From Bacteroidota bacterium (GTDB lineage: Bacteria; Bacteroidota; Bacteroidia; B-17B0; Aurantibacillaceae), in NCBI GenBank assembly GCA_021156365.1, contig JAJNDK010000002.1:496001-560000 (forward strand): a stretch of DNA of 64,000 nt, written 5' to 3'. Position 1 is the first letter of the stretch, and each line of letters opens with the position of its first letter. The translations under genes were made by a program, and so were the position numbers. Positions 1-64,000 of the stretch are shown in pieces. Below the pieces are notes generated by a model. It did no database searches. It was given only the letters and a program-made list of their open reading frames with translations, and was not told the DNA's origin.

Positions 1-1070
1 GTGATGCTCCTGTTGCAGCTGATCCTCCCGATGGAGCCCATGCATACATATATGTTGGAGTGCCGCCGGTAAGGTCTACTGTTGCAGCTCCGTCATTTGC
101 CCCGTTGCAGTTTACATTCGTTTGTGAAGAAACAGAAGCTGTAAGCACTGATGGTTGAGTAATATTCACTGCCTGCATAGTGGTACATCCATTCGCATCC
201 GTGATGGTACAGGTGTAATCACCGGTAGCTAATCCGCTTGCTGTTGCGGCAGTTCCGCCTGACGGGGCCCATAAATATATATAAGTTGGTGTGCCACCTG
301 CAGGGCTTACCGTTGCAGATCCGTCGCTTAGCCCGTTGCAGCTTACGTTCGTTTGAGAAGAAACAGAAGCCGAAAGCACAGATGGCTCGGTAATGCTTAC
401 TGATTGCATAGTGGTACATCCATTTGCATCCGTGATGGTGCAGGTGTATGTGCCTGCTGTTAATCCGCTTTCTGTAGCCGTAGTTCCTCCTGATGGAGCC
501 CACGAATACATATAAGTAGGTGTACCGCCTGTAACGCTTACCGTTGCGGATCCGTCGCTTAGCCCATTACAGCTTATGTTCGTTTGTGAAGAAACAGATG
601 TGCCAAGCGCCATGGCAGGCTGAGCGATAGTAACGGTTTGTGTGGTCACACATCCGTTCGCATCTGTAACCGTGCAGGTATAGGTACCGGCCGTCAATGA
701 TGAGGCTGTTGCAGCTGTTCCGCCTGATGGAGCCCAGCTATATGTATATATTGGAGTTCCGCCTGTTGCCAGTATTGTTGCAGCGCCATTGTTCCCACCA
801 TTACAGCTTACGGCTGTTTGTGAAGAAACGGAAGTGCCCAATGCCATAACAGGCTGAGTGATAGTAACAGTTTGAGTAGCCGAGCATCCTCCTGCTATGT
901 TCACTACTGTGCAGGTATACGTTCCGGTAGCGAGACTGCTGGCTGTTGCTGCTGTTCCGCCTGACGGAGCCCAGCTGTATGTGTAGCCGGGACCACCTGT
1001 TGCGCTAACCGTTGCAGTTCCATTCGTACCGCCAAAGCAGCTTACATTGGTTTGCGCCAAAATGCTTGTA
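1..1070 (-). repeat. Tandem SprB repeats, four full plus one partial
   Basis: The protein phrase WAPSGG recurs five times in the minus frame, with the matching DNA near positions 30, 260, 492, 725 and 962. The spacing is about 230-237 bp (77-79 residues). Units share QTNxSCNG, DGSATVS, TGGTPTY, AGTYTCTITDANGC and a closing QPSVL or QPxMALG. The two units nearest the left edge are most alike at the DNA level, which suggests recent unequal duplication. The array continues beyond the window. Confidence 0.9.
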
Positions 1071-3256
1071 ACCGGGGTAACACATTGCTGTACATCAAGT
1101 GATAATATCACATCGTCTATACGCCACACAACGGTTCCCGATTGAGCTCCTGATCCTCCGTATCCGTAAACCCTGTATGTAATTGCCGTTCCCGTAGCTG
1201 AATAAACTGTGGAAAACGAATTTGTTTTTAAGGACCAGGCGCTGTTTGTTGCAATAGAACCGGTGGCTATATTGGTAGTATAATTGTCCTTGCTGGAGCG
1301 TAATGCATAAGTAGTCGGGCCTGTTCCTGTAGAGCGGGTACCAAAGCTTAACTCATCCAGGGATACATAATATCCTGCAGCAGGAGTAAGTGTAAACTGA
1401 AAATAAGTACTGCCCGATACGGAAAGTGATGCGCCATTAACCGTTGAAGCGCCTGCATTATTCCCACCGGAAACGTCTGTGAATCCTGAAGAAGGAGAAG
1501 TCGCAGAAATCATAGCCGGAGATCCGTTGCTGTTGACTACAGTCATATTGGAAACTGTAAGATTAGCTACAGGTGTTCCCGAGGATGGTGCGGCTGTTGC
1601 AAAATCCCAGGTAACAGGACTTACTGTAATCGTGATAGATCCGCTGGTTGCATTGCTAAGTGAGCCCGAGCTTGCCTGAAGCGTATAGCTGCCTCCCTGA
1701 TCAAGCGATAAGGTACTGAAGGTAGCTACACCTGCAACGACTGCTACAGTAGTAGTTCCGGATAAGGTTCCCGGGCCGCTTGCTTTGGAAACAGTAACAT
1801 TGCCTGTATAATTCACATCTACCGAATTATCCGCTCTTCTTGCCTCTACGGTAAATGCAGTCAGAACACCTCCGGCAGTGCCGGAAGAAGGAACTCCCAC
1901 AAACGTAAGATGATCGGCAACTCCCAATACCGTAAATGAAGAAGAAGTTCCTGCCGTAAGATTATCACCCGAAGTGCGGGTAGCAGTAAGTGTTGCACCG
2001 GTACCTGCCGTTGAAAGGGTAACACCTGTTACGGTGAATGAGCTGGCTCCCATAGGAATTGTTCCTGTAGTCGTTCCACCGATCGTACCTGCATTTCCAT
2101 TCGTAGTTAGCGAGAAATCAGTATTGGCACTTACATTTTGCAGTATGTTACCTGCGTCCTGCGATTGCACGACTACATTAAAACCCGAGCCCGCTACAGG
2201 CGATGTCGGAGAAATAGAAGTGATCACAAATTTAGTAGGCGTTCCACCGGCGCTTACTACCGTAAAAGTAGCGCTCGTTCCGGCAGTTAAAACATCGCCC
2301 GAATTGCGGGTGGCAGTAAGTGTAACATTGGTAGCTGCAGCAGACAGTGTAACACCGCTTACTACTACCGAATTGGTTCCTGCAGAGATCGTTCCTGTAG
2401 TAACACCACCGATCGTTCCTCCGTTTGTATTGCTCAGGATAAAAACCGTATTGGCAACAACGTTTGCATTTGTACTGAAAAAATCCTGGGAGCGGATAGT
2501 AACATCGAATGGACTTCCTACCGTTGGCATAGCCGGGGAGATCGTTGTTACAGCTAATTTTACAGGTGCGAAGGTGGCTGTCACACTCACATTATCGATA
2601 CCTACTCCCTGCGAGTTGGAGCCGCCCGGCGTGACAAATGTCCATCTCAGGTACAGGGAACCGTTATTCGCAATATTAATATTGTTGATCGTAACGGATT
2701 TACCGGTTGAATTCGTTGCATTGTTAAAATCATACACATTCGATCCGGCTGCGTAGCTTATATCACCGGCCGAACGGGCAGTCCAGTTAGTCCCGTCGGG
2801 GGATGTGAAAAAAGTACCCGAAAAGGAATTTGTGTTATTCCTGTATCTCTCCCAATCGAACGATATCGTAATATTGGCTATCGTTGTTCCGGAGGTGTTC
2901 TGATAAAACGCCATAATAGCGCTTGGGCTTGCATAACCACCGGAAGTCATAACCCCCGGAGCACGATCTGATGTTGTAGTACTGCCCCAGTTGTACCTTC
3001 CTCCCGCTGAAGGTGCGCCAGAACTTGCCTGTTGGTTAGTCGCCGTAATATTGCCCGCCGCAGTATAGGTAGGCGCTGTAACACCTGCTACCGACATTTT
3101 CCAGTTCGACGGTAGGGAGGCCGTAGCCGAGGTCCCCAACGTATTAAAATTCTCCGTTACAGGAACAGCACCGGGAATACCGATCTGTGCCCACCCTGTT
3201 CCCACTGAGAACAGAGCAAACAACACCACTAAACATTTGTAGATCTTAGTTTTCAT
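1..3256 (-). CDS. Giant SprB-repeat secreted surface protein, N-terminal part only
   Basis: The minus-strand frame opens at ATG 3256 and stays open for 1,085 codons to the window edge, so the C-terminus is missing. Residues 1-23 (MKTKIYKCLVVLFALFSVG...) form a signal peptide ending near WAQ. Next come a choice-of-anchor-like beta-sandwich, two Ig-like modules of about 105 residues with repeated TISPxxPxxGxxFxV and TLTATRxSGDxLTAGTS phrases, another Ig-like module, a second choice-of-anchor-like region, and then tandem SprB repeats with the core SCNGxxDGSATVSxTGGTP and WAPSGGT. SprB repeats are known from the Flavobacterium gliding adhesin SprB and related T9SS cargo. I infer an exported cell-surface adhesin. 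No sorting domain is visible because the 3' end is outside the window. A long antisense open frame inside it is a by-product of composition. Confidence 0.85.
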   Translation of the reverse strand, partial: MKTKIYKCLVVLFALFSVGTGWAQIGIPGAVPVTENFNTLGTSATASLPSNWKMSVAGVTAPTYTAAGNITATNQQASSGAPSAGGRYNWGSTTTSDRAPGVMTSGGYASPSAIMAFYQNTSGTTIANITISFDWERYRNNTNSFSGTFFTSPDGTNWTARSAGDISYAAGSNVYDFNNATNSTGKSVTINNINIANNGSLYLRWTFVTPGGSNSQGVGIDNVSVTATFAPVKLAVTTISPAMPTVGSPFDVTIRSQDFFSTNANVVANTVFILSNTNGGTIGGVTTGTISAGTNSVVVSGVTLSAAATNVTLTATRNSGDVLTAGTSATFTVVSAGGTPTKFVITSISPTSPVAGSGFNVVVQSQDAGNILQNVSANTDFSLTTNGNAGTIGGTTTGTIPMGASSFTVTGVTLSTAGTGATLTATRTSGDNLTAGTSSSFTVLGVADHLTFVGVPSSGTAGGVLTAFTVEARRADNSVDVNYTGNVTVSKASGPGTLSGTTTVAVVAGVATFSTLSLDQGGSYTLQASSGSLSNATSGSITITVSPVTWDFATAAPSSGTPVANLTVSNMTVVNSNGSPAMISATSPSSGFTDVSGGNNAGASTVNGASLSVSGSTYFQFTLTPAAGYYVSLDELSFGTRSTGTGPTTYALRSSKDNYTTNIATGSIATNSAWSLKTNSFSTVYSATGTAITYRVYGYGGSGAQSGTVVWRIDDVILSLDVQQCVTPVTSILAQTNVSCFGGTNGTATVSATGGPGYTYSWAPSGGTAATASSLATGTYTCTVVNIAGGCSATQTVTITQPVMALGTSVSSQTAVSCNGGNNGAATILATGGTPIYTYSWAPSGGTAATASSLTAGTYTCTVTDANGCVTTQTVTIAQPAMALGTSVSSQTNISCNGLSDGSATVSVTGGTPTYMYSWAPSGGTTATESGLTAGTYTCTITDANGCTTMQSVSITEPSVLSASVSSQTNVSCNGLSDGSATVSPAGGTPTYIYLWAPSGGTAATASGLATGDYTCTITDANGCTTMQAVNITQPSVLTASVSSQTNVNCNGANDGAATVDLTGGTPTYMYAWAPSGGSAATGAS

Positions 3257-3606
3257 TTATTTTGATTTTAATTATTTTACTTTTTTGCCCGTATTTAAAA
3301 TTGCATTTAAACACTGTTTCACCGGTTGGGGTAGTCCGGAAAGGATCACAAAAATATAGCATTTTTGCTTATAAACAGTGGCCTTTAGCTAAATCCATGT
3401 TAAGGAATTGCTACCGAAATTGAAGGGAGAAAGGCGCTACACATCTTAAATAGATGAAAGGGGTATTTAAAAAAGTCAGAACAGTATAAATCCTGTTAAA
3501 ATGATTTTTCACTCTCAGATTGATAATTTAATTTTTCAGATATTGTAAGTCCGAAACAGGCATTGTTTTTAAGTGCCGACGTGGATCTTGATAAAAACGG
3601 AACTGT
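3257..3606. other. Divergent intergenic region without a gene
   Basis: This is 350 bp between the divergent starts of the SprB-repeat gene and the GNAT gene. It is AT-rich. The only signal I can support is a candidate -7 promoter box on the minus strand at 3349-3356. The open frames that cross it are antisense to the GNAT gene. Confidence 0.5.
3349..3356 (-). promoter_or_regulatory. Candidate Bacteroidota -7 box (TATTTTTG)
   Basis: On the minus strand TATTTTTG matches the TAnnTTTG -7 consensus, about 93 nt upstream of the SprB-repeat start. No convincing TTTG -33 element is placed at the usual spacing, so this is a weak call. Confidence 0.35.
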
Positions 3607-4101
3607 ATGGAACAGGAAAAAGAAGGAGCAGGCGCTTCGCAAATAGAAATAGTGGAATACAAACCGGAGCACCGGCTGCGTTTCAAAGAGATCAACGAGC
3701 AGTGGATCACCCGTCTCTATGTAATGGAAGAAGAAGACATCAAAACGGTAGAGGATCCCGAAGGCTATGTGCTGAAAGGCGGTGGAAAGATCTACATTGC
3801 GCTGTACAAAGGTTATCCCGTAGGCACCTGCGCCTACCTCAACATGGGTGATGATGTATACGAGATGATCAAGATGGCAGTAGACGAAAAGTTCCGCGGA
3901 CTGAAGATCGGAAAAAGCATCGGGGAAGAATCGGTGCAACGAATAAAAGAGCTGGGTGCAAAAAGGATCATTTTGTTTTCCAACACCACAGGTTCGGCAA
4001 CAGCCATCGACATGTACCGCAAGCTCGGTTTCAAAGAAGTGCCTTTGGGCAATTCCGAATTTATACGCGCGGATATCAAAATGGAACTGGTGTTCGGGTA
4101 A
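3607..4101 (+). CDS. GNAT-family N-acetyltransferase
   Basis: A 164-residue protein. The GNAT acetyl-CoA signature is visible as KMAVDEKFRGLKIGKSIGEE near residues 91-110: a beta-strand followed by the R/Q-x-x-G-x-G/A loop, here RGLKIG. It is followed by the conserved C-terminal AIDMYRKLGFKEV segment where GNAT enzymes close the fold. This family transfers acetyl from acetyl-CoA to a primary amine on a small molecule or protein. The substrate cannot be read from sequence. It starts at ATG 3607 without a recognisable Shine-Dalgarno site, as is usual in this phylum. It is monocistronic, between the divergent SprB gene and the integrase. Confidence 0.85.
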   Translation: MEQEKEGAGASQIEIVEYKPEHRLRFKEINEQWITRLYVMEEEDIKTVEDPEGYVLKGGGKIYIALYKGYPVGTCAYLNMGDDVYEMIKMAVDEKFRGLKIGKSIGEESVQRIKELGAKRIILFSNTTGSATAIDMYRKLGFKEVPLGNSEFIRADIKMELVFG

Positions 4102-4254
4102 GAAGGCATTCCGAAAATATAAGTCCGTGCAGCAGTTTGAAAACAGCCTCGCGAGCGCAGATTGTGTATAACCTATATTTTAAAATCTGGGAATCTGTGT
4201 CCCATTTAATCAACACCTACTGAAAGCCCCGGTCTTTGTGCAGACTTAAATGGT

Positions 4255-4262
4255 TATATTTG
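4255..4262 (+). promoter_or_regulatory. Candidate -7 box (TATATTTG) for the integrase gene
   Basis: TATATTTG fits TAnnTTTG and ends 11 nt before ATG 4274. A TTTG at 4235-4238 could be the -33 element, with a slightly short 16-nt spacing. Its position argues that translation starts at 4274 rather than at the upstream in-frame ATG 4250, which would precede the transcription start. Confidence 0.5.
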
Positions 4263-4273
4263 TGAGTACAACC

Positions 4274-5341
4274 ATGGCCAAAACATCCCATACCGATAAA
4301 GAAGGTTTCTTAAAGCTCTTCCGGCTGTTTATGAAAGAAAGCGGGAACGGTAAGCGCCTGAAAAAAGACGGGAAAAAGATCCGCCCCAGCACCGTCGACA
4401 ATTACATTTATACCTACAAGCTCTTAGAACGTTTTTGCACTGAAACGGGTTTCGATCTGAAATTCATCGTGGTATCCAAATCACGGAAACGCGATTTTGA
4501 ATCCGCGAAAAAATACTGGAAAAAATTCTATCTCGAATTCACCAATTATATGTACAAGGACCTGGACTATTACGACAACTATGTGGGCCTTGTGATCAAA
4601 TCGCTCCGCACTTTTTTCAATTATGTGAAGGAAGAGAAGAATATTGATATCGGCTCTTTTCACAAAACCTTTTACGTGCCAAAAGAAGAAGTGGCCATCA
4701 TTGCCCTGGCGCCGGAGCAGGTAAATTACCTGATCTATAACACGGAGCTCAATGCCATTCTGCCCGCTCACCTGCACCGCATCCGCGATATGTTCGTATT
4801 CGGCTGCACTGTTTGCCTGCGGGTATCCGATCTCTTAGCCATCCGCCCGCAGAACATCGTGAGCGAGAGTGGTAGTCATTACCTGCGCATCACTTCGCAG
4901 AAAACCGGCACCTTCACTTCCATCAAACTGCCCGACTATGCGATGGAGATCATCGAAAAATACCGTCTGCAAAAAGGTGCCACACTTTTTCCTTCCATCA
5001 GCAAAGACCGTTTTAATGCCGCGCTGAAAGACATGGGCAAATACCTGCAATACAACGAACCGATCGTGAAAACACGAACCAAACGCGGGGTGGAATGCAT
5101 CGTATACAAGAACAAGGCAAAAAAGCAGCATCATACACTCGCCGATATGATCACCACGCACACCATGCGCCGCACCGGCATCACAACCATGCTGCGGATG
5201 GGTATGCCCGATTACCTGGTGCGCAAGGTCTCCGGCCACTCGGCCAACAGCAAGGAGTTTTTCCGTTATGTGCAGCTGGCGCAGAATTACCTGGACAAAC
5301 ATACGGATGATGCATTCGAGAAGCTGAGGAATTTGGTGTAA
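4274..5341 (+). CDS. Tyrosine-type site-specific recombinase
   Basis: 355 residues from ATG 4274. An N-terminal SAM-like DNA-binding domain (about residues 10-140) is followed by the catalytic domain. The active-site set is complete: Arg183 in CLRVSDLL, Lys210 in SQKTGT, His296 and Arg299 in HTMRRTG, His322 in SGHSANS, and the nucleophile Tyr332 in FFRYVQL. The family (phage integrase, Bacteroides-type) cuts and rejoins DNA at paired short sites. No excisionase, relaxase or phage gene lies nearby, and neither a tRNA target nor flanking direct repeats are seen next to it. It is therefore either a domesticated recombinase, for example acting on an invertible promoter, or the last remnant of an element. 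An upstream ATG at 4250 would add eight residues. Confidence 0.9.
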   Translation: MAKTSHTDKEGFLKLFRLFMKESGNGKRLKKDGKKIRPSTVDNYIYTYKLLERFCTETGFDLKFIVVSKSRKRDFESAKKYWKKFYLEFTNYMYKDLDYYDNYVGLVIKSLRTFFNYVKEEKNIDIGSFHKTFYVPKEEVAIIALAPEQVNYLIYNTELNAILPAHLHRIRDMFVFGCTVCLRVSDLLAIRPQNIVSESGSHYLRITSQKTGTFTSIKLPDYAMEIIEKYRLQKGATLFPSISKDRFNAALKDMGKYLQYNEPIVKTRTKRGVECIVYKNKAKKQHHTLADMITTHTMRRTGITTMLRMGMPDYLVRKVSGHSANSKEFFRYVQLAQNYLDKHTDDAFEKLRNLV

Positions 5342-5350
5342 GCCCTATAT

Positions 5351-5390
5351 AAAAAAAGGACCGCCCGTTTTCTGAGCGATCCTCTTTCTT
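5351..5390. terminator. Bidirectional intrinsic terminator
   Basis: AGGACCGC (5357-5364) pairs with GCGATCCT (5376-5383) with one G-T wobble. The left side has a run of seven A and the right side a T-rich tail. It sits between the convergent ends of the integrase and the lipoprotein gene and can serve both. Confidence 0.65.
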
Positions 5391-5402
5391 TAAAGCATCC
5401 TT

Positions 5403-5912
5403 TTATTTCTTCACCGTTCCCTTCAGCCGTGTATACAATTTTTCGCAGGCATTTTCACCACACCAGGAGATCTGCATGGTGCCACCACGGATGGTGTCTT
5501 TTATCCGGTGCATCGTGATGGCTTCTCCGTCGAGGACAATGGCCACTTCTTTCGCCAGGCGTTTGGCGGTGAAGGTTTCTAACTGCTGAGCCGCTTCCGC
5601 ACTTAATGTAATGCTCAGCCTGCTTTTGAGGTCGGCATCTTTTTCTTTCAGAGGAAGCTGTTCCAGTTCGAGGGGTACAAAGTCGCTGGTGTCGATCTGC
5701 ACCTTTGTAAAGTCCTGCTCGTTGTAGATACTGTTATACTCCACTACTTTATCCGCTGTGTTGCTCAGCTCAAATACGCTGCTGTCTGTTCCGGTGGCAT
5801 TCACCTGGTAAAAGCCGTCGGGCAGCTTGTTGTTGTTTTCTGCAGGGCTTTGTTGCCGGCTGCAATTATAGAATGCTGTTGCAATGAACAGGATTAGAAT
5901 TATTTTTTTCAT
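5403..5912 (-). CDS. Lipoprotein with a SecDF P1-head-like domain
   Basis: 169 residues from ATG 5912, chosen because MKKIILILFIATAFYNC gives a lipoprotein signal with lipobox Cys17. A longer frame upstream has no signal peptide. Residues about 97-165 read RLSITLSAEAAQQLETFT...KEVAIVLDGEAI...GGTMQIS. This matches the pattern of the SecD/SecDF P1 head subdomain (L-T-x-E-A, L-A-I-V-L-D-G-x-x-x-x, G-G-x-x-Q-I-S). In SecD that domain is a periplasmic part of the translocon motor. Here it stands alone on a lipid anchor with none of the membrane segments. The P1-head assignment is from pattern recognition and should be confirmed by profile search. The function is unknown. Confidence 0.75.
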   Translation of the reverse strand: MKKIILILFIATAFYNCSRQQSPAENNNKLPDGFYQVNATGTDSSVFELSNTADKVVEYNSIYNEQDFTKVQIDTSDFVPLELEQLPLKEKDADLKSRLSITLSAEAAQQLETFTAKRLAKEVAIVLDGEAITMHRIKDTIRGGTMQISWCGENACEKLYTRLKGTVKK

Positions 5913-6000
5913 TTTGTAAATTTTTTTAATAATAAAATACGATCTCACGTTCTCCCGGCCGGAAGAAATACGTGAAAGGTTTAAAACAGGTTGGTTCAGA

Positions 6001-6327
6001 TCAGCGATGCGGGATATCGCCGTAGGCAGAATGGTGATGATAGAAGAACCTGCAAAAAAGATCAGGTGCTTCTTTCGAATAAGCGGATGCGGGAAAGGCA
6101 CCTATCCGGGCGGGGATGCTGATCGCCGGATCAAATGAAAAAACAGTGCTTAACAATACAGGAAAGCTTTGTCCGGTAGCAGCGTATTCCTGCGGCTGTG
6201 TTATAACTGCATTTACATCCTGCACCAGCTCCGAACTTTGTTCCATTGCTATATCCGCCTGATGATCCGGCATCCATTTGTTCGAAAAGAGGTTCAGGGA
6301 ACAAAAGAACAGTAGCAGGAATACCAT
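6001..6327 (-). CDS. Small exported hypothetical protein
   Basis: 108 residues from ATG 6327. I chose this start because MVFLLLFFCSLNLFSNKW is a short hydrophobic export signal. The frame continues upstream without a signal. The mature part is acidic at first (DHQADIAMEQSSELVQD) and ends in an aromatic, His-rich tail (FFYHHHSAYGDIPHR). I recognise no family. It lies 88 bp upstream of the SecDF-P1-like lipoprotein on the same strand. Coding status is uncertain. Confidence 0.4.
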   Translation of the reverse strand: MVFLLLFFCSLNLFSNKWMPDHQADIAMEQSSELVQDVNAVITQPQEYAATGQSFPVLLSTVFSFDPAISIPARIGAFPASAYSKEAPDLFCRFFYHHHSAYGDIPHR

Positions 6328-6592
6328 CCGGGTGAAGTAGCTGAAGCTATGTTCTTTTGTGTGCGGCACGATACAAATATAAGAAGAAAAATCCGGGCCG
6401 GCGGCCTTCCGGGCTCGATTTGGGCAAATCGCTCCACAGCAAAATCCATGAATTCCCCAATGCTGTGAAAGAAACATCCGGCTTAAATAAGAGGGAATTC
6501 CCTTTGTATCCTTGTACTTCCGGCCACATATTTTGTACAAAGGATTTGGCAGGAATGCCCTTTGCATATACTAATTCTAAAAAAATCTAAAA

Positions 6593-7222
6593 ATGAGAAC
6601 ATTCACAATCAAAACAATTGCAACTGCTGTAGTTGCCTCAGCACTTCTAATCACTTCGTGTAAAAAAGCCGAAAAAGGCGATACTGGTCCTGCAGGAGCT
6701 AATGGTACAAATGGAGTAGTACCTACTTACACAGATGGTTTCATCAAAGGTAATGTGTCAGGTACACGTGAAAACGGAACAGCTTTTAACGAGGCATTCG
6801 AATTCAAAAACTATTACAGCGGACCATCCGGAAGTCTTGACAGTAACAACGCTGCCAGCTTCGACTTCATGATCTCCCGTTCGAACGATGTATTCGGAGA
6901 GAACTCAGCTTCTATTACCGTAAACACTACTTCGAAAACAGCATCTACCGGTAGTATCACCCTGAATGACTTTTCTTTTAAAAAGTCGCTTGGAACCAAC
7001 AAATGGTTTGTATTCACAACCAGCGCAAGTCCTACTGCAACCATCACCGGTTTGTCGTATAACACCAGCAGCGGCTTGTTCACAGGTACATACTCCTTCA
7101 CTATCCCTGGTTTCCAGAACAGCACCGGTAACTCGGCATCAGTTAACGGAAGCTTCCAGGCAACTATGACGCAGATCTACCACCTGGTGAAACAGGGATC
7201 AGCAGCTCATTCAGCACAATAA
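6593..7222 (+). CDS. Lipoprotein with a short collagen-like segment
   Basis: 209 residues from ATG 6593. Residues 1-23 form a lipoprotein signal ending LLITSC, followed by KK, typical of Bacteroidota lipoproteins. Residues 29-41 (GDTGPAGANGTNG) are four collagen-like G-x-y triplets. The remaining 165 residues are Ser/Thr/Asn-rich and beta-strand-like, with no recognised domain. Collagen-like stretches next to the lipid anchor often act as stalks that hold a domain away from the membrane, which is my inference here. It is monocistronic with its own terminator. Confidence 0.75.
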   Translation: MRTFTIKTIATAVVASALLITSCKKAEKGDTGPAGANGTNGVVPTYTDGFIKGNVSGTRENGTAFNEAFEFKNYYSGPSGSLDSNNAASFDFMISRSNDVFGENSASITVNTTSKTASTGSITLNDFSFKKSLGTNKWFVFTTSASPTATITGLSYNTSSGLFTGTYSFTIPGFQNSTGNSASVNGSFQATMTQIYHLVKQGSAAHSAQ

Positions 7223-7240
7223 AAATAAATTGATCTTAAA

Positions 7241-7271
7241 AGAGCCTCTGTCAAACGACAGGGGCTTTTTT
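7241..7271 (+). terminator. Intrinsic terminator of the collagen-like lipoprotein gene
   Basis: AGCCTCTGTC pairs with GACAGGGGCT (one G-T wobble) around an AAAC loop and is followed by T6. It begins 19 nt after the stop codon. Confidence 0.85.
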
Positions 7272-7505
7272 ATGTCCGCTATTGATCAAGGGCGAGGACC
7301 GGGAGCCCGATATCCTTCCGTTTCCCCGCAAATACACGCCACGCCCGCTTTGCGCGCCTTTGTGGTTTACCACATTAACCGGTGTTTTTTACTTGATCAA
7401 GTAATTAGCCATCAGCGAATTATACATGCGATAGTGCGAATATGTGAAAAAAAGGTATGCTGAATAACCCGTGTTTACCCACTGTTATACAATTTTCCCT
7501 TGTGT

Positions 7506-7513
7506 TAAATTTG
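7506..7513 (+). promoter_or_regulatory. Candidate -7 box (TAAATTTG)
   Basis: TAAATTTG matches TAnnTTTG and ends 19 nt before ATG 7533 of the response regulator. No clear -33 TTTG was found. The 230 bp upstream of it, back to the terminator, hold nothing else I can support. Confidence 0.4.
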
Positions 7514-7532
7514 TGTTGAAAATGCAGGTGCG

Positions 7533-7979
7533 ATGGCAAATTTCAGAATATTGATCGCTGATGACGACGAGGATGATTATTCCATTCTCACGGAAGCATT
7601 CAATAAACTTATACAGCACGATATTAAGCACATAAAAGACGGGCAGGAGTTGCTCTTGTATCTTGAAACAGAGGCCGGGTCATCCAAAAATTTCCCGGAT
7701 CTTATTTTACTTGACATCAATATGCCTAAAACAGACGGGATCACAGCCCTTATATACATACGGTCCTCTTCCAGCCTCGCCCATATTCCCGTAGTGATGT
7801 ACACCACCTCTACCGATCATGAGCACATGGAAAGGTGCATGGGCCTGGGAGCGAACGGCTTTATTTCCAAAGCCTGGGGTAACGATGCCGTGCTAAAATC
7901 CGCAGGCCTTATCAACGATTTCCTGCAGGAGCTGAAAAAGGATCCCTTTAAACGATTTGTTCATAACAAAACCCTGTAG
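7533..7979 (+). CDS. Single-domain response regulator (CheY/Rcp1-like)
   Basis: 148 residues made of one receiver domain. The acidic cluster ADDDEDD lies at residues 9-15, the phosphoacceptor is Asp61 in LILLDINMP, the conserved Thr lies in VMYTTSTD near residue 92, and Lys113 is in FISKAW. All positions needed for phosphorylation are present. The spaced acidic cluster DDDEDD and PKTDG loop resemble the Rcp1-type receivers that pair with hybrid or phytochrome-like kinases. There is no output domain, so it probably acts by protein contact or in a phosphorelay. Its kinase is not in the window. It is 39 bp upstream of a LuxR-type regulator on the same strand. Confidence 0.9.
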   Translation: MANFRILIADDDEDDYSILTEAFNKLIQHDIKHIKDGQELLLYLETEAGSSKNFPDLILLDINMPKTDGITALIYIRSSSSLAHIPVVMYTTSTDHEHMERCMGLGANGFISKAWGNDAVLKSAGLINDFLQELKKDPFKRFVHNKTL

Positions 7980-8018
7980 CCATTCTTAAATGACAACCTT
8001 TACATTAAACCAACATAT

Positions 8019-8660
8019 ATGCCTGTAAAAATCTTTTTGGTAGAGGGGCGTGAGATCGTGAGGCAGGGCATAAAATCCATGTTGGAAAGGGAACGACATT
8101 TATTGCTGATCGGGGATGCAGCAGATGATACAGAGGCATATGAAAAATTAGAATCCATACAGCCCGATGTGATCCTGATGGACATGAACATGCCCGTGAA
8201 AACCGTATTGGAATTTACAAGGCGGATCAAAGACAAGCATCCCGATACACGGATCCTCATCCTCCTTATGCACGATTATGAAAGTTCTCTCGTGAAGCTG
8301 CTCGAAGGTGGGGTGGATGGGTATGTTCCGAAAAACACCTCTAAGGAAGAATTAATATTTGCCATTAAAAAAGTGAATGGTAATGGAATCTATGTGCAAC
8401 CGGAAACGCTTTCCGATCTCCTGATAAAATACAAGTTCAACCCGGGATTGCCGGATAAGCCGAGTATCGAGCTTTCCGACAGGGAACGGGAAGTTTTAGA
8501 CCTGATCGCTATCGGCCTCACCAATGTAGAGATGGCAAAAAAACTGTTCACGAGTGTACGCACGATCGAAACTCGCAGAAAAAAACTCCTGGACAAAACC
8601 GGGACGATCAACACCGCTACCCTGATCCGCTATGCAGTGCTGAACGGATTAATTAAATGA
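8019..8660 (+). CDS. NarL/LuxR-type regulator with a degenerate receiver domain
   Basis: 213 residues. The N-terminal receiver keeps Asp55 (VILMDMNMP) and Lys105 (YVPKNTS). The acidic pair is reduced to Glu9-Gly10 in FLVEGRE, and the Thr/Ser switch position appears as Leu83 in ILILLMHD. The C-terminal LuxR helix-turn-helix spans about residues 151-195 (LSDREREVLDLIAIGLTN ... TIETRRKKLLDKTG) and is intact. Lacking the Mg-binding Asp and the switch Thr, it may not use phosphorylation and may be constitutive or ligand-controlled. It probably shares a transcript with the upstream receiver. Its 3' end overlaps the convergent DUF6629 gene by 12 bp. Confidence 0.88.
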   Translation: MPVKIFLVEGREIVRQGIKSMLERERHLLLIGDAADDTEAYEKLESIQPDVILMDMNMPVKTVLEFTRRIKDKHPDTRILILLMHDYESSLVKLLEGGVDGYVPKNTSKEELIFAIKKVNGNGIYVQPETLSDLLIKYKFNPGLPDKPSIELSDREREVLDLIAIGLTNVEMAKKLFTSVRTIETRRKKLLDKTGTINTATLIRYAVLNGLIK

Positions 8661-9305
8661 CCCGATCGCTTTATTATCCTGTCTTATAACATACACGATC
8701 AGTATGCTTATCAATGCGGCAAAAAAACACCACACGGATATAAAGTAGTTCTCGTAGAATAGTTTGGTAAGGATCAAAGAACCTGACAGGAGGAAACCTA
8801 TTGTCTGCATACCTTTGGCTCCCGAAATAAAAGGCGGAAGGATGATGGCAATTAAATAAAATATACTGCTGATCGCTATTGCGTTTTGAGGCGACTGGAT
8901 CCGGTAATAAATATGATGTTCCTGTACCACAGCTGTTACATTATAAAAAAGAAGCCGGTAGGTAAGCACGCAGGTAGCAATGCTTCCGGCAAGGGAAGTA
9001 AAGAGCAGAATCTTTCTGCGGGACGGATCTCTTTCCATCCGGAAGAGGGAGGCGGGGATCCAGGCTGGCCACAGGCACTGGGCGAAAAAAAGAAAGGCAA
9101 AGGTCATGGCTGTTCTCCAGGAAAGAAAAGCCACATCAGCGAAAGACAACCACAGAAAACCTTCGCAGATCTGTTGAATGCCGAACAGCACCGGAATGGC
9201 TGCAAACATCACCTGTTTTGTTTCCCGTACATTCTTCAGGGCAATAACTCCTATACCACTCAATGTAACGCCTGCTCCGAAACTTGCTGCTGCTGAAAAA
9301 CACAT
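8649..9305 (-). CDS. DUF6629-family membrane protein
   Basis: 218 residues beginning MCFSAAASFGAG, the invariant-looking N-terminus I associate with DUF6629 proteins. About seven hydrophobic segments are spread through the chain (for example SGIGVIALK, AIPVLFGIQQICEGFLWL, FLFFAQCLW, ILLFTSLAGSIATCVL, ISSIFYLIAIILPP, WCFFAALISILIVYVI), so it is an integral membrane protein. No biochemical function is established for the family. It is monocistronic and converges on the LuxR gene. Confidence 0.7.
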   Translation of the reverse strand: MCFSAAASFGAGVTLSGIGVIALKNVRETKQVMFAAIPVLFGIQQICEGFLWLSFADVAFLSWRTAMTFAFLFFAQCLWPAWIPASLFRMERDPSRRKILLFTSLAGSIATCVLTYRLLFYNVTAVVQEHHIYYRIQSPQNAIAISSIFYLIAIILPPFISGAKGMQTIGFLLSGSLILTKLFYENYFISVWCFFAALISILIVYVIRQDNKAIGSFN

Positions 9306-9529
9306 ATCGTTTGTGAAAACCGGCTTTGATCATCCGGCAACAAAAGCAGATTTACAAAAGTGTTTCCATCCGTCCGGAACAGGTCCTTGTTGCTGTATGC
9401 ATTGCTATGACTGACATACACGGCCGCCTGATGAAAATACGCTCGCCTTGTGTGAAATACGCAGCGCCTCCTGCAGCTGTAGAAAAAAATACCTGAATTT
9501 CCCCTGGTATAAATAGCCGGCCCGATGTT

Positions 9530-10126
9530 TCAGCCCTCCCGTTTCAGCCAGCCGGTAACGCTGATCCGTTGTTTTTGTGTTACCAGCACCTCGTGTAGCA
9601 GCTCACTGCTTTTAAAGAAAACGGTTTTGCCCTCCGTAGGCGAAATTTTCTGGTCCCCGCTTTCGTGGTGTACCAGCAATTCGCCTTCATCAGCCGGCTG
9701 CCAGTCCGCATTCAGATAGGTGATCATGGAGTATTGCCGTTTTGTATTGTTTCTGAACTGGTCGAGGTGCTTTTTATAAAAGCTGCCCGCTTCATACAGG
9801 GAGTAGTGGAACTCACAACCCGTGATGCCTGCATAACAGCTCCTGTTCAGGTAGCGGATAAACGCATCGATGCGGTCGAGGAAATCATTCTCGCAGGACT
9901 TGCCGTGCTCACGGTCGAGCCAGTAGATCGCATCGCTTCGTATGCCGGTATTATGGCTGTGTCCACCCGCCTGGCCGATACCGGCTGCCGATAACAGCTT
10001 TTGCTGATGCAGGCCCAGGAGCTGCTGCCGGAGCCGCAGGGTTAATTCACTGCTCAAAAAATCCCCGGAGATCCCGATCGTATTCTCGAGGTATCCGGCA
10101 AGGAGGCTGTCAAAATCTTTTTCCAT
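9530..10126 (-). CDS. 2OG-Fe(II) oxygenase, prolyl-4-hydroxylase (SM-20) type
   Basis: 198 residues from ATG 10126. A GTG two codons upstream is less likely. The iron-binding triad is His120-x-Asp122 (YKKHLDQF) and His178 (SSELLHEV), and the 2-oxoglutarate-binding Arg is Arg187 (QRISVTGW). The order and spacing match the double-stranded beta-helix fold of prolyl-4-hydroxylase and PHD/SM-20-like enzymes. These hydroxylate protein side chains using O2 and 2-oxoglutarate, which agrees with an aerobic host. The target is unknown; in bacteria, ribosomal proteins and elongation factor Tu are known targets of relatives. The 224 bp downstream to DUF6629 hold no gene. Confidence 0.88.
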   Translation of the reverse strand: MEKDFDSLLAGYLENTIGISGDFLSSELTLRLRQQLLGLHQQKLLSAAGIGQAGGHSHNTGIRSDAIYWLDREHGKSCENDFLDRIDAFIRYLNRSCYAGITGCEFHYSLYEAGSFYKKHLDQFRNNTKRQYSMITYLNADWQPADEGELLVHHESGDQKISPTEGKTVFFKSSELLHEVLVTQKQRISVTGWLKREG

Positions 10127-10277
10127 AGGCACAAAGCCTGATAGGACAGACAGGAGCTAAAGGTAGTGGAATTAAAACAGCAGGCCTGTAAAAGATGTGG
10201 GATAGCCGGAACAGGATCGGCCAGCCGGGCTGGAATATAAATTGCATTTCTTTTTTATTGGAAAAAACCAGGATGTC

Positions 10278-10979
10278 ATGTTCGATATTGGATTATTAGT
10301 AATAGCCGGTTTCTTTGCGCTGGTGGGCATGCTCGTCAGCTTCCGCCTGAAAAGCAAATTCCGGCAGTACTCGCGCGAGCCGCTGAGCTCGGGCCTATCG
10401 GGGAAAGAAGTGGCCGAAAAAATGCTGCACGATAATGGCATCTTCGATGTGCAGGTAACCAGCGTTCCCGGATCATTGAGCGACCATTACAATCCCGCCA
10501 ACAAAACCGTGAACCTGAGTGCAGAGGTCTATAGCGGGCGCAATGTAGCTGCAGCAGCCGTGGCAGCCCACGAGTGCGGGCACGCTGTTCAGCATGCCGC
10601 CGCCTACGCCTGGCTCGAATTCCGGACCGGCCTCGTGCCCATCGTTCAGCTCAGCTCCACCCTCATGAATGTGCTTTTCCTCGCACTTGCCTTCGTGGCT
10701 TTCGCTCTTCCTTCCATGGGCAATGCCATGCTTATGCTGGTAGTGATCTGCCAGGCGGTGCTCGTGCTCTTTGCCCTGGTAACACTGCCGGTGGAGGTGG
10801 ATGCCAGCAAACGCGCCCTTGCCTGGCTCAACGGCTCTCACATTACGCGCGGGCAGGAACATGCCGATGCCAAAGATGCCCTCAGCTGGGCCGCTTATAC
10901 TTATTTTGTAGCGGCTATCGGCGCCATCGCCACGCTGCTGTATTTTGTTTTCAGATTTACGGGGAGTAACAGGGATTAG
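10278..10979 (+). CDS. Membrane zinc metallopeptidase, YugP (DUF232/Zn_peptidase_2) family
   Basis: 233 residues from ATG 10278. The frame extends upstream only to a TTG. It starts with a membrane anchor (IGLLVIAGFFALVGMLVSF), then SGxSGKEVAEKMLHDNGI and the family hallmark VAAHECGHAVQHA. His98 and His102 bind zinc and Glu99 is catalytic. A third ligand probably lies in PVEVDASKRA, as in relatives. Three further hydrophobic segments follow. The family is widespread in Bacteria and its physiological substrate is not established. The GC-rich codon use differs little from neighbouring genes. Confidence 0.88.
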   Translation: MFDIGLLVIAGFFALVGMLVSFRLKSKFRQYSREPLSSGLSGKEVAEKMLHDNGIFDVQVTSVPGSLSDHYNPANKTVNLSAEVYSGRNVAAAAVAAHECGHAVQHAAAYAWLEFRTGLVPIVQLSSTLMNVLFLALAFVAFALPSMGNAMLMLVVICQAVLVLFALVTLPVEVDASKRALAWLNGSHITRGQEHADAKDALSWAAYTYFVAAIGAIATLLYFVFRFTGSNRD

Positions 10980-11013
10980 AGCAAATCACTTTATAAATTA
11001 AGACTGTTTTAGG

Positions 11014-11613
11014 GCGCCACAGGCTGTGATGCATTCGCCACGAGCTGCAAATTTTTTTGGAGAGTCGCGGTGCAGTCACCGGAAGACTAAAACACATCGC
11101 CGGAAGCTATGATGTGCCCGCCACGAGCCGCGAATATTTTTGGAAAGCCACGATGTAATCTCGGAAGGACTATAATACGGCGCCACGAGCTGTGATGTAT
11201 TCACCAGGAGCCGTAAAGATTTTTGGAAAGCCGCGATGCAGTCACCGAAGGGCTAAAACACATCGCCGGAAGCTGTGATGTACCTGCCACAAGCTGCGAA
11301 TATTTTTGGAAAGCCGCGATGTAATCTCCGAAGGACTAAAACACATCGCCGGAAGCTATGATGTACCCACCACGAACTGTGATTTTTTTTGGAAAGCCAC
11401 GCTGTAATCTCCGAAGGACTAAAATGCAGCGCCACGAGCTGTGATGTATTCACCACGAGCCGTAAAGATTTTTGGAAAGCTGCGACGCATTCTCCGAAGG
11501 ACTAAAATATGGCGCCACGAGCTGTGATGTATTCACCACGAGCCGTGAATATTTTCGGAAAGCCGCGATGCATTCTCCGGAAGACCAAAGCACATCGCCA
11601 CGGCCGTGAATAG
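11014..11613. repeat. Non-coding tandem array of an 83-bp unit, seven copies plus a fragment
   Basis: Units begin at 11014, 11097, 11180, 11263, 11346, 11429 and 11512, exactly 83 bp apart, with a decayed eighth from 11595. Each carries (G/T)CGCCxxxAGCTxTGATG at its start, a central ATTTTTGGAAAGCC, and CCGAAGGACTAAAA near its end. Two start types occur, GCGCCACGAG and TCGCCGGAAG, in the order A B A B B A A. Since 83 is not a multiple of three, no single reading frame survives across units. The sense is therefore structural or regulatory, or a relic, rather than a repeat protein. The flanks 10980-11013 and 11614-11870 contain no gene; the latter shows only weak echoes of the unit. Confidence 0.9.
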
Positions 11614-11871
11614 ACCCTTCAGGAGCCATACCTGCTGAACAAGCCGACGGACATTACCAGGGATTTCAAAAAAATGACCACTTGCCGGATCTTTTCGACC
11701 ACCTGCAAAGCCGGGTCTGCCACTTGCTATTTTCAGGTCATCCGCACACAATATCCGGAAGCAGCTCTACGTTTTAAATACAGGAAACGATCTTTAAAAA
11801 AATACAAACGCATATTATAACGGTGCGTATAAACATGGTTCCCTTCGGCGCGCTTTGGGAATTGTGAAAGA

Positions 11872-11882
11872 GAAAGGAGGTG
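11872..11882 (+). promoter_or_regulatory. Strong Shine-Dalgarno site deciding the FN3-gene start
   Basis: AAAGGAGGTG is a near-perfect anti-16S complement, with the AGGAGG core 9 nt before ATG 11890. Genes in this window otherwise lack such sites, so this fixes the start and is itself unusual. Confidence 0.8.
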
Positions 11883-11889
11883 TTTGGAA

Positions 11890-12504
11890 ATGAGTGCAAG
11901 AATGAAATGTGCTCTCAAGCTGTCCGGTTTGACACCGGAGAGCAAAGTAACAAGAACACAGGGAATAAAGAACGACATGATGGGGAGCGGATACTTTCCG
12001 AACTCCCAGCTGCCGATAGGGTATACAGGAATGCAGACCCTGATCGACAATATGCAAAATGCCATCATTGCGTCCAATTCGGGAACGTCCGCCAGCATCG
12101 CTTATATGCATGAGCAGGAGCGAATACTGGTGACCGCTTTTAACCTGGTAAAGGCTCATGTAGAATTCATAGCCAATACCAGTCCGAACCCTGAGACCAT
12201 TATCACTGCAGCCGGTTTCACTGTCTCCCAGAGCGGTGGCGCCAGCCCGGTGACAGAGCTTACACTGACTGCCACCGGCAACAGTGAAGTAGTAGTAAAA
12301 GTACCGAGACACACAGACGAAAAGGCTTTTGTATATGAGAAAAGCACCGACGGGGAAACCTTCACGAAAGTGATCGCTACCTCGCTAAGCAGTATCTCTA
12401 TCACAGGCCATGCACCCGGCTCCACTATCTATGTGCGTTATTACGCCATAGGCAAAAATGGTGAAAGCCCGGTAAGTGCAATAAAAAGCGTTATGGTGAT
12501 CTAA
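11890..12504 (+). CDS. Fibronectin type III domain protein, no signal peptide
   Basis: 204 residues from ATG 11890 (MSARMKCALKLSG). Residues about 40-110 are helical (LIDNMQNAIIASNSGTSA ... ERILVTAFNLVKAHVEFIA). From about residue 120 an FN3-like beta-sandwich follows (ELTLTATGNSEVVVKVPR ... AFVYEKSTDGETF ... GSTIYVRYYAIGKNGESP). This helical-plus-FN3 layout recurs in small Bacteroidota proteins of unknown role. There is no export signal, so it is probably cytoplasmic or carried by another route. It lies between the 83-bp array and a terminator, and has the strongest ribosome-binding site in the window, suggesting high expression. Confidence 0.75.
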   Translation: MSARMKCALKLSGLTPESKVTRTQGIKNDMMGSGYFPNSQLPIGYTGMQTLIDNMQNAIIASNSGTSASIAYMHEQERILVTAFNLVKAHVEFIANTSPNPETIITAAGFTVSQSGGASPVTELTLTATGNSEVVVKVPRHTDEKAFVYEKSTDGETFTKVIATSLSSISITGHAPGSTIYVRYYAIGKNGESPVSAIKSVMVI

Positions 12505-12547
12505 ACTTTTTTTTACCCTCTGTCGGCTGATTACGCTCAGCTGATTA

Positions 12548-12594
12548 AAAACGGAGTTCTCCTGAGGCGTTGGGAGGCTCCGTTTTTTGTTTTT
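12548..12594. terminator. Terminator-like 47-bp element, copy 1
   Basis: AAAACGGAG pairs with CTCCGTTTT around a G-rich middle (GAGGCGTTGGGAGG) and ends in T6-G-T5. It sits between the convergent FN3 and T9SS genes. It shares 44 of 47 bases with a second copy at 14729-14775. Confidence 0.8.
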
Positions 12595-12621
12595 CGGAGG
12601 CGGATAGCAGCTTCCTGCAAT

Positions 12622-14601
12622 CTATTCTTTTATGATCTTTACTCTTTCTTTCCCTTCAGCCGCCTCTATTTCCAGGATGTACATGCCGGCGCTGAGATCG
12701 CTCACCGGTACGTTGATTGTTTCCTGTGCATGTTTGATCGCCAGCTTTTTCAGCACTTGCCCGGTGATGGAATAGATGCTGATGGTGCAGCTTTCTTTGG
12801 CCGCATCTTTCAGCTCGATTGTGAGCTGGTTAGTGGCGGGGTTGGGGTAGATCCTTCCAAATAAATTTTTTCCTTCTTCCTTCAATGAATTTTGCCAGGG
12901 TGGAGGATCGATAAACACACAATCGTAAGGATCAAATAAACTAAAAGGAATATAAGGCAGCCAGTTAATTTCGGAGTCGTTGAAATCAAGATCGTTTACA
13001 TAATAGAGGTCTGTTTTCAAAGTAGAATTAAAATTCCCGCTTACATTCTGGCTGGCGTATACAACAGGAATAGTATAGTTTCCGCTATTCTCTATCACAA
13101 CATCCGAGGCATTCATCCACCAGAAACCATTCGCATTGGTTTCGTTCTTCGAAATTTCTTTTACTCCGCTGTATTTTGCATTCGTTGCATTATACCCTAC
13201 TGCTTTCAGTGAAGGTTTGTCATTTGGGATCAAAGGATTGATGGTAGCATCCTGCTCTTTCGTGTCGATCCAGGAAAAAAACAAGCGGGTGCCATCTCCG
13301 TTCCGGCTAACCTGGATCCGGTTACCATAGGCAAGGCCACTGCCAGCCGGAAATCTCCAGGGATTGTAGCTGTCCGAGGCAGGCATCCACCTCGAATGCA
13401 ACTCATCCAGGATCCTTTTGGACCAGGTACCATTTCCATCCGTAGTTAAATGAATAACATACGGTACGTTACAGTGTCCGGTACTATCATATCCAAAAGT
13501 GCCCAAAAAACTCAATGAATCCCTGTGGTAAGAATAGGGAGGTGTACAGGATGTAATATAATGCAGTATTCCGTTTGCGTCCACAGTAATGTCGCCTCCG
13601 AATATATTTGTAAAAGACGGGTAAGTTTGCCAAAAGGCCGGATGGTGCAGATTTGCAAACACAACATAACCAAATGAACCGCCTGTCAGCCAATCGTAAT
13701 TCATGTTCACCCGGTTCCAGTTTGCTCCTCCATCTATGGTTTTCCATACCATTGGTGTGTAAGTCATTTTCCCATACGGCGTCGTATCCAATGAATCTAC
13801 GCCAGTAACTAACAGATATCCCACCATGGGATTGCCAGGTTGAAAAGCGATTTGCGGATTACCTATATAAGGGTCGTTACTATGGTTTAATACCCACAGA
13901 TTTTTAAAAACCGTATCCACCGTCCAGCTAAATCCCGAACCGGTATAGCTGCCTTTTATTAATGCGAAGCCGGTATTGGTAAAATTGCTCTTTATTGTTT
14001 GAGCACAGATCCAGATCGTATTGCCGGCCACTGCGGGAGAAGCCGGTATCATATACACACTATCCGTTCCATTCAATCCCGTCATAGGGAACCACTGCTG
14101 ATCGTTTGTTGTTTGGGTGTGCATACCCGGGATTGTGCTCAATGCTGCATTCAATTGTGCACTTCCGAAATACATGCCGTCCCAACCAGTTGTACTGCTT
14201 GTTGATGAAGTAGTAGGCCCGAAGCCCACTGCATATGCATTGCTTGGTTGTGTATTACCAGGCGGATTAAAGATCGTCCCACCCGGGTATCTCGGCCAAT
14301 GAACATCGTTCTGGTAATAACACAGGGAATCCCAGGTGGCTCCTCCGTCCGAACTGTATTTGGTAACGAGGTAGCCGGTGGCCCCGGCCGGGTTCGGTGT
14401 AAAAGGAAAAGCGCTGTTGGGCCAGGCATTGGTAAGGCGCTGCGTAAAAGCCAACACATTCAGGTCGCTGTTATAAGTAAGGCAATTGTTAGCCGTATAC
14501 AGGAAACCGTAAGCATTCTTTGCATCGGAGAATTTCTGGTATTGGGCTTTGGTGGTAAAATACAAGACCAGTATAAAAAATAGGAGTAGGTGTTTTTTCA
14601 T
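12622..14601 (-). CDS. T9SS-secreted BNR/Asp-box repeat protein
   Basis: 659 residues from ATG 14601, where MKKHLLLFFILVLYFTTKA forms a signal peptide cut before QYQKF. Two Asp-box motifs (S/T-x-D-x-G-x-x-W) are visible, SSDGGATW and TIDGGANW, and mark a sialidase-like beta-propeller. The final 75 residues are a type A T9SS sorting domain: IYPNPATNQLTIEL, then SIYSITGQVLKKL, LSAGMYILEIE and a Lys-rich end. The protein should cross the outer membrane by T9SS and be released or anchored to lipopolysaccharide. No enzymatic residues can be assigned. The gene is bracketed by the two 47-bp terminator-like elements. Confidence 0.85.
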   Translation of the reverse strand: MKKHLLLFFILVLYFTTKAQYQKFSDAKNAYGFLYTANNCLTYNSDLNVLAFTQRLTNAWPNSAFPFTPNPAGATGYLVTKYSSDGGATWDSLCYYQNDVHWPRYPGGTIFNPPGNTQPSNAYAVGFGPTTSSTSSTTGWDGMYFGSAQLNAALSTIPGMHTQTTNDQQWFPMTGLNGTDSVYMIPASPAVAGNTIWICAQTIKSNFTNTGFALIKGSYTGSGFSWTVDTVFKNLWVLNHSNDPYIGNPQIAFQPGNPMVGYLLVTGVDSLDTTPYGKMTYTPMVWKTIDGGANWNRVNMNYDWLTGGSFGYVVFANLHHPAFWQTYPSFTNIFGGDITVDANGILHYITSCTPPYSYHRDSLSFLGTFGYDSTGHCNVPYVIHLTTDGNGTWSKRILDELHSRWMPASDSYNPWRFPAGSGLAYGNRIQVSRNGDGTRLFFSWIDTKEQDATINPLIPNDKPSLKAVGYNATNAKYSGVKEISKNETNANGFWWMNASDVVIENSGNYTIPVVYASQNVSGNFNSTLKTDLYYVNDLDFNDSEINWLPYIPFSLFDPYDCVFIDPPPWQNSLKEEGKNLFGRIYPNPATNQLTIELKDAAKESCTISIYSITGQVLKKLAIKHAQETINVPVSDLSAGMYILEIEAAEGKERVKIIKE

Positions 14602-14728
14602 GATATTGTTTTTAAAATGATCCTTCATAAAAATAGCTGAATCCTGATAAGTAAACAAATCCTGTCTCATAAGTGGTCGGTTTTTGCCAATAAGTGGTTT
14701 AAATTGGGGTATTGTGGGCGTTTTCGAT

Positions 14729-14775
14729 AAAACGGAGTTCTTATGAGGCGTTGGGAGGCTTCGTTTTTTGTTTTT
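14729..14775. terminator. Terminator-like 47-bp element, copy 2
   Basis: This has the same layout as 12548-12594 (AAAACGGAG, GAGGCGTTGGGAGG, T6-G-T5) with three substitutions. One of them, CTTCG for CTCCG, turns a stem G-C pair into G-T. It lies immediately downstream of the TOPRIM-like gene and would end the restriction-like operon. Confidence 0.75.
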
Positions 14776-14789
14776 GAGAACCTACATTA

Positions 14790-15464
14790 TTATTGTTTTG
14801 ATGCCTCTAGTTTTGGAATTACCTTTGTGCAAACTTCTTCATAAAACTCCATCAAACTACAATTAAAGCTCAAATATTTATTCTTAGTTATTTCTTTGGG
14901 TTTAGACAATGGTTTACTAAGAGAATTATAAGTAGAATAATCCGATGTCGACTTTGTCCCGCTTTTTTTCAAAATATAACTTAGCTTTTCCTTGGGCTTT
15001 GCAGATTTAGTGGAATCGCTTTTATCAAATATTGTAAGTACCCAAGCATCTATCTCTTCTATGGCAATTGCATACAAAATTTGATTAGTAATGTCCGCAT
15101 CGAACCAAACATTTATTTTTTCAACAACGCGTTTTCTTAACTCTGAACAATAATTCTTCCCACTTTTACCAGGTCTACTTATTCCATATTCTTCCGCTTC
15201 AGCAGTATCAATATGAATCACTACAAAATCTTGATCTTCAACCGCTAGAAAGCCATCTATTAAGGTACGTTGTTCACATTCACTTTTTACTACAGACCAT
15301 GTACTCTTCGTTAAAGGATTATTCAACGCCTTGTCAGTTTCATCCATATTGTATATAGGACGCAAGGCTTGAATATCGCTCCTATCTATGCCCGTAGCAC
15401 CAATAATTACGTTTTCAATAACGGCTCTATCCGCATGTCCTTCTGAAATGACTCCGATTCTCAT
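14790..15464 (-). CDS. TOPRIM-like (DUF4276/OLD-nuclease-like) protein of the island
   Basis: 224 residues. The start MRIGVISEGHADRAVIE has the TOPRIM pattern of strand, catalytic-type Glu8 and Asp12. A second strand FVVIHIDTAEAEE supplies Asp86 and acidic residues at 89-92. IAIEEIDAWVLTIF resembles the E-x-W segment of DUF4276 proteins. TOPRIM folds cut or rejoin nucleic acid with metal ions, and similar proteins are the nuclease partners of OLD- and PARIS-type ATPases. It follows the ATPase gene with a single base between stop and start, so the two are translationally coupled. I infer that this is the nuclease effector. The exact family needs a profile search. Confidence 0.7.
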   Translation of the reverse strand: MRIGVISEGHADRAVIENVIIGATGIDRSDIQALRPIYNMDETDKALNNPLTKSTWSVVKSECEQRTLIDGFLAVEDQDFVVIHIDTAEAEEYGISRPGKSGKNYCSELRKRVVEKINVWFDADITNQILYAIAIEEIDAWVLTIFDKSDSTKSAKPKEKLSYILKKSGTKSTSDYSTYNSLSKPLSKPKEITKNKYLSFNCSLMEFYEEVCTKVIPKLEASKQ

Positions 15465-15465
15465 C

Positions 15466-17088
15466 TTAAAAGTTGTTAGGTACCGCCCCCAATTGCCCCT
15501 TTAACCACATTTCTGACAGTTTAAATTTCTTATCACTCAAATCACTTTTAAACTTAATCCGACGGGTTTTAGTTTGACCTTCAGAATTTCTATATACTTC
15601 AAAAAGTCTTTGTTCATCATCTAACAGGTTTAATCCATCGAGTACAGCTGGATTGTGTGTTGTAATTAGTACTTGCTTTTCCTTTTCTTTCGCTATTTTT
15701 ACCAATTCTGTCGTGAGAACCTGGCATAGACGAGGATTCAATGCAGTTTCAATATTGTCAATTGCCAATAAATTAGGCGTTTTATCACTAATGAACAAAG
15801 CCAGGTAGAATAATACATGCAAAATACCTTCATTTGAATTTTCAGCGGAAAAGGTATTGTTATCTTTTAACATATATTTATCCTTAAAATAAAGGTTAGA
15901 TGTGCTTCTTCCTGGTTTTAATCCAGTCAATTTATACTTATCATCCTTATCCGCAATAACTTCTTCCAACCATTCAAAAACCTTCAAACAATCATTTAAT
16001 CTTGCGCGCTCAGATTTGCTCAGATTTGCTATCAATAGATCAAGTCCTTCTCCATTAATACCCAATGGCGTTTTTTTACTCTCAGATGAAATTCCTCTCA
16101 GAGCTTTCGTGTTTAAATCGAAAATTGCATATTCTGAAAGCAAATGGTCATAAAGACCCTCAGGTTTAATTCCCTTGTCTTTCAACTTTAACAATTCATC
16201 ATGAAGTTCGGTTGTTGACTTTTTACTATTGTCTTCGAAAAGTTTAAAAACCATCCTCAACAGCTTCTCAACACTCATTTGAGAATCCGCAAGATTAACC
16301 CATCTGCTATAAATATCATTTGACTCAACCGGCGAAAGTAAAAAATCATACTCTTCGACTTCTTTGTTAGTATTTTCAAAAACCAAACTAATATCAATAG
16401 TACTATTTTGCTTGGTCCCTGAAAAAGAACTCAATATCAAATCAGGGCGTGCAGTACGAACACCCCTACTATATAAACCATCCAATGATAAATCATTCTC
16501 TACCTCTGCTCCAACAGTCGCAAGGGCTTCTAAGATATTAGTCTTACCGCACCCATTTGCACCAATAAAAACATTGAATCTTCCTAATTCGATCTTGTCG
16601 TCAAATATAGATTTATAGCTATTTATTGCAATTTTCTTTACTAATGCCATCGGACCCTTGCCTTTTGGCATTTCGTTTAGATATTTGCTGTAATTTTCGC
16701 TTGCCAAATCCCACTCATCAGTATTATACTTCTTTATTGTATTGAGTGCCAATAAAGATATAGCATAATGCGTGTTTGGACTGTTCTTTGGTAAATCTGG
16801 GTTGTCTGGGTTCTTATCTATAATTCCAAATTCAACGAATGGATTAATGGCCTCTTTTCTCAAGGATTCCCTTGTTCCAGACTTATAGACAACATTATAA
16901 TGGTCTTTCATAAATGGCATTATTTCCGTAGAAAGAACCATGCTCCTTCTTTCCGCATCTTGCCAATCATCAGCCGGTTTTATATTACAAAGGGCGAGTA
17001 AAGTTAATGCTGCGGCCTGATTTTGCTGTGCTGTAGGCAGTTTGAAGCTCTTTAGAATTTCTTGTGCTTGTTCTATTTTATTGCTCAT
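15466..17088 (-). CDS. ATPase fused to a BsuBI/PstI-type restriction-enzyme N-terminal domain
   Basis: 540 residues from ATG 17088; ten upstream codons are hydrophobic and unlikely. Residues 1-130 (LKSFKLPTAQQNQAAALTLL, GTRESLRKEAINPFVEFGII, NPDNPDLPKNSPNTHYAI, YNTDEWD) carry the pattern of the winged-helix N-terminal domain of BsuBI/PstI endonucleases. Instead of the endonuclease core there is an SMC/OLD-like (AAA_15/21) ATPase: Walker A GANGCGKT at 176-183, signature-like SNEG at 418-421, Walker B LLAIDNIE at 440-447, and H-loop His478 in TTHNP. The usual Glu after the Walker B Asp is Asn445. It overlaps the methyltransferase stop by 11 bp and abuts the TOPRIM gene. I infer a sequence-reading motor or switch that controls the TOPRIM protein. 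Confidence 0.8.
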   Translation of the reverse strand: MSNKIEQAQEILKSFKLPTAQQNQAAALTLLALCNIKPADDWQDAERRSMVLSTEIMPFMKDHYNVVYKSGTRESLRKEAINPFVEFGIIDKNPDNPDLPKNSPNTHYAISLLALNTIKKYNTDEWDLASENYSKYLNEMPKGKGPMALVKKIAINSYKSIFDDKIELGRFNVFIGANGCGKTNILEALATVGAEVENDLSLDGLYSRGVRTARPDLILSSFSGTKQNSTIDISLVFENTNKEVEEYDFLLSPVESNDIYSRWVNLADSQMSVEKLLRMVFKLFEDNSKKSTTELHDELLKLKDKGIKPEGLYDHLLSEYAIFDLNTKALRGISSESKKTPLGINGEGLDLLIANLSKSERARLNDCLKVFEWLEEVIADKDDKYKLTGLKPGRSTSNLYFKDKYMLKDNNTFSAENSNEGILHVLFYLALFISDKTPNLLAIDNIETALNPRLCQVLTTELVKIAKEKEKQVLITTHNPAVLDGLNLLDDEQRLFEVYRNSEGQTKTRRIKFKSDLSDKKFKLSEMWLKGQLGAVPNNF

Positions 17089-18685
17089 AATTATCAAATA
17101 GATTAGTATGTACATCAAAAACCTCAGACACTAACGCATCTATATTTAAACTTTTAAAGTCCCTGTTTTCCATTTTTCGCCCCAAGATGCTAATTAAAGA
17201 AAATGAAGGTAGCGGAAAATCCCTCAATTCGGTAGCACTTACGTTAATATTTCCATTAAAGGTTCTAAAATACAAATCGAACAAACGGCTATTTAATAAA
17301 GCTGCTATCCCAATAGTTTCATGGTCTTTTAATTCCTCAGTTTTATGGTAAATATAATTTAAGTGATTCTCAACTCCTAATGCTGAAACCTCTGGATTCA
17401 TTTTTTTAAAATATGGGGCAGCCACTAAGCGTTGATTGTCTTCTTTAGAACTGAATCGTCGCAATAAAACATAATTACGATTTGGCACAAGTCTCTTTAC
17501 GGAGTCTTCATTTTTAATTATATACTGTCCTTTCTTTTTACCATTATAACCCTTTTCTTTGGGCCAGGTTACTCGCATAGGTTCAACATTGTGCAGCCAC
17601 ATTAGCGGTACAGTCTTGTTTGTCTTCCTAATCTCTATTAATTCTGCGCTCCTAAAATCCACAACCGGTCCGGTGGATATCTCTATATCATATGATTTTA
17701 AAGAACCGGTCCATGATTTAAAAATTCTAATTATTCTTTCATCCGTTTCTGTTAAAGGAAGGTGTAAAATTTTTTGCAATGAGTTCAGATTTACCAAATT
17801 CTTCCACTCATGTTGTTTTACGTTTCTATTCTGTATGTCTTCCATTCCAGAAGATGATGATATTAATACAATATTCTCCTCCTTTTTGTGTTGGCTTTTT
17901 TTATTCGCTACAATAATAATGTTCTCCTGCAACACTTTATCGCGTTTAAAACTCTCTTTCCTAGAATTAAAAAGGTGAATAGTTTTAATGTCTACCTTTG
18001 AAAAAAATATCTCCCTAAACAATCTGAAATAATTACCTGAGCAAAAACTTCTGGGTGTAATGAAGATTAATTGTCCATTTTCCCCTAATAGTTTAGCAGC
18101 GATCAACATAAAAATGCTATATATATTTGATTGCCCATAAATCACTGATTTTGCAGCAATTGCTCTTTCGTCATTTTTCGGTAATTTGAAATAAGGAGGA
18201 TTGGAAATAATAATGTCATAGCTTTCCTGAACCTCGTGTTGATCTGCCAGTACATGAGAATTATGTAAGATAAAATCGTTTTTGCATAAAAAGAAAGTAA
18301 AATCTATTCCTTTTTCCTTGAGCCAATGACTTAAATATGTATAACAATTTTCTGCTATTGGCAGAAGATTAACATCCGTTTCAAATGCAACTAATTCAAT
18401 TACTTTTACTTGTTTAATTTTAACTAGTTCCTCCGCTAAGGCAGCAGATAAAATTCCAATTCCACAACCTGGATCTAAAATTTTAATCCTTTTCTTTTTA
18501 ATGTCTTGAAAACTTGACATAAATTGAGCAATATCTACAGGTGTAAAGAACTGGCCTAACGTCCTTTTATGTTCTCCCGTTACTGCTGCTGCATATTTAA
18601 CCCCTAACCTATCTGCATATGAAGAAGGGCCTTCCGTCAAATCAATTTTTCGGGATCTCTGCTTTTTTTCCTTATTCTTTATCAC
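17078..18685 (-). CDS. N6-adenine DNA methyltransferase, M.PstI/Eco57I-like
   Basis: 535 residues from GTG 18685; TTG 18691 is the alternative, and no ATG is available near the start. Motif X is GQFFTP (44-49), the AdoMet-binding motif I is DPGCGIG (71-77), and the catalytic motif IV is NPPY (162-165), diagnostic of N6-adenine methylation. A C-terminal region of about 250 residues with NVSATELRDFPLP near its end resembles target-recognition segments of Eco57I-class enzymes. M.PstI and M.BsuBI belong to this class and protect CTGCAG; the recognition site here is unknown. It is the first gene of the three-gene operon and overlaps the ATPase gene by 11 bp. The gene is clearly AT-rich. Confidence 0.9.
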   Translation of the reverse strand: MIKNKEKKQRSRKIDLTEGPSSYADRLGVKYAAAVTGEHKRTLGQFFTPVDIAQFMSSFQDIKKKRIKILDPGCGIGILSAALAEELVKIKQVKVIELVAFETDVNLLPIAENCYTYLSHWLKEKGIDFTFFLCKNDFILHNSHVLADQHEVQESYDIIISNPPYFKLPKNDERAIAAKSVIYGQSNIYSIFMLIAAKLLGENGQLIFITPRSFCSGNYFRLFREIFFSKVDIKTIHLFNSRKESFKRDKVLQENIIIVANKKSQHKKEENIVLISSSSGMEDIQNRNVKQHEWKNLVNLNSLQKILHLPLTETDERIIRIFKSWTGSLKSYDIEISTGPVVDFRSAELIEIRKTNKTVPLMWLHNVEPMRVTWPKEKGYNGKKKGQYIIKNEDSVKRLVPNRNYVLLRRFSSKEDNQRLVAAPYFKKMNPEVSALGVENHLNYIYHKTEELKDHETIGIAALLNSRLFDLYFRTFNGNINVSATELRDFPLPSFSLISILGRKMENRDFKSLNIDALVSEVFDVHTNLFDNYEQ

Positions 18686-18768
18686 CCTCAATTATTAATA
18701 ATAAATCAAGCGCAAAGATATAAAATTAGACGACGCGATTCTACTCAGCTAATTTCTATGCATTCTAC

Positions 18769-19410
18769 TTACTTTGGTCTTATAAACAATATAAACTGCT
18801 TCCCATATTCTGTTACCATTGGCCAAATTTTGATGCCTGGTGATTTCGTTTCTTTCATTTCAATAAGGCCCTTTGCGATAAGATCCTGGGTGGGAACATT
18901 ATATAATTCCGTTATGAATTTTCCAAACCATTCATCCTGTTGATCCTTTGGCCACTCTGATTCTCGTGCATATCTGTTCAAATTGTTTAACGTTACTATT
19001 TGTTCTTCCTGAAGTTGTGATACGAGTGTCAAAAAAGTCTCCGAATAATCAGCACTCTTTTGTGCCTTAATATTATTCACGAGAATGTCTCTATACCGGG
19101 ATAGTTTTTCCTCAGATCTTGTTTCCACTACCTTTCTTATCACCGATTCAAAAAGCTGTAAAAAATCTTCACTTTTTAAATACTCCGGATTTATTTCATC
19201 CTCATGAATCTGCTCCATATATTCCCTTAATTTTTCAACGAAAAGATTCAAGCGCTCTTGTTTTATGCGTCCATGATAATTAATAAGTCCTTCCGCGATA
19301 ACGTTTCCAAACGGAAGTATATTTGCGATTACATTTACAAACGAGTTAAATGCTTCTGTATATTTTACAGGAATATTGTTTTTTTCCGATTTTATTGGTT
19401 TATCTTCCAT
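18769..19410 (-). CDS. Abi-like hypothetical protein of the AT-rich island
   Basis: 213 residues from ATG 19410. A hydrophobic helix near the N-terminus (VNVIANILPFGNVIAEGLI) precedes a long charged helical region (KQERLNLFVEKLREYMEQ). It ends with a winged-helix-like tail (DLIAKGLIEMKE ... MVTEYGKQFILFIRP). The layout (PFG-x-x-I-x-E helix, helical body, C-terminal LxxxGLI / T-x-x-G-x-x-F) resembles proteins often found in phage-resistance loci, such as the DUF4393/Abi-alpha group, but I cannot assign a family. It lies 83 bp upstream of the methyltransferase start, on the same strand and with the same low GC. It may be part of the system or an independent defence gene. Confidence 0.6.
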   Translation of the reverse strand: MEDKPIKSEKNNIPVKYTEAFNSFVNVIANILPFGNVIAEGLINYHGRIKQERLNLFVEKLREYMEQIHEDEINPEYLKSEDFLQLFESVIRKVVETRSEEKLSRYRDILVNNIKAQKSADYSETFLTLVSQLQEEQIVTLNNLNRYARESEWPKDQQDEWFGKFITELYNVPTQDLIAKGLIEMKETKSPGIKIWPMVTEYGKQFILFIRPK

Positions 19411-19568
19411 TTGCTCCGATAAAATTAATCCATTTCCTCAATAAATATCATTGCCCATTAGAGAATCTGTAATATGGCCCCATTAACAAGTCATTAACAA
19501 GCCAATAACTACTCAGTAACAAGATCTCTTTTCAATCCGCACTACCTTCGTTGCATTAGCCCTGCACT

Positions 19569-20081
19569 ATGACAGCGACCTGTAAACTATTCATTTTTCC
19601 GATCAGCATCCTCTGTCTTATGCAGGCCTGCGCCGACAAAGAGCCGGCAGTGATCACACCTGCCATTGCGGGATACAACAAGGAACCTTTACTGGAAACC
19701 GGCGGGCAGCTGATGACGGAATTCGATTGCCCCGACAGTAAATTCTATGCGCCTATCCAACTAAAAGACTGGGACAAAACACCCGTGGTCACCGGCAGGT
19801 TCCCTACCTATGCCGAAATACAAAACGGCAGCGCGATCCTTGACTACAGCGACAAACAAGCAGCTTATGTGAGACCTTATGATATGGCCCTGCCGAAGCT
19901 CGCAAAGTACCACAACCTTTCTACCAAAAAGGACGAATTGGTGGTGGTGATCCAGGTGGTGCAAAGCGCCAAAGACACCGTTGTCGCCTACCGGTACCTG
20001 AGCGGGGGATGCGGGGGCGGGTCCTTCCACAAATTCCATTTTTTAAATGACGAAGAAATTAAAACAGTAACAGCACTGTAA
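19569..20081 (+). CDS. Hypothetical lipoprotein
   Basis: 170 residues. Residues 1-21 form a lipoprotein signal ending LCLMQAC. The mature part has two Tyr/Pro-rich segments and a glycine patch SGGCGGGSFHKFHF near the C-terminus. I recognise no family. It is followed after 11 bp by a cytochrome c lipoprotein on the same strand, which suggests an operon. Confidence 0.65.
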   Translation: MTATCKLFIFPISILCLMQACADKEPAVITPAIAGYNKEPLLETGGQLMTEFDCPDSKFYAPIQLKDWDKTPVVTGRFPTYAEIQNGSAILDYSDKQAAYVRPYDMALPKLAKYHNLSTKKDELVVVIQVVQSAKDTVVAYRYLSGGCGGGSFHKFHFLNDEEIKTVTAL

Positions 20082-20092
20082 AATTATACGCT

Positions 20093-20533
20093 ATGAACAT
20101 CAAACGGATACTACTACTGACCCTTGCAGCGATCGCTATCGGGACGGGCGCCTGCCGCTCTTCCAAAACAACAACAGCAGCTGCCACTCCACCGGCTTCT
20201 TCAACAGGCACAACTACAGCAAATCCCACCCCGTCCGGACCTCTTTTGCCCGGCAAAGCGAGGAACGGTGTGTATGCACCGGGAGCCGAAGAGCTGAGCG
20301 CCATACAGCTTCAATTCCCGGAGGCCACATCGGAACAGCTGAGGGAAGGTTATCTCCTGTATATGGGAGGCGCCTGCGTGGGCTGCCATAATGCCAAGAA
20401 TATTTATACCTACACCCCGGTGCAATGGAAAGACATTATAACCGACATGGCAAAAGAAGCAAAGATATCCGATGCACAAAAAGATGCGGTGTATAAATAC
20501 GTGCTGGCCATAAAAGCAACCGAAGGAAAATAA
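20093..20533 (+). CDS. Monohaem cytochrome c lipoprotein
   Basis: 146 residues. The lipobox ends at Cys21 (AIGTGAC). A Thr/Pro/Ala-rich linker (about 24-52) tethers a small haem domain. The haem attachment site is CVGCH at 95-99, and Met119 (DIITDMAKEA) is well placed as the sixth ligand, as in class I c-type domains. It should carry electrons in the periplasm at a membrane. The partner is not evident; the neighbouring lipoprotein gene is the only candidate. Confidence 0.85.
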   Translation: MNIKRILLLTLAAIAIGTGACRSSKTTTAAATPPASSTGTTTANPTPSGPLLPGKARNGVYAPGAEELSAIQLQFPEATSEQLREGYLLYMGGACVGCHNAKNIYTYTPVQWKDIITDMAKEAKISDAQKDAVYKYVLAIKATEGK

Positions 20534-20648
20534 TAATTCTCTGTCACTTTCCGGTAATTTTACATTATATATGCTGTTTATCTATAGATCCCCACCATAT
20601 GAAACAAATCTGTTCCTTATTTTCCCCATCTCTTTTCAGTAAAAGCCT

Positions 20649-23057
20649 ATGAAGAGGATCTGTCTTTTAGGTATACTGCTCTGTTTCCGGCTCGGTTCCT
20701 TTTCCCAGAATTTTATTACAGGTACTGTCACCGACAGCACAGGCAATCCCATGTCCTATTGTTCGATGGCGCTGATGAATGCTGCCGATAGCAGCCAGGT
20801 GAAAGGCAACATCAGTGATAGCTTAGGTGTCTATCGTTTCGAGAAAATCCCGGCAGGCAGGTATTTCATTCAGTTCAGCTCGCTTGGCTATAAACCGGCA
20901 GGCAGTCCCGTTTTTGAGGTCGATTCGCTTTCCGCACTTACACTGCCCCCTCAGATCTTAAAAGCAGAAGGCCTCACGCTGAAAGAAGTTTCGATAGCGG
21001 TGTACAAACCTGCCATCGAATTCAAAAAAGGCATGGTGATCATGAACGTGGAGAACGATGTGCTCGCAAAAGGAAATACCGTGCTCGAGTTGCTGAAACG
21101 CATTCCCGGCGTGATTGTAGATGCACAAAATAACATTACGATCAATGGCGTGGGTGGTGCGCGTTTTCTTATCGATGATCGCCTGCAACAGATGCCGGCT
21201 CCGCAGGTGATCGACATGCTTTCGGGCATGAGTGCCGATGCGGTGTCGAGGATAGAGCTGATCAAAAATCCCCCGGCCCGGTACGATGCCGCAGGAACCG
21301 GCGGGCTTATCAATATCGTTACTAAAAAAGCAAAGGTAAAAGGCTACAATGGCACGCTCTCCCTGGGTGCCAGCCATGGCGAAAGAGGACGTATGGGTCC
21401 TTTTGTTTCTTTCAATTACAAGTCCAATAAACTCTCCCTGTTCAGCAATCTCTCCGCCGGCTACTGGGACGGATTAAATACGACCATTGCCGAACGGACA
21501 CTGATCCGCGACGGGAACCGGCAGACCGTTCATTCATTCGGGAAAACGGAAAGCTTTCAACGGGTCTTATGGGGAAGCGGCGGTATCGAATACGACATCA
21601 GCCCGAAAACCCTGCTGGGATTTTATGTGAACGGCAATTACAACAAGGACCTGTACCGTACGAAGACAACGGCAGATGTAGCCAACAGCCCTTCTTTTAA
21701 CTACGACAAGCTGGTGTACAACTCCGATCAGATATTCAATAACAGCTCGCCTTCCTATAACCTGAGCCTGCTGCAAAAGATAGATTCGACAGGCGGAAGT
21801 ATGAAGCTGAGCGCGGACTATAACCATTACCTCGAGAAGCAGGAAAAAACAAACGGCAATCATTTTTATGCAGCCAATGTGGAAACAGCTCCTGCAAGCA
21901 ATTACATCACGCATATCGATCGCGACTTTAATGTCTTTACACAAAAGCTGGATATAAATAAAACATTTAAAAACAAGCTGACTTTAGAGAGCGGATTAAA
22001 ATCAGGTTTCGTGAACAATTACAATTCCATGGAGCTCGATTTCTCCAATCAGTCTACGGGCCTTTTTATCGGTGATACTACTTTTCGCAATGTGTATCGC
22101 TACAAGGAACGCATCCTCGCTGCCTACACCACCCTGTCGAAGAGCTGGGAGAAGATCGGTTTCAGCATAGGCCTGCGTGCGGAGGATACCGATATCCGGG
22201 CCAACGATCCCATAAACAACTACACCCTGAAGCGCCATTATTTCGGCCTTTTCCCCAGCGGGACAATCGATCTGACACTGAACAAAAAGAATACACTTAC
22301 CGCAGCTTATAGTTATCGCATCGACCGGCCCAACTACGGCATGCTGAACCCTATCAGGATATTGAACGAACAGCTGAGCTACAGCGTAGGGAATCCTGAA
22401 TTGAATCCGCAGTATTCGCACGACTTCAACCTCGATCATAATTACAACCAGTTCATCACGCAAAGTATCGGTGTCAACAAAACAAAGGATTTCATGTATT
22501 TCTATTCCTACACTCCTGACTCCTCGCAGGTGAGCATTGATACCTTGTTTAACTTCCCCAACCGGACCAATTTATACTATAGTCTCTCCGTGCAAAAAAG
22601 GATCAAATGGTACAGCTTTCAGACCTACGCCACCGTCATGTACAGGACCCTGAACGGCGAGCTGCGCGGCGAGAATGTAAGCTCGAAGACAATTAATTTT
22701 TATATGAACCTGAACCAGGAATTTTATTTGCCCAAAGATTTTAAGATACAAATATGGGCAGGTGTGGGTTCAGGATTTAAGGATGGTCCACAGTATTATT
22801 ATCCACGCAGCGCGATCCATGTAAGTGTTGTTAAAACGCTGCTGGACAAAAAGCTAAGCATATCACTCAGTGTGCATGATCTCCTGTACAAAGATTATAT
22901 GACCTATACCACCACTTTCTCCGACCAGGTGCTTTATTACAGGGACATCTACGATACACGGAGAGTGCGGATAAACATCAATTACCGTTTCGGTAAGATG
23001 CGGTTCGAACAACGACTGAACAGCGAAGGGGATTCGAGGCTCAAAACAGGAAAGTAA
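20649..23057 (+). CDS. Outer-membrane beta-barrel protein of the TonB-receptor type (OMP_b-brl_3)
   Basis: 802 residues. A signal peptide (MKRICLLGILLCFRLGSFSQ) is followed by a carboxypeptidase-regulatory-like domain (about 21-105, with GTVTDSTGNPMSYCSMAL and GRYFIQFSSLGY). A plug-like segment (130-225) includes VLELLKRIPGVIVDAQ, INGVGGARFLID and IELIKNPPARYDAAGTGGLINIVTKK. The rest is a long barrel with alternating aromatic strands. This matches the outer-membrane beta-barrel family PF14905, which is related to SusC/TonB receptors but without a clear TonB box. The cargo is unknown. It is monocistronic. Confidence 0.88.
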   Translation: MKRICLLGILLCFRLGSFSQNFITGTVTDSTGNPMSYCSMALMNAADSSQVKGNISDSLGVYRFEKIPAGRYFIQFSSLGYKPAGSPVFEVDSLSALTLPPQILKAEGLTLKEVSIAVYKPAIEFKKGMVIMNVENDVLAKGNTVLELLKRIPGVIVDAQNNITINGVGGARFLIDDRLQQMPAPQVIDMLSGMSADAVSRIELIKNPPARYDAAGTGGLINIVTKKAKVKGYNGTLSLGASHGERGRMGPFVSFNYKSNKLSLFSNLSAGYWDGLNTTIAERTLIRDGNRQTVHSFGKTESFQRVLWGSGGIEYDISPKTLLGFYVNGNYNKDLYRTKTTADVANSPSFNYDKLVYNSDQIFNNSSPSYNLSLLQKIDSTGGSMKLSADYNHYLEKQEKTNGNHFYAANVETAPASNYITHIDRDFNVFTQKLDINKTFKNKLTLESGLKSGFVNNYNSMELDFSNQSTGLFIGDTTFRNVYRYKERILAAYTTLSKSWEKIGFSIGLRAEDTDIRANDPINNYTLKRHYFGLFPSGTIDLTLNKKNTLTAAYSYRIDRPNYGMLNPIRILNEQLSYSVGNPELNPQYSHDFNLDHNYNQFITQSIGVNKTKDFMYFYSYTPDSSQVSIDTLFNFPNRTNLYYSLSVQKRIKWYSFQTYATVMYRTLNGELRGENVSSKTINFYMNLNQEFYLPKDFKIQIWAGVGSGFKDGPQYYYPRSAIHVSVVKTLLDKKLSISLSVHDLLYKDYMTYTTTFSDQVLYYRDIYDTRRVRININYRFGKMRFEQRLNSEGDSRLKTGK

Positions 23058-23077
23058 GAAAATTGTAAACAGCTTCC

Positions 23078-23686
23078 TTAAAACAGGTAAGCAACGCCTA
23101 TCCCCAAAACATCCTGGTTGTTTTTCACGTCTTTAAAAAGTTTGCCATTGGAAATATGGACAGCATTGGCACTTAGCTTAAAATGTCTGGACAGATGGTA
23201 GCTGAGCGAAAACTCATGATGCAGGCAAAAACCCATATAGTTAATGCCATCATTGGTGTTGCGTTTCACCGGCTCGCACCATACCAGACCTACCTGGTAG
23301 CTCAGGTAGGTTTTTTTGAGCACCAAAAAACTAAACCTGCTGCCCAGGCCCATCGCATAATTGCCATACTTGGAATGATGCATGATAAAGGTCGCATTGA
23401 TCTTCAGTAATTTGTCCTTCGCCTTCAGGTTCACATAATTCAGATCGAATTGAAAAGGCAGGTAAATATGATAAGTGAAATTAATGGGCTCAAAACCCTG
23501 CATACTGCTTTCCCTGTTCCGGAAGACGCCGGCGATAAGCTCCAGCTCCGGTTTTTTGATGTACAAATTAAAAGCGCCCCGGTCGTTTGCCCGCGCCGTA
23601 TTTAAACTATCGAGCATCGTTTGCCTGGGACTGTCCTGTGCAAAGCAGGATGCCGTAACGAGTAAAAAACAAATAAGCAGTTTCAT
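23078..23686 (-). CDS. Outer-membrane beta-barrel protein, PagL-like
   Basis: 202 residues with signal peptide MKLLICFLLVTASCFAQ and alternating amphipathic strands. Near the C-terminus AVHISNGKLF ... NQDVLGIGVAYLF resembles the H-x-S-N end of PagL-type lipid A deacylases: His177 and Ser179 would be catalytic, and Asp192 or Gln191 stands where an acid is expected. PagL removes an acyl chain from lipid A in the outer membrane. The match is limited to the tail, so acyloxyacyl hydrolase is only a suggestion. The terminal Phe is typical of barrel proteins. Confidence 0.55.
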   Translation of the reverse strand: MKLLICFLLVTASCFAQDSPRQTMLDSLNTARANDRGAFNLYIKKPELELIAGVFRNRESSMQGFEPINFTYHIYLPFQFDLNYVNLKAKDKLLKINATFIMHHSKYGNYAMGLGSRFSFLVLKKTYLSYQVGLVWCEPVKRNTNDGINYMGFCLHHEFSLSYHLSRHFKLSANAVHISNGKLFKDVKNNQDVLGIGVAYLF

Positions 23687-23752
23687 TTTATTCGGGGATC
23701 AGACACTCTAAAGATAATTAAAAAAATCCCATGGTATTGATCCGCACCCCTG

Positions 23753-25195
23753 CTACTTCTGCCGGTTAAGTATTATTTTGAAAGCAAGAAGCCCTATGTC
23801 ATCAACCGGAACATTGGAATTGGCAAAAACCACCACTGCGAGCTTCTTTTCTTTTGATAAAATGATAAAGCTGCTTGTGCCCATCGTGTTCCCGCTATGA
23901 CCAATAACAGTAACTGTTTCTTTATGATTTGTTACCGTACTGATGTCCCAGGCCAGACCCATGGAAAGGTATTTATCTATTTTATGGGCCTGCTGGGCAA
24001 GTACCAGGTCCTTTTGAATGCTTGTTTTTTCAGGGTATAAATTAGCCTCTATAAATTTAAACATATCACCTACGGAAGAATAGATAGCGCCGGCGCCTGT
24101 AAATGGGGAATCAAAACTGAAATCAGGGGTTTCTTTTCCCTGCGAATAGCTTTTTACTCTGCGCTTTTTTTGATCCTCATTTAAAACAGTTCTTGTGTCA
24201 TTCATGTTCAGTTTATTGCAGATCTCCCGGATAAGCAATTCTTCATAGGTCATTTTTCTTTGTTTTGAAAGCACATACCCCAGCAAACCCACACCTGTGT
24301 TTGAGTATTCATATTCTTTCCCGATTTCCCGCTTCAACTTTTCATTTTTCAGATACATCATCAGATCATTTTCGTGATAGCTGGCAAAGGGGTTCCTTTC
24401 ATCCGTCACCGTTGACCCGAGGTTATCCGGCTCCCTGGGCAGGGCCGACGTGTGCGTGGCTAAATGTAACAAGCCGATCTCCTTTCCTTTATAAGACAGT
24501 TTAGGAATGCTATCAGGTAAAAAACCGGAAAGTAAAGACAGGGAATCGACTATATGGTTATTTATACTATTGGCAAACAGGATGCCTGTAAACACCTTGG
24601 TGATAGAACCAATTTGAAATAGTGTTGAATAAGCGGGTATTGTCCCACTGCCTTTTTCCGTTTCACCGTAGCGGTAAATTGATCTTTTGCCTTTATCATA
24701 CAAACCTATTATTAAGCCCGTATTTGCATGATGCTTAAAAGATAAATAGGGTTTTACCAGGCTATCTATCGTTAAAGAATCCGTTAGCTTCGGATAGATA
24801 ATATTATCAGCCGAAAAATACAGGCTGATGATCTTATTTTTCTTTGTGAACGTTAAGGCCAGGTATTCAATCTCAGAACTGTCCTTTTCATAGATAAGCG
24901 GAAAGAGAAGTACATTTTCCGCGGCATAGGATGGTTTGCCCAGGCGGATCAGTTTGCCGTATTTACTGAAACGGGGTTCCAGGTATTGCCCCATTATCAT
25001 TTTTTTTGTTGCAAACACTTTAGCAAGGGGACTAAACGATTTTTTAACCGTTGAGTAATCAAGGGAATTGTAGCCTTTAACAAAAAGTTCGATGGATCTT
25101 CTGTATTTCTCAGGGTACGCATTCTGAGCTATTATCCGGTGGGCACCGGAAGACCAGCTTAGTAAAATGATCAAATAAAAAATCGCTTTTTTCAT
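23753..25195 (-). CDS. Serine hydrolase of the beta-lactamase class C / penicillin-binding family
   Basis: 480 residues with a signal peptide (to about residue 24). An N-terminal DUF3887-like domain (about 30-135, ELFVKGYNSLDYSTVKKSF) precedes the hydrolase. The nucleophile motif is S197-x-x-K200 (QIGSITK), the second motif is YSN in YEYSNTG, and the third is HSG in VIGHSGNTMG. The family covers esterases, D-aminopeptidases and peptidoglycan carboxypeptidases as well as lactamases, so resistance should not be assumed. The gene starts 4 bp inside the end of an AraC-type regulator, which probably controls it. Confidence 0.88.
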   Translation of the reverse strand: MKKAIFYLIILLSWSSGAHRIIAQNAYPEKYRRSIELFVKGYNSLDYSTVKKSFSPLAKVFATKKMIMGQYLEPRFSKYGKLIRLGKPSYAAENVLLFPLIYEKDSSEIEYLALTFTKKNKIISLYFSADNIIYPKLTDSLTIDSLVKPYLSFKHHANTGLIIGLYDKGKRSIYRYGETEKGSGTIPAYSTLFQIGSITKVFTGILFANSINNHIVDSLSLLSGFLPDSIPKLSYKGKEIGLLHLATHTSALPREPDNLGSTVTDERNPFASYHENDLMMYLKNEKLKREIGKEYEYSNTGVGLLGYVLSKQRKMTYEELLIREICNKLNMNDTRTVLNEDQKKRRVKSYSQGKETPDFSFDSPFTGAGAIYSSVGDMFKFIEANLYPEKTSIQKDLVLAQQAHKIDKYLSMGLAWDISTVTNHKETVTVIGHSGNTMGTSSFIILSKEKKLAVVVFANSNVPVDDIGLLAFKIILNRQK

Positions 25196-26049
25196 TTATT
25201 TTTAGATTTGGCATCAAAGCTACCGCTTGTCCATCTGCCAAAATTGTAAAAATCGAAAGCAAGATCTTTGTTCTTATAATACTGTTTCGGGGTTATACCC
25301 AAAACCTCTTTAAAATCATGGATGAAATGTGATTGGTCAAAGTAACCCGATCTATAAGCCAGATCCGTTAAATTTTCGTCGGAAGCAATGCGGTAATTTA
25401 AAGCCTCTGTAATGCGCATGGTCCTGATCAGGCCTTTCGGAGATATGCCCACAAAATCCCTGAACAAATTCCGGAGCGTTGTTGTTGAAACATTGATCCG
25501 GTGCGAAACGTCATGGACCGTGTAGTTTTTTTCGTTCGTGATCATACTTAAAGCGGAGAACAAAGACTTATTTTCTTTTTCCGGCTTAAGTTGCCCGTTT
25601 AAAAAAGATGCAAGCGCCAAAAGTATAGGCTGGTCGGAATCCGCAGCGTGCATTTTCTCTGTCAGATCACTTACTTCCCTGTTATCAAAAACAGATCGTA
25701 TATCTATTGTTTTTCCGCCACTGAAACAGGACATACTTTCGTCTACAAACAGTTGCAAAAAAACCGGATTAAACCCAATGGCTATTTCTCTGAATTGCCG
25801 GCTGAGCTTTATCAGCTGTGTCTGCCTGGTCAGACCATAAATTGTTGCCCCGGGGATCTGATCCCAGCTATTGCCTCTCAGAATATGAGCATTCCCGTCT
25901 GTAATTATTGATATCCCGATCTTCCCGTTTGGTATTGTTCTGTAAGTACATTCATTGTCAAGAGTCTTTATCTCATAAATGAACGAAACAAATTGCCTGA
26001 GCAAAGGAAAGTCGTCAAATGCAATGTTTCTGTATTTCATGCTGATCAT
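25192..26049 (-). CDS. AraC-family transcriptional regulator
   Basis: 285 residues. The N-terminal ligand-binding-like half begins YRNIAFDDFPLLRQFVSFIYEI and resembles the DUF6597 type. The C-terminal AraC double helix-turn-helix lies at about 175-265 (VHDVSHRINVSTTTLRNLF ... LTDLAYRSGYFDQSHFIHDFKEVLGITPKQYY). The stop overlaps the hydrolase start (ATGA), indicating a two-gene operon. It is divergent from the SET-domain gene. Confidence 0.9.
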   Translation of the reverse strand: MISMKYRNIAFDDFPLLRQFVSFIYEIKTLDNECTYRTIPNGKIGISIITDGNAHILRGNSWDQIPGATIYGLTRQTQLIKLSRQFREIAIGFNPVFLQLFVDESMSCFSGGKTIDIRSVFDNREVSDLTEKMHAADSDQPILLALASFLNGQLKPEKENKSLFSALSMITNEKNYTVHDVSHRINVSTTTLRNLFRDFVGISPKGLIRTMRITEALNYRIASDENLTDLAYRSGYFDQSHFIHDFKEVLGITPKQYYKNKDLAFDFYNFGRWTSGSFDAKSKNK

Positions 26050-26110
26050 TTTGTCCGGTGGCAGGTATCACAGGGCAGAGCCTAAAGATAGGGGTTTTCA
26101 GCTATTTTCG

Positions 26111-26118
26111 TATTTTTG
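26111..26118 (+). promoter_or_regulatory. Candidate -7 box (TATTTTTG)
   Basis: TATTTTTG fits TAnnTTTG and ends 14 nt before ATG 26133. It excludes the longer reading frame starting near 26058 and implies a very short leader. Confidence 0.5.
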
Positions 26119-26132
26119 CATCATTTTACGAA

Positions 26133-26558
26133 ATGGCGCTACTTATCAAAAAATCTCAGCTACCCGGAGCCGGAAAAGGTTTATACACCACAAAAGCCAT
26201 TCGTAAGGAAAGCAAGATCATCGAGTACCGTGGGGAGATCATCGGCTACACCGAATATCGCCGCAGGGCAAGGAAAGAAGCAGATCATTATTTGTTTTAC
26301 CTGAGGCGCGAGCTCTGTATAGACGCCATGCATACCCCGCAGTACAAAGCCCGGTATGCAAACGACGCTGCAGGCATTACCCGTGTGAAAGGCCTTCGCA
26401 ACAACAGTGATTATATTATTTTCGACGACAAATGTTTTATTGTGGCTTCGCGTAACATAAAAGCCGGCGAAGAGATCTTCGTAAACTATACCAGCCATTA
26501 CTGGAAAAGCATGCGGAAACGAATGAAGAAACTAAAAAAGCCTTTGCGGGCAATTTAA
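26133..26558 (+). CDS. SET-domain protein (putative protein lysine methyltransferase)
   Basis: 141 residues from ATG 26133; I chose this start because MALLIKKSQLPGAGKGLYTT matches the usual SET start. The SET core is complete: GAGKGLYTTKAI, the EYRGEII strand, NNSDYIIFDDKCFIVASRNI in place of the N-H-x-C pseudoknot segment, and IKAGEEIFVNYTSHYW with the GEE-x-x-x-x-Y end. SET enzymes move a methyl group from AdoMet to lysine. Bacterial members may modify ribosomal or DNA-associated proteins. The Lys-rich C-terminus (RKRMKKLKKP) could bind nucleic acid. The GNAT gene follows after 3 bp, so a shared transcript is likely. Confidence 0.85.
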   Translation: MALLIKKSQLPGAGKGLYTTKAIRKESKIIEYRGEIIGYTEYRRRARKEADHYLFYLRRELCIDAMHTPQYKARYANDAAGITRVKGLRNNSDYIIFDDKCFIVASRNIKAGEEIFVNYTSHYWKSMRKRMKKLKKPLRAI

Positions 26559-26561
26559 AAA

Positions 26562-27023
26562 ATGTATACTTTAAAAAGAACAGACTCACAGGATCCGGAC
26601 TTTCAGAAATTAGTGAAGGAGCTTGACAGGGACCTGGCAATTCGTGACGGCGAAGACCATGCATTCTTCGCCCAATTCAATAAGACCGATGCCATAAAAT
26701 GTGTTGTAGTCGCTTACGAAAATGAGAACCCGGTTGGTTGTGGCGCCATAAAAGAATATGAAAAAGAGACAATGGAAGTCAAACGCATGTTTGTGCTACC
26801 CGAAAAACGGGGAAAAGGAATTGCATCCCTGGTTTTAAAAGAGCTGGAAAAATGGGCGCAGGAATTAAATTACAAAAAATGTATTTTGGAAACAGGCAAA
26901 AAACAGCCTGAAGCAATTCAGCTCTACAAGAAGAACAAGTACACCATTATTAAGAATTACGGGCAATATGCCGGAGTGGAGAGCAGTGTTTGTTTCGAAA
27001 AACAGTTAAACACATCTGCTTAA
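26562..27023 (+). CDS. GNAT-family N-acetyltransferase
   Basis: 153 residues. The acetyl-CoA motif is VKRMFVLPEKRGKGIASLVL with RGKGIA as the pyrophosphate loop. The C-terminal GNAT element is EAIQLYKKNKYTIIKNYG. It begins 3 bp after the SET gene, so a paired role in protein modification is possible but unproved. Confidence 0.88.
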   Translation: MYTLKRTDSQDPDFQKLVKELDRDLAIRDGEDHAFFAQFNKTDAIKCVVVAYENENPVGCGAIKEYEKETMEVKRMFVLPEKRGKGIASLVLKELEKWAQELNYKKCILETGKKQPEAIQLYKKNKYTIIKNYGQYAGVESSVCFEKQLNTSA

Positions 27024-27166
27024 AAACTACGGTTAAATAAAACCACCGCCTCTTATCCCTCAGCTCATTTACCCCGGTGCAAGCCCCCGATTTTCGTAAA
27101 ACTTCTTGCCTGGCAGAATATTGCATGTCCGACACACTAAATTTTGATATTTAACGTTTACTTCTC

Positions 27167-29515
27167 ATGTTCATAAAAATCTTTCGCCTGTTTTTGTTTT
27201 TACTGGCCATCCAGGGCCTTCATGCACAAAACAAATTTACGATCAGCGGTTATATCACGGAAAAAGGCAGCAAGGAAAATCTTCCGGGTGTTACGGTTTA
27301 CGTTCCTAAACTAAAATTAGGAACCAGCTCCAATAATTATGGCTTCTTCTCCATTACATTGCCCAAAGATTCGGTGGAAGTCGTTTTTAGCTATGTAGGC
27401 TTTAAAGCCAAAAAGCTGAGCCTGTATCTTGATAAAGATGTGAATTTCAACGTTGAAATGAGCACTGAAGAACTGGAAGAAGTAACCATAAGCGCCGAAC
27501 AATCAAGAACGATCAGCGAGGAAACGCAAATGAGCACCGTTGACATTCCTATCGAGCAGATCAAACAGATCCCCGCGCTGTTGGGTGAAAAAGATGTGTT
27601 GAAAGTGATCCAGCTAATGCCCGGTGTGCAAAAAGGAAGCGAAGGCAGCGCGGGTATTTATGTTCGTGGCGGCGGCCCCGATCAGAACTTAATTATCCTG
27701 GATGAAGCGCCGGTGTATAATGCCAATCACTTATTCGGCTTCTTTTCGGTATTCAACGGCGATGCATTAAAAAGTGTGGAGCTCATCAAAGGTGGTTTTC
27801 CCGCACGTTACGGCGGCAGGCTTTCATCCGTTATCGATCTCCAGATGAAGGACGGGAACAAAGAAAAGCTCCATGGAGAAGCAGGTATTGGTCTTATCGC
27901 ATCCCGTCTTACCCTTGAAGGACCCATTATCAAGAACAAATGCTCTTTTCTTGTTTCTGCCAGAAGAACGTATATCGATGCGCTTATTTATCCTTTTCTT
28001 CCGAAAAACGGCAAAGCAGGCTATTACTTCTATGATATGAATGCGAAACTAAATTACGTGTTCAATGATAAAGACCGCTTGTACCTGAGCGGTTTTTTCG
28101 GGAAAGATAAATTTTATTTAAGGAGCAAGAGCACAGATACGGAAAGCAAAGCGGGCCTGGATTGGGGAAATACCACAGGTACCCTGCGGTGGAACCATTT
28201 GTTCAACAGCCGGTTGTTCTCCAACCTCTCTCTTATTTTCACCCGGTACCAATTAGGCATCGAGAGCCAGGAAAAATACGGGACCGATTATTACAATCTG
28301 AAATATGTATCCAATATCCGCGACCTTGGTGCAAAATACAATTTTGATTTTATGCCGGATCCCAATCACTACATCAAGTTCGGCGTCAATTCCACCTGGC
28401 ATCATTTTGTTCCGCAGGCGGTAGTTGTCAAATCTTCCGATCCGGGCAATGAGCTCAATAATAAATCGGCTGCCATTGATACGTACGAAGGAGGAATTTT
28501 TGTGGAAGATGACTGGAGAGTGACTTCCAAACTTAAAATGAATGTCGGTTTCCGGCTTTCCGGTTTTTCCAGTCGTGGCGATAATTTCGTTAATCCCGAA
28601 CCAAGAGCGGCAGCAAGGTATTTGTTAGGAAAGGATTTTTCCCTGAAAGCTTCGTATGCCCTGATGAATCAATACCTGCATTTATTATCCAACACGGGGA
28701 TCGGTTTGCCCACAGATCTTTGGGTTCCGGCAACCAACAGGGTGAAGCCACAGCAATCGCAGCAGGTGGCTTTGGGCCTGGCGAAAGATCTGAAGGATCA
28801 AAACCTCACGATCACGGTGGAAGGGTATTACAAATGGATGAAAAATGTATTGAACTACAAAGAAGGTTCGAGCTTTTTAAATATAGGTGACAACAGTGAC
28901 ACCGGAACACAAAACGACTGGCAGGATAAAGTTACTTCGGGTAAAGGTTTAAGTTATGGTGCGGAAATCCTGATCCAAAAGAAAGTGGGGAAATTTACCG
29001 GCTGGATCGGTTATACCTTATCATGGACCTGGCTGCAATTTGATTCACTGAACTTCGGAGAACGATACCCTGCACGTTATGACAGGAGACATGATATTTC
29101 GGTAGTTGGTATCTATAAAATAAACGACCACATTACACTTTCTTCTACCTGGGTATACGGAACAGGAAACGCTATTACCTTGCCGGTAGCTTCTTATGTT
29201 ATAGAACAACATGTGGTTTCGGGACCACAACAACCGCAGTTAGCTGGTTATTGGCCTTATAGTGCTGTAAGTGATTATGGGAAAAAGAATTCGTTCCGTA
29301 TGTCGCCATATCACAGAATGGATATCGGCATCCAGTTCCATAAAAAATTAAAGCGTTGTGTCCGCACTTTTGAATTCAGTGTTTATAATGTATACAGTCG
29401 TCAGAACCCGTTCTTCTATTTTGCAGAATACGACCGGGATACAAAAAAGAACAAGCTGATGCAGATATCCTTGTTCCCGATCTTACCAAGTGTTTCATGG
29501 TCTTATAAATTTTAA
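27167..29515 (+). CDS. TonB-dependent receptor
   Basis: 782 residues. Signal peptide MFIKIFRLFLFLLAIQGLHA, then a CarboxypepD_reg-like domain (22-105, SGYITEKGSKENLPGVTVYV and FSYVGFKAKKL). The plug (about 115-230) carries VLKVIQLMPGVQKG, SAGIYVRGGGPDQNLIILD and FPARYGGRLSSVIDLQMKDGN, followed by a 22-strand-like barrel ending SVSWSYKF. It transports an unknown ligand across the outer membrane using TonB energy. The next gene is a DUF4249 lipoprotein, the usual partner of this receptor type in Bacteroidota. Confidence 0.92.
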   Translation: MFIKIFRLFLFLLAIQGLHAQNKFTISGYITEKGSKENLPGVTVYVPKLKLGTSSNNYGFFSITLPKDSVEVVFSYVGFKAKKLSLYLDKDVNFNVEMSTEELEEVTISAEQSRTISEETQMSTVDIPIEQIKQIPALLGEKDVLKVIQLMPGVQKGSEGSAGIYVRGGGPDQNLIILDEAPVYNANHLFGFFSVFNGDALKSVELIKGGFPARYGGRLSSVIDLQMKDGNKEKLHGEAGIGLIASRLTLEGPIIKNKCSFLVSARRTYIDALIYPFLPKNGKAGYYFYDMNAKLNYVFNDKDRLYLSGFFGKDKFYLRSKSTDTESKAGLDWGNTTGTLRWNHLFNSRLFSNLSLIFTRYQLGIESQEKYGTDYYNLKYVSNIRDLGAKYNFDFMPDPNHYIKFGVNSTWHHFVPQAVVVKSSDPGNELNNKSAAIDTYEGGIFVEDDWRVTSKLKMNVGFRLSGFSSRGDNFVNPEPRAAARYLLGKDFSLKASYALMNQYLHLLSNTGIGLPTDLWVPATNRVKPQQSQQVALGLAKDLKDQNLTITVEGYYKWMKNVLNYKEGSSFLNIGDNSDTGTQNDWQDKVTSGKGLSYGAEILIQKKVGKFTGWIGYTLSWTWLQFDSLNFGERYPARYDRRHDISVVGIYKINDHITLSSTWVYGTGNAITLPVASYVIEQHVVSGPQQPQLAGYWPYSAVSDYGKKNSFRMSPYHRMDIGIQFHKKLKRCVRTFEFSVYNVYSRQNPFFYFAEYDRDTKKNKLMQISLFPILPSVSWSYKF

Positions 29516-29516
29516 A

Positions 29517-30359
29517 ATGATGAGAATAGTTTTTATCCTCGGTTGCTTGTTTTTGATTATCGCTTGCGAAAAAGAAGCGAAGGTAAAATTGCCTGAAACA
29601 AAATCGCTGCCCGTACTGTATTCGTACATATGTCCGGGCGACACCGTGATCCGTTTAAAACTGATGTATTCCGCGCCTTTGTACAGCTCCAATCAAATAG
29701 ATATTATGGCAGCGGTACCCGATGGGGATGTGAGGATCAGCGGTGCGCAGGGAACGGCACAGCTCGTTTTTAATCCGAATACGGACTATTACGAATTGCA
29801 AACAACTGCCTACCCTATTGTGCCGGGGCAGACGTATAAAATGACAGTAACAACTATCAATGGTGTAGCAACAGCGGAAACACAGGTACCCCTCACAAAC
29901 GTTCCGATAAACGAGGTAACGGTAGAGACCATCCAGGAACCTTATGGTGAAACAAGCGATCGCATCCAAGTCTCTTTCACTGATGAGCAGGGCAGGGAGA
30001 ATTATTACAGAATAGCGGCATTGCACGCATATATATACACATCCCAGACGGATACGCTGACAGATGACACGCGTATCAATGAATTGTACAGCGACATTGG
30101 CCACGACGGCGGGAACGTTTCGCTGGGTGCAAGATATTACCTGAACTATATTGATTCCTCCCAGTATTATTCCGCGGAATACTATGATATTTTTCTGTAT
30201 AACTGCAGCTCATCGTACTACAGCTTTCATAAGTCGATCAAAAATTACTCCGGAGATAATCCTTTCTCCGAACCGGCACTCATTTATACAAATGTAAAAG
30301 GTGGCTTCGGGTGCTTTGGAGCTTATATGCGCAGCGGGTTCAGGTATAAAAAGAAATAA
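29517..30359 (+). CDS. DUF4249-family lipoprotein, partner of the TonB receptor
   Basis: 280 residues from ATG 29517, one base after the receptor's stop codon. The lipobox ends at Cys17 (LFLIIACEK). The beta-rich body contains LPVLYSYICPGD, YSAPLYSS, the segment IVPGQTYKMTVTTING typical of DUF4249, and a C-terminal GFGCFGAYMRSG. DUF4249 proteins sit outside the outer membrane next to carboxypeptidase-regulatory-type TonB receptors and may help capture ligand. The tight spacing shows co-translation with the receptor. Confidence 0.88.
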   Translation: MMRIVFILGCLFLIIACEKEAKVKLPETKSLPVLYSYICPGDTVIRLKLMYSAPLYSSNQIDIMAAVPDGDVRISGAQGTAQLVFNPNTDYYELQTTAYPIVPGQTYKMTVTTINGVATAETQVPLTNVPINEVTVETIQEPYGETSDRIQVSFTDEQGRENYYRIAALHAYIYTSQTDTLTDDTRINELYSDIGHDGGNVSLGARYYLNYIDSSQYYSAEYYDIFLYNCSSSYYSFHKSIKNYSGDNPFSEPALIYTNVKGGFGCFGAYMRSGFRYKKK

Positions 30360-30388
30360 TAAGGAAAACCAGTGCAGAGTTTATCGGC

Positions 30389-31153
30389 TTACGGTCTTGA
30401 AATGATCAGTCGCAAAGCACAGGTAAAGGATGGTTCGAAACGAAAGTGTCCATATTTTTTGTCCCATGCTCCCGATTTCAAATCGTCTTCAAGCGCTTTA
30501 ACCAGTTTTTCTTCAACACCCTCGGGCAAAAAACCCCAGGCCGATTGCGACAAACGTACTTCTTTTTCCAAAAACGCTTCAGGCCGGCCGTAAAATGCTT
30601 CCTGAAATCCGTCCACACAGTCAAGAGGAATGGGTATCGGAACTATTTCACATGTTCCGCCAAGTGATCTTTCGATGAATTCGATTGTTGGGTAACGGGC
30701 TTTCTCCACTGCTATAAGCTCCGGAAAATAGTTTGCATTCCAAAAGTTGTCAAGCTCATTCGGATCAAAAGTCATAATAACTACCTGGCCTTTTGTTACT
30801 CTCCGCAATTCTTTCAACCCTTTATCCATGTCAGGCCAATGATGAACAGTCACCATAGCCATTGATGCATCAAATGTGTTATCGTCAAAAGGCAGATTGT
30901 CAGCCTTTGCGTTTATTGCAGGGACTTTGCCGTTTTTATTTCTTTGAGAACGCATGACGATGGATGGCTCAACTGCTACAACGTATTTGTCGGACGGTTC
31001 ATAGGAGCCTGCACCTGCACCAACATTCAAAATTGTTTTTGCGTCCCCCAATGCTTTGGTAACATATGCAGCAATTCTTGGGTCCGTTTGTCTGTAACCT
31101 GAATATTTTTGCCCGAGTTTATCATAATCAAAGGCCGGATCTTTTATCTTCAT
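30389..31153 (-). CDS. Class I SAM-dependent methyltransferase
   Basis: 254 residues, Methyltransf_11-like. Motif I is ILNVGAGAGSYE, the acidic end of strand 2 is VVAVEPS, motif II is NLPFDDNTFDASMAMVTVHHWPD, and motif III follows at GLKELRRVTKGQVVIMTFDP. The acceptor is likely a small molecule. The C-terminal half has no recognised domain. It lies upstream of nothing obvious and downstream of a DNA-repair glycosylase on the same strand. Confidence 0.85.
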   Translation of the reverse strand: MKIKDPAFDYDKLGQKYSGYRQTDPRIAAYVTKALGDAKTILNVGAGAGSYEPSDKYVVAVEPSIVMRSQRNKNGKVPAINAKADNLPFDDNTFDASMAMVTVHHWPDMDKGLKELRRVTKGQVVIMTFDPNELDNFWNANYFPELIAVEKARYPTIEFIERSLGGTCEIVPIPIPLDCVDGFQEAFYGRPEAFLEKEVRLSQSAWGFLPEGVEEKLVKALEDDLKSGAWDKKYGHFRFEPSFTCALRLIISRP

Positions 31154-31237
31154 TCTTTTCGTTTATGTATTTCTGAAATATTCGCTAAATGGAGGTTCAT
31201 TGCATATTCAAATTTATAAAATTCAGGGCATCAATTA

Positions 31238-31825
31238 TCATCGGAGTAAAGAATTATAATTCGTCGTCCAAAAACGATAAGGCAATTTTGCATCTTCACC
31301 TGCATAGTCAACACCTATTCGTGAGCCGACCTTTATATCGTCTTCCTTTATGTTTATTTTATCATCCTGTATCCAGATCTCTTTTCCCGTTAAAGAAACG
31401 CCATTATGCAGCAGGTCTATACCCAGGGCCTGCGATACTTTGCCGGGGCCTACGCATAGCGTATCCGAAAGCTTCATGCCCCGTCGCTTTACAATTATCT
31501 CAATACCTTTTACAGGATAGATGGCGCGTATAAGTATAGCGTGTGGAATATCCCTGTTGTTTGTAACGATATTAAAAAGCCGGTGAATGCCGTAGCACAA
31601 ATACACATAACTTACACCGCCTTTGGTGTACATGGTTTCCGTTCTTTTTGTCCTTCTGCCTCCATAGGCATGTGAGGCTTTATCAGTAACACCGGCGTAT
31701 GCTTCCGTTTCTGTTATTATACCACAGGTAAGCTGGTTGTCTATGCGCGTGCAAAGAGTTTTGCCGATCAGATCTTTAGCGAGGGAAACGACATCGGGGT
31801 TTAGGTAATAGGAGGGTTTCAGCAT
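31238..31825 (-). CDS. 3-methyladenine DNA glycosylase (AAG/MPG family)
   Basis: 195 residues, the normal length for the family. LAKDLIGKTLCTRI leads to the catalytic ITETEAYAGVTDKASHA, in which the Glu activates water. MYTKGGVSYVYLCYGIH and VGPGKVSQALGID are further family signatures. The enzyme flips out alkylated purines (3-methyladenine, hypoxanthine) and cuts the N-glycosidic bond, starting base-excision repair. Confidence 0.92.
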   Translation of the reverse strand: MLKPSYYLNPDVVSLAKDLIGKTLCTRIDNQLTCGIITETEAYAGVTDKASHAYGGRRTKRTETMYTKGGVSYVYLCYGIHRLFNIVTNNRDIPHAILIRAIYPVKGIEIIVKRRGMKLSDTLCVGPGKVSQALGIDLLHNGVSLTGKEIWIQDDKINIKEDDIKVGSRIGVDYAGEDAKLPYRFWTTNYNSLLR

Positions 31826-31895
31826 GACGATAGCAAATTTACCTAATAATAGTTGTTTTTTAATGTCAACTTATATCAGGGCGAGACAATTTAAA

Positions 31896-31928
31896 TAAAA
31901 AAAGCAGAGGAAGTCTCTGCTTTTTTTA
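31896..31928. terminator. Bidirectional intrinsic terminator
   Basis: AGCAGAG (31903-31909) pairs with CTCTGCT (31915-31921), flanked by A8 on the left and T7 on the right. On the minus strand it ends transcription of the glycoside-hydrolase-like gene about 84 nt after its stop codon. Confidence 0.85.
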
Positions 31929-32011
31929 CTCCGGACGGAAGCCGAACGCTCACAAAAGCTCAGGGCTTATAGCTGCTGCCTAACTGTTCCAACGGCAATG
32001 CGCTTTTTTGA

Positions 32012-34984
32012 TTAATGCATAATAGCGATCTTAAATGTCCGGATCAGATCTCCGCTCGTAAATCTTACGAGATAGCTACCGTTTTCAATCCCGCTTACAT
32101 TGAGCTCATCCACATTGTTTTGTTTCAGTATCAGGCGCCCGCTGGGATCGAGAATTTCTATTTGGTTTCCGCTAAACCGGGCTTTATCATATTGCACAAC
32201 CAATTTGGATGAGGCAGGGTTCGGGAATACTTTTACATCCACCTGGCTTTGGTCTGTAATAGCTGAAACAGATTCTTGCTTGAAATTTTCTGAAGGCATA
32301 GCAATTCTTGCTCCCTCATCAATAGGCTTTATAATAAAAGCGTATTCCTGTTTATGACAGTCGTTTTCAAAGATCGGGGGATAAATAGTTCCATAGCCAT
32401 CATTCAAGTAATTGGAATAGCTGATAAAAGAATGTGAGCCTAACAACTGCGGAGGGTCGGTATAGGTATCATAGAATTCTGCAATGTAGGCTTGATTTGG
32501 GTCCAGGCCATCAATTGTTACCGTTCCGATAAAGCCAGTGAGTACCGGAGCTATAAAAGGTGGGCGACCATCCCAATTTATGGAGTTGTTGAATGAAACC
32601 AGGTTAGGGTCATAGAAGAAATTACTCGCAGGATCCATGAAATTACTCCACCAAAATGACCGGTTACGGGTATAACCAATAGCGGCATTTCCATAATCGC
32701 CAACAAGATAAAAAGATTCATGCATTGCCCCACTAAAATAATGTGGTTTGTAACTACCCGCATCAAGGTCGTGATTCGCATTGTAATTTTTGATAAACGA
32801 TTGCAGAGGCTTGAAATACTCTGTTCCATCGCTTATACCACCGCATAACATGGATCCCGAATTTGTGGTCCGTCCACTGGTCCAGTTATTAAAGCCTGAT
32901 GTAAGTCCGCCAACGAAGGAAGAGGACCATAATAAACTATGATAGGAGGGCGTCATGTATTCACCCAATACACCGCCTTCAAGGAAACAATTTCCGGGAT
33001 TATTGCAATCACACGGATTTGTAATTGAAATACCGTCATACTGCGACCGAAGTCCGAATTCTCCCGGCTGGCAAGCCTTTCCGGTAATAGCGCTCATTTG
33101 CATAGTTTTATAAAATGTGGAGTATAAGGTATGATTGTTGTTTGTTCCTGCTACGTCATCTATATAGGGGTGTTCGCTTATAAAATCCAATCCCACTGCA
33201 TTACCCATTTGGTTGGAACTTGGAACGCCCATGTTATTATAGGAATTCAACTCATTGGATATTGTCAGCAGATGATCCTTGTGATTCAATGCCGGATAGG
33301 GACCTTTAATATACTCGAGCATTTCCTCCAGCCAGGGTTTAGCCACAGCATCGAGGGTAGTGTTGGGAACATCCGTATTAAGCCGATGGATCTCGTTCAG
33401 TAATTCGATCACTCCCAGGTTGGTTGAATAGCCATAGCGCGAAATGATGTAACGTAACTTTTTCTTGTAAAATTTTTTGGCGATTGGCTCCGTAAAGAAT
33501 TGCGCTACCGAATTAGGATTCGCATTCTGGATAAGCGCGAAATACGGATGATGGATCCACATATTGCCCGCTATCCAACCATCATTTACAATCTTAAATC
33601 CATTTGTATTGCAATCATCAACAACCCATTGAATATACATGTCGTTTTCCCCGGCCATCTCCAGAAGCCGGTCAAATTCCCACATAAATGCCTGGCGGTT
33701 ATTACCATGGTATTTTGATAGAGGCCATACTATACTGTCGGGAATATTTACATTTAAGGGTTTGCGAATATCGGCGTCATAAACTCCCGCTTTTTCCAGT
33801 TCGAAATCAAAGCTGTATACGCCACTCATTACCCTTGCCATATTTGCACCTTGTTGAGCAAATTCCGCTATTTCATTTCTGTGTGCTATGTAACGCGAAG
33901 GAAAAGACGTATTGGAACGGCTTTGCCCCCAACCGGACGCACATCCCCAAGGTTGGCATTCACCTTCCGGAACGTCTTCCTGCGGATATGCAGGATTGCA
34001 ATAGCCTCCCACATTTGGCGCTGCATGACTGATGCCTATGGGAAAAATAGTTGTTTTCGGGCCGGCCTCGTTGGGTTGTGTAACCAGGAAATTTCCGCTT
34101 TGTCCCATCTTAAGAAAACCTGGATTGGCAGAAGGAATAGTATAAAACTGCTGCCCGGTATTATCCTGGAATACTGTTACCATATTACCATTCACATCCT
34201 TTGCTTTTATCAGCCACTTCACAGTATAAGTGCCGGAATACTTAGGAGCAAAGCGCACGCGCCAATGATATTGTATAGACGTATTCTCCTCCCATTTGGT
34301 TGTCTGGTAGGTGGCCGGGTTCATGTTACCAAGATATCCATATTCGCGATAATAAAACCCATAAATCACCTGGTCGGGTTTACCGGGAAACGAAAATGTA
34401 GCCTCCACGCTGATTTGTTCATCGTCGTAGGGATTAGTGTTTGGGTACGAATCGTTAAACACATTTCCATGTCCATTTGTGCAGGGATATTGTGCAATAA
34501 AGGCATTGTCAGCGTCCCTTACCGTATTCGTATTACCAAAGAAATCATCGATCCGCTGGGTTAGGTCACCGGGAAGCCGGATGCCCAGCTCGAATTTATC
34601 GTACATGGGAATATTGTTGAATCCATCCGGGTGAAACGATACGACCTCGAATGGCGAAGCATCAATGTATCCATGAAAATGGCCCGCAGACAATCCCGAT
34701 ACCGAGGTTCCTGCCTTTAAGTTCACAGAATGATCCGCCTTAATGTCATATACAGCACTGTTTGAAACATTGACAGGATTAAGGACAGCGTTATAGGCAT
34801 ATGTATTGGGCGTGTTATTGGTGAAATTAGTATAAGTGCCGTTCGTATAGGTACCCGTAAAATTTACCGTAGCAGGATTATAGGGTATAGGAACAGGCGG
34901 AATATAATTCTGACTCTGCAGATCAATTCCTGTACAGCATGCAACCAATAAGGCCACACGAACAAGCAGTGTTTTTTGTATCAT
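32012..34984 (-). CDS. T9SS-secreted putative glycoside hydrolase with DUF5060-like N-domain
   Basis: 990 residues. After a signal peptide (to about residue 25), a beta-sandwich at about 110-285 (EVVSFHPDGFNNIPMYDKF, VEATFSFPGKPDQVIYGFYY, KYSGTYTVKWLIKA) resembles DUF5060. A TIM-barrel-like region at about 310-760 has the clan-A signatures GVIELLNEIHRL, with Glu531 as likely acid/base after Asn530, and CQPGEFGLRSQ, with Glu641 as likely nucleophile. The C-terminus is a type A T9SS sorting domain (VKVFPNPASSKLVVQY ... NGSYLVRFTSGDLIRTFKI). I infer a secreted polysaccharide-degrading enzyme; the GH family and substrate are open. The next gene downstream in the genome is convergent or separate; upstream lies a surface-fibre gene 4 bp away. 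Confidence 0.8.
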   Translation of the reverse strand: MIQKTLLVRVALLVACCTGIDLQSQNYIPPVPIPYNPATVNFTGTYTNGTYTNFTNNTPNTYAYNAVLNPVNVSNSAVYDIKADHSVNLKAGTSVSGLSAGHFHGYIDASPFEVVSFHPDGFNNIPMYDKFELGIRLPGDLTQRIDDFFGNTNTVRDADNAFIAQYPCTNGHGNVFNDSYPNTNPYDDEQISVEATFSFPGKPDQVIYGFYYREYGYLGNMNPATYQTTKWEENTSIQYHWRVRFAPKYSGTYTVKWLIKAKDVNGNMVTVFQDNTGQQFYTIPSANPGFLKMGQSGNFLVTQPNEAGPKTTIFPIGISHAAPNVGGYCNPAYPQEDVPEGECQPWGCASGWGQSRSNTSFPSRYIAHRNEIAEFAQQGANMARVMSGVYSFDFELEKAGVYDADIRKPLNVNIPDSIVWPLSKYHGNNRQAFMWEFDRLLEMAGENDMYIQWVVDDCNTNGFKIVNDGWIAGNMWIHHPYFALIQNANPNSVAQFFTEPIAKKFYKKKLRYIISRYGYSTNLGVIELLNEIHRLNTDVPNTTLDAVAKPWLEEMLEYIKGPYPALNHKDHLLTISNELNSYNNMGVPSSNQMGNAVGLDFISEHPYIDDVAGTNNNHTLYSTFYKTMQMSAITGKACQPGEFGLRSQYDGISITNPCDCNNPGNCFLEGGVLGEYMTPSYHSLLWSSSFVGGLTSGFNNWTSGRTTNSGSMLCGGISDGTEYFKPLQSFIKNYNANHDLDAGSYKPHYFSGAMHESFYLVGDYGNAAIGYTRNRSFWWSNFMDPASNFFYDPNLVSFNNSINWDGRPPFIAPVLTGFIGTVTIDGLDPNQAYIAEFYDTYTDPPQLLGSHSFISYSNYLNDGYGTIYPPIFENDCHKQEYAFIIKPIDEGARIAMPSENFKQESVSAITDQSQVDVKVFPNPASSKLVVQYDKARFSGNQIEILDPSGRLILKQNNVDELNVSGIENGSYLVRFTSGDLIRTFKIAIMH

Positions 34985-34988
34985 GGCC

Positions 34989-35984
34989 TTATTTTTTAAT
35001 TTGTTCCTTTAACTGTTCCATTTCTTTCTTCAGTTCAATGATATAGAGAGTAAGCTCTTCGATCTTTTCCATGTGGATCCTGCTCATTTCGTACATACCT
35101 ACACCCTTTTGCTCAATTTCGGACGCCGACGGAACATTAGGCAAATGATGATTTTCATTTACATAAGACTCCACCTCGTCAAGCGGCATCAATGCGTATT
35201 TTTTATCAAATACATAGTCGGCCCAATCTCCGGGTGCGGTTACAAATAGTTCTTTACATACTACGTTTCCATCTATCATTAATTTGGTAGCCGGATTACT
35301 TCCGTGCGTCTGCGATGTTTTCTCTCCAATGATCACCTGACCCAGCGATGCCCCGATGCGCATATGCGTTTTTGTTTTTATATCGTTGTCCGATACGGTT
35401 TTTACATATCCTCCATCGTTACCTATCGTGGAAAAGTTCAGGTTACCATACACGTCACTATAGATAACACTACCTCCGTTACGCGCAAAATCGGTACTCA
35501 GGTTCCAGGTTCCGCCTGAATTCCTCATTATATTAAAGCCAATGTAGCCGGAAGCATAATTAAGGCCTGCCAGCTTTCCCGCAGAACCCACACATACACG
35601 TGTAATATCATAACCATCCTGGCCCATGCTTACTGTTCCACCGGATGACTGGATAAGAAAAGGCTTTTGATCCAGACTTCCGAGATAACAAGCGTTGGCA
35701 AGTGACTGAAAAAAAACTCTGTTGGCTCCTGTCGGATCGTGAATTTCCATCAGCGTTCTGTCGATTCCCGTAGCCGCAGAAAATTTAAACAACACACCGT
35801 GTGTTCCATAATGCAGGCTCCCCCCGCCATCTCCGACATGCAGGTCGGTAACAGGTGACGTGGCTCCTATACCGACAAAGCCGGTACGGTAGGCCGGCCC
35901 TGTCATTGTATTAACACTCCATGTTTGAGCATTTACAGTTAATGCTGCTGCAAAAAGACCTGAAAGGATGATTGATTTTTTCAT
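34989..35984 (-). CDS. Tail-fibre-like exported protein with C-terminal trimerisation coil
   Basis: 331 residues from ATG 35984, with signal peptide MKKSIILSGLFAAALTVNA. The middle repeats glycine-rich beta segments (VGIGATSPVTDLHVG, GKLAGLNYASGYIGF). The end has the Bacteroidota fibre signature WADYVFDKKYALMPLDEVE, HLPNVPSASEIEQKGVGM, followed by a coiled coil KIEELTLYIIELKKEMEQLKEQ. Similar proteins form trimeric fibres on the cell surface or in contractile devices. It is transcribed 4 bp upstream of the glycoside-hydrolase-like gene, so the pair probably forms an operon. Confidence 0.78.
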   Translation of the reverse strand: MKKSIILSGLFAAALTVNAQTWSVNTMTGPAYRTGFVGIGATSPVTDLHVGDGGGSLHYGTHGVLFKFSAATGIDRTLMEIHDPTGANRVFFQSLANACYLGSLDQKPFLIQSSGGTVSMGQDGYDITRVCVGSAGKLAGLNYASGYIGFNIMRNSGGTWNLSTDFARNGGSVIYSDVYGNLNFSTIGNDGGYVKTVSDNDIKTKTHMRIGASLGQVIIGEKTSQTHGSNPATKLMIDGNVVCKELFVTAPGDWADYVFDKKYALMPLDEVESYVNENHHLPNVPSASEIEQKGVGMYEMSRIHMEKIEELTLYIIELKKEMEQLKEQIKK

Positions 35985-36199
35985 GATGTTTGAATTTATG
36001 TGTGAGGCCAAACATACTTCAGACACTAAAAAAAACAATTACCGTTCAGGAGAATTCGGACTCAGTGTGCAAAATTAATTTACGAAATGTCAGTAATCCA
36101 CTGAAACTATTAAAACGCTGATAAATAGTTTATTTGTAAAATACAGGAGGAAGAATTGATTTTTTCGGGCAACCGTTCAGGAAGTTTTTAGCACATTTA

Positions 36200-36958
36200 T
36201 TATCCTAACAATGATTTCAACTTTCCTATAACCTCGGTCTTTTTGCGGCGGGACACTTCAAACTCCTGCCCTGAAATAAGCTCCAGGGTGCAGACTTCAC
36301 CTTTGGTATAGCCTTTCAGACAATTCGTATTGATAATGACACTGCGGCTGATGCGGATGAAGTTTCCGGCCTTGCTCAGCACATCTTCAAACAATTTAAG
36401 ATCCTTGCTGGACGTATAGCGGGAACCATCCTTCAGGTGCAATTCGCAAAAGTCGGTTTTAGCACTGATAAACGACACATCGCTTACATTAATAAAAAGT
36501 ACCTTTCCATTGTGGTGAACAGAAAATTTGTTCACCAGGTCATCTTTATCTGCCAGGGTCTTTACAAAGTGAAGAATTGTATCATCCTTATTATTGCTTC
36601 TTATTTTGGCAATAGCTTTATTTACAGCTTTTATCAGCTTCACATAATCTATAGGCTTCAGGATATAATCCAGTGCATTGAATTCAAAAGCTTTTATCGC
36701 GTATTCATCAAAGGCTGAGACAAAGATCACTTCGAAATCGATTTCCTTGAATAATTTCAGCAGGTCAAATCCATTTCTTCCGGGCATTCTTATATCCAGG
36801 AAAACCAATTGAGGCTTTTGATCTGTTATTTTGAAAAATGCTTCCTGGGCATTATCGGCTTCATCCAGTATTTTTATTTCCGTGCAGTGCTTGTTCAGCA
36901 ATGCCCGGAGCACATCCCTGTTGTGCGCCTCATCATCTATTATAATGGCGGTTATCAT
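36200..36958 (-). CDS. LytTR-family response regulator
   Basis: 252 residues. Receiver domain with Asp8-Asp9 (IIIDDEAHNRD), phosphoacceptor Asp55 (LVFLDIRMPG), the switch residue in VIFVSAFDEYAI and Lys in DYILKPIDY. The C-terminal LytTR DNA-binding domain covers about 150-250 (DVSFISAKTDFCELHLKDG, FIRISRSVIINTNCLKGY). It lies 10 bp downstream of its LamG-containing histidine kinase. Such pairs control neighbouring surface or export genes; the fibre and hydrolase operon is a plausible target, but no binding site was identified. Confidence 0.93.
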   Translation of the reverse strand: MITAIIIDDEAHNRDVLRALLNKHCTEIKILDEADNAQEAFFKITDQKPQLVFLDIRMPGRNGFDLLKLFKEIDFEVIFVSAFDEYAIKAFEFNALDYILKPIDYVKLIKAVNKAIAKIRSNNKDDTILHFVKTLADKDDLVNKFSVHHNGKVLFINVSDVSFISAKTDFCELHLKDGSRYTSSKDLKLFEDVLSKAGNFIRISRSVIINTNCLKGYTKGEVCTLELISGQEFEVSRRKKTEVIGKLKSLLG

Positions 36959-36968
36959 GGTATCGGAT

Positions 36969-38477
36969 TTATGCCTGTGAATCCAGCTGTAAAACTATTC
37001 TTGTTCCTTTCGCAGAATTATCCTCATTTAAGAGGTCATCGATCTGTAATTTGTAATTGGCGCTCTCTGTCAGTTTGCTCACAATTTCCAGCTTATCTGT
37101 TACGAGCTTTGTTCCCCGTGACTTTTTTTCGCCACCATTGTCTTCTTTTTTTCTTCCCACCCCATTGTCTTCGATTTCTATATAGACCGAGTTTTCCTTT
37201 AAATAAACATTGATCCTCAGGCATGGTACCCTTTCCTTTAACGGAAGCAACCCGTGCCAGATCGCGTTTTCTATAAGGGGTTGTGTAATGAGCGAAGGAA
37301 CCATGATGTCGTGAATATTTATAACAGGATCTATCTGAATATGCAATTCGAAATGATCTTTAAATCTTAACTGCTCAAGTTCAATGTTCAATTCTATTAT
37401 TTCAAGCTCTTCTTTCAGGCTGATATAAGTCTTATCCGAATAATCCAGTATCTTCCTCAGGAATAAACTGAATTTTGCAAGGTACTGCCCCGCCTTGTCA
37501 ACATGCCCGCTATAGATCAGGTCCTGAATAGCTGCGAGGCAGTTAGCAATAAAATGTGGGTTCATTTGCGTTTTCACCACTTTCATTTCCAGCTCTGCAA
37601 TGTGTTTTTGCAATTCCAGCCGCTCTCTTTCCCGCTTCCTGCTGATCCTGTTTCGAACAATGATCAAAGCGATCAATGCTCCGCAGATAATCAGCATCAG
37701 TGCATACGGGGCCGCTTGTTTAAGAAATCTCTTAAAACGATTGGGATTGGGGGCATTGTAAAGCTCCTGCACTTCTTCATTACTCAATACCCTGTGAAAG
37801 ATCCTGATGTCATCCACACTTCCACGCATCCACCGGTCATTTTTCCGGTGTGCTCCGTTGCCAACCATTACCGGATCCGGTTCGTAAAATTTCGTTTCGA
37901 ATCCCTTTTCGCAGCGGCCTTGCAAAACCCCATCGATATAAAACCACATGTTTTCGTTGTTGTATGCCAAGACCATATGATACCATTTGTTCATCTCTGC
38001 GATATCCAGCGAATTAATACCCACCTGTTTTTCACCCGTCGAATCTCTGGAAGTGAAAGACATGAACCGCTTACTCCTCAGGTCATAAAAAACAACGTAA
38101 GCATCGTAAAAATCCTGTGCCGGCGAATTTTTTGTCATGATGATGGGATTGCCTTCATAACCTTTGCCTGCGTATACTTCCCGGTCCAGCTTTACCCACA
38201 GCGAAATAGTTCCCTCTTTCGGTTTCAGCAAAGGCGAGGCGCCAAGATTGAGCCAGCTGTGTGCCGACCCCTGAACATACGCTGACTGCCTTTCATTGCC
38301 AAACCGGTCTTCTACCAATGATACTTCCACTGGTTCTACAATGATCCTTCCGTTCTTTTCACGAAAGGAATGGTCGTTGAAGTCGATGGTGATCTTTGCC
38401 GCGGTGTCTACCTGGGCAGAGACTGTCTCCGTGAGAATAAATAAAAACAGCAAAAGTCTGATAATGGATTTCATCAT
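36969..38477 (-). CDS. LytS-type histidine kinase with extracellular LamG domain
   Basis: 502 residues. A signal peptide to about residue 21 is followed by a LamG/concanavalin-like jelly roll (30-240; WYHMVLAYNNENMWFYIDG and SVDDIRIFHRVLSNEEVQELY are the hallmark end). One membrane helix lies at 256-274 (PYALMLIICGALIALIIV), then a coiled coil (KRERERLELQKHIAELEMKV), the His_kinase domain with His308 in QMNPHFIANCL, and an HATPase with ENAIWHGLLP and IEDNGVGRKK. The LamG domain is the likely sensor for carbohydrate or another surface ligand. The usual 7TM or TPR sensor of this kinase group is absent. It is transcribed just upstream of the LytTR regulator. Confidence 0.9.
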   Translation of the reverse strand: MMKSIIRLLLFLFILTETVSAQVDTAAKITIDFNDHSFREKNGRIIVEPVEVSLVEDRFGNERQSAYVQGSAHSWLNLGASPLLKPKEGTISLWVKLDREVYAGKGYEGNPIIMTKNSPAQDFYDAYVVFYDLRSKRFMSFTSRDSTGEKQVGINSLDIAEMNKWYHMVLAYNNENMWFYIDGVLQGRCEKGFETKFYEPDPVMVGNGAHRKNDRWMRGSVDDIRIFHRVLSNEEVQELYNAPNPNRFKRFLKQAAPYALMLIICGALIALIIVRNRISRKRERERLELQKHIAELEMKVVKTQMNPHFIANCLAAIQDLIYSGHVDKAGQYLAKFSLFLRKILDYSDKTYISLKEELEIIELNIELEQLRFKDHFELHIQIDPVINIHDIMVPSLITQPLIENAIWHGLLPLKERVPCLRINVYLKENSVYIEIEDNGVGRKKEDNGGEKKSRGTKLVTDKLEIVSKLTESANYKLQIDDLLNEDNSAKGTRIVLQLDSQA

Positions 38478-38564
38478 GTTAGTGATTTACTAAACTTAAT
38501 GAAATATTTTTTAAGTGTGAAAGTTTTTCCCGGGAACTAATCTATCACTATCGACAAATGGGAA

Positions 38565-38598
38565 TTAAAGAGGGTTGTGATACCACAACCCTCTTTAA
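38565..38598. terminator. Perfect 15-bp inverted repeat with 4-nt loop
   Basis: TTAAAGAGGGTTGTG (38565-38579) and its exact complement at 38584-38598 flank the loop ATAC. It lies between the downstream methyltransferase gene end (38698) and the kinase start (38477), so it most likely terminates minus-strand transcripts before the kinase promoter. The tail is only TTTAA, so a strong terminator is not certain. Confidence 0.6.
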
Positions 38599-38697
38599 AA
38601 GTACCCTACGGGTTGCAAATATCGAACTTTTTGGTGATTTACAGCCACTTAAAATCCTGATGAACTCTTGCCCTCCAATCAGTCGGATCGCTGGCCG

Positions 38698-39324
38698 TTA
38701 ATTTGACGATTTCTGAAAGCTGCAAAAGGTGAAGTTTTGGGTTGTATTGAAGGGTGTTGGATGGTCGACATTTACGCACTTTAGCCTTTTAAAGCCATTT
38801 TCAAAAACTCTTGAAAGGCCTTCCTTTGAATATTGCTTAATATCGATTCCACTGCATTTCTTTGGCCCATTTTCAGAGAAGGTACCAACAATTAAAACCC
38901 CTGTTTCTTTGAGAGTATTTTTAGCAGTAACCGCGTAATTATTCACGTCATTTTGATCGGTAAGAAAATGAAAGGCTGCTCTATCGTGCCACAGGTCATA
39001 CTTTTCTGAAGGAGCAAAACTGGTGGCATCTCCAACCACCCATTTTACTTTTTCTGCTCTCTCCCCCAGTCTTTGTTTTGCTCTATCCAATGCAGCTTCT
39101 GAAATATCCAGGACGGTAATATCAGTATAGCCTTTCTCTAACAAACTATCAGTTAAAAAACTGTCTCCACCCCCAATATCAATTATTTTGGAAGATTTCG
39201 AGATTCCGGATTGCTCAATGAACTCTAATGATGTTACAGGAGTGGGTTGAAACCAACTACAGGCTTCTAATTCCTTTGTAGTGTATATGTTTTCCCAATG
39301 TTTTTTTCGATCAAAATTTTCCAT
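38698..39324 (-). CDS. Class I SAM-dependent methyltransferase
   Basis: 208 residues from ATG 39324, two codons inside a TTG-started frame. HWENIYTTKELEACSWFQPTP is the N-terminal signature of the trans-aconitate/thiopurine-like group. Motif I is KIIDIGGGDSFLTD, strand 2 ends ITVLDISEAALDRAK, motif II is WVVGDATSF and YDLWHDRAAFHFL. The last 30 residues resemble the tail of small-molecule methyltransferases. It is next to a Crp-type regulator on the same strand, 64 bp away. Confidence 0.88.
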   Translation of the reverse strand: MENFDRKKHWENIYTTKELEACSWFQPTPVTSLEFIEQSGISKSSKIIDIGGGDSFLTDSLLEKGYTDITVLDISEAALDRAKQRLGERAEKVKWVVGDATSFAPSEKYDLWHDRAAFHFLTDQNDVNNYAVTAKNTLKETGVLIVGTFSENGPKKCSGIDIKQYSKEGLSRVFENGFKRLKCVNVDHPTPFNTTQNFTFCSFQKSSN

Positions 39325-39340
39325 GCTCAAAATATTTAAG

Positions 39341-39348
39341 CAAAGGTA
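39341..39348 (-). promoter_or_regulatory. Candidate -7 box (TACCTTTG) for the methyltransferase
   Basis: On the minus strand TACCTTTG fits TAnnTTTG, 16 nt upstream of ATG 39324. It suggests separate transcription from the adjacent Crp gene. Confidence 0.4.
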
Positions 39349-39388
39349 TTTTGACTCTAAGACAAAGGACTTATCATATGATAAATAA

Positions 39389-39967
39389 TCATTTTATTCC
39401 TCTGATCCGACTCAAGCTGACCTGAGTGATCCCAAGGTACGAAGCGACATGTTTTAAAGGAACTCTCTTCAGCACATCAGGTGCGTCTTTCAGAAGTGCT
39501 TTATAACGTTCTTCGGCTGTGTTGAACTGCAAACTTTCAATGCGGTTAACGGTATTCACATAGGACGTTTCTATTATCTTTCGGAAAAGGCGTTCCAAAT
39601 CGTGATGGGTATCAAAGAGTTTGAAAAGCTTATTCGAATCGATAGCAATCAGGGTTGTATCTTCTATTGCCTGTATAGCTTTTCGTGAAGGTTTCCCTGT
39701 AAATAAACTCTCTGCTCTTGCGACAAACGCATTCTCAAACTCAAAGCTTTCAGTGATATCAGTCGCTTCTTTGAAGTAATAGATACGAACGCCCCCCTTT
39801 TTCACGAAGTAAATCGTCTTGCAAGTATGACCAATCTCCTGTACGTTTTTGCCTTTAGAAAAAATGACACCCCTGCATATTGTAGAAAGCGCCTTTTCAG
39901 AGACTGGAATAATTGGATGTATAGTTTCTATTTGAGAAAACAGTTCTTGCACATCCAAAAATATCAA
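39389..39967 (-). CDS. Crp/Fnr-family transcriptional regulator with no internal Met
   Basis: 192 residues if started at TTG 39967. No Met codon exists anywhere in the chain, so a TTG or GTG (39967, 39958 or 39952) must be used. A cyclic-nucleotide-like beta-barrel spans about 20-110 (GVIFSKGKNVQEIGHTCKTIYFVKKGGVRIYYF) and a dimer helix follows. The C-terminal helix-turn-helix is RVPLKHVASYLGITQVSLSRIRGI. The Fnr cysteine cluster is absent, as in most Bacteroidota members. An intrinsic terminator ends directly in front of it and a TATTTTTG promoter-like box (39956-39963) overlaps the first codons, so the real start is probably GTG 39952 or later. Confidence 0.8.
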   Translation of the reverse strand: MIFLDVQELFSQIETIHPIIPVSEKALSTICRGVIFSKGKNVQEIGHTCKTIYFVKKGGVRIYYFKEATDITESFEFENAFVARAESLFTGKPSRKAIQAIEDTTLIAIDSNKLFKLFDTHHDLERLFRKIIETSYVNTVNRIESLQFNTAEERYKALLKDAPDVLKRVPLKHVASYLGITQVSLSRIRGIK

Positions 39968-40000
39968 TAAAAAAGGTTGCTAATACTCTTAGCAACCTTT
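39968..40000 (-). terminator. Intrinsic terminator downstream of cheB
   Basis: AAAGGTTGCTAA (39972-39983) and its perfect complement at 39989-40000 form a 12-bp stem with loop TACTC. On the minus strand the stem ends in T6. It closes the transcript coming from the CheB gene, leaving a 215-nt 3' region that contains a tRNA-Leu-like fragment. Confidence 0.85.
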
Positions 40001-40055
40001 GATTTCATTCGGTGATGACTATCAATGCCTTTCAAAAAGTACCAATAACTGTCAA

Positions 40056-40081
40056 TACGCCGGTAACAGGATTTTAAGTCC
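40056..40081 (-). pseudogene. tRNA-Leu fragment (anticodon arm and variable arm)
   Basis: TACGCCGGTAA directly followed by CAGGATTTTAAGTCC matches 41541-41551 and 41557-41571 of the intact tRNA-Leu(UAA) gene, lacking only the five bases GGGCA between them. The rest of the tRNA (acceptor, D and T arms) is not present. It could be a scar of an integrated element, because integrases often recombine within tRNA genes, or a sequence captured by duplication. Confidence 0.6.
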
Positions 40082-40214
40082 CCGAAAAATGCTAACTCCT
40101 GACAAACATAAACAAATTTGAGCAAAACCATTACAAAATACTCCTTCAGCGCATCAGGCACATTTTTTGCGTTTTAAACACCTCTCCATGTTTCTTTTTC
40201 CCGCTGTCATATTC

Positions 40215-41246
40215 TTAAGAAGGCATATCATTTATTGTTCCCTTATCGTTGGATTTTAATATGACGCGTATACGTTTGATATGAACTTCTAATAGCTTAG
40301 CCCTGTCCATTGCTGATTTTGCTACACTTCCTTTTCCTTCTTTCGCCATCGTAGTAAGTAAATTTTTTTTTTCCTCGAACATGCGAAGAGCGGTCCACAT
40401 TGTTTCTTCAATTTTATTTGCCTGTTCCGCGGAAAGAGCCGCCAACGTATAGGCATGACCGGTATGGCACCTGTAACGCATACCGGCGCCTTTACCTATC
40501 TTCCACAAAACCCCTCCGCAGCCCGGACAATTAAAAGGCACCTGTTCCCCAAGCGCATTTACAGAGGGTAAATCGCTCAGAACGCGTTTGGCTATTTCCG
40601 CTTCAATAAGAATATCTTTAGGTATAGGCTTAGCTTTGCCCTGCTTTTTTACTACAAGCCGATCAAGCACTCCGCCCATTTCTGATATAGGAATACAATA
40701 ATCTACCTTTACCAGGTTTAGTGCATTTTTAGGCATTTCCGGATATTGAGCATCCTTTGGATCCTGTACAATGCAGATACCACCGCAGCGCTTGATCGCA
40801 GAAAGGCCTGACGTTCCATCGTCCAGGTAACCCGTTAGTAAAATCCCTATTACCTTATTCCCAAAAGCCACTGCTGCCGATCTGAATAAGGGATCGATTG
40901 CAGGTCTTGACCTGTTCTCATGCGCACCTTTGGTTAACAAAATTTTCTTATCATTTCCGATCATTAAATGGTAATTTGAAGGAGCGATATACAAGTGTCC
41001 GGGCGCAATAGTTGTGCCCTCAGCTGCAAACGAACATTTTAGTTTGCTATGCACTTTCATTTCATTAAGAAGAACGCTTCCGGTAGCATCTGCCGAAATA
41101 TGCTGCACAATCAATATTGGTATGGGGAAATTTGCCTGCAACTGGCTTATTAATTTTATTAAAGCCTGAAGCCCACCGGCAGAGGTGCCGATTACTAATA
41201 CCTGTAGTTTATCGGATTTGTTTGCAGTCCGTTTTATTGTGGCCAT
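40215..41246 (-). CDS. Orphan CheB-type protein-glutamate methylesterase with zinc-ribbon-like tail
   Basis: 343 residues. There is no receiver domain: the chain begins with the methylesterase fold. The catalytic triad is Ser22 (GTSAGG), His49 (VQHISAD) and Asp142 (TGYLDDGTSG). Residues 235-265 hold a CxxC...CxxxH set (Cys240, Cys243, Cys260, His264 in YRCHTGHAYT), a probable metal site, followed by a helical tail. Chemotaxis CheB removes methyl groups from receptor glutamates, but no che genes or receptors are nearby. Bacteroidota with gliding rather than flagella often carry such stand-alone CheB proteins, whose targets are unknown. Confidence 0.9.
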   Translation of the reverse strand: MATIKRTANKSDKLQVLVIGTSAGGLQALIKLISQLQANFPIPILIVQHISADATGSVLLNEMKVHSKLKCSFAAEGTTIAPGHLYIAPSNYHLMIGNDKKILLTKGAHENRSRPAIDPLFRSAAVAFGNKVIGILLTGYLDDGTSGLSAIKRCGGICIVQDPKDAQYPEMPKNALNLVKVDYCIPISEMGGVLDRLVVKKQGKAKPIPKDILIEAEIAKRVLSDLPSVNALGEQVPFNCPGCGGVLWKIGKGAGMRYRCHTGHAYTLAALSAEQANKIEETMWTALRMFEEKKNLLTTMAKEGKGSVAKSAMDRAKLLEVHIKRIRVILKSNDKGTINDMPS

Positions 41247-41481
41247 GGATATTTATTAAAGTAAATGCATGATAAAAACATATGAAATGGGCAGATGAAA
41301 AAAGGATTGCGCCTGACAGACCTTTTCATTCTCTTTATATCCTTCAAAATATTATGCCTGACTCAGAGTGTAGTATATGTGTAATCAGGATTCGGAAGCA
41401 TTTAACGCATCAAAGACCACACGCAGGAGGAAAATTAAGAGAGAAATTTTAAAAATTCAGTAACTAAGACGATGAATATAA

Positions 41482-41510
41482 AAAAGAAAACCGCTGAATA
41501 TCAGCGGTTT
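41482..41510 (-). terminator. Terminator after tRNA-Leu
   Basis: AAACCGCTGA and TCAGCGGTTT form a 10-bp perfect stem with a 3-nt loop, followed on the minus strand by a T-rich tail. It lies 7 nt from the tRNA 3' end. The 235 bp from here to the CheB start hold no gene I can support. Confidence 0.85.
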
Positions 41511-41516
41511 CACTTG

Positions 41517-41600
41517 TACCCCAAACGGGACTTGAACCCGTACGCCGGTAAGGGCACAGGATTTTAAGTCCTGCGTGTCTACCAATTCCACCATCGGGGC
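41517..41600 (-). tRNA. tRNA-Leu (anticodon UAA)
   Basis: An 84-nt cloverleaf on the minus strand. The acceptor arm GCCCCGA pairs with TTGGGGT, with A as base 73. The D arm contains GGTAGACAC, the anticodon arm reads CAGGACTTAAAATCCTG with TAA in the loop, and the long variable arm is GTGCCCTTACCGGCGT. The T arm is ACGGG-TTCAAGT-CCCGT. The long variable arm is the class II mark of tRNA-Leu. CCA is not encoded. Confidence 0.95.
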
Positions 41601-41721
41601 ATACTTACTAAAGAACGATTCCTTTTTGAAGAACCACCATCCCTGACGAAGCAAAGCTTGTCAGCGCAGGCGGGGCAGAATTAACAGCTTTTGGCCTCTA
41701 AACTTTATCAAAAAGAACTTA

Positions 41722-41751
41722 AAAACGAAGGCTGACGGACTGTCAGCCTTC
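41722..41751 (-). terminator. Terminator after tRNA-Asn
   Basis: GAAGGCTGAC (41727-41736) and GTCAGCCTTC (41742-41751) form a 10-bp perfect stem with loop GGACT and a T5 tail on the minus strand. It begins 3 nt after the tRNA, so tRNA-Asn and tRNA-Leu are separately terminated. Confidence 0.88.
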
Positions 41752-41754
41752 TTG

Positions 41755-41828
41755 CTCCCTCTCCTGGGCTCGAACCAGGGACCCCATGATTAACAGTCAT
41801 GTGCTCTAACCAGCTGAGCTAAGAAGGA
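41755..41828 (-). tRNA. tRNA-Asn (anticodon GUU)
   Basis: 74 nt on the minus strand. The acceptor TCCTTCT pairs with AGAGGGA (one G-T), base 73 is G. The D arm is AGCTCAGCTGGTTAGAGCA, the anticodon arm reads CATGACTGTTAATCATG with GTT as anticodon, and the T arm is CCTGG-TTCGAGC-CCAGG. CCA is not encoded. Confidence 0.95.
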
Positions 41829-41882
41829 ATTTTCCCTTAAAATTGGGAGTGCAATATTACCACACTTTTTGTAAATAAACAA

Positions 41883-41890
41883 TATATTTG
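41883..41890 (+). promoter_or_regulatory. Candidate -7 box (TATATTTG) for the PfkB kinase gene
   Basis: TATATTTG fits TAnnTTTG and ends 13 nt before ATG 41904. No -33 TTTG is found at the standard distance. Confidence 0.45.
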
Positions 41891-41903
41891 CAAAAAAAAT
41901 TTC

Positions 41904-42827
41904 ATGAGCCTTTTAGTTGTAGGAACCGTTGCATTTGATGCTATTGAAACTCCTTTCGGGAAAACCGATAAAATCGTTGGCGGAGCCGCCAGTTACATTA
42001 GCCTCGCTGCTTCGTACTATACCCGTGATATTCACCTCGTTTCGGTAGTTGGCGACGATTTCCCGCAGGATTTCCTCAATATCCTCACCGACCAGGGAGT
42101 GGATCTGGCCGGCCTGCAGATCAAAAAAGGTGAAAAATCCTTCTTCTGGGCAGGACGCTACCACAATGACCTCAACACCCGCGATACACTTGATACCCAG
42201 CTGAATGTGCTCGAGAACTTCGATCCTATCGTACCGGAATCCGCCCGCGAAGTGGATTTTCTGATGTTAGGCAACCTCGTTCCTGCCATCCAGCAGAAAG
42301 TGATCAGCCAGATGACCAAACGTCCGAAGCTGATCGTGATGGATACCATGAATTTCTGGATGGACATCGCTATGGACGACCTGAAAAAAACCATCAGCAT
42401 GGTGGATGTGCTTACTATCAATGATTCCGAGGCACGACAGCTCTCCGGCGAATATTCGCTGGTGAAAGCGGCACAAAAAGTGCTGGCCATGGGACCTAAA
42501 GTACTGATCATTAAAAAAGGCGAGCACGGTGCATTATTATTCAATAAAGACGAAGTGTTCTTTGCCCCTGCCCTTCCGCTGGAAGAGGTATTCGATCCTA
42601 CCGGTGCAGGCGACAGCTTCGCAGGTGGTTTTATCGGTTACCTGGCGCAGACCAAGGATATTTCTTTCGAAAATATGAAACGCGCCATCATATATGCTTC
42701 GGCTATGGCAAGCTTTACTGTGGAGAAATTCGGTACAGAGCGCCTGATCGGCCTCAGCCAGCAGAACATTGATGACCGCCTGCAGGAATTCATCGACCTC
42801 GTGCAGTTCGATATTTCCTTTGCCTAA
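41904..42827 (+). CDS. PfkB-family sugar or nucleoside kinase
   Basis: 307 residues. GGAASYISLAASYY near residue 26 is PfkB signature 1, and DPTGAGDSFAGGF near residue 231 is signature 2, with Asp237 as catalytic base and the GAGD anion hole. The N-terminal strand LLVVGTVAFDAI contacts substrate. The family phosphorylates ribose, adenosine, fructose and similar compounds. Lack of the ribokinase GGKGAN motif (here VGGAAS) argues against ribokinase itself. It is followed 31 bp later by an M28 peptidase gene. Confidence 0.88.
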   Translation: MSLLVVGTVAFDAIETPFGKTDKIVGGAASYISLAASYYTRDIHLVSVVGDDFPQDFLNILTDQGVDLAGLQIKKGEKSFFWAGRYHNDLNTRDTLDTQLNVLENFDPIVPESAREVDFLMLGNLVPAIQQKVISQMTKRPKLIVMDTMNFWMDIAMDDLKKTISMVDVLTINDSEARQLSGEYSLVKAAQKVLAMGPKVLIIKKGEHGALLFNKDEVFFAPALPLEEVFDPTGAGDSFAGGFIGYLAQTKDISFENMKRAIIYASAMASFTVEKFGTERLIGLSQQNIDDRLQEFIDLVQFDISFA

Positions 42828-42858
42828 GAAGCTGCACGTTTTATTTTAACTTATTGCC

Positions 42859-44427
42859 ATGCTTAAACGCTCTTTTTTACCTGCTCTCCTGTTCACAGCC
42901 CTGCTCGCACATGCACAGCAGGACAGTGTAGCGCTGCGATATTCCAAACTGGTGCAGGCCGAGAACCTGAAGAAAAATCTGACCGTGCTGGCCTCCGACG
43001 AATACGAAGGCCGCGAGACCGGGCAGAAAGGCCAGAAAATGGCAGCCGAATACATCATGAACCAGTTCAAGGAATTCGGCATCCAGCAGATCCCGGCGCT
43101 TACACACGGCTATTACCAAACCTTCCCGGTTTCGGTATACCAGCCACAGGAAATAGCCCTGCGTGCAGGCAAAGCGGAATATGTGCAGAACAAAGATTTT
43201 TATTCGTATTCCACCATCCTCCGCGACAGCATTTACAACCTGAATGAAGTAGTGTTCGCAGGATACGGCATCAATACCCTGCTTTACAACGATTACAGCA
43301 AACTGGATGTAAAAGGCAAAGTAGTACTGATCCTGAATGGGGAACCTTACGGAGAAAATGGCAAATCGCTGATCTCTCAAAGCAGCGAGCCTTCCGACTG
43401 GACTACGAATTTCCGCCGCAAATTGGGTGAAGCACAAAAAGCAGGTGTTTCCATTTTACTGATCGCGGAGAACAACATCAGGGAAGATTTTAAGCAGAAC
43501 GAACACCGCATCACTTCGTACCGCATGGACATCGAAACGGATAAAAAAACGATCACAAAGCCAAATCCGCTCGTGGTCTATATTTCCGAAGAACTGACTA
43601 ATGCGATCATGAATTCGAAAAAGCATACGTATAAAAAGATGCAGGAAAAAATGGCTTCCTCGGCCAAGTCTTATAATTTTACGTTCAAAACGGATGTAAC
43701 GCTGAATGTAAGACAGGAAGCAAGCAAGCTGAATACGGAAAATGTACTGGGCTATGTGGAAGGAAGCGATCTGAAAGAAGAATTAGTTGTGATCACTGCC
43801 CATTATGATCACTTAGGCAAACACGATGGTGTGGTATACAATGGCGCCGACGATGACGGAAGCGGAACAGTGGCAGTGATCGAGCTGGCAAAAGCATTTG
43901 CAAAAGCGAAAAAAGAAGGCAAGGGTCCGCGGAGAAGCATACTGTTCATGACAGTGGCCGGAGAAGAAAAAGGTTTGTTAGGCAGCGATTATTACACCCG
44001 CAACCCTGTGTACCCGCTCAAAAATACGGTGTGTAACCTCAACATCGATATGATCGGAAGGTTGGATAAACAGCATGCCGGCAATTCCAATTATGTGTAC
44101 CTCATCGGTTCCGACAAGCTGAGCAAAGACCTGCACACGGTGAGCGAGACTGCCAACAAAACATACAGCAACCTGCAACTGGATTATACCTACAACGACG
44201 AGAACGATCCGAACCGCTACTACTACCGCAGCGATCACTATAACTTTGCGAAGAACAATATTCCCGTTATCTTTTATTTCAACGGCGTGCACGAAGACTA
44301 CCACCAGGAAACAGACGAGGTACAAAAGATCGATTTCCCCAAAATAGAAAAGATCACCCGTCTCGTTTTCTTCACTGCATGGAATATTGCCAATCGTACG
44401 GAACGGATCCAGTTGGATAAGAAGTAA
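42859..44427 (+). CDS. Secreted M28-family zinc aminopeptidase
   Basis: 522 residues. After signal peptide MLKRSFLPALLFTALLAHA comes a helix with LASDEYEGRETGQKG, typical of M28 peptidases, then a PA-like insertion (about 130-285). The metal-binding set is His315 (AHYDHLG), bridging Asp331 (NGADDDGSG), catalytic Glu369 and ligand Glu370 (AGEEKGLLGS), Asp near 395 (NLNIDMIGR) and His in YHQETDE near the end. It should trim amino acids from peptides in the periplasm or outside. It probably shares a transcript with the upstream kinase. Confidence 0.92.
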   Translation: MLKRSFLPALLFTALLAHAQQDSVALRYSKLVQAENLKKNLTVLASDEYEGRETGQKGQKMAAEYIMNQFKEFGIQQIPALTHGYYQTFPVSVYQPQEIALRAGKAEYVQNKDFYSYSTILRDSIYNLNEVVFAGYGINTLLYNDYSKLDVKGKVVLILNGEPYGENGKSLISQSSEPSDWTTNFRRKLGEAQKAGVSILLIAENNIREDFKQNEHRITSYRMDIETDKKTITKPNPLVVYISEELTNAIMNSKKHTYKKMQEKMASSAKSYNFTFKTDVTLNVRQEASKLNTENVLGYVEGSDLKEELVVITAHYDHLGKHDGVVYNGADDDGSGTVAVIELAKAFAKAKKEGKGPRRSILFMTVAGEEKGLLGSDYYTRNPVYPLKNTVCNLNIDMIGRLDKQHAGNSNYVYLIGSDKLSKDLHTVSETANKTYSNLQLDYTYNDENDPNRYYYRSDHYNFAKNNIPVIFYFNGVHEDYHQETDEVQKIDFPKIEKITRLVFFTAWNIANRTERIQLDKK

Positions 44428-44523
44428 TCATTTTGGGTTTCTTGTTTTGGGTTTCTGGTTGAAGCATGCAAGATCAGCCCCGAAACAAAACTGAAACGGG
44501 AAACCTGCAACACGGAATTACAA

Positions 44524-45243
44524 ATGAATTATCTGCAAAATCATAAAGTAGCATTCAGAGATCTTGGCACCATGGATTACAAGGAGTGCTGGGATTTCCA
44601 GGAAGAGCTCTTTACGAAGACCGTTGCACAAAAAACAGCGAACCGCGAACTGCCGGAAGAACAGCAATTGCCTACCGAAAATCACCTGCTTTTTGTAGAG
44701 CATCCGCATGTATATACTTTAGGCAAGAGCGGCGATATTTCGCATCTCCTTGTTTCGAACGAGCAGCTTGAAGAAAAACATGCCACCTATTATAAAATAA
44801 ACCGCGGCGGAGATATCACTTATCACGGGCCCGGACAATTAGTAGGCTATCCGATATTAGACCTCGATAATTTTTTCACCGACATTCATAAATACCTGCG
44901 TTTCCTCGAAGAAGCCATCATTCTTACGCTGAAAGATTACGGCATCGAAGCCGGCAGAAGCAGCGGGGAAACAGGCGTGTGGCTGGATGCCGAAGATCCG
45001 GTAAAAGCCCGGAAGATCTGCGCGATGGGTGTACGCTGCAGCCGCTGGGTCACCATGCACGGTTTTGGTTTCAATGTGAATTCCGACCTGGATTATTTCG
45101 GTAATATCATTCCCTGCGGTATCCAGGACAAAGCCGTCACTTCTATGCAAAAAGAGCTAGGGCGCGAAGTAGATATGAACGAAGTAAAAGAGAAAATAAA
45201 ACAGTATTTTAGTGCTTTGTTTAACTGTGAAATTATTGAATAA
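44524..45243 (+). CDS. lipB: Octanoyl-[acyl-carrier-protein]:protein N-octanoyltransferase
   Basis: 239 residues. Family signatures are EHPHVYTLGKSG, RGGDITYHGPGQLVGYPI (the octanoyl pocket), KICAMGVRCSRWVTMHGFGFNV with the catalytic Lys, and IIPCGI with the catalytic Cys. The enzyme moves octanoate from ACP to lipoyl domains, the first step of lipoate synthesis for pyruvate and 2-oxoglutarate dehydrogenases. lipA is not in the window. A lipoprotein gene begins inside the last 17 bp. Confidence 0.95.
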   Translation: MNYLQNHKVAFRDLGTMDYKECWDFQEELFTKTVAQKTANRELPEEQQLPTENHLLFVEHPHVYTLGKSGDISHLLVSNEQLEEKHATYYKINRGGDITYHGPGQLVGYPILDLDNFFTDIHKYLRFLEEAIILTLKDYGIEAGRSSGETGVWLDAEDPVKARKICAMGVRCSRWVTMHGFGFNVNSDLDYFGNIIPCGIQDKAVTSMQKELGREVDMNEVKEKIKQYFSALFNCEIIE

Positions 45244-45868
45244 AATACTCCTTATCAGTTCCGTTATCGGACTGATCTCCTGCCAGGAAAATGCTGACAC
45301 CAGCCAGGTCATTCCAAAAACAACAGACGCTGTTATTGATTCAACCCGGTTTATGACTTCGGATGAAGTGGAGTCGTATATATACCCGATCGATACCGTT
45401 GTATTGGGGGATATAAACAGCGACAAAATAAGCGACACTGTTTTTATTAATGAGCCCAGCATCATTGAAGAGGAAATGACCTGCCGCGACGATGTGTGTA
45501 AAACGCAGTTTATATTCTCCGGTGGTAAGATCCCCTCCTTTGGCAGAGAACAGGCATTAGGCGGTGTTATTGGCAATGCAGGTGACCTGGATGATGACGG
45601 GATCTGCGAAATTTATTTCGTGCCCGACTGGTTTACCAGCAGCTGGACCGCATTTGTGATCTATCGTCTTAGCAACAACGAGTGGAAAGAAATAGCCAAC
45701 GCCTCGGTAAGAAGAGAAGATTGGGTGGATGAAAAAGATAAATTGTACCTGCCTTATCAAAAACGCATCGCCAAACACAACAAAGAATATTTTGAGCTGA
45801 TAGAAAATGTAATGGATGATGAAGGGAACGAACACCTCTTCCCGAAGAAATTCTATTTTACGAAATAA
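45227..45868 (+). CDS. Hypothetical lipoprotein with FG-GAP-like Asp-rich segments
   Basis: 213 residues from GTG 45227, chosen because MKLLNKILLISSVIGLISC gives a lipoprotein signal with Cys19. Two segments, VVLGDINSDKISDTVFI and NAGDLDDDGICEIYFVPD, have the D-x-[DN]-x-D-G-x-x-[DE] pattern of FG-GAP/VCBS calcium-binding loops. The C-terminus is charged. No enzyme family is recognised. The start overlaps the lipB stop by 17 bp, indicating translational coupling, although no functional link to lipoate is evident. Confidence 0.7.
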   Translation: MKLLNKILLISSVIGLISCQENADTSQVIPKTTDAVIDSTRFMTSDEVESYIYPIDTVVLGDINSDKISDTVFINEPSIIEEEMTCRDDVCKTQFIFSGGKIPSFGREQALGGVIGNAGDLDDDGICEIYFVPDWFTSSWTAFVIYRLSNNEWKEIANASVRREDWVDEKDKLYLPYQKRIAKHNKEYFELIENVMDDEGNEHLFPKKFYFTK

Positions 45869-45954
45869 CGCGCGGAAATTTTTAACAGCATAGGCAACCC
45901 GGATAATAACACAAAGTACCTGAACGAATTAACCTACGAGGAAATACATTATAA

Positions 45955-46356
45955 ATGAAATTAAGCGAATTATTAAATGCAGGCGACGGAGTAGCGATTG
46001 CGATCATCCCTGAAGAAGAGGACGACAGCAACAGCTGGGATGTGTTCATCATCAACACGAAAGACAAGGACCTGAAAAATGTGCTTGTTACTTCCGACGG
46101 ATACGGTGAGATCGAAAATCAGAAACGGAAAACTTCCACCCTTCGCTGGTTCTTCGAAATACTGCCCACCCAATCCTATGCTGTGGTAGAGCCCATCCTC
46201 GAAGAAGTATTTGGCCTTACCAATGAATACTGGGTGAGCTATTATGTAGATGATGTGATGTACGACCGGAAATTCGTATTCCTGCCCGAAAGCATCCAGC
46301 AAGCCAACTTAGTGAACATCCCTGTGATCAATAAAAAAGGAATTCTTATAAAATAA
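45955..46356 (+). CDS. Conserved hypothetical protein, cytoplasmic
   Basis: 133 residues without signal peptide or membrane helix. It has alternating short strands (VAIAIIPEEEDD, WDVFIINTKDKDLKNVLVTS, WVSYYVDDVMYDRKFVFLPE). I do not recognise the family. Its stop is 3 bp before the kmo start codon on the same strand, so it is probably co-transcribed with kynurenine monooxygenase. Confidence 0.7.
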   Translation: MKLSELLNAGDGVAIAIIPEEEDDSNSWDVFIINTKDKDLKNVLVTSDGYGEIENQKRKTSTLRWFFEILPTQSYAVVEPILEEVFGLTNEYWVSYYVDDVMYDRKFVFLPESIQQANLVNIPVINKKGILIK

Positions 46357-46359
46357 CGT

Positions 46360-47724
46360 ATGCAATCTCAGAAAAACATTACGATGGTAGGTGCAGGTCT
46401 GGTCGGTTCACTGCTTTCCATTTACCTCGCAAAACGCGGCCATAAAGTAAACGTATTCGAGCGCCGTCCCGATATGCGCAAAACACAAATGAGTGCGGGC
46501 AAATCCATCAACCTGGCCCTCAGCGACCGTGGCTGGAAAGGACTGGAAGGTGTTGGTATAGCAGAGGACATCCGGAAGATCGCCATCCCGATGTATGGCC
46601 GGCAGATCCACAACAAAGACGGCTCGCAGGTTTTTCAGCCCTATGGAAAAGAAGGGCAGGCTATCTATTCGGTATCGCGTGCCGATATCAACATGAAGCT
46701 GATGGACCTTGCAGAAGAACAGGAAAATGTAAAGATCCACTTCGACGAGCGCTGCACGGGGATTGACAAAACCACGCTCACCGCACACTTTGAGAACAAT
46801 AACGATCATCAGAAAACGGATGTGAAAAGCGACCTGCTTTTTGGCTCCGATGGTGCATTTGCTGCATCGCGCCTAAGCATGCAGCTGAGCAGTGACCGTT
46901 TTGAATACAACCAGCATTATATCACTGCAGGCTACAAAGAGCTGATCATTCCTCCCGGAGCGGGTGGAGAATTCATGCTGGAGAAAAATGCCCTGCACAT
47001 ATGGCCACGCGGAAGTTTCATGATGATCGCACTTCCCAACCCCGATGGCAATTTTACCTGCACACTCTTCCTTCCTTTTGAGGGCGAGAAATCCTTTGCG
47101 AATCTTACTACGCGCGAACAGGTGAAAAAATTCTTCGATGAGGAGTTCTCTACCGCTGTTCCGCTGATGCCCACCCTGATCGATGATTTCATGCACAACC
47201 CTACTTCCTCATTGGTTACCGTAAAATGTTTTCCCTGGGTGTTCGATGACAAGATCGCGCTTATTGGAGATGCGGCCCATGCTATTGTTCCTTTCTACGG
47301 GCAGGGCATGAATTGCGGATTTGAGGACTGCGTGGTGCTGAATGGATTGCTCGACAAACACGGAGACAACTGGCCGGCGATCTTAAACGAATACCAGCAG
47401 CTTCGCAAACCTGATGCAGATGCTATTGCAGATCTTGCAGTTGGTAATTTCATTGAGATGCGTGATAAAACAGCGGACAAAACATTCCTGCTGCAGAAAA
47501 AAATAGAAGCGCGCTTCAATTCCAAATATCCTGACAAATGGATCCCGCTCTATTCGATGGTGACCTACAGCCCACATATCCGTTACAGTAAAGCTCTTAA
47601 AGAAGGAGCCAAACAGCAGGCCATCATGGACAAGGTGATGGCCATGCCGGATATTGAAAACAAATGGGACAGTGAAGAAGTGGAAAAGCGGATGTTAGAA
47701 GAATTAAAGCTCTTTGTTCAATAA
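46360..47724 (+). CDS. kmo: Kynurenine 3-monooxygenase
   Basis: 454 residues. The FAD dinucleotide-binding motif is VGAGLVGSL (10-18), followed by VFERRPDMRK and NLALSDRGW. The second flavin motif is ALIGDAAHAIVPFYGQGMN, then CGFEDC, which is typical of KMO rather than generic aromatic hydroxylases. The enzyme hydroxylates L-kynurenine to 3-hydroxykynurenine using NADPH and O2. With kynU 2.1 kb downstream it leads to 3-hydroxyanthranilate, a precursor of quinolinate and NAD or an intermediate in tryptophan breakdown. Its 3' end overlaps a convergent small lipoprotein gene by 7 bp. Confidence 0.93.
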   Translation: MQSQKNITMVGAGLVGSLLSIYLAKRGHKVNVFERRPDMRKTQMSAGKSINLALSDRGWKGLEGVGIAEDIRKIAIPMYGRQIHNKDGSQVFQPYGKEGQAIYSVSRADINMKLMDLAEEQENVKIHFDERCTGIDKTTLTAHFENNNDHQKTDVKSDLLFGSDGAFAASRLSMQLSSDRFEYNQHYITAGYKELIIPPGAGGEFMLEKNALHIWPRGSFMMIALPNPDGNFTCTLFLPFEGEKSFANLTTREQVKKFFDEEFSTAVPLMPTLIDDFMHNPTSSLVTVKCFPWVFDDKIALIGDAAHAIVPFYGQGMNCGFEDCVVLNGLLDKHGDNWPAILNEYQQLRKPDADAIADLAVGNFIEMRDKTADKTFLLQKKIEARFNSKYPDKWIPLYSMVTYSPHIRYSKALKEGAKQQAIMDKVMAMPDIENKWDSEEVEKRMLEELKLFVQ

Positions 47725-47897
47725 AGAAGCTCGCAACCATTGGCTTTGTTGCATCTCTTTTCTGCTTTCTTTTTGGTCTCTTTAAAATACGTAGTTTCAT
47801 GTGCACCGTTGTAGTGGCAATGACAGGCATATTGCTTTTTTTTGCAGGAAACCATTCCTATGCAGAAGACAACTACTAAGCATACGATTTTGCTCAT
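47718..47897 (-). CDS. Small Cys-rich lipoprotein (59 residues)
   Basis: ATG 47897 to TGA 47718. The sequence begins MSKIVCLVVVFCIGMVSC, a lipoprotein signal with lipobox Cys18, followed by KKKQYACHCHYNG, then a Lys-rich helix with KKAEKRCNKANGCELLY at the end. The KKxYxCxC phrase and late Cys pair are shared with the two small lipoproteins at 48879-49106 and 49166-49372, so the three form a paralogous group. It is too short for routine gene callers. It overlaps the kmo stop by 7 bp, tail to tail. Confidence 0.75.
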   Translation of the reverse strand: MSKIVCLVVVFCIGMVSCKKKQYACHCHYNGAHETTYFKETKKKAEKRCNKANGCELLY

Positions 47898-47943
47898 GAG
47901 AAAGTGATTTGTGTATTTGAAGGTACGAAAAAAAATACTTTTT

Positions 47944-48840
47944 CTATGGCTTTGCGAGCCACTTTTCGATCTCCCCCTGATCGAGGGTGAAATAAGTAAG
48001 CTCTACCTCTACCTGCTGCTTATTGACCAGCATAATGCGGGGCATCGATACACCGGCGAGATATACGAAATTCTTTCCGTTCAGCTTGGTCCACGGAATA
48101 TTGGTGCTCTTCGTGTATTCTCTGAATTTTTTGATATCCTCGTCCTTCCCGTTTATAACAAAGTACAAAGGAAAATCCGGGTTCTTCTCTTTCATGATCC
48201 GAAGCTTGGCAGCAGCGATCTTACAATGCGGACAGGAACTGCTTAAAAATGCCATTATTTTTTTTCCTTCTTTGATATCGGCAGGCACCGGAACTACGGT
48301 CGCACTTTTTATAAGCGTATCAAGCGGAAGAAAAAAATTGGCTTCCTTCTCCTGCAGGTAAGCTTCCGAATAATCGAGGTCCACCGGGTTACGGATAAAA
48401 GTAAAGGCAAGCGCCAAGACAAAGAATGTTACAGCCAGCCAGGTTTTCACTCTTCCGTAATTGATCTCGAAGCCTTTTTTGAGCAGGTAAATGGAAAGCG
48501 TCAGCAACACGATATTTTTGAGAATGCTCTGCAAGGGTGTCATCGGCAGCATCTCACCAAAACAGCCGCAATTGCTATTGTTGCCATTCATCATCATCAG
48601 GATGCCGAGATAAATGGTGAAAAAAGAAAGCAGCCCGATACTCAGCTTAGATGCGAAGGAGCGGATGCCCAATTGAAAAACAAATAAAAATCCGATAAAG
48701 AATTCGATGCCGATAACAGTCCTCGCCATAAAGGGCGACAGCTGCCAGTTGGAGATCCCGATATCCACAAAGGTATATTCGAAAGGCTCGATCGGGAACA
48801 TTTTACTGTAAGCGGAAAAGATATAAACCCCTCCCAGCAA
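47944..48840 (-). CDS. MauE/DoxX-like membrane protein fused to a thioredoxin-like domain
   Basis: At least 298 residues from TTG 48840. Four membrane helices form a MauE/DoxX-like module with NCGCFGE (about 89-95) in a loop. A periplasmic thioredoxin-like domain follows with Cys203-Pro-His-Cys206 in FLSSSCPHCKIA and the cis-Pro region GVSMPRIML. MauE-type proteins pass electrons to disulphide-handling partners, so this is likely a self-contained thiol oxidoreductase. The frame is open upstream and encodes IKALKIILSVL, completing the first helix, but the only codons there are ATT (48870, 48879). The true start may be non-canonical. It lies among three Cys-rich lipoproteins that could be its substrates. 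Confidence 0.78.
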   Translation of the reverse strand: MLGGVYIFSAYSKMFPIEPFEYTFVDIGISNWQLSPFMARTVIGIEFFIGFLFVFQLGIRSFASKLSIGLLSFFTIYLGILMMMNGNNSNCGCFGEMLPMTPLQSILKNIVLLTLSIYLLKKGFEINYGRVKTWLAVTFFVLALAFTFIRNPVDLDYSEAYLQEKEANFFLPLDTLIKSATVVPVPADIKEGKKIMAFLSSSCPHCKIAAAKLRIMKEKNPDFPLYFVINGKDEDIKKFREYTKSTNIPWTKLNGKNFVYLAGVSMPRIMLVNKQQVEVELTYFTLDQGEIEKWLAKP

Positions 48841-48878
48841 AACAGATAATATGATCTTTAGCGCTTTAATGATTTGAA

Positions 48879-49106
48879 TTATTTTAATGTACAGGTAGAA
48901 GTGAGTGTAAAACCATACGCTCCGCCCGATGAATTTTTTGCCTTACATAGCTCTTCAGCTCTTTTCTCCCTGTCGTTAATGGTTGTATTGGCTGTGGTAG
49001 GAGTATATCCTGGAAAATTAGAGGTAGTGGTGCATTCACAGGTATAGTTCTTTTTGCAGGAAGCAAAAGCAAGCGCACACAACAAAATGATGATTGGCTT
49101 TTTCAT
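48879..49106 (-). CDS. Small Cys-rich lipoprotein (75 residues)
   Basis: Signal MKKPIIILLCALAFASC with lipobox Cys17, then KKNYTCECTTTS. A helical KRAEELCKAKNS stretch and a C-terminal STCTLK complete the Cys pattern shared with its two neighbours. It ends 38 bp before TTG 48840 of the MauE-thioredoxin gene, on the same strand, so both may be on one transcript. The function is unknown. Confidence 0.75.
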   Translation of the reverse strand: MKKPIIILLCALAFASCKKNYTCECTTTSNFPGYTPTTANTTINDREKRAEELCKAKNSSGGAYGFTLTSTCTLK

Positions 49107-49118
49107 GGTGCAAAAATA

Positions 49119-49147
49119 AAAAACGCCCGGGAATTCCGGGCGTTTTT
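49119..49147. terminator. Bidirectional intrinsic terminator
   Basis: AAAAACGCCCGG and CCGGGCGTTTTT form a 12-bp perfect stem around GAATT. It separates the two minus-strand lipoprotein genes and so ends the transcript of the upstream one (49166-49372). Confidence 0.9.
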
Positions 49148-49165
49148 AAATAATTGAAGATTCAA

Positions 49166-49372
49166 TTAGTTAATTTTGCAAGTAACAGTGTTTCCACCTG
49201 CAGATGAAGATCCTGATTCGCAAGAAGATTTAGCATCTTTTTTGGTAGCTGTAACTGTTGTAGAAACGCTTCCGGTAACACCACCTGTATAAGTACAAGT
49301 GCAAGTGTAATCTTTTTTGCAAGAAGACAGACCAACTGCAACAACGGCAGCAACTAACATTAATTTTTTCAT
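49166..49372 (-). CDS. Small Cys-rich lipoprotein (68 residues)
   Basis: From ATG 49372: MKKLMLVAAVVAVGLSSC is a lipoprotein signal with Cys18, followed by KKDYTCTCTYTGG. The mature chain is Ser/Thr/Gly-rich with late Cys residues (KSSCESGSSS, TVTCKIN). It is the clearest member of the KKxYxCxC paralogue group. It is monocistronic with its own terminator. Confidence 0.78.
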   Translation of the reverse strand: MKKLMLVAAVVAVGLSSCKKDYTCTCTYTGGVTGSVSTTVTATKKDAKSSCESGSSSAGGNTVTCKIN

Positions 49373-49827
49373 TGTTTTTTGTTTTTTTATAAGTTGATGC
49401 AAAGCTAATACAAATTCTGTTTACACAACTATTACTAAATTGGTAGCAATATTTTTTCAATTTTTATTAAATTATTGTTTTCCAATAAATTACATTCTTA
49501 CCGTATTTACCACATACGTTTTTCAGGTGTCGGCATCGGGAAAAACAAGGTTGGTGTCTGAAAAACAAGGATGTTTTGAAGGCCTTATCAGATCAGGATT
49601 TCTGCGATTTCACCAGAAATAACTCTTTTGTTTTCAGGATCTTTCGGCGGAATTTTGATACCGCTTACTCAATTTTTGTCACATTTTCGATCAAAATCTC
49701 AAATTCATAGCATAAACAGGCTTTTTTACCAGCCTGAAAAATATACCTACCTGTGGCGGCCTCAGATCCGGGCAGGTAAATTGTCGGAGATCCGCTAATT
49801 TGAACTGTCCTCCGCACGATTTCTTTC
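49373..49827. other. Divergent intergenic region without a gene
   Basis: This is 455 bp between the small lipoprotein gene and kynU. Open frames here are short and unconvincing. GAAAAACAAGG appears twice about 20 bp apart (near 49539 and 49560), and CAGGCT ... AGCCTG near 49720-49736 is a weak hairpin. I see no other signal apart from the -7 box that follows. Confidence 0.5.
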
Positions 49828-49835
49828 TATCTTTG
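49828..49835 (+). promoter_or_regulatory. Candidate -7 box (TATCTTTG) for kynU
   Basis: TATCTTTG fits TAnnTTTG and ends only 5 nt before ATG 49841. If functional, the transcript would be essentially leaderless. Confidence 0.4.
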
Positions 49836-49840
49836 CGCGC

Positions 49841-51136
49841 ATGCAACATCAGAACACCTTAGCTTACGCACAGGATTTAGACAATAAAGACGAGCTCCGC
49901 TCTTTCCGCTCCCAATTCCATATTCCGCAGCACGCAGGAAAAGACATGCTGTATTTTACAGGCAATTCGCTGGGATTGCAGCCCAAAATAACCGAGTCTT
50001 ACATAATACAGGAACTCAACGACTGGAAAACCTATGGCGTGGAAGGCCATTTCCTTGCCAAAAATCCCTGGTTCTCGTATCACGAGCTGCTCACGGCACA
50101 GGCTGCTGATCTCGTAGGCGGAAAGCCTTCGGAAGTAGTAATGATGAACCAGCTCACCGTGAATCTGCACCTGTTGATGGTTTCTTTTTATCGTCCCACA
50201 CAACAGCGTTACAAGATCCTCTGCGAAGCCAAAGCATTCCCAAGCGATCAGTATGCCGTACAATCGCAGGCGCAATTCCATCATTTTAATGCAAACGATG
50301 CTATTATAGAAGTGGAGCCGCGTGCAGGAGAATATGCTATCCGCTACGAAGACATTTTAGCTGCCATCGAAATGCACAAGGACGAGCTGGCATTGGTGAT
50401 GTTCAGTGGCGTCAACTATTTCACCGGGCAGGTCTTCGATATGAAAAGCATTACCGCTCTTGCACATAAGCACGGTATCCCGGTTGGTTTCGACCTCGCG
50501 CATGCAGCAGGAAATATTCAACTGAAGCTACACGACTGGGACGTAGATTTTGCCGCCTGGTGCAGCTACAAATATCTGAACAGCGGACCGGGTAGCGTGG
50601 CAGGAGCTTTTGTTCACGAACAACACCACCACAATTTTGATCTGCCGCTTTTTGCAGGCTGGTGGGGAACCGATAAAAAAACGCGTTTCAAAATGGAAAA
50701 AACATTTGAGCCAATTGCGGGCGCCGAGCGTTGGCAGCTGAGCAATGCCCCGATCTTTTCCATGGCTGCGCACAAAGCTTCGCTCGATGTTTTCAGCCAG
50801 GTTCCTTTTGAAAAGCTCACCGCAAAAAGTAAAAACCTGCTTTCCTATCTCGACTTTGTGATCGGAGAAATAAATGCTACACAACCCGAAGGCAAAAAAT
50901 TCGAAGCACTTACCCCGAAAGAAGATTCGGTATATATCCCAAAAGGAATACAGCCGGGCTGCCAGTATTCCATCATTGCTCATGGCCGTGGGAAAGAGCT
51001 CTTCAATGCATTGGTAAAAGAAGGAGTGGTGCCCGACTGGAGAGAGCCCAATGTGATCCGCCTGGCGCCGGTGCCGCTTTATAATTCATTCGAGGATATT
51101 TACCGGTTCTCTGAAACATTAAAGGCTTTGTGTTAG
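49841..51136 (+). CDS. kynU: Kynureninase
   Basis: 431 residues, a fold-type I PLP enzyme of normal family length. Lys244 in WCSYKYLNSGPG binds PLP. FDLAHAAGN (Asp218, His221) contacts the cofactor. TGNSLGLQP near the N-terminus and FAGWWGTDKKTRF are kynureninase signatures. It cleaves kynurenine or 3-hydroxykynurenine to anthranilate or 3-hydroxyanthranilate and alanine. With kmo upstream, the 3-hydroxy route is expected. The later genes of NAD synthesis from tryptophan (3-hydroxyanthranilate dioxygenase, tryptophan dioxygenase) are not in the window. Confidence 0.95.
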   Translation: MQHQNTLAYAQDLDNKDELRSFRSQFHIPQHAGKDMLYFTGNSLGLQPKITESYIIQELNDWKTYGVEGHFLAKNPWFSYHELLTAQAADLVGGKPSEVVMMNQLTVNLHLLMVSFYRPTQQRYKILCEAKAFPSDQYAVQSQAQFHHFNANDAIIEVEPRAGEYAIRYEDILAAIEMHKDELALVMFSGVNYFTGQVFDMKSITALAHKHGIPVGFDLAHAAGNIQLKLHDWDVDFAAWCSYKYLNSGPGSVAGAFVHEQHHHNFDLPLFAGWWGTDKKTRFKMEKTFEPIAGAERWQLSNAPIFSMAAHKASLDVFSQVPFEKLTAKSKNLLSYLDFVIGEINATQPEGKKFEALTPKEDSVYIPKGIQPGCQYSIIAHGRGKELFNALVKEGVVPDWREPNVIRLAPVPLYNSFEDIYRFSETLKALC

Positions 51137-51241
51137 TATAAATATACAGGAAAGCTACACGAATTTCAAGTGAAACCCCACGATCATGCATTTGAGAGCT
51201 TTTCCTTAGGATCAATGTTCACTAATTTGTACTTTGGTAAC

Positions 51242-54200
51242 ATGAAGGGGTTTCTACATTTCTTTATTTTATGGGTATTTGCGGTTTCCTCGCTTTCTGC
51301 ACAAAATGATGTGTGCTCCGGGGCCACTCCAATCTGCACCAGCCTGGAATATCAATTCCCTTCCTCTATCAATTCTCCAACTGCCGAAGCCGGGCCCGAT
51401 TATGGTTGCCTGACCAGCCAACCCAATCCTTCCTGGTATTACCTTCAGATCGATAACAGTGGATCCATTGTAATGAATATTTTCGGACAGGGTCCGGGAG
51501 ACAATATCGATTTCATTTGCTGGGGACCATTTGCCACTCCGACAGGCGCATGTGCAGGAGGGCTCACAGCGGCCAATACGATAGATTGTGCCGCCAATCC
51601 TTCCGCTACGGAAAACTGCACGATCCCGAATGCATTGTCGGGTGAATATTACATAATACTCGTTACCAATCAGAGCGCTGTGCCCTCCCATATTACTTTC
51701 TATCAAACAAACGGCGGCCTGGGAGTAGGTTCTACCAACTGCGACATTGTTCCCTGTGACATCACGCGGCTCACGGCTTCACCGGGTCCCTGCATCGGCA
51801 GCAACAACATGTTTACCATCAGTGGTATTATTGAAACCACCGTTCCTCCTTCTTCCGGATCACTGACCATTACCAATTCATGCGGCGGTTCGCTTACCTA
51901 CTATCCGCCCTTTTCCAGCTCCACCGGCTTTAGCATTAACAGTCCTGCTACAGGCGGCACCTGCACAATTACTGCCGTATTTTCTGCCGATCCCTCCTGT
52001 GCAGCCAGCACCACTATTGCCGCTCCTGTGCCCTGCAACAATAGTCCCTGCGACTTTACACAGCTAACTGCTGTTGCCGGAGCCTGTGATCCGGTTACCA
52101 ACATGTATGACATAAACGGCACGATCAGCTTTATCAACCCGCCTTCAACCGGCAATTTAACCGTATCGACCTGGGGCACATTACAGGTATTCAATGCTCC
52201 TTTTGTGAGCCCTATCAGCTATTCTCTTACAAACCTTCCTGCGAATGGGCTCAATAATCCGATAACTGCAGCTTTCACCGCTGCCACATGCGAAGAAACT
52301 TTTCCTTTTACGGCACCGCCTTCCTGCGATCCATGCAATATCAACATAACTACTGCAAATGGTCCTTGTTATGGAAATAATCAGTTCGATATTACAGGCA
52401 CCATTACGCTAACCGCTCCTCCTCCGGAAGGAGAATTGTATGTTGTTATCTGCGACACCACGATGATCTTCACTGCTCCCTTCTCCTCACCTTTGAGTTT
52501 TACTGTAACAAGCACAGCTACCGGTGCCCCCTGCCTTTTGATGGCATTCTTTATCGATAACATTGGCTATAATTCCTGTGCGTATAATGGCATGATAAAT
52601 ACTCCTGCTCCCTGTATGCCTCCTCCCCCTCCATGCGGCATCACTCAAATGACAGCAGTAGCAGGCCCCTGCAATCCCCTCACTAATACTTTTGATGTGA
52701 CAGGAATTATCACTTTCCATAATCCACCTTCCTCCGGTGTATTGGCTGTGGATGGTGGTTGCGGTGGCATCCAGCTTTTCTATCCGCCTTTTGTAAGCCC
52801 GCTTAGCTATACACTTAGTACTATAAACATTACTCCCTATAATTGTACTGTGCATGCAACTTTTACGGCTTATGCAAATGCTCCCTTTTGCAATTCAAAC
52901 GCAATTTATATCCCTCCTGCCGAATGCAATCCGGCCGCTCCCTGCGATATTACGCTGCTTGAAGTAACACCACAGTACTGCCAACCTTATTACAATACGG
53001 TCGGTTTGACCGTTAGCATAGAGTATATAAATCCGCCCACGGGAGGCGATGTATTGGTTTCCATCGACGGCGCTCCTTATACCACTCCTCTCTCCCCGCC
53101 TTTTTACAGTCCAAGTTCTTATTCAGGCCACAATATCTTTGCTAACGGAGGCCAGCACACCCTGAGTATTTTCTTTGCCAGCGATCCGGGTTGCATTGAA
53201 ACTATCACTTTCACCTCACCTGTCTGTTTCTCATGCGGAACCAACGGTCCTTTGTGTGAAGGAGAAACGGCCTCCCTTTACGTTACAGATGGCTCAAGTG
53301 TAAGTCCCGTACAAGGTTACCCGGTTACCTGGACCGGGCCCAATGGCTTTACGTCCAACGACCCGTTTCCTGTTATCAACAATGCAGATCCGCTTGCTTC
53401 CGGCACTTATACAGCTACGGTTACATTCCCACCTGATCTCCAGGTGGCCAGTGCAACCACTACGATCATTGTTCATCCTGCTCCCGTAGCAAATGCGGGG
53501 CCCGATACTCTACTCTGTGCCGGCTCTTCCGTACCGCTTACCGGGCAAGGTACAGGCATTTACTCGTGGACACCGGCCACTACACTCAATGATCCCGCCA
53601 TTACAAATCCGGTTGCAAGCCCGCTAAGCACTACTACTTATACGTTTACAGTAACTTCTGTGGAAGGCTGTGAAGACAGCGATGAAACTACGGTGAGTGT
53701 GATCCCTTTTATTAACGCAACGGTATCTCCCGATATGAATATTTGTAACGGGTCCGCCGTTCAGCTTATTGCCTCGGGTAGTCTGAGCTATTCCTGGTCT
53801 CCTGCTACAGGGCTTAGCAATGCAGGCATTCCCAACCCGATGGCTTCTCCTTCCGCAACCACCAATTATTCTGTTTCGATCTCGGGAGGCGCAGGCTGTG
53901 CCCCGGTTATCAAAAACATTCAGATCACTGTGCATCCGAAACCTACCGTGCAGGTTACTCCCAATGATACGATCTGCGCCGGGCAATCCGGTGTTATCTA
54001 TGCATCCGGTGCAGGCAGTTATGTGTGGCAGGGATTGAGCACTACCGACAATTTTATTCTTTCCTCTCCGGCCCAAACCACTTTTTATACTGTGATCGGA
54101 TCGACAGGCATCTGCAGCGATACTGCCAACGGGGCTATTGTTGTGAGCCCCCTGCCGGTTGCCGACTTCAGCCTGAGCGTACAGAATGAGCCCGGCGACT

Positions 54201-54667
54201 ACGTAATAACAGCGAACAGCAGCTCGTCCGGTCTTCTGAATGGTTACTGGACCATTAATACTTCCGATACGCTGATACTGTTTCCGCTGGTACACGATCT
54301 CAAAAGCTCCGGCACCTACACTGTTTGCCTGCACGGTGAAAACGAAAGAGGCTGCATGGTGAGTGAATGTGAGAAAATCATATTAAAAGATGACTGGACT
54401 ATTTATATTCCCAACAGCTTCACTCCAAACGGTGACGGAAAGAATGATGTATTCTATGCCTACGGGGTCAATTTCAGCGCATACGAATTGCTGATCTTCG
54501 ACCGCTGGGGAGAGCTGATCTATAGCTCCGCTGATCCAAACGAAGGTTGGAAAGGTGATATAGCGGGAACTATTGCCAAAACGGATACCTATATCTATAA
54601 ATTGAAAGTGGCCGACCCCGGTTTGCAGGAGCAGTCGTTCCAGGGCCACGTGCACCTGATCCGGTAG
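51242..54667 (+). CDS. T9SS type B surface protein with repeated Ig-like domains, paralogue 1
   Basis: 1,141 residues from ATG 51242 (MKGFLHFFILWVFAVSSLSA signal); a longer frame from 51170 lacks a signal at its start. A conserved head (AEAGPDYGCLTSQPNPSWYYLQIDNSG ... IPNALSGEYYIILVTN) is followed by five modules of about 100 residues opening CDIT-x-LTAxxGPC and carrying PPSxGxLTI. Then come PKD/Ig-like units with VANAGPDTLLCAGSS and YSWTPATTL. The end (IYIPNSFTPNGDGKNDVF ... DRWGELIYSS ... KTDTYIYKLKV) is the gliding-motility-associated type B sorting domain (CHU_C type). It should be exported by T9SS and attached to the cell surface. A closely similar gene follows in tandem. Confidence 0.9.
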   Translation: MKGFLHFFILWVFAVSSLSAQNDVCSGATPICTSLEYQFPSSINSPTAEAGPDYGCLTSQPNPSWYYLQIDNSGSIVMNIFGQGPGDNIDFICWGPFATPTGACAGGLTAANTIDCAANPSATENCTIPNALSGEYYIILVTNQSAVPSHITFYQTNGGLGVGSTNCDIVPCDITRLTASPGPCIGSNNMFTISGIIETTVPPSSGSLTITNSCGGSLTYYPPFSSSTGFSINSPATGGTCTITAVFSADPSCAASTTIAAPVPCNNSPCDFTQLTAVAGACDPVTNMYDINGTISFINPPSTGNLTVSTWGTLQVFNAPFVSPISYSLTNLPANGLNNPITAAFTAATCEETFPFTAPPSCDPCNINITTANGPCYGNNQFDITGTITLTAPPPEGELYVVICDTTMIFTAPFSSPLSFTVTSTATGAPCLLMAFFIDNIGYNSCAYNGMINTPAPCMPPPPPCGITQMTAVAGPCNPLTNTFDVTGIITFHNPPSSGVLAVDGGCGGIQLFYPPFVSPLSYTLSTINITPYNCTVHATFTAYANAPFCNSNAIYIPPAECNPAAPCDITLLEVTPQYCQPYYNTVGLTVSIEYINPPTGGDVLVSIDGAPYTTPLSPPFYSPSSYSGHNIFANGGQHTLSIFFASDPGCIETITFTSPVCFSCGTNGPLCEGETASLYVTDGSSVSPVQGYPVTWTGPNGFTSNDPFPVINNADPLASGTYTATVTFPPDLQVASATTTIIVHPAPVANAGPDTLLCAGSSVPLTGQGTGIYSWTPATTLNDPAITNPVASPLSTTTYTFTVTSVEGCEDSDETTVSVIPFINATVSPDMNICNGSAVQLIASGSLSYSWSPATGLSNAGIPNPMASPSATTNYSVSISGGAGCAPVIKNIQITVHPKPTVQVTPNDTICAGQSGVIYASGAGSYVWQGLSTTDNFILSSPAQTTFYTVIGSTGICSDTANGAIVVSPLPVADFSLSVQNEPGDYVITANSSSSGLLNGYWTINTSDTLILFPLVHDLKSSGTYTVCLHGENERGCMVSECEKIILKDDWTIYIPNSFTPNGDGKNDVFYAYGVNFSAYELLIFDRWGELIYSSADPNEGWKGDIAGTIAKTDTYIYKLKVADPGLQEQSFQGHVHLIR

Positions 54668-54745
54668 TTTCAGATTTTTCGACCAAAGTCGGGTAAACAG
54701 AGAGGAAAAAGCAGGTTTTCAGGCTGTTAATCCGATTTATTTGCT

Positions 54746-54753
54746 TATTTTTG
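54746..54753 (+). promoter_or_regulatory. Candidate -7 box (TATTTTTG)
   Basis: TATTTTTG fits TAnnTTTG, ending 20 nt before GTG 54774. It suggests that the second surface-protein gene has its own promoter within the 106-bp gap. Confidence 0.45.
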
Positions 54754-54773
54754 ATACTCAAAATTTTTGAATA

Positions 54774-57401
54774 GTGAAACGTACTACCAACCTGAAATGG
54801 CTTTTTATCTCCATTTCATTATTTATTGCGCAATATTCTTTTGCTCAGACAGACTTCTGTAACGGAGCTGCGCCTTTTTGCACCGGCACTACTTATAACT
54901 TTCCTGCACCCGTAAGTGGAACCGAAGCTGAAACAGGACCTGACTACGGCTGCCTTGGTTCGCAGCCAAACCCTGTATGGTATTACCTGCAGATCGCCAA
55001 TAGCGGAACCATCGTTATGAATATTTCCGGAGCAAGCGCTATCGATGATATCGACTTTGCCTGTTGGGGACCTTTTAATTCACCTACAGGCGGATGCACC
55101 GGCGGACTGACTGCCGATTGCTCAGATGATTTTTTAGGTTGCGGAAGCAATACAGATGGCTTCACTACCTACCCTTCCGGTAACATGACGGATTGCAGCT
55201 TTGATGGACAGGCTTCGGAAGTGTGTACAATCCCCAACGCTGTTACAGGGCAGTATTACATGGTCCTCATCACCAACTATGGAGGCAATGTAACCAACAT
55301 TATTTTTAACCAGACCAACTCCGGAGCGGGAGGCGCAGGAACCACCAACTGTGCGATCATTCCCTGCAACATTACCAATATGACTGCTACGCCCGGTCCT
55401 TGTATCGCCGGCAATACTTTCAATGTAAACGGAACGATCACAACCACACAGCCGCCTTCCACAGGAACACTTACCATCAGCAATTCCTGCGGCGGATCTG
55501 TTACGCTGAATCCTCCGTTCAGCGCTTCTATGAATTACACTGTTACCGGATCGAGTGCAACAGGAGGTTCCTGCACACTCACTGCTACTTACTCTGCCGA
55601 TCCTACCTGTACTTACACAATGACTATTAATGCTCCCGGACCTTGTAATCCGGCTTCCTGTGCTATTTCGCAGGTTACCGCCACACCAGGACCTTGTATC
55701 GCAGCCAGCAACACATACAATGTAAACGGATCTATTACTTTTGCCAATCCACCTGCCACCGGAACGTTAACAGTGACCGGAAGCTGCGGAGGCTCACAAA
55801 TTTTCAACGCTCCTTTTGCAAGCCCGCTCACATATACACTCACAGGCTTACCATCCAATGGAGCTGCCTGTGGTGTGACAGCTGTTTTTTCGGCAAGTGT
55901 TGCCTGTACCAACAACGCTAACTACACTGCACCTGCTTCCTGCTCTACCTGTACCATAACTGCAAATAACAGCGGTGATGTGTGTGTAGGAGGACTGGTC
56001 AATCTTGCCTGTTCTCCTTCTACTCCCGCATCTATTCCTGCGGGCACTACCTTCAGCTGGACAGGTCCTAATAGCTTTACTTCCACTCTTCAGAATCCGA
56101 CTCTACTGAATGCAACAGAGGCTGCCACCGGAATTTATTCGGTAAGCGCTAATTTTCCCGATGGAGCTGTATGTAATGCCAGTACCAGTTTTACCGTAAA
56201 TCCGGCACCTACCGCCAACGCGGGCACCGATGTATTTATTTGCCCGGGAGGCTCTGTACAGCTGAACGGACAAGGCGGAACAGGTGGTACCTATTCCTGG
56301 ACTCCTGCAGCTACGCTCGACAATCCGAATATTGCGAACCCGAATGCAAGTCCTGTAACGACCACTACTTATTTTTTGACAGCTACTGTAAACGGTTGTT
56401 CCGATACGGATGATATGACCGTGAGTGTGGTGCCTTCATTGACCGGTGTGATTTCCGGCAATGCAAACATTTGTGCGGGACAAAACACACAGCTTACTTC
56501 TTCGGGAGGAGCTACCTATAGCTGGCAGCCAACGACCGGATTGAGCAATGCAACTATTTCAAATCCTGTTGCATCACCTGCTGTAACTACTGATTACACT
56601 GTAACTATTTCTGCCGGAGGATGTCCGCCCGTACAAAAGAATGTATCTGTAACTGTCGCTCCGAATCCTACCGTAACCGTATCTCCGAAAGACACGGTCT
56701 GCCCGGGACAAATGGGAGTTGTGCATGCTTACGGCGCTGCTTCATATCTCTGGCCTTCCTCCGGTATGAATACGGATTCCATTATTTCCAATCCATCTGT
56801 TACCACTAACTACTCAGTGATCGGCTTCAATGGTTCCTGTTCAGATACAGCCATTGGTACCATCGAAGTGATCCAATTGCCAATGGTGGAATTTATGGTA
56901 AATCTTCCGGATAATGAGCCGGGAAATTACCTGGTGACAACGGAAGATTATTCGGGCACTATTTACAACAGCTACTGGACGGTTAACGATACGGATATTT
57001 TCATCGCTCCTTCCCTCGTATATGATTTCAAAGAAGCCGGAACGTATACGATCTGTTTATACGGAGAGAACAGCGTAGGCTGTCCTTCTACCTATTGCAA
57101 AGAGATCCTGCTGAAAGGAGACTATACGATATATATTCCGAATGCCTTCTCTCCGAATGGTGATGGCAAGAACGATGTATTCTATTGTTACGGTGTCAAT
57201 CTAAAGGGTTTTGAAATGCAGATCTTCGACCGTTGGGGTGAAATGGTGTACAAAACAGATGAGATCACAGAAGGCTGGAGAGGTGATACCAAACGTTCGA
57301 ATACCATCTCCAAAGTAGATACCTATATCTACAAAGTGAAGGTGGTGGATTCCGAGCTGCGGAAACATGCCTTCCAGGGGCAGGTGCACGTGATACGTTG
57401 A
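54774..57401 (+). CDS. T9SS type B surface protein, paralogue 2
   Basis: 875 residues from GTG 54774, where KRTTNLKWLFISISLFIAQYSFA is the signal peptide. The head (TETGPDYGCLGSQPNPVWYYLQIANSG-type phrase), two CxITxxTATPGPC modules of about 100 residues, PKD/Ig-like units with TANAGTDVFICPGGSVQL, and the C-terminal sorting domain (IYIPNAFSPNGDGKNDVF, DRWGEMVYKT) match the upstream gene closely. It has fewer repeat modules. The two genes are an evident tandem duplication that has since diverged in module number. Confidence 0.9.
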   Translation: MKRTTNLKWLFISISLFIAQYSFAQTDFCNGAAPFCTGTTYNFPAPVSGTEAETGPDYGCLGSQPNPVWYYLQIANSGTIVMNISGASAIDDIDFACWGPFNSPTGGCTGGLTADCSDDFLGCGSNTDGFTTYPSGNMTDCSFDGQASEVCTIPNAVTGQYYMVLITNYGGNVTNIIFNQTNSGAGGAGTTNCAIIPCNITNMTATPGPCIAGNTFNVNGTITTTQPPSTGTLTISNSCGGSVTLNPPFSASMNYTVTGSSATGGSCTLTATYSADPTCTYTMTINAPGPCNPASCAISQVTATPGPCIAASNTYNVNGSITFANPPATGTLTVTGSCGGSQIFNAPFASPLTYTLTGLPSNGAACGVTAVFSASVACTNNANYTAPASCSTCTITANNSGDVCVGGLVNLACSPSTPASIPAGTTFSWTGPNSFTSTLQNPTLLNATEAATGIYSVSANFPDGAVCNASTSFTVNPAPTANAGTDVFICPGGSVQLNGQGGTGGTYSWTPAATLDNPNIANPNASPVTTTTYFLTATVNGCSDTDDMTVSVVPSLTGVISGNANICAGQNTQLTSSGGATYSWQPTTGLSNATISNPVASPAVTTDYTVTISAGGCPPVQKNVSVTVAPNPTVTVSPKDTVCPGQMGVVHAYGAASYLWPSSGMNTDSIISNPSVTTNYSVIGFNGSCSDTAIGTIEVIQLPMVEFMVNLPDNEPGNYLVTTEDYSGTIYNSYWTVNDTDIFIAPSLVYDFKEAGTYTICLYGENSVGCPSTYCKEILLKGDYTIYIPNAFSPNGDGKNDVFYCYGVNLKGFEMQIFDRWGEMVYKTDEITEGWRGDTKRSNTISKVDTYIYKVKVVDSELRKHAFQGQVHVIR

Positions 57402-57476
57402 TTTATTTCGGGTTTCGGGTTTGTTATTTCGGGTTAGAATATGTTCTTATTCTTTATAGTAGGAACATGTCTCTTT

Positions 57477-58340
57477 TCAATCCTTATTACTAACCACAGC
57501 TAACCATCTTCCGTTGGCGCTGAATGCAAAACGTGTGATCTTGCTGATTCCGAAAGCCGAAAGGTCTGCCAGCTCCACCCAGGTTTTTACATCGTCGTTG
57601 TAGCGCATGACCTTGCTGCCATCCGACTTGATGAGTCCCATGGTTTTATCCCAGATAAAATCTTCGTTGATGCTTTTTACTTTTGCATATTCTTCCGAAC
57701 GCTTCAGCCGCATGTTATAGAGACGAATGGTGTTCTCCGTTTTTTCTTTCGTTCCGTAAAAAAAAGAAAAGTTCTTTACCGGCCTGAACGAGCGCAGCGG
57801 TTCGTTCGCGATCCAGGTGTCTTTTTTGTTTTTGATGTCATACACATGCAGACTATGCGGCTCCGTTAGTTTGTAATACAGGATCGAATCCTTGTTGATC
57901 CAGCTGTAATAGCCTACCGAGTCTTCCGGCATGATCAGCACCGGTTTTTGTTTGCCTGCGAGGTCATAACTGTATACCCGCTGTGAGGAATCCATTTCAA
58001 CCACCACCGTAGAAAACAGTTTGCCTCCCTGCATCACCGTTGGTGAATACTCGCTTTCCTTTGTAGTCGTAATCTGCGTGATCTTTTTCGATCCCAGGGA
58101 ATACGAATAGATATCCGCCTGCTTGTCTTCTTTTATGGCAACAAAAAGCATCGCCTTGTTATCGGGTGTGAAAAAAGGCTGGTTGTCATATCCCACCCGT
58201 TTGGTGATGTTCTCCCCTTTTTTTACGATCACTGTATTCCCTGTTCGTTTTATTTCGAAAAGAAAAATATCGGTTTCCGGCAATTGTGCGTGCGCCAGGG
58301 TATAGAGCAGGATACTACATAAAACAGCTATTTTTTTCAT
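57477..58340 (-). CDS. Exported TolB-like beta-propeller protein
   Basis: 287 residues with signal peptide MKKIAVLCSILLYTLAHA. PD40-like blade motifs recur: QPFFTPDNKAMLFVAI, ADIYSYSLGSKKITQIT, YSPTVMQGGKLFS, and FAFSANGRWLAVVS at the end. It forms a WD40/TolB-like propeller in the periplasm without enzymatic residues. The start overlaps the end of the FMN-binding gene by 4 bp (ATGA), so the two are translated together. Confidence 0.75.
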   Translation of the reverse strand: MKKIAVLCSILLYTLAHAQLPETDIFLFEIKRTGNTVIVKKGENITKRVGYDNQPFFTPDNKAMLFVAIKEDKQADIYSYSLGSKKITQITTTKESEYSPTVMQGGKLFSTVVVEMDSSQRVYSYDLAGKQKPVLIMPEDSVGYYSWINKDSILYYKLTEPHSLHVYDIKNKKDTWIANEPLRSFRPVKNFSFFYGTKEKTENTIRLYNMRLKRSEEYAKVKSINEDFIWDKTMGLIKSDGSKVMRYNDDVKTWVELADLSAFGISKITRFAFSANGRWLAVVSNKD

Positions 58341-58960
58341 TCCAGTTTTTTTGCGTTGAATTTTTTGATCAGCTCTGCCATCTCGAGGTTATAGGATTTG
58401 CCGGATGCCTGCAGGTGTGCAATGACACTCTCAAGATCTTCTTTGGGTTTGTTCTGATTGAATTTGACCGTAATTTCTATTGCCAACGTTTCGATCTCTA
58501 TCATACAGATCTCACGTGACAGCGCATGCTTGTATTCTTCCGGCAGTTGCTCGTGGTGCAGCGTGTTTCCGGCTTCATAAAAAGCAACTGTTTCACGCAG
58601 CAGGCTCAATACCTTGTCGCTGTCGTCTACTACCCGTGCTATTCCTTTCACATGAACAGCCGCATAATTCCAGGTGGGCACATTGCGCGTGTTTTTATAC
58701 CAGGTGGCAGAAATATAGGCATGCGGACCGGTAAATACAGCTACTACTTCCTTATTGTTCAGTTCCTGCGATTGTGGATTCGCTTTGGAGAGATGTGTGA
58801 AAAGCCGCAGTTTTCCTTCTTCTTCCCGACACACAAAGGGCAGGTGTGTTGCCAGAGGAAAAGCATCACCACTCGTGAGCAGCAACCCGAAGGAATGCTC
58901 CCTGATAAAATCCCGTGCGAATTGTTGGTCTTCCAGCTTATAATAGGGTGGTGTATACAT
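58337..58960 (-). CDS. PaiB-family FMN-binding protein
   Basis: 207 residues. MYTPPYYKLEDQQFARDFIREHSFGLLLTS and LATHLPFV open the split-barrel flavin-binding fold typical of PaiB. THLSKANPQ and AVFTGPHAYISATWY ... VPTWNYAAVHVKG are family motifs. Bacillus PaiB was described as a negative regulator of sporulation and protease genes, but most members have no proven role. It lies 2 bp after the PAP2 phosphatase gene and overlaps the next gene, so it is the middle gene of a three-gene operon. Confidence 0.88.
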   Translation of the reverse strand: MYTPPYYKLEDQQFARDFIREHSFGLLLTSGDAFPLATHLPFVCREEEGKLRLFTHLSKANPQSQELNNKEVVAVFTGPHAYISATWYKNTRNVPTWNYAAVHVKGIARVVDDSDKVLSLLRETVAFYEAGNTLHHEQLPEEYKHALSREICMIEIETLAIEITVKFNQNKPKEDLESVIAHLQASGKSYNLEMAELIKKFNAKKLE

Positions 58961-58962
58961 GC

Positions 58963-59535
58963 TTACGAGGTCTTCATTAATTTTTTATTCGCAACCAAAA
59001 ACAATCGATAAAATACAAAGGCCCAGAAAGTCCCGATCAGTGCGCCGCCGATAATATCCAGCGGATAATGAACTCCAAGGTACATGCGTGTATAACAAAC
59101 GAGCAATGCCCACAGGATGCACAGACTTTTCATCCGCCAGTTGCTGTCTTTGAACAAGAGGATCAGGAAAACGGCCAGCGCAAAGCTATTGGCAGCATGC
59201 CCCGATACGAAGCCATATTGTCCTCCTTTGTAATTATCCACGATGTGTACCTGCTTACCGATCTGCAGGTTATGCGTGGGGCGATACCGTTTTACATTCT
59301 TCTTCAGCAGGTTGGCACTCTGATCGGCACAGAGGATCATCAGTCCGGCTGCTACCAGAATGATCCAGACACTGCTTTTATACCGCCTGTACAGAAAATA
59401 AAGCGCAACAAGGAACAGGGGGATCCAGGTAGGAAAGAAGGTCAGCGCAGGAATAACCGCATCAAGGAAAGCCGAATGTAATCCGTTTACTTTCAGAAAT
59501 ATGACTCTGTCAATATTTTCAAGCCATTCCAGCAT
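58963..59535 (-). CDS. PAP2-superfamily membrane phosphatase
   Basis: 190 residues with about five membrane helices. The three PAP2 motifs are present: KKNVKRYRP (K-x6-RP), VSGHAANS (SGH with catalytic His), and CYTRMYLGVHYPLDIIGG (R-x5-H-x3-D). The family removes phosphate from lipids such as undecaprenyl pyrophosphate or phosphatidate. The length fits small bacterial lipid phosphatases. It is the first gene of the operon with the PaiB-like and TolB-like genes. Confidence 0.92.
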   Translation of the reverse strand: MLEWLENIDRVIFLKVNGLHSAFLDAVIPALTFFPTWIPLFLVALYFLYRRYKSSVWIILVAAGLMILCADQSANLLKKNVKRYRPTHNLQIGKQVHIVDNYKGGQYGFVSGHAANSFALAVFLILLFKDSNWRMKSLCILWALLVCYTRMYLGVHYPLDIIGGALIGTFWAFVFYRLFLVANKKLMKTS

Positions 59536-59608
59536 ATAATAGTTTCTAAAATTAGCTTTTTTCTTAATCTAAAAAAAACTAAATTAGACGCTGATTAAAA
59601 TCCTCTAT

Positions 59609-60712
59609 ATGAGTAATACCAAAAAGAATAAACTGTCCCTGATCAATGACCCTTCGCTGAAATTCCTCGAATCCTATATAAACAATCCTTCGCCAACCGG
59701 TTTCGAATGGGAGGGGCAAAAACTCTGGCTCAATTACATCAAACCTTTCGTTGACGAACACTTTACAGACAATTACGGAACGGCTGTTGCCGTGATCAAT
59801 CCCAAAGCAGCATACAAAGTGGTGATCGAAGCACATGCCGATGAGATCAGCTGGTTCGTTCATTATATCACCAAAGACGGTTTCATCTATCTGAAAAGGA
59901 ACGGGGGCTCCGACCACCAGATCGCTCCTTCCAAACGTGTGAACATCCATACCAAAAAAGGCATTGTGAAAGCAGTGTTCGGCTGGCCTGCCATTCATGT
60001 GCGTGATGCGGCAAAAGAAGAAGTGCCCACATTGAAAAATATTTTTCTCGATTGCGGATGTAAAAGCGATAAGGAAGTAGAAGCGCTGGGCGTGCATGTA
60101 GGATGCGTGATCACCTATGAGGATGAGTTCATGGTAATGAATAACCGCTATTATGTGGGACGTGCGCTCGACAACCGTATCGGCGGATTTATGATCGCAG
60201 AAGTGGCCCGTCTGCTGAAACAACAGAAAACAAAATTACCTTTCGGATTATACATTGTGAATTCGGTGCAGGAAGAAGTAGGTCTGCGTGGTGCGGAAAT
60301 GATCGCCAACCGGATCAAACCAAACGTAGCGATCGTTACCGACGTTACGCACGATACGCAAACGCCGATGATGAGCAAAATAACCAGCGGCGATATTGCC
60401 TGCGGAAAAGGTCCTGTGCTTACTTACGGACCAGCTGTGCACAACAACCTGCTGGACCTGATCATCAACGCGGCGGATAAAAACAAAATTCCTTTTCAAC
60501 GTGCGGCCGTATCAAGAGCTACGGGAACGGATACGGATGCTTTCGCTTATTCAAGCGGCGGAATCGTGTCGGCCCTGATCTCCCTACCGCTGCGCTACAT
60601 GCACACCACTGTGGAAAGCGTACACAAGGACGATGTGGAAAGCGTTATTAAGCTGATCACAGAAAGTGTGAAAGCAATTAAAAACAACCAGGATTTCCGT
60701 TACATTAAGTAA
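59609..60712 (+). CDS. M42-family metallo-aminopeptidase
   Basis: 367 residues. The metal ligands are visible: AHADEIS (His and Asp), ALDNRIGG (bridging Asp), QEEVGLRGA (catalytic and ligand Glu), VTDVTHDT and MHTTVESVH near the end. M42 peptidases (glutamyl aminopeptidase, TET type) form large tetrahedral dodecamers and trim peptides in the cytoplasm. There is no signal peptide, which agrees with that. It is followed 19 bp later by the GH3-family gene. Confidence 0.92.
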   Translation: MSNTKKNKLSLINDPSLKFLESYINNPSPTGFEWEGQKLWLNYIKPFVDEHFTDNYGTAVAVINPKAAYKVVIEAHADEISWFVHYITKDGFIYLKRNGGSDHQIAPSKRVNIHTKKGIVKAVFGWPAIHVRDAAKEEVPTLKNIFLDCGCKSDKEVEALGVHVGCVITYEDEFMVMNNRYYVGRALDNRIGGFMIAEVARLLKQQKTKLPFGLYIVNSVQEEVGLRGAEMIANRIKPNVAIVTDVTHDTQTPMMSKITSGDIACGKGPVLTYGPAVHNNLLDLIINAADKNKIPFQRAAVSRATGTDTDAFAYSSGGIVSALISLPLRYMHTTVESVHKDDVESVIKLITESVKAIKNNQDFRYIK

Positions 60713-60731
60713 CAGCAGGAACAGCATTCAA

Positions 60732-62267
60732 ATGGCAGCAATACTTGGCTCAATATTAAAAAAGGCGATCGAACTTCGTGGAAAACTCCCCACCAACCGT
60801 AAAACTGCGCTCCGCCAGCAACTCAATACGCTGAAGAAGCTGCTGAAAAAAGCGGAGTTCACAGCTTTCGGTGAGCATTATAAGTTTTCCCAGCACCTGA
60901 AAGAACGTGCTTTTCACAACAGCTTCCGCCGCGAAGTGCCCATGCACGATTACAACAGCATGTTCAAAAACTGGTGGTACCGTTGTCTGAACGGCGAACC
61001 ATTCGTGTGCTGGCCTAATCATGTAAAATATTTTGCTCTCAGCTCCGGAACATCGGAATCAGCAAGCAAGCACATCCCGGTTACCAAAGACATGCTGAAA
61101 GCCATCCGGAAAGCCAGCGCCAGGCAGGTGATCCCTCTTTCTCACATGGACCTGCCGAAAGAATTTTTTCAAAAAGGCGTACTGATGATCGGCGGAAGTA
61201 CGCATCTTAATTTTAACGGGACTTATTATGAAGGTGACCTGAGCGGCATCACTACCGGCAATATTCCTTTCTGGTTCCAGTTCTTTTACAAACCGGGCCC
61301 GAAGATCTCCCGTCACAAAGACTGGAATTCCAAGCTGAATGATATTATCCAGAATGCAGACAAATGGGATATTGGCGCTATCTGCGGTGTGCCGGCCTGG
61401 ATACAGATCATCTTCGAAAGGATCGTGGAGCATTACCAGGTAAAGACCATTCATGATATATGGCCCAATCTGCGGGTATACATGAGCGGTGGCGTGTCGT
61501 ACACACCTTACCTGCAAAGCTTCGAAAAACTGACTGCTTATCCACTGGTAATTATTGATACGTACCTTGCTTCCGAAGGATTTATGGCCTGCCAGAACCG
61601 CCCTGATTCCAACGGATCTATGAAGATGATCCTCGACAACGGCATCTTCTTTGAATTCATTCCTTTCAACGATGAGAATTTTGATGCAGACGGAAATCTT
61701 ACAACGAATCCGAAAACCCTGCTGATAAACGAAGTGGAAGAAGGTGTGGAATATGCCACATTGATCTCTACCTGTGCAGGTGCCTGGCGATACCTCATCG
61801 GCGACACTATTAAGTTCACCAACGCTGAAGAGAGCGAGATCATTATCACCGGACGTACCAAACACTTCCTGAGCATGTGCGGTGAGCACCTGAGCGTTGA
61901 CAATATGAACAAAGCGATCATGCTGACTGCAAAAGAGCTCAACATCGAGATCAATGAATATACGGTTTGCGGTATTCCTTACAACGGACTGTTCGCGCAT
62001 CAGTGGTATGTAGCTTCCGATGATGCCGACCTGCAGGAAAAGATCAAACACAAGATCGATGAGCACCTGAAAATACTGAACGATGATTACCGGGTGGAAC
62101 GCGGGCATGCGCTGAAGGAACTGTTTGTAAAAGTACTGCCCGATTCGGTCTTCTTCCGTTTTATGGAAGAAAGAGGAAAGCTCGGATCCCAGCATAAATT
62201 TCCACGCGTGCTGAAAGGTAAAATGCTGGAAGACTGGCAAAATTTTTTATTGAAACACACTAACTAA
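60732..62267 (+). CDS. GH3-family acyl-adenylate enzyme
   Basis: 511 residues. FALSSGTSESASKHIPVT is the phosphate-loop-like signature of the GH3 adenylating family, ISTCAGAWRYLIGDTIKF and EIIITGRTKHFLSMCGEHLS are later motifs, and VERGHALKELFVKVLP lies in the C-terminal domain. Plant GH3 enzymes join amino acids to auxin or jasmonate. The bacterial homologues have unknown acid and amine substrates. Upstream an aminopeptidase and downstream a LysE-type exporter make an amino-acid link attractive but unproved. Confidence 0.9.
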   Translation: MAAILGSILKKAIELRGKLPTNRKTALRQQLNTLKKLLKKAEFTAFGEHYKFSQHLKERAFHNSFRREVPMHDYNSMFKNWWYRCLNGEPFVCWPNHVKYFALSSGTSESASKHIPVTKDMLKAIRKASARQVIPLSHMDLPKEFFQKGVLMIGGSTHLNFNGTYYEGDLSGITTGNIPFWFQFFYKPGPKISRHKDWNSKLNDIIQNADKWDIGAICGVPAWIQIIFERIVEHYQVKTIHDIWPNLRVYMSGGVSYTPYLQSFEKLTAYPLVIIDTYLASEGFMACQNRPDSNGSMKMILDNGIFFEFIPFNDENFDADGNLTTNPKTLLINEVEEGVEYATLISTCAGAWRYLIGDTIKFTNAEESEIIITGRTKHFLSMCGEHLSVDNMNKAIMLTAKELNIEINEYTVCGIPYNGLFAHQWYVASDDADLQEKIKHKIDEHLKILNDDYRVERGHALKELFVKVLPDSVFFRFMEERGKLGSQHKFPRVLKGKMLEDWQNFLLKHTN

Positions 62268-62271
62268 ACGA

Positions 62272-63006
62272 ATGTTCGAAGCAATCTACCAGGGAATACT
62301 TTTAGGGCTGGCGCTATCCTGCACATTCGGCCCGGGGTTTTTTGCCCTTATCAATACCGGCATCAAGTACGGATTTAAATCGGGAGCGGCGCTCGCTATC
62401 GGCATTTTTCTGAGCGATCTCTTCCTGGTGATCCTGATATTTGTATTACTCTCCCTCGGTGCACAGGGCATACTCAGCAATCCAAAAAGCCAGTCCTTTA
62501 TCGGGGTAGTGGGCGGTATCATACTTATTGTGTACGGTTCGTTTAACCTATACAGCAAACCACCGAAAACGGACGCACAGATCGATGATCCCACGGGTGT
62601 CAATCACCTCAACATTGAAACAGATGTGCAAACAAAAGCGGAGAAGAAGCTGATCGATAAGATCGCGCATACGAACGAAGTACTTCCCAGCAGTTTCCTG
62701 TTGGGGCTCAAAGGATTTTTCATCAATCTCCTGAATCCTTTTGTGTGGATCTTCTGGATGGCCACCTCCACCACTGTTGGCAGCAAATTTGAGTTCTCCT
62801 ATGTGAAGATCGTCATCTTCTTCACCTTTACTCTTGGCGTGATCCTGGCCGCCGATCTGTTGAAAGCATTTATTTCCAACAAGATCAAGCGGTTCCTTAC
62901 ACCAAGACTGATGAAGATCGTGAACATTATTTCCGGTGTGATACTGATCGGATTTGGGTTCTATTTAATTTATAAAATTTATTTCCAGCCGCAAGCCAAT
63001 GGATAA
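62272..63006 (+). CDS. LysE/RhtB-family amino-acid exporter
   Basis: 244 residues with about six membrane helices. The N-terminal GILLGLALSCTFGPGFFALINTGIKYG has the GPGP-like signature of LysE. An insertion of about 50 mostly polar residues (about 93-135) lies between helices 3 and 4. NPFVWIFWMAT and the C-terminal IISGVILIGFGFYLIYKI complete the pattern. It starts 4 bp after GH3 and overlaps the following DUF493 gene by 8 bp, so all three are co-translated. Confidence 0.88.
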   Translation: MFEAIYQGILLGLALSCTFGPGFFALINTGIKYGFKSGAALAIGIFLSDLFLVILIFVLLSLGAQGILSNPKSQSFIGVVGGIILIVYGSFNLYSKPPKTDAQIDDPTGVNHLNIETDVQTKAEKKLIDKIAHTNEVLPSSFLLGLKGFFINLLNPFVWIFWMATSTTVGSKFEFSYVKIVIFFTFTLGVILAADLLKAFISNKIKRFLTPRLMKIVNIISGVILIGFGFYLIYKIYFQPQANG

Positions 63007-63274
63007 AAAATTAGATTTCGAAAACCTGAGAAAAAAACTGGAAACGGAACACACCTTCCCAACGGTGTATATGTTCAAGTTCATTGTGCCTGCCGATAAC
63101 CGCAAGATCGCATTGGTAGAAAGCCTGTTTAATGAAGAAGCAGAGATCCACCAAAAGCAGTCCAGCAAAGGATCTTATTTTTCGCTCACTGCCAAACAGG
63201 TGGTGATCAGTGTCGATGACATCATAGCCATTTACGAAAAAGCTTCGGAGATAGAGGGGTTGATGGCTTTGTAA
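62999..63274 (+). CDS. DUF493 (YbeD-like) protein
   Basis: 91 residues. FPTVYMFKFIVPADNRKI followed by SSKGSYFSLTAKQVVIS and DDIIAIYEKASEIEGLMAL fit the ferredoxin-like DUF493 fold (FP-x-x-x-x-F, S-x-x-G-x-Y-x-S). YbeD of Escherichia coli lies near lipB and may be an allosteric protein. Here it is coupled to the LysE gene and 18 kb from lipB. Confidence 0.88.
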   Translation: MDKKLDFENLRKKLETEHTFPTVYMFKFIVPADNRKIALVESLFNEEAEIHQKQSSKGSYFSLTAKQVVISVDDIIAIYEKASEIEGLMAL

Positions 63275-63294
63275 AATACGTGCTTAGAAACAGA

Positions 63295-63951
63295 TTATTG
63301 CTTAGTTGTTTTAGAGATCTTTTTTGTCAGCACATATTCGCCGTTTTTAAAAAGATAAACCCCTTCTTCATTATCCGGTTGTTTACAGACGTTTACCGGC
63401 TTAAAATTCTTTTTAGTGTTTTTAATGGTTATTTGCCCTTGGCTATCAACAGAAAAATCATACCTATAAGAACAGGTAATTGTATCCCTTAACGTGTCGG
63501 ACGGATGTTTGTCTGCAAACGTACTCGCGAAAACATGATGTTCGTAGAAACTATTTTGAGCGCTGAATATCTTTTTCCGGGAGTCAGGATCCCATATTTC
63601 ATTAAAAGTCAAACTTCTTTTTATAGCCTTTCCCTTATTCATGGAGTCAGAATACTGCAGACTCCATGAAACCACTATTTCTTTTAAACCTTTTCCGTCT
63701 ATCTGGATGGATTTAAGCATGAAAGTGTCCGGATAAAGATCGTAGAAATAGTCACAAAAGGCAAGCGTGTCTGCTCGGTTTTCTTTTTTATAAACCAGAT
63801 ATTCTTCATGTCCGCCTATGTCGTTCCACATCAAATATGCTTTTACAGTTCCATCTTTTGTTTGTCCTTTTAAATGCCAGGCAGGCCCGGATTTTTGTCC
63901 AAATGCCTGAAAAGCTAACAGTAAAAGTGTCGATATGACTGCCTGTTTCAT
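63295..63951 (-). CDS. Exported hypothetical protein
   Basis: 218 residues with signal peptide MKQAVISTLLLLAFQAFG. The chain is beta-rich, with YLMWNDIGGHEEYLVYKKEN and IQIDGKGLKEIVVSWSLQYSD in the middle and GVYLFKNGEYVLTKK at the end. There is no known domain. It converges on the DUF493 gene with 20 bp between. Confidence 0.7.
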   Translation of the reverse strand: MKQAVISTLLLLAFQAFGQKSGPAWHLKGQTKDGTVKAYLMWNDIGGHEEYLVYKKENRADTLAFCDYFYDLYPDTFMLKSIQIDGKGLKEIVVSWSLQYSDSMNKGKAIKRSLTFNEIWDPDSRKKIFSAQNSFYEHHVFASTFADKHPSDTLRDTITCSYRYDFSVDSQGQITIKNTKKNFKPVNVCKQPDNEEGVYLFKNGEYVLTKKISKTTKQ

Positions 63952-64000
63952 TGCTTTTTAAATGATGGTTAATATCAGTACTTCGCGCCGCCTATACCGA

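Follow-up and report, generated by a model that had tools for sequence, protein, structure and literature searches.

We find that genes for small proteins of three families in the Bacteroidota are adjoined by tandem DNA arrays built on a repeat quantum of 20-21 bp, which is two turns of the double helix, and that the period of these arrays is almost always a multiple of that quantum. The window, the 64,000-nucleotide stretch of Bacteroidota DNA analysed here, contains one example of this wider pattern, a real, non-coding array with an 83-bp unit. Intergenic satellites in bacteria are usually treated as noise; in these arrays it is the period, and not the sequence, that persists, and its persistence across genera and three protein families makes them a natural experiment on the reading of helical phase in a bacterial chromosome. 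A search of open-access PMC text found no description of such arrays.

Tandem Repeats Finder reports the window array at 11015-11601 with a period of 83 bp, 7.1 copies, 0% indels and a score of 628. Cut in register from 11015, the array gives seven units (11015-11595) that differ by substitutions only, with no indels, and whose start variants CGCCAC (A) and CGCCGG (B) follow one another in the order A B A B B A A; the exact period and the order of variants are as the original prediction described them. Pairwise identity among the seven units was estimated there by eye as 75-95% and computes to 69-87%, which leaves the likeness of the repeats standing and corrects the range. The self-match of the array is 0.78 at lag 83, and when the window was sampled every 100 bp at lags of 15-130 no other 587-bp stretch exceeded 0.36. 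Several stops close each of the six frames across the array, in agreement with its description as non-coding. The original prediction had attached significance to a length of 83 bp because it breaks the reading frame; what matters about that length is instead that it is 4 x 20.75 bp, and a weak 21-bp sub-period that was not described before lies inside the units (lag-21 self-match 0.38). A CRISPR array was considered and rejected, the substitutions being spread over the whole 83-bp unit with no class of unique spacers in the unit alignment. The array DNA occurs only once in its own genome and is absent from 59 relatives, so comparison of the DNA sequence leads nowhere. Coordinates of the array and of the features downstream are collected in the table.

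Features of the window locus
Feature	Position	Strand	Description
Non-coding tandem array	about 11014-11601	.	Seven 83-bp units without indels; 83 = 4 x 20.75
Four boxes at 21-bp steps	11657-11725	+	CCAGGG 11657, CCACTT 11678, CCACCT 11699, CCACTT 11720
Shine-Dalgarno site	11873-11882	+	AAAGGAGGTG, 7 nt before ATG 11890
Gene for 204-aa protein of a multi-copy family	11890-12504	+	Predicted N-terminal 3-helix bundle and C-terminal FN3-like beta sandwich

The gene downstream of the array has paralogues in the same genome, and we call the family of its protein family 1. The AlphaFold2 model of the protein has a mean pLDDT of 87 and a pTM of 0.55. The N-terminal bundle spans about residues 16-107; modelled alone it reaches a pLDDT of 92, and a structure search with it gave no PDB match at E <= 0.001. 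The C-terminal half of the model matches FN3 structures (best E 1.8e-5, prob 1.00), and as modelled this domain has the FN3 fold. The window protein itself has no Pfam match; Pfam fn3 is matched by 10 of 26 family-1 members at E <= 0.1, the best at 6e-7. The proteins are near neutral, with a mean charge of +1.3 per 100 aa vs +0.7 in controls, and inspection revealed no obvious signal peptide in them. With respect to a mobile-element or phage origin, the window protein had no tblastn match in plasmid and phage collections, and a comparison by eye of 18 stretches showed no consistent neighbour. Strong Shine-Dalgarno sites are unusual in Bacteroidota, and the one pointed out downstream of the array is real. 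The perfect form AAAGGAGGTG is common to only 5 of 74 family-1 loci (L033, L005 and L013, window genome; L048 and L049, genome G027) and is therefore not part of the general pattern. The leaders of these five loci, which come from two genera, are almost the same.

A family-1 profile search gave 95 matches in 20 of the 61 genomes of the window's taxonomic family. We read 74 of these; the remaining 21 are for the most part weak matches, fragments, large proteins or matches at contig ends. Tandem Repeats Finder (score >= 100) detected an array no farther than 1 kb upstream or 0.6 kb downstream of the gene in 58 of the 74 loci, compared with 4.1% of random 1-kb windows drawn from twenty 20-kb control stretches. 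At the level of the class, family-1 proteins occur in 31 of 198 genomes and 13 of 121 genera; 129 matches lie outside the window's taxonomic family, and 47 of them, chosen by score and spread over genomes, were read. Over all genomes, an array with a self-match of at least 0.5, sought from 1 kb upstream to 0.7 kb downstream, is present at 104 of the 121 family-1 loci read. The tie between array and downstream gene that had been suspected at the window locus thus extends to most relatives of that gene. Six of the 17 loci that fail the self-match threshold have less than 300 bp of upstream DNA before the contig ends. Contigs end within 300 bp upstream of L033, L034, L045, L048, L195 and L225, as if arrays had broken the assemblies. 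In control DNA an array was found at 19 of 198 ORFs, 15 of the 19 with a period in the set described below; several of these ORFs share one array.

The best lag is an n-fold multiple of a value from 20 to 21 bp (n x [20,21]) in 101 of the 104 family-1 arrays, where the 23% of lags covered by this set is the chance expectation. All 65 arrays from the 74 loci within the window's taxonomic family belong to the set, as do 36 of the 39 from the 47 loci outside it; the three exceptions have lags of 110, 127 and 129. In 58 arrays that were measured the best lags are 21, 40-42, 60-63, 80-84, 100, 105 and 122-126, plus 12 and 76, of which lag 12 belongs to one 80-bp array and lag 76 to a separate 76-bp array. 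Dividing each lag by its nearest number of steps gives a step size of 21.0 in 33 of these arrays and 20.0 in 10, with the remainder between the two values, as mixtures of 20 and 21 would give. Over the same arrays the excess self-match averages 0.216 at lag 21 and 0.086 at lag 20, and it is close to zero at lags 19 and 22. Array lengths are mostly 150-650 bp. Arrays off the 20-21 quantum were also seen, with periods of 137 bp (L093, 10773-11181) and 76 bp (L021, downstream of the gene). Eleven of the 104 family-1 arrays lie downstream of the gene, nine of them in genomes G027 and G016. At L060, L061, L069, L072, L074, L075, L078, L080, L081 and L082, in these two genomes, the array begins about 0-150 bp after the stop codon.

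Period and sequence behave differently in these arrays. Several paralogues of the window gene (L004 to L009 and L012, with L005 and L009 being one locus) have upstream arrays of quite different sequence, with periods of 21, 42, 63, 84, 105 or 126. Of the 4753 pairs among 98 arrays only 17 are similar in sequence (blastn over 30 bp, E <= 1e-3), and an array resembles that of the nearest protein in only 15 of 98 cases. At L041 and L052 the proteins are 84% identical and the arrays are unrelated, and a 20-bp step is common to both. The original prediction gave a special role to the AT-rich core of the unit; arrays at related genes keep the period and rarely the sequence, which lends no support to such a role. 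A search for a motif common to 123 arrays against Euler-shuffled units gave a best 6-mer of only z 3.7, and an earlier test on 32 arrays by column permutation gave 1.45 vs 1.28 +/- 0.03 under a null that destroys dinucleotides. No conserved contact block was found inside the monomers of 63 arrays, in which neighbouring columns resemble each other.

On a FastTree tree of 116 family-1 proteins, with arrays classed as exact 21 or less, the class changes 16 times, and nine of these changes are forced by well-supported branches. Shuffling the labels globally gave a mean of 25.9 changes, with 0 of 300 shuffles as low as 16, and shuffling within genomes gave a mean of 21.8, with 1 of 300 as low. Support is weak at many of the tree's inner branches (47 of 113 open). 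The 20-versus-21 class therefore clusters on the family-1 protein tree, and the link is partial. Among the 28 below-21 arrays that have no similar array at the nearest protein, that protein has the same class in 17 cases and a different class in 11, the window array among the latter. When related loci were aligned, with one genome per species, six of nine pairs had a gap measuring exactly 21 or 42 bp. The array of the best pair, L208/L231 (94% identical), contains a 42-bp gap and no other. Other gap sizes also occur, mostly in the more diverged of the nine pairs.

Following control-DNA arrays that have no family-1 gene beside them led to two further families, and the counts for each include its discovery locus. 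The founder of family 2 is a 317-aa protein with a C-terminal CarboxypepD_reg domain and 23 matches in one genome; 26 loci were read, and an array is present at 24 of the 25 that have upstream DNA, always at a multiple of 21. Family 3 consists of proteins of about 250 aa, three of which were tested and had no Pfam match. Of its 22 matches 19 were read, and 17 have an array, 16 of them in the n x [20,21] set and six of them downstream of the gene. Comparison of the founder proteins of families 2 and 3 with family 1 by hhalign showed no relation. No family neighbour was recognised at the orphan control arrays L087, L088 (at 1101), L089 and L097.

The DNA between array and gene also carries a 21-bp step. 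Pairs of CCA[ACG]TT boxes spaced at exactly 21 bp occur 29 times in this position in the 74 upstream regions, as opposed to 0 times on the other strand and twice in 800 kb of control DNA. A strict box pair at 20-22 or 41-43 bp is present in 20 of the 74 loci, and genome-wide the window's genome has 57 paired boxes vs 10 in the backward control. No clear enrichment of the CCA[ACG]TT box was seen within the arrays. A count of 6-mer spacings in the spacers likewise has its peak at 21, but array ends contaminate it and we place no weight on it. In the window the boxes read ACCACTTGC, ACCACCTGC and GCCACTTGC at 21-bp steps, the middle one with one departure from ACC[AT]CTTA[TC]. Published LytTR direct repeats are 9 bp long and usually separated by 12 bp, less often by 11 or 13 bp, as in the example ACCACTTAC-12 bp-ACCACTTGC, and most of them lie some 10 bp ahead of the -35 element; spacers of 12, 11 and 13 bp amount to steps of 21, 20 and 22 bp (PMC6193735). 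The format here, ACCACTTAT-12 bp-ACCACTT, is that published format (PMC6193735), and by their sequence the boxes at 11657-11725 constitute a putative LytTR direct-repeat operator (9-bp repeats, 11-13 bp spacers). A second LytTR-type operator by sequence, CCACTTATTGGCAAAAACCGACCACTT, lies at 14671-14697 on the minus strand at the start of an ORF at 12622-14670 that has no array; this ORF carries Por_Secre_tail, a type IX secretion sorting domain.

The sequence GTAAC-N17-CGTTATA occurs five times in the window's genome, each time between an array and a family-1 gene, and 0 times in the backward control. From its form this element may be a promoter, and its position would place the array upstream of the promoter at those loci. 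At L007, L008 and L012, by eye, 9 bp separate the end of the last box from GTAAC. The exact element was not enriched in three other genomes (3 matches vs 4 in the backward control), and a relaxed version is present in 12 of 140 family-1 and family-2 loci, none of them family 2, with 2 backward-control matches. No such element was recognised at the window locus, though the boxes are present there. That all five exact matches stand at family-1 genes might mean a dedicated sigma factor.

Two extensions of the LytTR observation did not hold up. Of 123 array units, 9 and 7 contain the LytTR consensus on the two strands vs 5.9 and 6.9 expected, which does not support a LytTR operator extended over the whole array. 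A single dedicated LytTR regulator per array was rejected, since LytTR counts do not track arrays: the window's genome (G000, 5.3 Mb) has 46 LytTR domains, G027 has 10 for its 23 family-1 and 23 family-2 matches, and G016 has five.

Contingency loci vary in copy number within a species and thereby change expression. The present arrays resemble such VNTR loci in having repeats near the gene start that differ by whole 21-bp steps, and differ from them in that the period is quantised across unrelated loci and families while the unit sequence is free; nor was a switch acting on frame or promoter spacing identified. The TAACTGA heptamer arrays of Beggiatoaceae, Cyanobacteria and some Bacteroidetes are also intergenic direct repeats with a patchy distribution and are often upstream of genes; they consist of one fixed 7-mer near start codons (PMC4679880), whereas the present arrays have no fixed sequence and a period of 20-21n. 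LytTR direct-repeat operators of the AgrA/ComE type share the ACCACTT-type boxes at 21-bp steps of 9 + 12 bp (PMC6193735). Known operators of this kind are pairs, whereas here roughly 8-31 further steps lie upstream, lacking the consensus and differing in sequence at almost every locus. RemA, which is related to LytTR and acts at eps and tap in Bacillus, is thought to wrap DNA that is periodic but poorly conserved and lies far upstream of promoters, a situation like that of the arrays; it protects 7-bp regions at 3-bp intervals, one turn per step, on a fragment of 107-159 bp (PMC8481266), whereas the arrays step by two turns and consist of genuine tandem repeats, most of them 150-650 bp long. 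By analogy, RemA suggests itself as the closest working model for the array.

Our preferred reading, which we put forward tentatively as a possibility, is that the array is a two-turn-phased upstream DNA platform read by a LytTR- or RemA-like protein of low specificity. The array would be no gene but a DNA element, a satellite with its tandem unit kept at two turns of B-DNA, and would lie upstream of the promoter of a gene for a small helical and beta-sandwich protein. A DNA-binding protein of low specificity, most likely with a LytTR or RemA-like fold, would assemble along the array with one contact per two turns, so that the contacts would fall on nearly the same face. The assembly would continue the register of the 21-bp-spaced boxes beside the promoter, and the upstream DNA, wrapped or bent in this way, would set expression. 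We infer that a protein binds the array, that it is LytTR-like and that transcription is affected. The suggestion in the original prediction that the periodic pattern could bind a protein is, in this phased form, the best reading available. The association at 104 of 121 loci, its recurrence in three families, the 21-bp box register with its LytTR format, the promoter-like element between array and gene at some loci and the clustering of the 20/21 class on the protein tree argue for the platform. Set against a simple platform are the 11 of 104 family-1 arrays and the six family-3 arrays that lie 3' of the gene, the LytTR counts that do not track arrays and the lack of a LytTR consensus above chance in the units. 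Boxes also stand at 14671-14697 before a gene without an array, strict boxes are found at only 20 of 74 loci and the relaxed promoter element at 12 of 140, the monomers show no contact-like block, and the link between the 20/21 class and the nearest protein is partial. With a helical pitch of 10.5 bp, moreover, arrays of pure 20-bp steps would not stay on one face but drift around the helix. A broader formulation, which we consider doubtful, is that small proteins from three or more unrelated families are each paired with a private satellite in which the period is selected and the sequence is free, the cell reading the geometry of the DNA (or an RNA copy in 20-21-nt steps) at a pitch set by the protein lineage. 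If a function of this kind is true, the arrays are a class of upstream element that is found by period and not by motif, and they offer a starting point for assigning functions to many small Bacteroidota proteins that lack annotation.

The main rival to the platform, also on the doubtful side, is that the arrays are neutral satellites that grow and shrink by whole-unit slippage or unequal exchange and are copied with the genes they flank, so that the period is inherited while point mutation erases the sequence; the 20-21 step would then reflect a mechanism of origin or an old founder and not a present function. Neutrality, if true, would mean that the period of a satellite can be inherited far longer than its sequence. 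The retention of period under sequence turnover (17 of 4753 pairs similar) is what this predicts, the 21- or 42-bp gaps between related arrays suit it, some control arrays share the quantum with no recognised family beside them, and near-neutral proteins need not touch DNA. It accounts poorly for a class that changes 16 times, nine of them forced, and yet leaves 101 of 104 periods within 20-21, for three unrelated protein families that carry arrays far above background, and for boxes beside the gene that keep the same 21-bp step. Slippage is given a purpose if the array is instead an adjustable spacer whose copy number tunes expression, as at contingency loci, and whose two-turn units preserve helical phase and thus face, an explanation that we regard as improbable. 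The exact 21- or 42-bp gaps in six of nine pairs, with the 42-bp gap standing alone in the L208/L231 array, and the position of the array upstream of the promoter-like element at several loci would follow from it. Such a spacer would also require a conserved element upstream of the arrays. Odd numbers of turns (about 31, 52, 73 or 94 bp) should serve such a spacer as well, yet are not among the best lags of the 58 arrays, one separate 76-bp array excepted; arrays can be 3' of the gene, and the more diverged pairs have gaps of other sizes.

Readings that place the function in RNA or in the neighbouring protein fare less well than the platform. Transcription of the array, as an RNA scaffold or a source of units of about 20 nt, is quite improbable, and an RNA array at the window locus in particular, as the original prediction had allowed, is not supported, since folding there is not beyond chance (z 0.09 and -1.07; +1.5 and +0.6; under a stricter null -0.4 and -1.5). 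Across 58 arrays and both strands early nulls gave a mean z of about -2.5; the strictest null, a shuffled consensus unit tandemly repeated so as to keep both the repeats and the dinucleotides, leaves slightly better folding than chance, with a mean z of -1.10 over 56 arrays and both strands and with 12 and 14 of the 56 at p <= 0.05 on the two strands. We have not built on this signal, because z shrank from -2.5 to -1.1 as the null became stricter. Folding is strong for four G027 arrays that lie 3' of the gene and for some 5' arrays, those at L049 and L044 among them; the 3' arrays at L075, L080, L081 and L082 fold better than chance on both strands. There is no strand bias in folding and no GC skew, and AT skew is a small 0.069. 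Dyad symmetry of the units is at chance (2 of 56 at p < 0.05), an Rfam search of the window found only two tRNAs and nothing at the array, and at some loci the promoter-like element lies between array and gene, which also weighs against an RNA reading. It is unlikely, too, that the neighbouring protein binds its own array, as DNA or RNA, in the manner of a track or an autoregulator. Such binding would fit the association with three families, the tolerance of 5' and 3' positions and the clustering of the 20/21 class on the protein tree, also within genomes. The proteins are near neutral, however, no known structure matches the N-terminal bundle at E <= 0.001, the FN3-like C-terminal domain suggests contacts with proteins, and three families with no detected relation would have to converge. 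Least probable, to the point of being hardly credible, is a decayed coding repeat of a heptad peptide, or an assembly artefact. Twenty-one bp is seven codons, and an open frame of more than 250 nt is present in 57 of 96 arrays with a period divisible by 3, compared with 4 of 27 with a frame-breaking period; a stop-free repeat gives such frames by itself. We rejected the coding repeat, as periods of 20, 40, 41, 61, 62, 80, 82 and 83 break the frame and still keep their length, and as all frames of the window array are closed. Against an artefact stand the divergence of the window units, which reaches 31%, and the presence of the pattern in many assemblies.

Elsewhere in the window, a 550-aa protein with BsuBI/PstI restriction-endonuclease HTH and AAA_21 ATPase domains is encoded at 14790-17118 on the minus strand with a 224-aa partner that has no Pfam match, possibly as a defence pair, and GC content is 33-38% over 14500-15499. 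Large tandem repeats of 231 and 234 bp, both multiples of three, occupy 10-1003 and perhaps belong to a coding repeat protein at the window edge.
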